IMG/VR virus record: IMGVR_UViG_3300023292_000047
Coordinates: 1 to 26,595 of that record
Strand: one strand, 5' to 3'
Origin: a virus
Length of the DNA: 26,595 nt
Under the pieces are notes generated by a model, which saw only the letters and a program-made list of their open reading frames with translations, was not told the origin of the DNA and made no database searches. Positions 1 through 26,595 of the stretch are shown here, in pieces (position 1 is the stretch's first letter; each line of letters begins with the position of its first letter). A program made the position numbers and the translations under genes.

Positions 1-3
1 CGT

Positions 4-19
4 CCTTTCCTTTTTAGTT
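4..19 (-). promoter_or_regulatory. RBS segment of a leftward gene lying off the left edge
   Basis: Read on the minus strand this is AACTAAAAAGGAAAGG, the same 16 bases that precede the gene starting at 563 (573-588). A shorter form precedes the gene starting at 274. It overlaps the stop codon of the gene at 14-274, so another leftward gene very probably starts just outside the window and is co-transcribed with the two seen here. Confidence 0.55.
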
Positions 20-274
20 TTTGCTTATTTCTCTTTCTTCTTTTTTATTCGCTTTAAAGTGGTCAACCTTTAAGCCTGATTTATGTTGATAAACCCTAAT
101 ATCACATTTACCCTCAACGGCACTTATAAACTCGTCTTTTTCTTCAATACTTGTGCTAGGTTCTTCGTCTTTTTCACATCCTTCAATGTCATAACACATT
201 TCAAACCCGTCTTTGTATTTATTCCATAGCTTTAAAGCTTGTGACTTTGTTAATTCTCTTATTGTCGTTATCAT
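14..274 (-). CDS. Small acidic hypothetical protein (86 aa), leftward early unit
   Basis: The family is not recognised. The 86-residue product is highly charged, with an acidic middle (EGCEKDEEPSTSIEEKDEF) and a lysine-rich end. Cysteines occur at about residues 27, 33 and 57, but there is no clear zinc-finger spacing, membrane segment or signal peptide, so it is probably cytoplasmic. The ATG at 274 follows an AAAAGGAG ribosome-binding site on the minus strand at good spacing, which supports it as a real gene. It is the second gene of a leftward unit driven from the promoter at 633-661, and its stop codon overlaps the ribosome-binding segment of a further gene beyond the left edge. The position opposite the structural operon suggests an early, host-takeover or regulatory role; that is inference only. 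Confidence 0.7.
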   Translation of the reverse strand: MITTIRELTKSQALKLWNKYKDGFEMCYDIEGCEKDEEPSTSIEEKDEFISAVEGKCDIRVYQHKSGLKVDHFKANKKEEREISKN

Positions 275-285
275 TTTCTTACTCT

Positions 286-316
286 CCTTTTAGTTTGCCC
301 GGTGGCAAGTCCGGGC
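286..316 (-). promoter_or_regulatory. Hairpin plus ribosome-binding segment upstream of the gene at 274
   Basis: On the minus strand a perfect 6-bp GC stem (GCCCGG/CCGGGC, 311-316 with 297-302, 8-nt loop) is followed directly by AAACTAAAAGG and then AGAG before the ATG at 274. The same order, GC hairpin then AACTAAAA-AGGA, occurs at 573-603 before the neighbouring gene. It is not a classical terminator because no U-tract follows in the transcribed direction. A role in mRNA processing, stability or translational control is plausible. Confidence 0.5.
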
Positions 317-327
317 TGTAGCATTAC

Positions 328-345
328 CGCCGGCCTCCTCCGGCG
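328..345 (-). other. GC-rich stem-loop with AGGAGG in its loop
   Basis: A perfect stem CGCCGG/CCGGCG (328-333 with 340-345) encloses a 6-nt loop that reads AGGAGG on the minus strand, an exact Shine-Dalgarno word. It lies just downstream of the stop codon of the gene at 354-563 and about 55 nt upstream of the next start, with no obvious gene start placed to use the loop. It may be a processing or stability hairpin, or coincidence. Confidence 0.35.
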
Positions 346-353
346 TGGCTCTG

Positions 354-563
354 CTATTCGTCCGTATTAAATCCCGGACACATGTCCGCCAATGCAATAT
401 GCCCTATAACATCAATTTCGCTGCCATCGTCATGGGTGCTACTGGAACCCAATATCGGTTTACCGCAGATGCATAATTCATAATCTGTAATATTTCCCTG
501 AACACCGATTCCAACAAATTCGCCAGATGGCTCGTGGTTTATTTTTTCGTTTGAGTTTTCCAT
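354..563 (-). CDS. Small hypothetical protein (69 aa), first leftward gene
   Basis: The family is not recognised. The 69-residue protein is acidic, with a CxC pair (ELCICGKP, around residues 30-37) and one later cysteine. The glycine/serine stretch and the single cysteine pair are not enough to call a zinc ribbon. There is no membrane segment or signal peptide. The start at 563 sits after AAAGGTGAAATAAA on the minus strand, within the conserved hairpin and AACTAAAAAGGAAAGG leader. It is the promoter-proximal gene of the leftward unit, about 70 nt from the predicted -10 at 633-638. It is probably an early phage gene; its function is unknown. Confidence 0.65.
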   Translation of the reverse strand: MENSNEKINHEPSGEFVGIGVQGNITDYELCICGKPILGSSSTHDDGSEIDVIGHIALADMCPGFNTDE

Positions 564-572
564 TTTATTTCA

Positions 573-603
573 CCTTTCCTTTTTAGTTCGCCCGTCGGCG
601 GGC
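573..603 (-). promoter_or_regulatory. Hairpin plus ribosome-binding segment upstream of the gene at 563
   Basis: On the minus strand a 5-bp stem GCCCG/CGGGC with a 4-nt loop (590-603) is followed by AACTAAAAAGGAAAGG (588-573) and the ATG at 563. It is the same module as at 286-316. On the plus strand the stem is followed by a T-rich run (604-618), so it could also stop rightward antisense transcription. Confidence 0.5.
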
Positions 604-632
604 TTGTTTGTTTTGCTTATCCTCTTAATAAT

Positions 633-661
633 AGTATAGCAGATATTTTGCAATCTGTCAA
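633..661 (-). promoter_or_regulatory. Leftward sigma70-type promoter for the early genes
   Basis: Read on the minus strand: a perfect -35 TTGACA (661-656), a 17-bp spacer, then -10 TATACT (638-633). It faces the two leftward genes, with a predicted transcript start near 626 and the first start codon at 563. Immediately upstream of the -35 is an array of 10-bp-phased A-tracts that could act as UP-element or bend DNA. Its -35 and first spacer bases resemble those of the two rightward promoters at 1613 and 8324. Confidence 0.8.
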
Positions 662-670
662 CCCCTTTGA

Positions 671-720
671 TGTCTTTTAATGTCCTTTTATATCTTTTTA
701 TATCTTTTTATATCCTTTGA
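671..720. repeat. Five tandem 10-bp repeats with phased T-tracts
   Basis: Five consecutive decamers, TGTCTTTTAA, TGTCCTTTTA, TATCTTTTTA, TATCTTTTTA and TATCCTTTGA, fit a TRTCYTTTWA-like consensus with a period of exactly 10 bp, about one helical turn. The T-tracts (A-tracts on the minus strand) are therefore in phase, the classic pattern of intrinsically curved DNA. The array ends 9 bp upstream of the leftward -35 box, so an upstream activating or repressor-binding role for that promoter is likely. Confidence 0.75.
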
Positions 721-792
721 TAAAATCGTATCGCGGTACTTAACTATTATAACATAAAACAATAAAACAACAAAATAGCTGATTTCAAAAGA

Positions 793-948
793 AGTGTAAT
801 TTAGGCGTTTTGTGCCATATTGTGTCGGTTTTTTGGCCTAAAATGGGCAAAAAAGGATTAAAAAACAGTACACAAAACATCAAATTACACTGAAAGTACA
901 CAAAATCACGTTTTCAATTCTCATTGGTAAATTACACTAATTACACTA
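793..948. repeat. AATTACACT word repeats, four copies
   Basis: AATTACACT occurs directly at 883-891, 931-939 and 940-948, the last two in tandem with a 9-bp period. A reverse copy (AGTGTAATT) lies at 793-801. The copy at 883 is part of the 44-bp module at 863-906. Iteron or operator spacing is plausible; the binding protein is not identifiable here. Confidence 0.6.
863..906 (+). repeat. Left arm of a 44-bp imperfect inverted module pair
   Basis: This 44-bp arm begins AAAACAGTACACAA, has ATTACA in the middle and ends AAAGTACACAAAA. The reverse complement of 1087-1130 matches it without gaps at 35 of 44 positions by hand count, including the whole first 14 bases and the last 13. The matches cluster in three blocks with identical spacing, which points to protein-binding sites under selection rather than a random duplication. 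Confidence 0.7.
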
Positions 949-1044
949 AATACTGTATAAACTTGTAATATTAATATACCTATATAGGGCTATATGGCCA
1001 CTACACCACTACTACCCTACTATATTTAAGTTGAAGCGTTTTTT

Positions 1045-1079
1045 GCGTGTTTTGTGTACTTCTCCCAATGAAAACACGC
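1045..1079. repeat. 9-bp inverted repeat enclosing a GTGTACT word
   Basis: GCGTGTTTT (1045-1053) pairs perfectly with AAAACACGC (1071-1079) around a 17-nt loop. The sequence TTTTGTGTACT (1050-1060), a third reverse copy of the AGTACACAAAA word, spans the arm and loop. It is adjacent to the right 44-bp module and belongs to the same cluster of sites. Confidence 0.5.
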
Positions 1080-1086
1080 AATTCGG

Positions 1087-1130
1087 TTTTGTGTACTTTA
1101 TCTGTAATTCGGCAAGTTGTGTACTGTTTT
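1087..1130 (-). repeat. Right arm of the 44-bp inverted module pair
   Basis: Read on the minus strand, this starts AAAACAGTACACAA and ends AAAGTACACAAAA, matching the left arm at 863-906 at 35 of 44 positions. The arms are separated by 180 bp that include an AT-rich core with short TATA-like words. The symmetrical layout suggests a bidirectional control element or an origin with initiator sites on each side. Confidence 0.7.
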
Positions 1131-1145
1131 GAGCTAAAATAGGCT

Positions 1146-1157
1146 TTCACGCGTGAA
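1146..1157. promoter_or_regulatory. Perfect 12-bp palindrome TTCACGCGTGAA
   Basis: TTCACGCGTGAA is fully self-complementary with no spacer, the form expected for a dimeric repressor operator. It stands alone between the right 44-bp module and the tandem repeats. No repressor gene is visible in the window. Confidence 0.4.
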
Positions 1158-1315
1158 CTGCCCAATAAAAGCCAACGAGGTTCGCCGCCATAAGACTTTA
1201 ATATCCTTTTCTATACTTTGATACCCCTGCAATCCTATACGATACATTGCTATACTTTCAGTATGGTGGGTGGCCGGAGTCTTGGCCTGGATAGGACCGC
1301 GGGCTGATAAGTGCA

Positions 1316-1355
1316 TAGCTCAATGGCTCAATAGCTCAATAGCTCAATAGCTCAA
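1316..1355. repeat. Five tandem 8-bp repeats (TAGCTCAA)
   Basis: Five consecutive copies of TAGCTCAA, the second reading TGGCTCAA, form a simple 40-bp tandem array. It is likely to vary in copy number by slippage. It could be a binding array, but the 8-bp period is not helically phased. Confidence 0.8.
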
Positions 1356-1395
1356 ACGCTATCCTCATGGCCCGCTATAGGCCCGCTGTGACACG

Positions 1396-1431
1396 TTAGG
1401 CTATGCGTCCATAGATTTATTAGGCTATGCG
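1396..1431. repeat. Direct repeat TTAGGCTATGCG, 24-bp period
   Basis: TTAGGCTATGCG is present exactly at 1396-1407 and 1420-1431. The surrounding 1370-1530 region is also rich in GGCTATA and GCCCGC words. It may be part of the same control region; nothing further can be inferred. Confidence 0.6.
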
Positions 1432-1612
1432 CTTGAATGGCCGTATAGGGCCGGCGGGCTTGAAAGTGTTTGAGCGATTTGCGGGCAATGGCCTCCCGTC
1501 GAATTTCGACCCCATGCACCTTTTCAGGCTATATGGACATAGAGAGATAGTACTTTAATACATACGTACGCATGGGCTCGTCCAAAAATTTTCCCATAAA
1601 AAAATTAAGGGT

Positions 1613-1641
1613 TTGACAGGATTGAGAATCTATGTTAAACT
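1613..1641 (+). promoter_or_regulatory. Rightward promoter of the structural operon
   Basis: TTGACA (1613-1618), a 17-bp spacer and TAAACT (1636-1641). The 29-bp site matches the one at 8324-8352 at 28 positions by eye, the only difference lying in the spacer (GAGAATC against GAAAATC). It sits 29 bp upstream of the first rightward start codon. Conservation of the spacer as well as the boxes suggests a recent duplication or an additional bound factor. Confidence 0.8.
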
Positions 1642-1670
1642 TTTATTACTTTAATTAGAGGAGAAAACTT

Positions 1671-2039
1671 ATGGCGTTAGAGACATTGAAAGATATAAAA
1701 GAAATAGGCGGATTCAAAATTGTAAGGGACAAGCCAGTGGGTATGAGCTGGGACGATTTTGATAAAACGAGAAAGGAGTATCCCATAAACATAACTGATA
1801 AAATGAACTGCATATCATTCAAGATCCAAGATGGCCCAATAAAAGAGAATGGCGTTAATGGCTGCCAGGTGGACACCCTCATCTATGCCGCCGCAGAAAT
1901 CATCGCCGGGCTGGATGAAAAGTTTCCATGCGACGAGAACCAGAAAGCATATAGCTGTTTGCAGAATGCTATTGGCTTTTTACAATCCCGCAAGAAAAAC
2001 AGAGAAGCCCGTGGAGTAGAAGGAACAAATCAAAAATAA
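1671..2039 (+). CDS. Acb2/Tad1-type helical-hairpin protein, candidate anti-CBASS/anti-Thoeris sponge
   Basis: 122 aa. The C-terminal half has the pattern I associate with the Acb2/Tad1 hairpin family of phage proteins that sequester cyclic-nucleotide or cADPR-type immune signals. In order: an ISFKIQDGPIKENGVNGCQ entry strand (about residues 49-67), a first helix, a FPCDEN turn (about 86-91), then a helix ending in spaced arginines (R108, R112, R115) and the closing motif RGVEGT. From memory of the Tad1 structure work, the ligand pocket uses an asparagine at the turn and an arginine 17 residues later, a spacing also seen here (N91, R108); this should be verified. The first 48 residues are a charged extension. 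The start is supported by AGAGGAG 8 nt upstream. It is the first gene after the promoter at 1613, a sensible place for a protein needed before virion assembly. The family call is moderately sure; the ligand is unknown. Confidence 0.65.
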   Translation: MALETLKDIKEIGGFKIVRDKPVGMSWDDFDKTRKEYPINITDKMNCISFKIQDGPIKENGVNGCQVDTLIYAAAEIIAGLDEKFPCDENQKAYSCLQNAIGFLQSRKKNREARGVEGTNQK

Positions 2040-2052
2040 GAGGAGAAAACTT

Positions 2053-2778
2053 ATGGCAAAACGTAAAGTAGCAGTTAAGAAGAAACCAGCAGTGGCCGCT
2101 AAGCCCATACCCACAATGGCACCGAGGACCGACGACGACCTTTTAGATGAGCTAAGTGGGGACATGTTGTCCGGCGTAGTGGAGGGCAATGAAGTGGCGC
2201 CCACAGTGGAAAAAGTAGCCGGAGATTTTCAAGAGAAAGAAAAAGACCCGCTTGAAGTCGACGTGAAAGGGCTGGTAGCAGACCGCAAAGCGGCCAACAC
2301 CAAAAAGGCTCAAGACGTATTGGGCTACGAGGTTGAGGTATCTGGGGACTATATCGCTCACGCAAAAGAGGGAAGAGGGAAAATCAAAAAACCGTATTCA
2401 ATAAAACTCAAATTGCCCTCGATGGACGCCGCAGCTTCGGTGATAAAGAATAAGTTATTGGCTAGAGCGCTTAGGGCCAAGCATGGGGACTTCTTGGACT
2501 TTAGAACTCATAAGATTGGGGAAGTAACTCCTTTGACCAACGACACCCCACTCCCCACAAACATCAAGTTCATGACACGCAAACAACTCGAGAGCTATGT
2601 CACAATAATGAAAGTACCCATTAAGGCCAGTGACTATTCTGCGCTGTCAGATCTCAGAGATATCATAGTTGACTTCACCGTCAACCCTTTAGGCTTTGCG
2701 AAAAGAGAAGTAAAAAAAGCCAAGGACCTGGCAGAGACCGCGGAACTCGAAAAGATGAACCCTGGACTCGATGGATAA
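2053..2778 (+). CDS. Hypothetical phage protein (241 aa) upstream of terminase genes
   Basis: The family is not recognised. The N-terminus is a Lys/Ala/Pro-rich basic tail (residues 1-25), followed by an acidic linker (about 28-80) and a mixed alpha/beta region from about residue 90. There are no transmembrane segments or catalytic motifs that I can name. It shares the 19-base leader AGAGGAGAAAACTTATGGC with the preceding gene, so both have the same strong ribosome-binding site. It overlaps the next gene by 8 nt, implying coupled translation. Position just before TerS suggests a packaging or early-structural accessory role, but a DNA-binding protein is equally possible given the basic tail. 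Confidence 0.75.
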   Translation: MAKRKVAVKKKPAVAAKPIPTMAPRTDDDLLDELSGDMLSGVVEGNEVAPTVEKVAGDFQEKEKDPLEVDVKGLVADRKAANTKKAQDVLGYEVEVSGDYIAHAKEGRGKIKKPYSIKLKLPSMDAAASVIKNKLLARALRAKHGDFLDFRTHKIGEVTPLTNDTPLPTNIKFMTRKQLESYVTIMKVPIKASDYSALSDLRDIIVDFTVNPLGFAKREVKKAKDLAETAELEKMNPGLDG

Positions 2779-3385
2779 CCAAGATAGCCAAATACCGCAA
2801 TTTCCAATGGATAATGGAGATAGCCCTTCCGCCGATAAAAAGGTAGAAGGGCTTATGCCCGCGGTGCCTCATAAGCGCATGATTACTTGGGACGAGGTCA
2901 CTGGCTTGCCCGTGCCCACCGACGTCCCGATACTTGAGAAACCACAGGTCGAGGCTTTGGCCTTAACTACTCTGGCGTTGCCATACAGAACACCCCCTTT
3001 AGCCGTAGGCGCCACAGAGAGAGAAATAGAATTTCATAAAGAATTATTAGAGCAAGAGAAAGAATTTGTTGGTATGAATAACGGCGAAGTGATGATGGTA
3101 CGTATGGCCCGAGCAGCCGCTTCTGGGGACTTAGCCGCCGCGGATAAATTACTCGACCGCGTATTAGGTAAACCGAAACAATCCTCAGAAGTCAAAACCA
3201 TGTCCATATCTTATGAGCAGTTTATGGAGAACTTGGCCAAGCAAGAAAACAATAAACCCATCGCCGGCGGTACCGTTGTAGAAGACGTTGAAATAGTTAG
3301 GGAGAAGCCGACTGAGCGGGAGAAGCCCGTTGATAAACCCGCTGAAGGTTTTGGGGAATGTAAAGGACTGGGGGAAGAGCTATGA
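2771..3385 (+). CDS. Putative terminase small subunit
   Basis: 204 aa. The central part (about residues 105-140) has the pattern A.GD..AADKLLDRVLGKPKQ, a helix-turn typical of small-terminase-type and related phage DNA-packaging proteins, followed by a short helix and a charged, proline-rich tail with REKP repeats. It lies two genes upstream of a clear terminase large subunit, the standard place for TerS, which would recognise the phage DNA and hand it to the motor. No classical helix-turn-helix is obvious by eye, so an alternative is a DUF-type packaging accessory. The start overlaps the previous stop and lacks a strong Shine-Dalgarno, so translation is probably coupled; an in-frame ATG at 2807 is a weaker option. 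Confidence 0.55.
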   Translation: MDNQDSQIPQFPMDNGDSPSADKKVEGLMPAVPHKRMITWDEVTGLPVPTDVPILEKPQVEALALTTLALPYRTPPLAVGATEREIEFHKELLEQEKEFVGMNNGEVMMVRMARAAASGDLAAADKLLDRVLGKPKQSSEVKTMSISYEQFMENLAKQENNKPIAGGTVVEDVEIVREKPTEREKPVDKPAEGFGECKGLGEEL

Positions 3386-3486
3386 CCTTATTATTGGGTT
3401 TCGGCATATTTTTTATGGGTATCCTGTCTGGGATTTTGTTGGCAGTAATATTTCTTGCTGAGATGTTTAAGAGGTCTTCACTTTAA
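3382..3486 (+). CDS. 34-aa single-span membrane peptide between terminase genes
   Basis: This short frame starts at an ATGA overlap with the previous stop (3382-3385) and stops at a TAATG overlap with the terminase start (3484-3488), so it fits the operon with no gap on either side. The peptide is almost entirely hydrophobic (FGIFFMGILSGILLAVIF core) and ends in KRSS, a typical N-out/C-in single transmembrane segment. It fills exactly the space between two genes, which argues for a real gene. Function unknown; a holin-like or membrane-modifying peptide cannot be excluded, and a purely translational-coupling role is also possible. Confidence 0.55.
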   Translation: MTLLLGFGIFFMGILSGILLAVIFLAEMFKRSSL

Positions 3487-5078
3487 TGTTAACCTCCCAC
3501 GACATCCACAACAGATTAAACACAGATTTTTATTTCTACGCGAAGAACGCTCCTCTAATGATTAAGGACAAAGAAGGGAATGTAATCTCATTTGTGCTGA
3601 ACCGAGCACAGCAATACATCCACAACAAGTTAGAGGAGCAAAAGCGTACGCTCGGCAGGGTACGAGCGTGTATTTTAAAAGGGAGACAGCAGGGGTGTTC
3701 CACATATGTCTCCGCTAGATTTTTTCATCGCACGACCAGAAACAAAGGCATATCCACATTTATTTTATCACACGAAGGTAAGACCACCGATAAGTTATTT
3801 CGCATGGTAGATAGGTATCAGGAAAATATCAATGATGCCTTGAAGCCCGAAGAAGGAGCGGCCAATAGATATCAAAAGACTTATCCTAGATTGGATAGTG
3901 ACTATGCGGTAGGAACCGCGGGCAATGAGAATGTAGGTCGTGGTGGAACGGCCCAACAATTTCATGGATCTGAAGCGGCGTATTGGGAAAAGGCGGACGC
4001 CATACAGGACGGTGCTTTGGAATCAATTGGAGACGTCAACGGCACTGAGATAATTCTCGAGTCAACCGCTAACGGGCCAAATGGGTTATTCTACCGAAAG
4101 TGTATATCCGCCTTAAAAGGTGAAGGCGATTACCAATTAATATTCGTGCCGTGGTTCTGGCAAGAGGAATATGAAAGGCCTGACAACGGGAGTGAATTGA
4201 CTGAGGAAGAAAGGGGATACTTGGAATTAGTTTTAGATGAGTACCCTTTTGACAAAGCAAAGCGGAAAGTTTTGTGGCGCAGAAATAAACTTATCGACCT
4301 TTGCACTTCTGACAACCCGGCATCGGGCGCGCACAAGTTTAAACAAATTTATCCTTCCAATCCCATAGAAGCCTTTCAAGCAACCGGTTTAGGGCTCATT
4401 CGCTCAGACGCTATAATTGCTGCACGCAAGTCAACTCTGAAAGATGTTGTTGCGCCAGTCGTCATGGGCGTTGACCCCGCCGGAGATACTGGAGGGGATA
4501 GGACCGTAATCGTCATACGTAAGGGAAGAGAGATACTTAAATATTTGAAGTATGATTTTATGAGGCCTATGCGCCTTGCTGGAATTTGCGCTGGGCTTAT
4601 TGACCAATACCACGTAGACCAATGCTTCGTAGATGTGGGGCATGGCCATGGCACGATTGACCGATTACATGAATTGGGATACAAGAGAACGGTCCAAGGC
4701 GTGGCGTTCAATGAGCGGTCTTTACAGCCCGATGTCTATTTGAATAAGCGGTCAGAAATAATAATAGCAGTGGCCTCTTGGATAAATGGTGGGGACGTAA
4801 ATATTCCTGATGATGATGAGATACATGCTGACCTTTCTTGTATGCCCCTTGACATAGAGACTTCTAATGGTTTAAAATATATTATTACTAAACGGGAGAT
4901 TAAAAAGTTGTTAGGAAGATCTCCAGATGTGTATGACGCTTTGGCATTAACTTTTGCATTTCCTGTCAGAAACATGGACGGGGGAAATAGAAACACGTTC
5001 GTGAAAGCCACAGGTTCTAAGGGAGGCGGACATGGGCCATTAACGTCTTTGAACAAATTTAGGAGTAAAAGGAGATAG
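3486..5078 (+). CDS. terL: Terminase large subunit (DNA-packaging ATPase/nuclease)
   Basis: 530 aa, full length for TerL. It powers genome packaging into the prohead through the portal and cuts the concatemer. Visible motifs: a deviant Walker A KGRQQGCST at residues 65-73 (cysteine where many have lysine or isoleucine), a Walker B-like EIILEST at 188-194 with the catalytic-type glutamate, and a C-terminal RNase H-type nuclease with GVDPAGDTGGDRT (D330), FVDVGHGHG (D383) and PDVYDALALTF (D484). The N-terminus (residues 1-50) resembles other terminases of short-tailed phages. The start codon overlaps the stop of the 34-aa peptide gene (TAATG). Spacing to the next gene is 2 nt. Confidence 0.93.
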   Translation: MLTSHDIHNRLNTDFYFYAKNAPLMIKDKEGNVISFVLNRAQQYIHNKLEEQKRTLGRVRACILKGRQQGCSTYVSARFFHRTTRNKGISTFILSHEGKTTDKLFRMVDRYQENINDALKPEEGAANRYQKTYPRLDSDYAVGTAGNENVGRGGTAQQFHGSEAAYWEKADAIQDGALESIGDVNGTEIILESTANGPNGLFYRKCISALKGEGDYQLIFVPWFWQEEYERPDNGSELTEEERGYLELVLDEYPFDKAKRKVLWRRNKLIDLCTSDNPASGAHKFKQIYPSNPIEAFQATGLGLIRSDAIIAARKSTLKDVVAPVVMGVDPAGDTGGDRTVIVIRKGREILKYLKYDFMRPMRLAGICAGLIDQYHVDQCFVDVGHGHGTIDRLHELGYKRTVQGVAFNERSLQPDVYLNKRSEIIIAVASWINGGDVNIPDDDEIHADLSCMPLDIETSNGLKYIITKREIKKLLGRSPDVYDALALTFAFPVRNMDGGNRNTFVKATGSKGGGHGPLTSLNKFRSKRR

Positions 5079-5080
5079 CC

Positions 5081-5320
5081 ATGAGCTCGAGTTCTTTACT
5101 TGGTAAAGGGATAGGAATGATGTTTGGGAACAAGGAAGATGACGCTGCCAAAAAGGAAGCCAAGAGACGGAAAGAAGAATTGGCCAGAGAAGAAACTGCG
5201 CGCAATTTAGCAACTAAAAAAGCAGAGACTTCCGGCAGTAGAGCGGGGTTTGGCTTTAGGACGATGTTTGGTGGGGGTGAGTCTGCTCCGATTACAAGAG
5301 GAACGCTTTTTGGGAATTAA
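5081..5320 (+). CDS. Small charged, glycine-rich protein (79 aa) between TerL and portal
   Basis: The family is not recognised. It has a Ser/Gly start, a strongly charged helical middle (KKEAKRRKEELAREETARN, about residues 24-42) and a glycine/phenylalanine-rich end. It has an AGGAG site 6 nt upstream of the ATG and follows TerL by only 2 nt, so it is a real operon member. Small unknown proteins at this spot are common in T7-like genomes from environmental samples; they may be head or packaging accessories. There is no membrane span or catalytic motif. Confidence 0.7.
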   Translation: MSSSSLLGKGIGMMFGNKEDDAAKKEAKRRKEELAREETARNLATKKAETSGSRAGFGFRTMFGGGESAPITRGTLFGN

Positions 5321-5336
5321 GTGGTAAAAGGTAAGC

Positions 5337-5389
5337 ACCCCGTGTTTGCCCCCATGACCTCTGTCCTCCTTCCTCGGGGTACGTCATGG
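5337..5389 (+). other. Interleaved complementary stems in the TerL-portal gap
   Basis: ACCCCG (5337-5342) can pair with CGGGGT (5375-5380), and CCATGAC (5352-5358) with GTCATGG (5383-5389). The two stems are interleaved, so they are either alternatives or a pseudoknot-like fold. They lie about 30 nt upstream of the portal start at 5419. Stems of 6-7 bp in a 100-nt gap may arise by chance. Confidence 0.3.
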
Positions 5390-5418
5390 ACCCAAATTTT
5401 TTATTGTGGGAGAGTTGA

Positions 5419-7062
5419 ATGTCTAGCGAACTTATTAAGCAGTGTGAGCAAAGGTACAACACCTTAAAGACTGAGAAAGATTTTTGGAACCCCCACTATC
5501 AGAGTTTAGCTGAATCATTTTTAACACGTAAACAAAACTTCACCACCGATTTTGTCGCTGGTGAATTTTTACAATCTGAGATATTTGACAACACCGGGCA
5601 GTTCACTGCCCAGCTTATGGCCTCCGCGTTCCTGTCCATGTTGTGGCCGGACAGCGCTAGGTCATTTGTGATTGAGCCCACTCCCGAGTTTGCCGACACA
5701 CCTGGAGTAGAAAAATATTTTAAGAACGTAAACGAGGTCATGTATTCTGCCTTAGACAATCCTAAAGCTGGTTTGGGTTTAGCGCTTCAAGAGCATTTCT
5801 TGGACCAAGGAATTTTTGGAACAAGTGGAGTTTCCGCATTCGCCGACAACAAGGATGGGGTGCCCATAACCTTCTCCTCTTGGGGCGTGAAGAACATGTG
5901 CATAACAGAAAATTCCGAGGGGCTTGTAGATGGAGTTTACTATGAGAGGACGTACACCACTCGACAGATAATGGACAGCTATGAGGAGGATGAAGTTTCA
6001 CCCGAAGTAAAAGCGTTGTTCAATAGCGGGGGAGTGGACAAAAAAATAAAAGTATTGATTGTTCTTGACAAGAGAAGTGATCGTGAAAGAAAGGGCAAAG
6101 AGGGCGCTATGGGAATGGCGTGTAGGTCCTTACATATTGACCTCACCAACAAGCACCTCATGAAAGAAGAAGGCTACGGAGAATTCCCTGTATTCGTCGT
6201 AAGATTTTTCAAAACCACAGAAGAATCATACGGAAGGTCCCCAGGCATGATGGCATTGCCCGACCAGTTATCTTTGAATGTTTTAAAAGAATCCTTAATG
6301 GTGGCTACGGAGAAACAATTAGATCCACCCCTTGGTATTATGGACGACGGCAGATTAGGTGGCGGCACAATCGACACCTCTGCCGGAGCATTGAATGTTT
6401 TTAATATGTCAGGCAGAGCTGGAGCAGAGAAAGCGGTGTTCCCGCTATTCACCGTCGGAGAATTAAATAGTCCAAAGGAACTCATAGAAGAATTTAAAGC
6501 CGCGATAACTCAAGCATTTTTTATTGACCGGCTTTTAAACATAAACAATGAAGTGCAAATGACCGCGTACGAAACAAGTGTGCGTAGGAAAATGCAGGGG
6601 GAATCGCTCACCAGTGTTTTCTCCAGACAGATTGTAGAGTTGTTCACTCCCCTGGTGGAAAGGTGTTTTAACATACTTCTTCGGAAGGGAATGTTTGGCA
6701 AGCTGCCCGAAGGATTGGCGGACACTGATAAGGAAGTATATAGTATAAGGTATATCTCCCCAGCTAAAAGATTTATGGAAGGAGATAAACTCCAAGGGAT
6801 TTTGAATGTAGCAGATTTCTTGGTAACTGCGGGCGCTGCGATGCCCTCGGTTGTTGACAATGTCGACCTAGACGAGCTTACTCGCTCGCTAGTAAAGCAT
6901 AACGGGGTCAGTGGAGTGCTCAGAGTTATTGAGGATGTTGAGAAGTTAAGGGCAGAAGTCGCAGAACAGATGGCCAAAGAAAAAGAATTAGAAGCGGCGC
7001 AGCAATTGTCTGGCATCAATAGTGAGGTGGCGCAAGCCGACGCCATGAAGAGACAACAATAA
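5419..7062 (+). CDS. Portal / head-to-tail connector protein (T7 gp8-like)
   Basis: 547 aa, normal length for the head-tail connector family of T7-like phages, which forms the dodecameric ring at one capsid vertex for DNA entry and tail attachment. Recognisable features are the N-terminal helix with RYNTLKTEKDFWNPHYQSLA, the FDNTGQFTAQLMASAFLSMLWP stretch near residues 56-77, and a later YGRSPGMMALPDQLSLN segment (about residues 273-289), all typical of this family. The end is a charged, probably coiled-coil tail (about residues 505-547). It is placed between TerL and the scaffold/capsid genes, as expected. The start has GGGAGAG 4 nt upstream. Confidence 0.9.
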   Translation: MSSELIKQCEQRYNTLKTEKDFWNPHYQSLAESFLTRKQNFTTDFVAGEFLQSEIFDNTGQFTAQLMASAFLSMLWPDSARSFVIEPTPEFADTPGVEKYFKNVNEVMYSALDNPKAGLGLALQEHFLDQGIFGTSGVSAFADNKDGVPITFSSWGVKNMCITENSEGLVDGVYYERTYTTRQIMDSYEEDEVSPEVKALFNSGGVDKKIKVLIVLDKRSDRERKGKEGAMGMACRSLHIDLTNKHLMKEEGYGEFPVFVVRFFKTTEESYGRSPGMMALPDQLSLNVLKESLMVATEKQLDPPLGIMDDGRLGGGTIDTSAGALNVFNMSGRAGAEKAVFPLFTVGELNSPKELIEEFKAAITQAFFIDRLLNINNEVQMTAYETSVRRKMQGESLTSVFSRQIVELFTPLVERCFNILLRKGMFGKLPEGLADTDKEVYSIRYISPAKRFMEGDKLQGILNVADFLVTAGAAMPSVVDNVDLDELTRSLVKHNGVSGVLRVIEDVEKLRAEVAEQMAKEKELEAAQQLSGINSEVAQADAMKRQQ

Positions 7063-7083
7063 AAAAGAGGAAGGAGGAATAGT

Positions 7084-7407
7084 ATGAGTCTGGAGGACAG
7101 AAAAAAACACATGGGCAGAGACCCAGAAGCAGAAAAGATACGTAAAGCAAAGATCGAAAAAAGAGTTGCCACGTTTAAAGCTCAGGTCAATGCAGTCTTG
7201 AGCACCGAAGCAGGTAAAGCTGTTTTTATATATCTCGCTGACAGATGCGGGTTTATCAAGCCTACAGTATCCATTGACGGAAACGGGAACGTAGCCACAG
7301 GCAATATGGTTTTTAACGAAGCCCGGCGTGAGTTGTATTTAGAATTGCGAGCATTTGCATCACCAGAGTTATTAAAAAAAATCGAATACCTAGAGGAGAG
7401 TAAATAA
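7084..7407 (+). CDS. Bbp19-like phage head-region protein
   Basis: 107 aa. The second half carries the pattern TEAGKAVFIYLADRCGF, then NMVFNEARRELYLELRAF, which matches the short Bbp19-type family named from Bordetella phage BPP-1. In that phage the gene also lies between the portal and the scaffold/capsid genes. The family's molecular role is not established, as far as I know. The first 30 residues are strongly basic (KIRKAKIEKR). Start supported by AGGAGG 6 nt upstream; the stop is followed 2 nt later by the scaffold start. An alternative is an unrelated small protein with a similar pattern. Confidence 0.65.
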   Translation: MSLEDRKKHMGRDPEAEKIRKAKIEKRVATFKAQVNAVLSTEAGKAVFIYLADRCGFIKPTVSIDGNGNVATGNMVFNEARRELYLELRAFASPELLKKIEYLEESK

Positions 7408-7409
7408 AC

Positions 7410-8327
7410 ATGACACAGATACCTAACCCGGCAAACTTACCAACACCAGAGCCTACACCTACACCAGAGCCTACACCTACACCGGAGCCTACACCTACAC
7501 CTACACCAACACCAGCTCCCGCGCCAGTTACGCCGCCCGTGGACACAAAACTTTTTGGCGCTTTAATACCCGAAGAGTTTAAAGACCGCCCATACCTCAA
7601 AGACATATCGGGCATGGAAGTGAATGATAAATCTTATGAGGAGTTATTTAAGAAGCTCGACGGAGCGCAGAAACTTATTGGCAGGAAAGCCATGCCGGAC
7701 GCCACTTCCACACCAGAGGAATGGCAAGAATATTACACTAAAGTTCGACCCGAAACTGCGGACTTATACGAGCTCAATGTCCCCGAGGGCGAAACGGCGA
7801 ATGAGGAAGTGGTGAAGGGAGTAAAAGACATATTCCACAAAGCGGGTTTGACAAAAGAGCAAGCCTCCACAGTGCATGATGAGTTCAACACTCTCATGAA
7901 AAAACAAGCTGAGGTGTTTAACGCCAAAGGGGTGGAGCAAGATAAGGCTTTTGAAGAGTTGACAAAAAATACTTTTGGCGAAGAAGCAGAAGCTAAGATG
8001 GCAACTGCTAAAACAATGCTAACCGAATTGGCGCCAGAGAATGTGAAACCGTTCATAGCCAAATTGGACAATTCAAGTCTTGTAGTCTTGACGGGGATCC
8101 TTAATTCGGTCCACGATAAATATGGGGTGGAAGGGAAGAAGCTAGGCGGAGACGGAACACCGACTGGTGGAAGTACCGTCCCGGAATTAATATCCAAAGG
8201 TCAAGAATTAATGCTGACTAAAGAGTACACTGATGGATTCCATCCCCAGCATGACGCAAGAGTTGCGGAAGTCAATGCGCTCTATAAAAGAATAGGAGCA
8301 TTGCAGACCGCAGCAAAAAAGGCTTGA
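7410..8327 (+). CDS. Capsid scaffolding/assembly protein
   Basis: 305 aa, placed directly before the major capsid gene, the standard position of the scaffold that shapes the prohead and then leaves. The N-terminus (residues about 7-45) is a Pro/Thr/Glu tandem repeat (PEPTPT units), likely extended and disordered. The rest is predominantly helical and acidic with a coiled-coil region (about residues 130-200) and a lysine-containing C-terminal helix ending AAKKA, as is usual for the capsid-binding end. There are no membrane or catalytic motifs. The promoter for the capsid gene begins inside its stop codon region (8324). Confidence 0.8.
   Translation: MTQIPNPANLPTPEPTPTPEPTPTPEPTPTPTPTPAPAPVTPPVDTKLFGALIPEEFKDRPYLKDISGMEVNDKSYEELFKKLDGAQKLIGRKAMPDATSTPEEWQEYYTKVRPETADLYELNVPEGETANEEVVKGVKDIFHKAGLTKEQASTVHDEFNTLMKKQAEVFNAKGVEQDKAFEELTKNTFGEEAEAKMATAKTMLTELAPENVKPFIAKLDNSSLVVLTGILNSVHDKYGVEGKKLGGDGTPTGGSTVPELISKGQELMLTKEYTDGFHPQHDARVAEVNALYKRIGALQTAAKKA
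7449..7502 (+). repeat. 18-bp tandem repeat encoding PEPTPT units
   Basis: Three copies of an 18-bp unit beginning GAGCCTACACCTACACC lie at 7449, 7467 and 7485, then decay into further ACACCT/ACACCA words to about 7520. Copy number is likely to change by slippage in multiples of 6 or 18 bp without breaking the frame of the scaffold gene. Confidence 0.8.
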
Positions 8328-8352
8328 CAGGATTGAAAATCTATGTTAAACT
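8324..8352 (+). promoter_or_regulatory. Major capsid gene promoter, copy of the one at 1613
   Basis: TTGACA (8324-8329), 17-bp spacer, TAAACT (8347-8352), matching the promoter at 1613-1641 at 28 of 29 positions. It overlaps the stop codon of the scaffold gene, and the predicted start of transcription near 8359 gives a 5' leader of about 235 nt before the capsid ATG at 8595. It would raise capsid mRNA above that of the upstream genes. Confidence 0.8.
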
Positions 8353-8368
8353 TTTGACGTAGCGTAAA

Positions 8369-8510
8369 AACAGTGTGGGGCTTCGGCCCCGCACAATAAG
8401 GAGAGTTGTGGATACGTTTAATTATTAAACCCCACTGTTAGTGATTAAATCACTCGCGTCCGCGCGATAACAGGAAGGGACACCCGGTCAACATGATAGG
8501 ATACTGTCTC
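8369..8510 (+). ncRNA. Highly structured 5' leader RNA of the capsid mRNA (candidate)
   Basis: A chain of perfect or near-perfect stems fills this stretch. 8373-8381 pairs with 8386-8394 (GTGTGGGGC, UUCG tetraloop, GCCCCGCAC, one G-U). 8416-8430 is GTTTAATTATTAAAC. 8440-8445 pairs with 8449-8454 (AGTGAT/ATCACT). 8454-8458 pairs with 8463-8467 (TCGCG/CGCGA). 8477-8482 pairs with 8505-8510 (one G-U). Two outer closings are possible: AACAGTG (8369-8375) with CACTGTT (8433-8439), enclosing the first two hairpins, or GTTA (8437-8440) with TAAC (8468-8471), enclosing the third and fourth. They share bases, so they could be alternative states. The UUCG hairpin lacks a U-tract, so it is not a normal terminator. 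There is no tRNA or known riboswitch signature that I recognise. Confidence 0.6.
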
Positions 8511-8576
8511 TGAAATTAAAGCACTTTAAAGCACTTTAAAGCACTTTATAGTGTTGTAGTTAGAAGTTTAATTTCA
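8511..8576 (+). repeat. 10-bp inverted repeat enclosing three phased 10-bp repeats
   Basis: TGAAATTAAA (8511-8520) and TTTAATTTCA (8567-8576) are exact reverse complements. Between them lie GCACTTTAAA twice and GCACTTTATA once (8521-8550), in tandem with a 10-bp period. Each unit junction contains TAAAGCACTTTA, a partial dyad. In RNA the outer arms would form a long stem just before the Shine-Dalgarno at 8583; in DNA the repeats could be an operator array on one helix face. Confidence 0.65.
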
Positions 8577-8594
8577 TTGCACAGGAGAAATATT

Positions 8595-9482
8595 ATGGCC
8601 GGAGAAACAATTGATCAAGCGTTAGTAACGCAGTTTTCAAGCAACGTACACAACGCAGCCCAGCAAACAAAAGCAAGGTTGCGCTCACACGTCGAGATTA
8701 TACCCATCACGGGAGATAAATTCGCGTATGACGGTTTAGGCTCTGTGGAGGCCTCAGAACAGTTTGGAAGACATGAAGCGGTTATATTCTCAGACGCTAA
8801 CCACACCAGACGTAAAATAAGCAGACGCAGATTTACTTTAACACTTCCGATTGACGCTTCTGATGTTAGGGGCGCCCTTATCAGTCCTTCAAGCCAATAC
8901 GCTCAAGTTTGTGTCAGAGCCATGGAAAGAGTATTTGACAGAGTCGTTATCGAGTCTATGTTTGTTCCTGTTTACACCGGGAGAGACATGGATACTGTAG
9001 TCGCATTCGCCACCGACGGTGGATCCACTGTTGATGCAACTGCTGGTCTCACGTATGAAAAATTACTTGAGGTTGGGCAGAACTTCATCGACAAAGAAGT
9101 TGGAACTGAACTCCCTGAAGATTTAGTTATGGGTATTTCAGGTGACGAGCATACTGCGCTCATGCAAGAAAATGAGTTAACCAATGGCGATTTCACAAAA
9201 CAGTATGTCGTCGAGAAAGGCAAGATAGCACAAGCCGCTGGGATTGGCTTGATACTTTTTGCCGGAGCCATTGACCATCCGTTGCTCAGTGTGACAGCTG
9301 GAACAAGAGATTGCTTCGCTATGTCCACCAGAGGAATGGCGGTTGGTATGAGCAAAGAAATGGGCCTCAAGATCGAAGACCGCTCTGACTTGGTTGAAAC
9401 AACTCAGGTCCAGATAATATTCGAACTTGGCGCCGTAAGAACCGAAGGCGTTCTTGTCCAAAAAGTACAAACCACTGACTAA
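8595..9482 (+). CDS. Major capsid protein
   Basis: 295 aa from the ATG at 8595, chosen because AGGAG (8583-8587) is 7 nt upstream; an in-frame TTG at 8577 has no such site. The sequence follows the pattern of the T7-like environmental capsid family: an N-terminal helix, the RRRFTLTLPIDASDVRGALISP strand-turn (split at about residues 77-98), a DRVVIESMFVPVYTG segment, a SGDEHTALMQENELTNGDF loop and a C-terminal strand FELGAVRTEGVLVQKV. It would build the icosahedral shell on the scaffold encoded just upstream. It has its own promoter (8324) and structured leader, so it is probably the most strongly expressed gene here. A 6-bp hairpin (9473-9488) straddles its stop codon. Confidence 0.9.
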   Translation: MAGETIDQALVTQFSSNVHNAAQQTKARLRSHVEIIPITGDKFAYDGLGSVEASEQFGRHEAVIFSDANHTRRKISRRRFTLTLPIDASDVRGALISPSSQYAQVCVRAMERVFDRVVIESMFVPVYTGRDMDTVVAFATDGGSTVDATAGLTYEKLLEVGQNFIDKEVGTELPEDLVMGISGDEHTALMQENELTNGDFTKQYVVEKGKIAQAAGIGLILFAGAIDHPLLSVTAGTRDCFAMSTRGMAVGMSKEMGLKIEDRSDLVETTQVQIIFELGAVRTEGVLVQKVQTTD

Positions 9483-9516
9483 TCAGTGAGTAAATCTAGT
9501 AGCACAGGAGAACAAT

Positions 9517-10005
9517 ATGGCTGTAGTGAACGAATGGATTAACACTGAAGTAGAAGCGGGTAAATTGGGCAACCCTTCCAAGATAATGCCGGGTAGAGTA
9601 TTTGCATTCGCGGCTACTTTCGAGATAGCCGCAGCGGATAGTGACGGCTCGACGTACAAGATCGCCAACCTGAAATCGAACATGGTCCCCAAGGAAATCA
9701 AGCTTAACTGTGACGCATTGACCGGTTCCACGGACTGGGATCTTGGTTTCTATACCGAAGCAGGTATTGAGGTCGATGAGAATATTCTCATGGACGCCAC
9801 AGACATTAGCACAGGGTACGCAATTGGCTCTGAAATCAACTGTTTGTCAGCCCTTGCCATTGCCAACATAGGTAAAAAAATATGGGAATTGCTCGGCAAA
9901 ACCGTCGCCGATAAAGACGACGCTTATGTTTTGACCTTAACCGGCCAGACCATTGGGTCGGCTGCTGGGACCATATCACTTCGCGGTGAATTTATCCAAG
10001 GATAA
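9517..10005 (+). CDS. Probable capsid decoration/stabilisation protein
   Basis: 162 aa, directly after the capsid gene with the same AGGAGAA-type ribosome-binding site (ACAGGAGAACAATATGG against ACAGGAGAAATATTATGG). It is rich in beta-prone, small and acidic residues, with no membrane span or catalytic motif. The order scaffold, capsid, small beta-rich protein matches phages such as BPP-1 in which the latter gene encodes a cementing protein on the capsid surface. The assignment rests mainly on position and composition; a minor head or head-completion protein is the main alternative. Confidence 0.6.
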   Translation: MAVVNEWINTEVEAGKLGNPSKIMPGRVFAFAATFEIAAADSDGSTYKIANLKSNMVPKEIKLNCDALTGSTDWDLGFYTEAGIEVDENILMDATDISTGYAIGSEINCLSALAIANIGKKIWELLGKTVADKDDAYVLTLTGQTIGSAAGTISLRGEFIQG

Positions 10006-10030
10006 GTTCCAGAAGTCTAAAAACTATTGT

Positions 10031-10058
10031 ACCCGCTCTGCTTAATTGCGGAGCGGGT
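10031..10058 (+). terminator. Strong 11-bp hairpin, possible terminator or processing site
   Basis: ACCCGCTCTGC (10031-10041) pairs with GCGGAGCGGGT (10048-10058), with one T-G wobble and a 6-nt TTAATT loop. It sits between the decoration-type gene and tail tubular A, and only 4 nt separate it from the next Shine-Dalgarno. It lacks a U-run afterwards (ATTTG), so it would be at best a partial terminator. It may instead shield the 3' end of abundant capsid mRNA. Confidence 0.4.
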
Positions 10059-10071
10059 ATTTGAGGAGATT

Positions 10072-10704
10072 ATGGCAAAACCCACTTCCGACATTCACAT
10101 TTGTAACCTCGCTTTAGATAGATTGGGGATACGCTCAATAACTAGCATAGACACCCCAGTCACCACCGAAGAGGACGTATGCGCCCGGCATTATGATGCT
10201 GCCAGGAGAGAAGCACTTCGCACACACGTTTGGAATTTTGCTAAAAAATATGGCACCTTAACCGCTTCCGGCTCAGTAACTCCAGATTTTGGGTTCGGTA
10301 CCGCGTACGCCTTACCAAATGATTTTATTAGACTTTGCACTTTGGGGGATACCACTCTAGGTGCCAATTTGTCGTCTGACCTCTATGACCTAAGTGAAGG
10401 GTATATTTTTACTGACAGCGCCGGGGATGATGGCTTGGCCATGCAGTATATTTATGACGCCGTCACAGTGGCCAAGTTCGATGCTCTTTTTGTGAGAGTG
10501 TTGGTGCTGACTCTGGCCCACAATATGTCGTACAAATTTAATTTAAAAGCAAGCGTTAGGAGAGAGATACAAGATGAGATGTCAGAATTGACCATGGAAG
10601 CTAGAGCAGTTGATGGCCAAGAGAAGCCACCTCAGAGAGTGCAGAGAAGCCCCATATTGAACGCCAGAAGGATGGGGCTTAAAAGAAACAACAAATACAC
10701 CTAA
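10072..10704 (+). CDS. Tail tubular protein A-like adaptor (T7 gp11-like)
   Basis: 210 aa from the ATG at 10072, preceded by GAGGAG. An upstream in-frame TTG at 10027 would place the hairpin at 10031 inside the gene and has no ribosome-binding site. The N-terminus (CNLALDRLGIRSITSID, then EEDVCARHYDAARREALR, then THVWNFAKKYGTL) is the signature of the gp11-type adaptor that joins the portal to the nozzle. The middle YALPNDFIRLCTLGD is also typical. The end is basic (RRMGLKRNNKYT). It is followed 11 nt later by the tail tubular B gene, as in T7-like genomes. Confidence 0.88.
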   Translation: MAKPTSDIHICNLALDRLGIRSITSIDTPVTTEEDVCARHYDAARREALRTHVWNFAKKYGTLTASGSVTPDFGFGTAYALPNDFIRLCTLGDTTLGANLSSDLYDLSEGYIFTDSAGDDGLAMQYIYDAVTVAKFDALFVRVLVLTLAHNMSYKFNLKASVRREIQDEMSELTMEARAVDGQEKPPQRVQRSPILNARRMGLKRNNKYT

Positions 10705-10715
10705 GGAGAGCATAG

Positions 10716-13115
10716 ATGTCAAACGCTGCACTTGTAAATTTTGCCAATGGTGAAACCTCTCCTAAGAGTAGAGGTAGATTTGACATAGCGGCGTATGCCT
10801 CCAGTTGCCGTAAGATGGTCAACTTCATTCCCGAGGTTCAAGGTCCCGCAAGATTTAGAAATGGGTTTAAACGTGTGGCCAATACAAAAAGCAACTTAGA
10901 CGCCAAGTTAGTGACTTTCCAGTATAATGATTCTGATGCGTATGTACTTGAGTTTTCTGCCACGGCCATAGCGGGCGGGGTTTACACCCCTGGGTCTGGG
11001 GTACTTAGAGTGTATGGTGGGGATGGGACATTGGTTGATGAGGTGGCGTCCACATACGACGATCCCCGGGAGCTAGACACTTTAACTTTTGCCCAAAGTG
11101 GGGGCACCCTTTACTTAGCACAGAAAGACAATCTCCCTAAAAAAGTTACTGTGGATTTAGACGGCAATTGGTCTGTAGACACATATGCAAGGACCTATGA
11201 CCCTTTTCCAGCCATAGTCAATATGACCGGGTACACTACTGGGGCCGCCCCCGAAATCACTTTAGACGCCAATGTGACGGACGACAGTATTTTAAAACTA
11301 CTCACCATCAATGCCGGAACTCCTATTGGTTTTTCAGTGTTGCAGTTTAGAGTTCATCTTAAATCAGGCACCACTTACTATCTGAGAGACGTCGATACAA
11401 ATGCCGCGTATGATAATACCGCTTGGCCCGCGTACTCCAATCCCGGCACTTGGCTTAACATATCTGATATGCCTTTCTCAGTGGCTTTCTACGAAAGTAG
11501 ATTAATATTTTTTGCAACACGCCTTAGACCCCAAACCATATTCATGAGCAGAACTCCGATAAGCACTACTGGCGTAGCGCGATTTGATGATTTTACTGGC
11601 GGAGCAGACGCCGACCACGCCGCCTTTTTCACCTTGGCCCCAACAACTGGAAAGGTTGATTACGGCGCTTGGGTTGGGGGAATGCCTGACTTTTTATTGG
11701 CCGGAACTTTAGGTGGAGTTTTCAAGATTTCAGGCGGTGGAGTAAATGAGCCCATAACCCCTTCGAGTATAAGTGTAAGGCAAGTGGAAGCGTACGGGTG
11801 TGAGCCAGTTCCCCCGGCGTTAAGTGGCAACAGAGCCTTCTATATCCAAAGAGGCGGAAAAGTTTTTAGGTCTTTCCAATACGACATAAATGCAGATGAC
11901 TACTCTGGCAAGAATGAGGTGTTGAACGCCGAGCAAGTTGCGTACAGTAAACTTGAGCGTGTAGCTTTCAGGACTGGAGTCCTAGACACTCTGTGGGTGG
12001 TGAGGGCTGATGGTCAATTAGCAGTTCTAACAGTTTTAGGAAGAGAGAATATAGCCGGGTGGCATAGGTACGACATCGGGGGGACAGACGCCAAGGTTCT
12101 TGATGTGGTCATACTTCCAAGAGAGGACAATGACGACCAAGTGTGGGTTGTGACAGAGCGAACCATAAATGGTAGCACGGTCCGTATGCTTGAAGTTTTA
12201 ACGGACCCTGTGGAGTTTCCAGACCCCGAGGATTTCTACACTGGTCCTGATGACGCCACTATCAATAACACCTCGTACGTAAATGCGGTGTACAGAAAAC
12301 AAGAAGATTATATCTATATGGATTGTGCCGCCACCTACAATGGTTCGGACAGAGGAGTGGCCGCGGGAGCAACCTTGACGCCTGGGGCCGTTACTGGAGA
12401 TGATATAAATTTTGTGGCAAGTGAAGATGTATTTACTGCCGATGACGTGGGGAGTGAGTTGTGGAAGAAACCCTTGGCCACTACTGGAGAAGGAAGCGGC
12501 AGAGCCACCATAACTGCTTACGTAAACGCCAAGAATGTGACTTGCGACATAACCGAAGATTTTGATGACGCGGATGCTATACCAGCAATCGATTGGTATA
12601 TTGCTGCCGATGAAATAAGTGGTCTTTCACATTTAGAGGCCGAGTCAGTTTCAGTTACTGGGGATGGAGCGGTCATAGCCGATGGAGAGTTGAGCGGAGA
12701 ATACGACGCAATAACAGTGGCAAGCGGAGCAATAACTTTACCCAGGAATGCCGCGGTGGTTCACGTGGGTTTGGCCTATGAAGGAATGATACAGACCCAA
12801 AATATAGAGATTGGTGGTAGGTCCGGACCGGCGCAAGATAAGCCCCGCAGCATAGTTGAAATGGCTATACGATTTTTAAACACCCTCGGAGTGGACTACG
12901 GCACAGACCCATACCACATGGACCAAGTCGTAGACTGGTCAAACCTTTTCATAACTGACAGACCCGCACCAGTATTCTCTGGCATGAAAAAGTTGCATTA
13001 CTCCGATACCTGGAGTATCGATGGAGCGGACAAGCATGTGGTAGTTATGCAAAGACTACCTTTACCATGCTCAGTCCAATTCATTGATATCTATTATTCG
13101 AGCTCGGAGGATTGA
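10716..13115 (+). CDS. Tail tubular protein B-like nozzle (T7 gp12-like)
   Basis: 799 aa. The N-terminus FANGETSPKSRGRFDIAAYA, CRKMVNFIPEVQGPARFRNG fits the family of phage tail nozzle proteins (pattern NF..GE.SP...GR.D...Y..). The body is beta-rich, consistent with a beta-propeller nozzle, and near the C-terminus there is VGLAYEGMIQTQNIE and KPRSIVEMAIRFLNTLGVDYG, also family hallmarks. It forms the distal part of the short tail and holds the fibres. Start supported by AAGGAGAG upstream. It overlaps the next gene at TGATG. Confidence 0.88.
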   Translation: MSNAALVNFANGETSPKSRGRFDIAAYASSCRKMVNFIPEVQGPARFRNGFKRVANTKSNLDAKLVTFQYNDSDAYVLEFSATAIAGGVYTPGSGVLRVYGGDGTLVDEVASTYDDPRELDTLTFAQSGGTLYLAQKDNLPKKVTVDLDGNWSVDTYARTYDPFPAIVNMTGYTTGAAPEITLDANVTDDSILKLLTINAGTPIGFSVLQFRVHLKSGTTYYLRDVDTNAAYDNTAWPAYSNPGTWLNISDMPFSVAFYESRLIFFATRLRPQTIFMSRTPISTTGVARFDDFTGGADADHAAFFTLAPTTGKVDYGAWVGGMPDFLLAGTLGGVFKISGGGVNEPITPSSISVRQVEAYGCEPVPPALSGNRAFYIQRGGKVFRSFQYDINADDYSGKNEVLNAEQVAYSKLERVAFRTGVLDTLWVVRADGQLAVLTVLGRENIAGWHRYDIGGTDAKVLDVVILPREDNDDQVWVVTERTINGSTVRMLEVLTDPVEFPDPEDFYTGPDDATINNTSYVNAVYRKQEDYIYMDCAATYNGSDRGVAAGATLTPGAVTGDDINFVASEDVFTADDVGSELWKKPLATTGEGSGRATITAYVNAKNVTCDITEDFDDADAIPAIDWYIAADEISGLSHLEAESVSVTGDGAVIADGELSGEYDAITVASGAITLPRNAAVVHVGLAYEGMIQTQNIEIGGRSGPAQDKPRSIVEMAIRFLNTLGVDYGTDPYHMDQVVDWSNLFITDRPAPVFSGMKKLHYSDTWSIDGADKHVVVMQRLPLPCSVQFIDIYYSSSED

Positions 13116-13546
13116 TGGGACTTATACCTTTCAAAATAGAGCACTTGGCTAACATGGACTTTAAAGAGAGCGTAAAAAGCATTGCTTCGGTTGAAGTGCT
13201 GAAAGAGGCCATGTGTAAATTGGTGGGGGATGACACCAGTGCGACTATGGTGTCAGAAAAGGACGGAACAATTTTAGGAGTTTTAGGGGCAGTGAATGTT
13301 ATGCCTTCAGTTTGTGAAGTTTTTATTTTGGCAACGAAGCAGCAGGGCGACCACCCGATAGAGTTTGCCAAATCAGTCAAAAAGAAACTCTATGAATTGA
13401 AGACAAAATATCGTAGAATACAAGCCATAGCATCGGACGACAAGTTTCACACAAGATGGCTTAGCTGGCTAGGATTTGAGAGAGAAGGAGTTATGAAAAA
13501 GTACGGAGTCAACGGAGAAAATTTAGTCATGTGGGGTTTAATATAA
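13115..13546 (+). CDS. GNAT-fold protein, T7 gp13-like (DUF2833-type)
   Basis: 143 aa from the ATG at 13115, overlapping the tail tubular B stop (TGATG) and following GGAGG (13106-13110). The sequence has a GNAT acetyltransferase outline: GTILGVLGAVNVM strand, VCEVFILATKQ strand, a helix of KSVKKKLYELKTKYRRIQAIAS, and a final HTRWLSWLGFEREGVMKKYGVNGENLVMWGLI, where W..LGFE.EG...... is the family end motif. T7 gp13 (internal virion protein A) belongs to a GNAT-like family and lies at exactly this position, after gp12 and before gp14. A catalytic function is unproven; the classic acetyl-CoA loop (R/Q-x-x-G-x-G/A) is not clear, QQGDHP being the nearest. Confidence 0.75.
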   Translation: MGLIPFKIEHLANMDFKESVKSIASVEVLKEAMCKLVGDDTSATMVSEKDGTILGVLGAVNVMPSVCEVFILATKQQGDHPIEFAKSVKKKLYELKTKYRRIQAIASDDKFHTRWLSWLGFEREGVMKKYGVNGENLVMWGLI

Positions 13547-14007
13547 TGGGCGTAGAAACTATGCTTTTGGTATCTGCTGGAGTCGGGTTATACCAAGGCA
13601 TAGCCGCCAATGCTGCGGGAGCTGCGCAATCCAGAATGCTAAAGTCCCAAGCGGAACTTTTGCGCATAGAGAATAACGCGGCTGCGGGCAGATACGAAAG
13701 GGAAGCAAAAGGATTTAAAGCTGAGCAATCTGTTCAATTTTTGAAGAGCGGAGTGAAACTTACTGGTTCTCCCCTAGACATTTTAGATGAGACCTCAAGA
13801 ATAGCCTCTGAGAACGTAAGCGCAATTCGTGCTTCTGGAGAAGCTGGCGCCACCTCTTTAGAAATGCAAGCCAAGAATGTTAGGTCCGCCGGGCGAAGAG
13901 CTTTGATAGGTGGATTTGCAAACGCCGCTTCTGCGGGTATGCAGATGGGTCTATATGGGCAGGGCACCGGCACTGGGATGGGCATAAAGCCCCAAACAAA
14001 GACCTAA
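13546..14007 (+). CDS. Internal virion protein B-like (T7 gp14-like)
   Basis: 153 aa from the ATG at 13546, which overlaps the preceding stop as TAATG; a GTG at 13531 in the same frame is possible but less likely. It is Ala/Gly-rich with a helical N-terminus (AGVGLYQGIAANAAGAAQSR), the RYEREAKGFKAEQSV stretch, SGVKLTGSPLDILDETSRIA, and an AIRASGEAGA segment, then a hydrophobic GGFANAASAGMQMG end. This pattern is common to gp14-type core proteins, which are ejected into the cell envelope and are thought to form an outer-membrane pore in T7. Position fits. Confidence 0.75.
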   Translation: MGVETMLLVSAGVGLYQGIAANAAGAAQSRMLKSQAELLRIENNAAAGRYEREAKGFKAEQSVQFLKSGVKLTGSPLDILDETSRIASENVSAIRASGEAGATSLEMQAKNVRSAGRRALIGGFANAASAGMQMGLYGQGTGTGMGIKPQTKT

Positions 14008-14054
14008 ACAAAGGTCAGTGACGATGTGTGGCCCGGCGAAAGGAGGTTTAAATA

Positions 14055-15614
14055 ATGGGTAGAATACAGAGAATGAAACAAGGCTCACTCCCTTCTGCGG
14101 TAGTAGCTACGCCGGCAGAGGCCCCATCTTTGGCTGACGACATTGTTGGTGCTTTAGGTGAAGTTGCGAAAGTTGGATATGGTTTGGCGGTTAAAAGTGA
14201 AGCGGCTGAGATGAGGAAGATAGCGGCGGCGGACAGGGTCAAACAGTCCATTGTAGACACCGTAGATTTCGGGGCTCTGACTACTGAATTTGTTGTTGGG
14301 TCCGATAAGGCTTCCTCCGGTATCCAAGAGGACAACGCCCTTACTCCCGACAATGCCACTACTGACCTCGTTAAATGGCACGAAGAGTTTATTTCTCAGA
14401 TAAATGAGAACCCTGAGCATACTGACGCGGTTAAGAAATCATTTGCTACGTGGTCCAATGCTGCAAAGAATACAGGCATAAAAAAGATGCAAGCGTGGGC
14501 TTCTAAGGCCAAAACTGAGAATACTAAGGCTAGGCACCAGGGGGGGCTTAACTCTCTGAACACAGTGGCGGCTAGCAAAAACAGTTTAGCTGGGGTAGCA
14601 CAGGCCCTCTCCGTGATACGTAGTAAAACTGATGAGTTTGTGGCCATGGATGGCGAGGCTTGGGCGGACGGCATGGCTAAAGCCGAAAATGATTTGTTGT
14701 ACTCATATGCCTCTTCCAATGTAACTCGGAACCCATCTCGGGTAAAAGCAGAGTTAACTGCCCCCAAGAGCGAGTTGGCTAAAAGTTTAAATACCACGCA
14801 AAGGAATACCTTAATTAAAGCAGCGGACACAGCGGTATTAAATGCACCCAAGATAAGGCGCGTGGCCAATATGCACCAAGCGGCCCAACGTAGCCAAAAG
14901 TATTTTAGCCACTATAAGAACGACGAACTCACTGGTGAGACGATATTGTTGGAGGACAAAGAACTAGAGGCCCAGTTACACTCGTTGGATGCTAATTTCA
15001 CAATAAGCGATGCGGAGAGATTGGAGTCCATTAAGATAATAAAGGAGAGTAGAAAAGATTTACATATGTTGGCAGATGCCGCGCTAAAGAATAAGGACGT
15101 GGATATACGCGACTCGGTGCGGGTTTTGAACGAGTTAAATGTTAAGAGTGACTCAATATTCATTGACAACGATGCAAGCGATTCAAAGAGTCTAAATAAG
15201 CTGCGAGAGTTCCAGTCTGAAGTGTTCAAAGCACATTTTGACGGGCTCATAACCAAAGCCAGTTTTATCTCTTTCTTAGGGGACGTGGAGTTAGCCAATG
15301 AGGATGCGCTCATCTCTGAGTTTGACAGGGCCAATGAAATAATTATTTGGGAAAGTGAAGCCCAGAAAAAAGGTGGCCGGCAGTTAGTGGCCCTATTCAC
15401 TATGAATGGGAAAAACAAGTTGAATGAAATATTCGAGCAGAGGTTGGGGGTCAATGCGGAAGAGACACTAAAGCCGAGGGCCATGAGGCTCTACGTCGAT
15501 CTTGTACTTAAGTGGGTCAAAAAAGGCGAGACTCTCACCACTCCCAAAGCTATCGAGTTAGCTAAATCCGCTTTCAGCACTACAACTGGGCAGCTTATAG
15601 GCGGTGCTAACTAA
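14055..15614 (+). CDS. Internal virion protein C-like (T7 gp15-like)
   Basis: 519 aa, almost wholly helical and charged, with no membrane segments and no recognised catalytic motif. It follows a gp14-like gene and precedes a 1426-aa gp16-like protein, as gp15 does in T7-like genomes, where it forms the ejected core and transenvelope tube. It is shorter than T7 gp15 (about 750 aa). Start supported by AAAGGAGGT 8 nt upstream. Overlaps the next gene by TAATG. The assignment is by position, size class and composition rather than by sequence signature. Confidence 0.65.
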   Translation: MGRIQRMKQGSLPSAVVATPAEAPSLADDIVGALGEVAKVGYGLAVKSEAAEMRKIAAADRVKQSIVDTVDFGALTTEFVVGSDKASSGIQEDNALTPDNATTDLVKWHEEFISQINENPEHTDAVKKSFATWSNAAKNTGIKKMQAWASKAKTENTKARHQGGLNSLNTVAASKNSLAGVAQALSVIRSKTDEFVAMDGEAWADGMAKAENDLLYSYASSNVTRNPSRVKAELTAPKSELAKSLNTTQRNTLIKAADTAVLNAPKIRRVANMHQAAQRSQKYFSHYKNDELTGETILLEDKELEAQLHSLDANFTISDAERLESIKIIKESRKDLHMLADAALKNKDVDIRDSVRVLNELNVKSDSIFIDNDASDSKSLNKLREFQSEVFKAHFDGLITKASFISFLGDVELANEDALISEFDRANEIIIWESEAQKKGGRQLVALFTMNGKNKLNEIFEQRLGVNAEETLKPRAMRLYVDLVLKWVKKGETLTTPKAIELAKSAFSTTTGQLIGGAN

Positions 15615-18600
15615 TGGCAGAAGGCTTCGATGATATAAGAGAATTTTTTGGGGACCCCAACCCAACTCCAAAGGCGCCCAAGAGCGTGCCTACCCCTATG
15701 CCTAAAGTGGCAGAGGCTAAAGAAGTCCAAGAACCTATGGAGCAGGTAGGGGACCCAATAGCCAATCGTAGGACTGAGGGAGAATTCACTATAACCGATA
15801 AAGGGGATGTGCAAGACGTGTATTTCACTTCTCCTTCTGGTGAAGTTACCAAAGTCGGTGGGTCGAGCAATTCCCAGAACAAGGAAATGCTGGATAGGAT
15901 AGCCATAGAGTATGCGGGCACCGGAACGTGGAATGCCCCAAACGATTTTGTAGAGGCCATTAGGACTGGCGTTTTAACCAACATAGACTATTTTGGCAAT
16001 GCGCTTGGTTCGGGCATAGCCAAGAAAACTTCCAGTGGAGTTGGCTGGAATGCGCTACAAGGCAAAGGCTCTTTGAAAGAAGCGTCCGCTAAATCCAAAC
16101 TGCTTAGAGAAGGACATTATGCTTTGGAACGCCCGGTAGAAGCATGGGAAGAGTCTAAACTTGGTGGGTCTTTGGCTTATTTTGCGTGGGGCATAGGCAA
16201 TGCAGTTAAGACGACGCCCCATATGTTGGGGGCCATGGACAACGCGGCAAGGAAGGGAATGATTTTAATGGGCGCAACTCAGGGCATGGCATTTTTAGCT
16301 GGCGGGCCAGCAATGATGGCCACAGTCCTTCCGGCGTCAGTTGCCGCTGGGCATGTTGGCCTAGCCTATGGTTTGGTTGAGTACTCAATGCAGATGGAAG
16401 GTGGGGCGTTAGCCATAGAAATGTATGACGCAGGGTTTAATGAGAACACCATAATGGTTGCAGCGCCTTTGGCCGGAGCGGTCAGTGGAGTTCTTGAAGC
16501 GTATGGCATGAAATTTTTAGCTCCTGGCATGGCCTCTAAGATGGTTGGCAAAGTACTTACTTCCGCCCCGATGAAGAAAATGTTAGCAAACAATTTAGTT
16601 AAATATGGTTTAGCTGTAGGTGGAGAAACTTCCACTGAAGTTGCCCAAGAAATTACCAATCAAATTACCAAAGACTTAGCGGCCATTTTTGATAGGAAGC
16701 CAGAGTTGATGATGTCTGGAGAAAAGAGGCTGGAAGCAATACTTGAAACTCTTTACGCTGCATTAGCGGCATCGTTCTTTCTGGCCGGACCGGGGGCAAT
16801 GATTTCTCATGGTCAGCAGAAGAAAAATTTAAACAAAATTAAAATAGATAGAAAAGAAGCAGAGGGTACCCCTAAACCCCTCCCCACCACTAAGACTTTA
16901 GCTAAACAGATTGCAGGAGAAGATAACCCAATTGTGACTGAGTTGGAAACCATAGAATTGAAAATGGATCCCGCCGCTTATGTGAAAAAGGAAAAGTCCG
17001 ATTATTTTGACTACGGAGTTAAGAACGCGAATAATGAAAATTTAATACCTGCTCTGGCTGCCAAGAACGAAGCCCTCGACATGAAGCTAGACGAGATGAT
17101 GGAAGACACCAAGGGTGACGGTGTGGTATTCTCCGAGAGAAATTTTAACGCTTTGCCTTTTGAAGAGCAGACCCCTTTCATCCCTTTACTGGAAGAGAAA
17201 TCCAATTTGAATTTAATGGCCGATGGAGTTAAAGAGGGGAAAACCAAGAAGCCAAAAGAGGATGCTTTGGTAGTGGGGGCTAGGAAGTTTAAGAGTGCTG
17301 AGCAGAAGCCAAAAACAGAAAAAGTCATCGTCCCAGGCATAAAAGATAAAGTCATAAAGGCCAAAGTGGCCAACCTCAACACAGAGCTTAAAGCGGTTAG
17401 AAAAAACATAGATTTATTGGCCCAAAAAAGAAAAGAGCGCATGAACATGGGCGTGGCCGTTAAAGTAGTAACGGGGCAGATAGCCACATTGAGAAAAGAG
17501 GAAAACTTTTTGGACTCTCAAATTGCTGCAATACAGATAGCAGAAGAGCAGAAAGACATACAGATAAAGAAATCGGATAAACTTCAGTTCACCCCCATTT
17601 CTATCAAAAATATTGTAGAGGTCGCACGTAAGGCCGGCGCCAGTTTGACTAAGCATAGGGCCGGTATGCTTAAAGAAGTAGCCAGCTTTGAAGCCTTGAC
17701 GGACTACGACCTCAAGAAGATGATAGGGAATAAACGCTTGGACCTCATGACCGACTTGGAGTTTAAGAAATTTATTGACATGGTGAGAAAAGAAGCGGGG
17801 CCGATAGCTGAGAGGAAGCAAGCGCTCCACGAACTTCAGCAGTTACTCTCCGATAAAGAGTTCCAACGTGAAGCCAGCTTACGTAGGTTTCATGAGTTGC
17901 CCACGATAACTAAAATGTCCAAAGACCAATTGCAGGAGTATGCCGCGCTCTTATCAGAGTATGCGGTAGGGGGTAAATTCCTTACCACTAAACAGTTGAA
18001 GGCCACTGGGAAAGCGGCATGGTTGGTGGGGGCTAAAACAAACAGAGAAGTCATAGAAAAGTTTGCAGAGTCCACAGGTATCACAGTTGAGCAAGCCAAA
18101 GACTATCGGATAGGAGAGTTTAGCAGATGGTGGTCTGCGGCTCAGATGGGGAGGCAGGGCGCGATAATAGATTTTATGGAGAACGAGTTCAAGAGGGCGG
18201 ACGCCCGAGCAGATAACCGCATGGAAGCATTCGAAACCAAACTAGATGAGTTGGCCGCTGCGGCGTTGAAGTCTAGAAAGATCCCCGTACTCAAGCAGTT
18301 ATGGCGCAATAGGTTCCCAGTCCAACCCCTGTTGATGGAGTATGTGGAAGGGGACGCAGCTACCAAAGCAAAGCTAGTGGGTAAATTGACTTCTGAGGAA
18401 CTGGAGTTGGTCAACTTTATGGACGAAGAGTTTGGGAAAGCGTACGATTACTTGGTCCTTAATGAAGAGTTAAACTCGTCTAGATTTTCAAAAAGTCAGT
18501 ATGTGTTCCACATGCGTAGAGGAGTTTCCGAGATTCTTTTGAGCATGAAAGGGTGGGAGGGGCTGAAGAAAGGGTTCAAAGACATGTATAACTCTTGGAA

Positions 18601-19894
18601 GCTGTCAGAAGAAAAGTTCAGCGTCCTTGCAGACCCTAAGACAAAAACTATCTTGTCCAAGCATAAATTCTTCAAACAAACTCTATTCAGGTCTGACGAG
18701 ATGGTCCCCTCTCAGAATATAGTGGGCACAACTAAAGTGTATATGCGCGAGTTTTTTAAGAAAGTGGCGTACGACGAGGCCATACCCTCGGTGGACGCAA
18801 TCGTTACCGCGTTGAGTGATGTAGTGGAAGGGGAAGCCACCTCAAAAACAGGCAAAGAAGCCCAACTGGAAGTATTTACCAGAGAATGGATAAATCTAAA
18901 GAAAGGAAAGTACTCTTCTGCTTTAGGCATACAACAGGGTGGGTGGCTGGATCTTGGGTTGAAAACTTTCTTGACACTTATATCCTTCAAGTATTTAGCA
19001 TTTAATTTGAAGATACAGGGGATAAACATAGTGGGAGAGACATTCGCTAAGATACCATTGTTGAGGCCCACTGGCATAGCCAAGGCTAACTGGAGGCGGA
19101 TTACTCCCACTGGTCGAGCCATAATTAAAAAATATAAAGGCAGAGTTGGAAGGTCCGCTCTAGAAGAGATCACTAAGTATGGCATAACCCCAGAAGCCCA
19201 ATTAAAAGTCGCAGCGTATGCTGTATTTTCTATATGGAGAAAGATGAATTTGGAAGACATACTACTGGGGAATATGACCAAAAAAGAGTACGAGTCCCAG
19301 ACCATGAGCGAGGACAGATGGATTGAGGTCAGAAGGCGTGCGGCCAGATGGTTGGACATAGCCAATGATAAGAGCATAATAGGGGCCACTTCTCTTGGGC
19401 TATTTATATCCAAGTTTAGGTCTTGGGCATTTGTCATATCTAGAACACTTCTCGAAGATTTTGGCGCTGTGGTTTCGGCACCCTTCAAAAAAGGGGGGTT
19501 CAAAAAGAATCTCAATGAAGTGCAAAAGTCAGAGATCATCGGGTTGGCGGAAACTGCAGTCATAGTTACTTCCATATTGCGGGCCGCCGGAGACGAGGAA
19601 GACAAAGACAGTTTGCTTGGGTATCTCAAGTGGAGAGCGTTGATGGAAGCCAACACCGTCGCCATATCTTTAAGACAGCTAGTGTCTATGGGCATGGGGT
19701 ATGTTGAAGCCGAGAAGATGATTAACCTTATAAACACTTGGATAGACATAGCCCTAGGGGACAAAGAGTTGGCTGAGGGAGTAAAAGCCACTAAGAGACA
19801 ATTCACCATGTCGGCCCTGAAAGGCAAGAAAAAAGAAAAAAGCAAATTTACAAAACGTAGTGGCGGCAGTGGTAAACGAAGAGCCGAAAAATAA
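15614..19894 (+). CDS. Giant internal virion protein D-like (T7 gp16-like), 1426 aa
   Basis: 1426 aa, close to T7 gp16 length. In T7 the protein crosses the inner membrane and drags in the first DNA. Here the N-terminus is proline-rich (residues 15-35). A hydrophobic, Gly/Ala-rich region lies at about 213-300 and again at 378-397, with GGETSTEVAQEITNQI at 336-351, a motif seen in other large phage ejection proteins. The middle (about 550-900) is charged and coiled-coil-like. The end (from about residue 1395) is very basic (KGKKKEKSKFTKRSGG). The lytic transglycosylase motif found at the start of T7 gp16 is not visible, so wall digestion may be missing or supplied elsewhere. It starts at a TAATG overlap with no strong Shine-Dalgarno. 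Confidence 0.72.
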   Translation: MAEGFDDIREFFGDPNPTPKAPKSVPTPMPKVAEAKEVQEPMEQVGDPIANRRTEGEFTITDKGDVQDVYFTSPSGEVTKVGGSSNSQNKEMLDRIAIEYAGTGTWNAPNDFVEAIRTGVLTNIDYFGNALGSGIAKKTSSGVGWNALQGKGSLKEASAKSKLLREGHYALERPVEAWEESKLGGSLAYFAWGIGNAVKTTPHMLGAMDNAARKGMILMGATQGMAFLAGGPAMMATVLPASVAAGHVGLAYGLVEYSMQMEGGALAIEMYDAGFNENTIMVAAPLAGAVSGVLEAYGMKFLAPGMASKMVGKVLTSAPMKKMLANNLVKYGLAVGGETSTEVAQEITNQITKDLAAIFDRKPELMMSGEKRLEAILETLYAALAASFFLAGPGAMISHGQQKKNLNKIKIDRKEAEGTPKPLPTTKTLAKQIAGEDNPIVTELETIELKMDPAAYVKKEKSDYFDYGVKNANNENLIPALAAKNEALDMKLDEMMEDTKGDGVVFSERNFNALPFEEQTPFIPLLEEKSNLNLMADGVKEGKTKKPKEDALVVGARKFKSAEQKPKTEKVIVPGIKDKVIKAKVANLNTELKAVRKNIDLLAQKRKERMNMGVAVKVVTGQIATLRKEENFLDSQIAAIQIAEEQKDIQIKKSDKLQFTPISIKNIVEVARKAGASLTKHRAGMLKEVASFEALTDYDLKKMIGNKRLDLMTDLEFKKFIDMVRKEAGPIAERKQALHELQQLLSDKEFQREASLRRFHELPTITKMSKDQLQEYAALLSEYAVGGKFLTTKQLKATGKAAWLVGAKTNREVIEKFAESTGITVEQAKDYRIGEFSRWWSAAQMGRQGAIIDFMENEFKRADARADNRMEAFETKLDELAAAALKSRKIPVLKQLWRNRFPVQPLLMEYVEGDAATKAKLVGKLTSEELELVNFMDEEFGKAYDYLVLNEELNSSRFSKSQYVFHMRRGVSEILLSMKGWEGLKKGFKDMYNSWKLSEEKFSVLADPKTKTILSKHKFFKQTLFRSDEMVPSQNIVGTTKVYMREFFKKVAYDEAIPSVDAIVTALSDVVEGEATSKTGKEAQLEVFTREWINLKKGKYSSALGIQQGGWLDLGLKTFLTLISFKYLAFNLKIQGINIVGETFAKIPLLRPTGIAKANWRRITPTGRAIIKKYKGRVGRSALEEITKYGITPEAQLKVAAYAVFSIWRKMNLEDILLGNMTKKEYESQTMSEDRWIEVRRRAARWLDIANDKSIIGATSLGLFISKFRSWAFVISRTLLEDFGAVVSAPFKKGGFKKNLNEVQKSEIIGLAETAVIVTSILRAAGDEEDKDSLLGYLKWRALMEANTVAISLRQLVSMGMGYVEAEKMINLINTWIDIALGDKELAEGVKATKRQFTMSALKGKKKEKSKFTKRSGGSGKRRAEK

Positions 19895-19905
19895 AGGAGA
19901 AGATT

Positions 19906-20730
19906 ATGGCGGTTACAGAGACAGATAGTTATAAAGTCCAAGAGGGCAACAGCACTAAGGTTGCTTTCGATTTTGATTTTAAAATTTTTGCAGAAACGGA
20001 TATAAAAGTTTATACCGAATTAGTTTCTGGAACATACACTTTAAGAACATTGACCACTGATTACACAGTCGAATTTGACACGAAAGCTGAGACGGGTACG
20101 GTCACTTATGTGGTGCATCCGGCGGACCCTGCGTACGACCCCGCAGTTCCGGACGGTTTGGACTCTATCATAATCAGAAGAACGCCGAACACCCAAGGCT
20201 CGACTTTCCCTCGAGCAGCCGTTATGCCTGAGCAAGCTATCGAGAATGCCTTGGATAAGTTGACTCTCGAAGTTCAAGAGATAGAAAGGAATTTAGAGCG
20301 TGCCCCTAAAGTCATTGCAATACCCATACCCGACGGAGAGATAATAATTGAAGCGCCGGTGGAGGGCAAAGGGGTCAAGTGGGAAGCCGATGGGGATGAT
20401 TGGAATTTAATAAACACAACTTATGACCCAGATGTTGTGGCGGAAGAAGCAGCGGCTTCAGCAGCAGCAGCTTTGGTTTCTCAAAATGCGGCTTCAGCTT
20501 CGGCGGCAGCAGCAGCAGTTTCAGCCGCAGCGGCAGTGACTTCAGCATCGGAAGCGGCCGCAAGTGCAGTGGCAGCCGTGGCTTCAGCGGCCATAGCAGT
20601 GGCGGAGTCTGAGGGACTTTTATCGGCCCGTCCTGCGACACCTGCGACTTTCGCCAGATACTGGGCCACAGATATAGAACAATATTTTCAGTACAGTCCT
20701 TTGGCTGGTAAGTGGTTTATGGTGGGGTAA
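19906..20730 (+). CDS. Tail fibre adaptor with T7-type N-terminal domain
   Basis: 274 aa. Residues about 1-150 match the T7 tail-fibre N-terminal domain that anchors fibres to the nozzle: SYKVQEGNSTKVAFDFDFKIF, TDYTVEFDTK, GLDSIIIRRTPNTQGSTFP, then EQAIENALDKLTLEVQEIERN. Residues about 185-235 are an Ala/Ser/Val-rich run, probably a trimeric coiled coil. The last about 34 residues (ARPATPATFARYWATDIEQ, then a short YFQYSPLAGKW end) form a small C-terminal domain. It is much shorter than a full fibre (T7 gp17 is 553 aa), so it is likely an adaptor onto which a separate receptor-binding protein attaches. Start supported by AAAGGAG. The Ala/Ser run is encoded by GCA/GCG/GCC repeats at 20455-20600. 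Confidence 0.82.
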   Translation: MAVTETDSYKVQEGNSTKVAFDFDFKIFAETDIKVYTELVSGTYTLRTLTTDYTVEFDTKAETGTVTYVVHPADPAYDPAVPDGLDSIIIRRTPNTQGSTFPRAAVMPEQAIENALDKLTLEVQEIERNLERAPKVIAIPIPDGEIIIEAPVEGKGVKWEADGDDWNLINTTYDPDVVAEEAAASAAAALVSQNAASASAAAAAVSAAAAVTSASEAAASAVAAVASAAIAVAESEGLLSARPATPATFARYWATDIEQYFQYSPLAGKWFMVG

Positions 20731-20772
20731 TATAGTATAATTAAAAGTTAAATATAAGTAAGGAGAAAAAAC

Positions 20773-21138
20773 ATGAAAAAAGCAATAGCATTAGTATTTA
20801 TGATTATCGCGATGCTCATAGTTACGATGTTGCCAAAGCCTGTTTTGTCGACTCCGTTAAGGTGGAAATATTTTGATAATGTGATATCAACTTTGGCCAC
20901 TCTCGGGACGGCGACAATCACTACGGCTAACATAGCTGACCTAGCGATATCTGGGGATTTTGTTCCCCTCAGTATGTCGTCTACGACTATCGCCGCTCAC
21001 ACATTCGCCGTCGGTGAGGTAGTCTACAACACCACGAGGTTTGCTGTTTGTGTTGGGACAAGTGCTACGGGAACTGGGTCTGCTGTTTTCCAATCCAGCA
21101 ATCCAATAACTACCGCCGGAGTTTCTTGTAAAGAATAA
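20773..21138 (+). CDS. Small secreted-type protein with signal peptide (121 aa), fibre region
   Basis: The first 26 residues look like a Sec signal peptide: MKK, a 17-residue hydrophobic core, then PVLS before TPLRW. The rest is Thr/Ala/Ser-rich, beta-prone, with AVGEVVYNTTRFAVCVGTSAT, a motif I associate with tail-fibre and surface-adhesin-type proteins. Two cysteines (about residues 93 and 119) could form a disulphide outside the cytoplasm. It sits between the fibre adaptor and the large fibre, with AAGGAG before the ATG. Phage tail parts normally assemble in the cytoplasm, so an export signal is unexpected. It might be a host-derived surface module, a superinfection-exclusion protein or a mis-predicted hydrophobic anchor. 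Confidence 0.6.
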   Translation: MKKAIALVFMIIAMLIVTMLPKPVLSTPLRWKYFDNVISTLATLGTATITTANIADLAISGDFVPLSMSSTTIAAHTFAVGEVVYNTTRFAVCVGTSATGTGSAVFQSSNPITTAGVSCKE

Positions 21139-21213
21139 ACCATGCCCGAAACTGAAAAGGAGTAGGGCATATTTAGAAAAGTGGTAAATAAAAATTAAAA
21201 AGAGGTTACACAA

Positions 21214-24200
21214 ATGAGAAATTTAATACTGGGACTTATGGTTTTTGGGCTTGTCGGGGTAGGCAGCCAATCAGCGCAAGCAGGTAAGTTCTACGGAATT
21301 TCCCCGATTAGTGTAACCTCGTCTTCGGTCACAATGAATGTGTCCGGGGACATTAAGATCGCGGCCTCTTCGTCCACTCCCACCAGCTATGTTATAAAGC
21401 TCGAGGGCGGGTCCGGTAAAGTGACGGCCACTGACTTTGTTGGTGCCCTATTGGGTAATGTTACAGGAAATGCCGACACAGTCACAACCAATGCGAATTT
21501 AACCGGTAATGTTACTTCAGTTGGAAACGCCACAACAATAGCGGTTATACCAGCGGTAAGCGGAGCATCCTTAACATCTTTAACCGCCACCAATATAAGT
21601 GCTGGCTCTCTTGGTTCAGAGGTTATTGCTTCGAGTGTTGCAGTTGGTGCGGTTGTAAATAGTGTTGTTGCGACAGGAATTGACGCTATTAAAATTGGTG
21701 ATGGCACGGTTTCAAACACTGAATTTGAATATAGTTCCACTACGACAGGGAATATTCAAGACCAATTTGACGCATTACCTAGTGGCGATTATGTTTTAAA
21801 AGCTGGTGATACAATGACAGGACAGCTAACTACAACATCTTCAATGACAGCACAGAATATGTTATTAGGAAACTATATAGCCCCTACCTTAACATTTCAG
21901 GGAAACAATGCTAATAACGGTGGTCGTATTAATTTCAAAGAATCTGATGGAACTTTAAAATTTAAGCTTTTAAATTATGTTGCACAGGATGAGCTATATA
22001 TGTATAACGATTTTGCTGTAGTTCAAACTTGGACTCAAGATAATAAAGTTGGAATAATGAATACTAATCCTACCCATACTTTAGATGTTGTAGGCGGAGG
22101 TATTTTTACAAGCTCAGTAACAGCAAGTGAATTTTACGGAGATGGCTCTAACCTTACGGGGATAGAAGCAGGAGATAACCTCGGCAATCACATAGCCACA
22201 ACCACTTTGAATATGGCTACTAATGATATAGAGAATGGTGGAACTATTACAGCAACAAGCCTTGTAGGAGCATTAACAGGCAATGCCGACACAGCAACCT
22301 CTGTACCTGCTTCTGGAGTAGATTTAAGTACAGTCACAACCAGATTTGAACTGGTGGCTACTGATACTACAACACTCCAAGACAACATTGATTTAAAATT
22401 AGATATCACTGGCACAGGCTCTTCATTGACAGCGATAACTCCTGCGAATATATCAGACGGAACTTTGGGGGCTGGCGTATTACAAGTTGAATGGGATACT
22501 GCATATGGATGGGGTGACCATTCTGTTGCGGGTTATGCGGATGCTTCTGATGTAGCTACTGATACTACAACACTCCAAGACAACATAGATTTAAAATTAG
22601 ATATAGATGGCACGGGTTCTTCATTGACAGCGATAACTCCTGCAAATATATCAGACGGAACTTTGGGAGCTGGAGTTTTACAAACAGAATGGGATACAGC
22701 CTACGGATGGGGTGACCATTCTGTCCCTGGATATCTTACTTCTTACACTGAAACAGACCCAATTTATATCAATGACCCTGCCTTTGGAATTACAGCAACG
22801 AATATATCAAATTGGGGAAGTGCTTACGGATGGGGTAATCATGCTTCTGGTGGATATGCAGACGCTTCAACGGTGGCTACTGACACTACCACGATAGCTG
22901 GCAATGTTTCGGATAACTCAACTGCTATAGATTTAAAGGTCGCAAAAGCTGGCGATACAATGACAGGCGCTTTAGTTTTAGACCAGCCCTCTAATGGAGT
23001 CGGCGGTATTTTAGACCTAAGAGGTGACTTCGCCGCGGGAAATTGGGGTACTATAAATTTCAAACAGAATGATACTGATGTGGCGTACTACCAAATGATT
23101 GCGAATAATACTGATGGGTTCAAAATGACAGGCACTTCGTCTGGGAGAATGTTTTTTGGTGCTAAAAGTCTAGTGACAGATGTTTACAATTCAAGTGTTT
23201 TGATTTCTTCTTACGGTGTTATTGTCGGAACTACTTCTGTCGGAGGAGTCGGGAGTGGTAATACATTATACTCTCACGGAAATATAAAAGCAAATACAAG
23301 TGTTGAGGCTGAGAATTTTATAGCTCAAGGTTATTCAGGCTTATCGGCTGTTTGTGATACGGGTGAGATACTTTCAGGTGGGGCTTTTGTTGTAGGGATA
23401 GCTACTGCTGGAACTTGTGCTACTGCTCCCACAACATCTGGAAATATAACTTGGGACGGAAAGCAAGTATGGGAGAATAAAGTAGGGTTTGGTTACGCTC
23501 CTTTTGACGGGCTTAGTTATCCAGCTAATGATGATTATGGTATATGGCTTTCAACTCCAGTTATCGCAAGTGAAAAAATAACATGGCATAGTATGACATC
23601 CCCTTTTATGAAAGTAGAAAGTGGTGGTTTAAGCGCTCAAATTCAAGGTACTTTTGCTTCTGGTAAAAATGGATTTACAATATATGATGATGATAATACA
23701 TGGAATGGAAGATTAGAATTAGGTGTAATATACGGGCCTGATTTATACGGAAAGGGAGCGATAGGCGCTCCGCTTTTAGGTATTAATAATGATACTCCTA
23801 CTCATGCTGTTGATATTACTGGTGGACTAATCGCTTCAAGCTCAATAACTGCCACAGGTGGATTTTATGGAGATGGCTCAAATCTTACAGGAATAGAAGC
23901 AGGAGATAACCTCGGCAATCACATAGCCACGACTACTTTAAATATGGCTACTAATGATATTGACAGTATTGGTGATTTAGATGTAGGTGGCAATACTAAT
24001 ATTACTGGCACTCTTGGGGTTACAGGAATACTTAGTGCTGATGCAGGAATTAAATTCCCCGCTTCAATTAGTGCTTCTACTGATGTTAACACTTTAGACG
24101 ATTACGAAGAGGGAGATTGGACTCCCATAATTGGAGGTTCTACCTCTGAAAGTGAACAGACTTATTACGCTCAATATGGGAAATACACAAAAATAGGTAG

Positions 24201-24495
24201 GGTTGTAATTCTTAATTTTAGAGTATATTTAAATGTAAAGGGAACTATACTAGGGGATTTACAAATTAAGGGAGTACCATTTAGTGCAGCTTCTTATGCG
24301 GGATTGGCTCTAGGATATACTGAGAAGCTTAGTGTAACTGCTGGACATATCCCAACAGGGCATATTCAATCAGGTTATCCAATAAGATTTTATGAGACTG
24401 ATTTTACAGGTGACACCCCAACAGTTTTATCTGCTTCTTCCGTTACAAACGGAACAAGAATTACAGGGACTTTAACATATTTTACAAATGACTAA
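21214..24495 (+). CDS. Large repeat-rich tail-fibre/receptor-binding protein with a signal-like N-terminus
   Basis: 1093 aa. Residues 1-23 (MRN, LILGLMVFGLVGVG, then SQSAQA) look like a Sec signal peptide with an AQA/G cleavage site. The body is low-complexity beta-rich sequence with FYGDGSNLTGI repeats, GNADT units, DTTTLQDNID units and two DTMTG segments, typical of trimeric fibres and adhesins. A C-terminal domain from residue 961 (DDYEEGDWTPIIGG, then YGKYTKIGRVV, GVPFSAASYAGLALG) is the kind of tip domain found in many environmental phage fibres. Direct repeats inside it are listed separately. GC content falls sharply inside the gene. It should determine host specificity. The alternative is an exported surface protein; the tip domain favours a fibre. 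The ribosome-binding site is AGAGGT. Confidence 0.7.
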   Translation: MRNLILGLMVFGLVGVGSQSAQAGKFYGISPISVTSSSVTMNVSGDIKIAASSSTPTSYVIKLEGGSGKVTATDFVGALLGNVTGNADTVTTNANLTGNVTSVGNATTIAVIPAVSGASLTSLTATNISAGSLGSEVIASSVAVGAVVNSVVATGIDAIKIGDGTVSNTEFEYSSTTTGNIQDQFDALPSGDYVLKAGDTMTGQLTTTSSMTAQNMLLGNYIAPTLTFQGNNANNGGRINFKESDGTLKFKLLNYVAQDELYMYNDFAVVQTWTQDNKVGIMNTNPTHTLDVVGGGIFTSSVTASEFYGDGSNLTGIEAGDNLGNHIATTTLNMATNDIENGGTITATSLVGALTGNADTATSVPASGVDLSTVTTRFELVATDTTTLQDNIDLKLDITGTGSSLTAITPANISDGTLGAGVLQVEWDTAYGWGDHSVAGYADASDVATDTTTLQDNIDLKLDIDGTGSSLTAITPANISDGTLGAGVLQTEWDTAYGWGDHSVPGYLTSYTETDPIYINDPAFGITATNISNWGSAYGWGNHASGGYADASTVATDTTTIAGNVSDNSTAIDLKVAKAGDTMTGALVLDQPSNGVGGILDLRGDFAAGNWGTINFKQNDTDVAYYQMIANNTDGFKMTGTSSGRMFFGAKSLVTDVYNSSVLISSYGVIVGTTSVGGVGSGNTLYSHGNIKANTSVEAENFIAQGYSGLSAVCDTGEILSGGAFVVGIATAGTCATAPTTSGNITWDGKQVWENKVGFGYAPFDGLSYPANDDYGIWLSTPVIASEKITWHSMTSPFMKVESGGLSAQIQGTFASGKNGFTIYDDDNTWNGRLELGVIYGPDLYGKGAIGAPLLGINNDTPTHAVDITGGLIASSSITATGGFYGDGSNLTGIEAGDNLGNHIATTTLNMATNDIDSIGDLDVGGNTNITGTLGVTGILSADAGIKFPASISASTDVNTLDDYEEGDWTPIIGGSTSESEQTYYAQYGKYTKIGRVVILNFRVYLNVKGTILGDLQIKGVPFSAASYAGLALGYTEKLSVTAGHIPTGHIQSGYPIRFYETDFTGDTPTVLSASSVTNGTRITGTLTYFTND
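22132..22229 (+). repeat. 98-bp direct repeat, copy 1 (copy 2 at 23863-23960)
   Basis: This 98-bp stretch recurs at 23863-23960, 1731 bp downstream (577 codons, in frame), with only scattered differences. It encodes FYGDGSNLTGIEAGDNLGN, then HIATTTLNMATNDI in both copies. Homologous recombination between the copies would delete or duplicate the central fibre. Confidence 0.8.
22357..22724 (+). repeat. 198-bp-period direct repeat in the fibre gene
   Basis: 170 bp at 22357-22526 recurs at 22555-22724 with a few substitutions; the offset is 198 bp, exactly 66 codons. Each encodes ATDTTTLQDNIDLKLDI, a short variable step, then SSLTAITPANISDGTLGAGV and an EWDTAYGWGDHSV end. A further, degraded WGSAYGWGNHASGG unit follows at about 22813. 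This is tandem expansion of a fibre shaft module. Confidence 0.8.
23863..23960 (+). repeat. 98-bp direct repeat, copy 2
   Basis: Second copy of 22132-22229. The similarity continues weakly upstream at protein level (PTHTLDVVGGG against PTHAVDITGGL), so the duplicated module is larger than the DNA-level match. Confidence 0.8.
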
Positions 24496-25018
24496 AGAAA
24501 TGATAAAACAGACGCTAATATTGCTATTTTTTATTTTGCTTGAAATCCCTAAGAGGATTCTATCATTATGGTTGTACCCTTGTGCGTATCAATGGCGAAA
24601 AGAATTAAGGACTAAAGAAATACTTTGGGCGACCTATTTATTTAAGTCAAAATTTAAGCCATTGTGGTGGTTATTAAATGATTCAGAAAAAATGAAGTAT
24701 GGGGTTGAGTATGCAAATCAAGACAAATATTATCCTACATTGTTTTGGGTAAATGGTGAGTTTTTAAGGTCGTATTATTTTAATGCGATTAGAAATAGTT
24801 TTGTGAATTGGAATAACTGGGTAGCTTTTAAGTTAGGCAGAAAAGTAAAATGCTTAAAAAGATATGGTTCAATAAATAACTTCATTGAATTAAGGCAATT
24901 TACTAATGGGAAACGCTTATATTGCGAGTTCTATCTCGGCTCAAAATGGCAACAATTTGGATGGATTTCTTGCGGAAGATTTGAGATAGATTTACTAAAG
25001 GATAGGGAGAAGAAATAA
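24488..25018 (+). CDS. Membrane-anchored hypothetical phage protein (176 aa)
   Basis: An N-terminal hydrophobic segment (residues about 7-20, LILLFFILLEIP) is followed by a second, shorter aromatic stretch and then a Trp/Tyr/Phe-rich soluble part. The NAIRNSFVNWNNWVAFKLG motif (about residues 99-117) resembles a phage-only family (possibly DUF7338) whose role I do not know; this family name is a tentative memory. It overlaps the fibre stop by 8 nt and lies just before the lysis-type genes. Base composition is markedly AT-rich (19 of 60 G+C in 24661-24720). It could be a fibre-associated or membrane-acting accessory protein. Confidence 0.6.
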   Translation: MTKEMIKQTLILLFFILLEIPKRILSLWLYPCAYQWRKELRTKEILWATYLFKSKFKPLWWLLNDSEKMKYGVEYANQDKYYPTLFWVNGEFLRSYYFNAIRNSFVNWNNWVAFKLGRKVKCLKRYGSINNFIELRQFTNGKRLYCEFYLGSKWQQFGWISCGRFEIDLLKDREKK

Positions 25019-25161
25019 TGGAAAAACCAATTGAAAGAGAATTTACGCCTCAAATGGCGTGGGCCATAATAGCAAATAATCTACGAAAAGGTTATTTGTC
25101 AATGGCGACCGTAAAAGTAACGCCAACAATCGCACAAAGAATAAAAGGAATATTCAAATAA
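25018..25161 (+). CDS. Small hypothetical protein (47 aa)
   Basis: The ATG overlaps the preceding stop as TAATG, and GGGAGAAG lies just upstream, a good ribosome-binding site. The 47-residue product (MEKPIEREFTPQMAWAIIAN, then NLRKGYLSMATVKVTP, then TIAQRIKGIFK) is basic and probably helical, with no membrane span. It fills the gap between two operon genes, so it is likely real. The family is not recognised. Confidence 0.6.
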   Translation: MEKPIEREFTPQMAWAIIANNLRKGYLSMATVKVTPTIAQRIKGIFK

Positions 25162-25174
25162 ATGAGGCAATGAA

Positions 25175-25525
25175 ATGGACAACGACAAAAAATTGGATTT
25201 TGTATATCAAGAGATAGTAACCTTTAAAGCTAATTATGCAAATCTTTTGCTTACTCAAAATAAACATAATGACGTTATATTTGGTAATGGCAAAGAGGGT
25301 TTAGTTGTCCGACAAAGTTTGGCGGAAGATGATATAAAAGGTTTAAATATTAGCTATCAAAATTTAAAAACTATAATAACGGAAGCAATAAAATCATTAA
25401 CAAAATCAATAACAGATTTAACCGGCAAATTAAATTTTCACTTGGGAAAAATGGTTGGCGTATCTGCAACCATATCATTTATATTTTTAGTTATAGGCTT
25501 AGCTTTAACGTGGGGTGATAAATAA
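25175..25525 (+). CDS. Small protein with one C-terminal transmembrane segment, holin-like candidate
   Basis: 116 aa. Residues 1-90 are helical and heptad-like (coiled coil), containing DVIFGNGKEGLVVRQSLAED, a motif I associate with phage proteins found near lysis genes. Residues about 93-112 (VGVSATISFIFLVIGLALTW) form one transmembrane segment and the end is GDK. This topology recalls XhlA/hemolysin-type lysis accessory proteins. It overlaps the next gene at TAATG. GAGG lies before the ATG. Whether it is a holin, an anti-holin or a spanin-type partner cannot be decided. Confidence 0.55.
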   Translation: MDNDKKLDFVYQEIVTFKANYANLLLTQNKHNDVIFGNGKEGLVVRQSLAEDDIKGLNISYQNLKTIITEAIKSLTKSITDLTGKLNFHLGKMVGVSATISFIFLVIGLALTWGDK

Positions 25526-25923
25526 TGGAAATAGAATTAAGAATATTTAGACAATTTTATACGGAGAAATCTACTATTGGTGATATGTCACTTAATGGAG
25601 AATTTTTTTGCTTTACCTTAGAGAACCCAGTCCGGGCCAAAGGAGTTAAGATAGCTGGAGAGACTGCGATACCTGCGGGAGTCTACAATGTGGAAGTGAC
25701 TTATTCCAACCGGTTCAAATGTATGATGCCTTTAATCCTCGGGGTAGAAAACTATGAGGGTATCCGCATCCATTGGGGTAACTGGGCTAAGGACACAGAT
25801 GGCTGTCCTTTGGTCGGAATGGCCCGAGATGGTAAAGATATGATCCAAAGGTCGAAAGTGGCTTACAACATGCTTATGGCGCGCTTAATGAAAGCGGACA
25901 AAATTACTCTGACGATAATATGA
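25525..25923 (+). CDS. DUF5675 family protein, possible cell-wall enzyme
   Basis: 132 aa, full length for this family. Hallmarks: CFTLENPVR near residue 29, then GETAIPAGVYNVEVTYSNRF (about 45-64), and RIHWGNWAKDTDGCPLVG (81-98) with H83, D90 and C94. The H..N..D..GC arrangement recalls L,D-transpeptidase-like active sites, and the gene lies in a lysis-type cluster, so an endolysin or wall-remodelling role is a reasonable inference, not a known fact. The first 95 bp are very AT-rich and the rest is not (28% against 49% G+C by hand count over 25501-25620 and 25621-25800), a likely recombination joint. Confidence 0.8.
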   Translation: MEIELRIFRQFYTEKSTIGDMSLNGEFFCFTLENPVRAKGVKIAGETAIPAGVYNVEVTYSNRFKCMMPLILGVENYEGIRIHWGNWAKDTDGCPLVGMARDGKDMIQRSKVAYNMLMARLMKADKITLTII

Positions 25924-26130
25924 ATGAAAAAACTTATATCATATCTATGGGCGAAACATGAGTTATGGAGACTCCCATATACGGAAAAGCGGGCCAAAAA
26001 AGATACACGGAGCAAAGGTTCAAGCAAGCGTAAACCTTCTGACAGTTTGGGAGCTTTTAAAGAGGGTCTTCACAAAATCAAAAAAGGATTAGGAGGAAAA
26101 AAGAATGAGAACAAACACAAGAAGAGCTAA
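25924..26130 (+). CDS. Very basic small hypothetical protein (68 aa)
   Basis: The start immediately follows the DUF5675 stop. The first 12 residues are mildly hydrophobic (MKKLISYLWAKH), and the rest is dominated by Lys/Arg/Ser (KRAKKDTRSKGSSKRKPSD, later KKGLGGKKNENKHKKS). It is likely to bind nucleic acid or membranes. No family is recognised. Its last 26 bp overlap the next gene in another frame. Confidence 0.5.
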   Translation: MKKLISYLWAKHELWRLPYTEKRAKKDTRSKGSSKRKPSDSLGAFKEGLHKIKKGLGGKKNENKHKKS

Positions 26131-26251
26131 TGGCCAGGGAGCTGGAACAAATCGTAAAGATGGCAGTGGTAAAGGAATCGGCAGACCAGGCGGACTTGGT
26201 CGTAATCGTGTTCCAGCCAGTAAGTGTAGGCACCCCAAAAAAAGGGGTTAG
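26105..26251 (+). CDS. Gly/Arg-rich 48-aa protein
   Basis: A perfect AGGAGG (26091-26096) lies 8 nt before the ATG at 26105, the strongest ribosome-binding site in this part of the window. The 48-residue product has GQGAGTNRKDGSGKGIGRPG, then GLGRNRVPASKCRHPKKRG. It is glycine-rich and basic with one Cys-x-x-His-like CRH. Similar short glycine-rich peptides occur in phages and anaerobic bacteria, with no known role. Overlaps the previous gene by 26 bp in a different frame. Confidence 0.6.
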   Translation: MRTNTRRANGQGAGTNRKDGSGKGIGRPGGLGRNRVPASKCRHPKKRG

Positions 26252-26357
26252 GATAATGGGCTCAATATTTAATATACTTTTGAAAGCAGCAACCGTGCTT
26301 CCTTTACTTGAGAAAGGGTATGCAATTTGTAAAAAATTACTTAGGAGGAATAAAAAC

Positions 26358-26595
26358 ATGGACAAAAAGCAAATTATTGTAGTGGGCGATGAAATAATTG
26401 CCAACTTCGAAGATGTAAAAAAAGAAGCCAGCGAAGTCTTTGCGGAAATAAAAGAAAAAGATTGGTCAGGAGTTATAAAAGAGGTTCCCGATGTTTTGGT
26501 TGAGATACAGGAAATTGGTAAAGCCAAAAATCTTTCAAATGAGGATAAAAAAGCGGTTGCGGTTTACATCCTTAATAAAAAGATTAATATTCCTG
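26358..26595 (+). CDS. Partial holin-like or membrane-associated protein, cut by the right edge
   Basis: The frame is open to the end of the window (at least 79 aa from 26358). The start at 26358 has AGGAGG 9 nt upstream; a second in-frame start at 26256 has only AAGGGG at 8 nt and would add an amphipathic 34-residue extension (GSIFNILLKAATVLPLLEKG, then a basic end). The sequence (AEIKEKDWSGVIKEVPDVLVE and NLSNEDKKAVAVYILNKKINIP) resembles a family of small phage proteins with a C-terminal membrane segment found in lysis cassettes; that segment would lie beyond the window. Two starts in one frame recall dual-start holins. Confidence 0.6.
   Translation, partial: MDKKQIIVVGDEIIANFEDVKKEASEVFAEIKEKDWSGVIKEVPDVLVEIQEIGKAKNLSNEDKKAVAVYILNKKINIP

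Follow-up and report, generated by a model that had tools for sequence, protein, structure and literature searches.

The window analyzed here, i.e., the whole 26,595-nt stretch of IMG/VR virus record IMGVR_UViG_3300023292_000047, carries genes for a terminase, a portal, a scaffold-like protein, the major capsid protein, and a tail tube, in that order. As the original prediction had proposed, an untranslated leader of ~235 nt separates a promoter from the capsid start, which is an ATG at position 8595 (Table 1), and RNAfold confirmed five or more predicted hairpins in this leader. The predicted energy of positions 8353-8594 was -64.5 kcal/mol, compared with -52.4 ± 4.6 kcal/mol for shuffled sequences (z = -2.6), and none of 200 shuffles equaled it. 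ARAGORN modeling gave no tRNA or tmRNA, and the plus strand of the leader contains no GC hairpin leading into a U run, the sole such site lying on the minus strand (8390-8377). This agrees with the original prediction that the leader is neither a tRNA nor a classical terminator. Nor did the leader match a known riboswitch, as no Rfam 15 family reached the gathering threshold in the window or in 20 related loci (best chance match, E of about 0.5). In five related loci (L022, L024, L025, L029, and L034), the capsid gene seems to form a transcription unit of its own, given that a terminator-like GC hairpin, trailed by T-rich sequence, separates the capsid promoter from the scaffold gene. The gene that follows it in the window (9517-10005) encodes a 162-aa protein that is conserved in relatives (38% identity between the window and MW202485) and has no PHROG or Pfam match; it is perhaps a head decoration protein.

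Table 1. Features of the capsid leader and capsid gene in the window
Feature	Position	Strand	Description
Sigma70-like promoter, capsid transcription unit	8324..8352	+	TTGACA-17-TAAACT
9-bp UUCG hairpin	8373..8394	+	Lineage-specific, outside the conserved core; absent in divergent relatives
Motif 1	8408..8435	+	A1 GUGG (8408-8411)/CCAC (8432-8435); 4x1 loop AUAC (8412-8415)/C (8431); hairpin A2 8416-8430
Stem P	8436..8472	+	UGUUA (8436-8440)/UAACA (8468-8472); encloses hairpins B (8441-8453) and C (8454-8467)
Motif 2	8476..8511	+	Outer stem AGGGACA (8476-8482)/UGUCUCU (8505-8511); 1x4 loop C (8483)/AUAC (8501-8504); inner hairpin 8484-8500
Helix R	8512..8575	+	GAAAUUAAA (8512-8520)/UUUAAUUUC (8567-8575); adjoins motif 2, ends 7 nt before the Shine-Dalgarno
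Shine-Dalgarno, capsid gene	8583..8587	+	AGGAG
Major capsid protein	8595..9482	+	phrog_3437; Pfam PF19821

A BLASTN search against phage records returned no match, owing to fast DNA divergence, and homologues were therefore reached through the capsid protein. IMG/VR gave four loci whose leaders are identical or 96% identical (L001, L003-L005), and the capsid protein led to ~75 more; with cultured phages added, the non-redundant set comprised 60 capsid leaders. Their DNA is largely unalignable, but side-by-side reading uncovered one architecture, consisting of a motif-1 hairpin (A1/A2), a stem P domain with one or two variable hairpins, and a motif-2 hairpin. The carriers include the cultured Vibrio phages VP2, phiVC8, JSF9, K300, and 1.182.O and Alteromonas phage ZP6, plus dozens of uncultivated podoviruses. 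Vibrio breoganii phage 1.182.O, for example, has AAGAG-AUAC-GC..GC-C-CUCUU and CUCC-C-CUCAUGAUGAG-AUAC-GGAG, and the P hairpins are missing from the reduced form seen in VP2, phiVC8, JSF9, and K300. In BPP-1 and epsilon15, which share the capsid gene neighborhood, the space upstream of the capsid gene is just 13 and 10 nt, respectively; among the Pelagibacter phages examined by eye, no such element was recognized. Family phage contigs were also found binned into Elusimicrobia and Bacteroidales metagenome-assembled genomes (L236-L238), which probably reflects binning and is not host evidence.

The conserved RNA core spans positions 8408-8511 of the window, and so structure is indeed present in the region 8353-8594 that had been put forward, but the element is not the whole leader. 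In motif 1, the order is A1, 4 nt, hairpin A2, 1 nt, and A1'; in motif 2, it is outer stem, 1 nt, inner hairpin, 4 nt, and outer stem', so that motif 2 repeats the internal loop of motif 1 but closes it at its other end. Accordingly, the window reads GUGG-AUAC-GUUUAAUUAUUAAAC-C-CCAC for motif 1, CUGUUA...UAACAG for stem P, and AGGGACA-C-CCGGUCAACAUGAUAGG-AUAC-UGUCUCU for motif 2, the inner hairpin of which (8484-8500) contains one G.A mismatch. It thus fits the family definition, with two matching inverted 4x1 loops (AUAC/C twice) and stem P between them. A held-out relative (L236) has GAAG-ACAC-...-C-CUUC, CUGAUA/UAUCAG, and GGGAGCA/UGUUCCC, i.e., compensatory changes relative to the window in every listed stem. 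The assignment of motif 1 is based on compensatory A1 pairs across the clade and on a covariance model match at 8404-8516 that also covers motif 2. RNAalifold placed A1 of the short class in a shifted register, which we rejected because the register is set by compensatory A1 changes in other classes.

Two further details of the original prediction fared differently. The 9-bp UUCG hairpin exists, and of the two outer closings said to share bases, GTTA/TAAC falls within CTGTTA (8435-8440)/TAACAG (8468-8473) of the window and is conserved as stem P. AACAGTG (8369-8375)/CACTGTT (8433-8439) is an addition of the window lineage and, like the UUCG hairpin, was found only in the near-identical L001, L004, and L005, which places both outside the conserved structure; a switch between the two closings is thus unsupported.

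The fold was assessed with a descriptor that requires the two motifs, with at least three of four loop letters agreeing, and takes no account of stem P or of the outer extension of motif 2. The descriptor, which had been adjusted by eye on the first leader set, matched 52 of the 60 leaders, compared with 1 of 600 dinucleotide shuffles and 21 of 2646 other windows of the same loci. It was then fixed and applied unchanged to 45 further non-redundant leaders from a separate capsid clade, collected with the capsid of a ZP6-like contig, where it matched 16 leaders (vs 5 of 900 shuffles); 6 more have the motifs in tandem, as in ZP6 (vs 3 of 900 shuffles), and several others (e.g., L249, L287, and L289) fit by eye below the thresholds.

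Covariation pointed in the same direction. When 15 short leaders were aligned, 92.7% of cells were paired and 11 of 21 pairs showed double changes, with at most 1 of 500 shuffles as good, and in slid controls pairing dropped to 24-47%. For 40 leaders, the corresponding values were 89% and 17 of 23 pairs (0 of 500 shuffles), although this alignment was model-fitted and leans toward the model. For the GC-rich clade, the MAFFT alignment was out of register and did not enter the counts. The covariance model built from the 15 short leaders (R1) recovered leaders outside its set (L024, L025, L051-L053, L057, L060, L068, L077, L087, and L094; E values of 1e-8 to 1e-4), all of these matches sitting at the capsid leader. 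A second model (R2), built from the 40 leaders, none of them from the clade of the window, found its best match in the window at 8404-8516 (22.8 bits; E of 0.0035, by a rough calibration), the next scoring 8.5 bits, and gave no match at E ≤ 1 in 620 kb of unrelated viral contigs. A pattern scan for GCACCC..GGATACTG yielded mostly chance matches, which later served as a negative control. L101, a match of a different pattern scan, scores with the models but lies inside an ORF and was discarded as chance. The two outcomes named beforehand as speaking against a structured RNA, i.e., an absence of covarying pairs and an energy no better than that of shuffles, were both looked for, and neither was found.

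The two internal loops change together. Loop identity is matched between the copies (AUAC/C with AUAC/C, GUAG/U with GUAG/U), and 40 of 58 leaders have an identical loop 4-mer in both motifs, compared with a permutation mean of 9.8 and a maximum of 17. In an unconstrained parse of 53 leaders, the first loop nucleotide and its opposite base were GU/GU in 22, AC/AC in 17, and UC/UC in 5. Given that G.U and A+.C are near-isosteric wobbles, the loop can be read as a wobble-like pair (G.U, A.C, or U.C) plus a 3-nt bulge. We counted 18 loop combinations in the 58 leaders, and on the capsid tree the loop type changed 11 times in motif 1 and 12 times in motif 2. A test of concerted change on independent pairs gave 4:0 in the expected direction (p = 0.125), with too few pairs for significance.

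The position of the element is also shared. The -10 of the relatives' promoters mostly ends 6-16 nt before A1, with a peak at 6-7 nt (about 20 of the 47 leaders with a promoter call), which places A1 at about the predicted +1 and makes the RNA 5'-terminal in many relatives. The window is an exception, with A1 55 nt past the -10 and the lineage-specific UUCG hairpin filling the gap. In each of three complete genomes (MW202485, VP2, and K300), the descriptor found one element, at the capsid leader, apart from weak chance parses, and R1 found a single copy in 9 of 10 further viral contigs, the other (G003) having one weak second match (E of 0.02). Collectively, fold, duplication, covariation, and position define a new family of cis-acting RNAs located at the 5' end of the capsid mRNA, or close to it, in a large podovirus group, and the conserved fold in relatives and the covariance models strongly support the claim that the capsid leader holds a new structured RNA.

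What this RNA does is a matter of graded likelihood, and control of capsid expression is our best guess; packaging, which had also been considered, is an unlikely role for an mRNA leader of a dsDNA phage. Two alternatives draw on position. A leader lying directly after the promoter, near +1 in many relatives, and two-armed with bulges could act as a put-like antiterminator. The nascent RNA, folding on its exit from host RNA polymerase, would bind this elongating enzyme directly, the polymerase being the partner that the loops follow, and transcription of the 17-kb virion operon would then pass over its pause sites and terminators; in HK022, putL (~70 nt, two stem-loops) likewise follows PL closely and needs no dedicated protein for its action (PMC9378689). 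We consider this rather unlikely, since the element is single copy with none before the early genes, fast loop drift would be odd for a conserved RNA polymerase contact, and terminator-like sites downstream in the window (24 vs 18.5 ± 5.0) are not clearly above chance. As a 5'-end stabilizer, the terminal helix and stacked stems would block pyrophosphate removal and RNase E entry, allowing the capsid mRNA to outlast the rest. The capsid is the most demanded product, A1 falls at about +1 in some 20 leaders, and in the window the UUCG hairpin stands near the 5' end instead; any stem would suffice for this purpose, though, leaving stem P and two co-varying 4x1 loops unexplained, and we regard a mere stabilizer as improbable.

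A comparison of two close relatives, L008 and L092, bears on the partner of the RNA. Their capsids and terminases are each 96% identical, their portals 92%, and most neighboring head and tail proteins 82-96%, yet both loops are GUAG/U in one leader and AUAC/C in the other, so that all loop positions are switched; their early regions have almost nothing in common. The confinement of the element to the capsid leader would suit autogenous control, exerted by the capsid protein or a different virion protein, but the L008/L092 switch points away from the capsid protein as the partner and makes such control quite improbable. The pair fits a trans-acting partner whose gene lies in the early region or in the host; the switch may also stem from linked recombination or simply from a difference in host. 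L222 (MW202485) and L228/L229 have head and tail proteins that are mostly 82-96% identical and early regions that are almost entirely different, a natural module swap that should be useful for finding the partner.

Downstream of motif 2, helix R is conserved in only part of the family. Its loop in the window holds a tandem repeat of TTTAAAGCAC in about three copies (8516-8547), with one copy fewer in L003 and L004. In the window, the state with both motifs formed has -40.6 kcal/mol, about 5 kcal/mol above the MFE state (-45.6 kcal/mol), in which the motif-2 3' strand is paired next to the Shine-Dalgarno, although the order of the two states is uncertain because nearest-neighbor rules penalize 4x1 loops. 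In six relatives, the motif-2 3' strand is itself the helix R 5' strand (L022, L031, L033, L034, and L041 by a duplex test, L029 by reading), and the helix R 3' strand covers the Shine-Dalgarno, as in CCUUCGCUA/UAGCGGAGG of L033. Over 56 leaders, Shine-Dalgarno pairing ranked within the top 5% in 14 and within the top 1% in 6. A potential competition between motif 2 and a downstream helix reaching the Shine-Dalgarno is seen in a subset of relatives and is not universal. A small-molecule riboswitch with two aptamer-like loops would account for a compact covarying 5' UTR fold whose downstream helix overlaps the motif-2 stem in part of the family, but it is very improbable, as the gene controlled is a capsid gene rather than a metabolic one and the loops vary as described above, while single-ligand aptamer cores are normally near-invariant.

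This phage and its relatives probably share an RNA switch or landing pad that sets the amount of capsid protein, and we infer the partner, direction, and level of control as follows. Our leading reading, held tentatively, is that the element is a bipartite site for one phage- or host-encoded partner that tunes translation or stability of the capsid mRNA, with Shine-Dalgarno masking in one clade. Both internal loops would form the binding site of this partner, for which an early phage protein or an RNA-binding factor of the host is the most likely candidate; its specificity would drift from phage to phage, and its binding would keep the outer stem of motif 2 closed. For the clade around L022-L041, where the motif-2 3' strand may alternatively pair with the Shine-Dalgarno region and so mask it, partner binding would open the ribosome site. 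In the rest of the family, the same complex may set translation or stability of the capsid mRNA without direct Shine-Dalgarno masking. A broader version, which we find somewhat unlikely, is a phage-wide specificity system in which each phage has its own matched loop pair and a cognate partner (an early phage protein or an adapted host factor) that licenses capsid synthesis, loop and partner diversifying by analogy with N/boxB in lambdoid phages.

The family adds a covariation-supported RNA that is absent from Rfam, and searches of openly accessible papers returned no prior description of it. The design of this RNA, with one drifting loop present as an inverted duplicate, is unusual, and the RNA itself thereby points to a coevolving partner that one can look for. 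The family would also show how podoviruses raise capsid output above that of the neighboring scaffold and portal genes, and since cultured Vibrio and Alteromonas phages carry the RNA, the family is testable at once.

Among known systems, riboswitches and ribosomal-protein leaders in Rfam resemble it as 5'-UTR folds with helices that compete for the Shine-Dalgarno, as they may here in part of the family; unlike them, it precedes a phage capsid gene, its loop sequences vary, and it matches no Rfam 15 family. In TAR-type trinucleotide-bulge hairpins and phage translational operators, a short stem with a 3-nt bulge is suited to protein recognition. The capsid-leader RNA has the same short stem and bulge, but in two copies, inverted (or tandem), each beside a G.U or A.C pair. 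The closest known layout is that of HK022 put, also a two-armed RNA, which contains a bulged loop and non-canonical pairs and, in the case of putL, immediately follows a phage promoter (PMC9378689). The likeness is one of place and two-arm form, not of copy number or transcripts: put occurs twice, in the early PL and PR transcripts, and mediates read-through of terminators by way of the zinc-binding domain of RNA polymerase, whereas the present RNA occurs once, in the capsid transcript, and has in addition the P domain and a drifting 4x1 loop in duplicate, with no sequence relation established. The double 4x1-loop capsid leader is thus, as a kind, a cis-acting leader RNA and, as a family, new.
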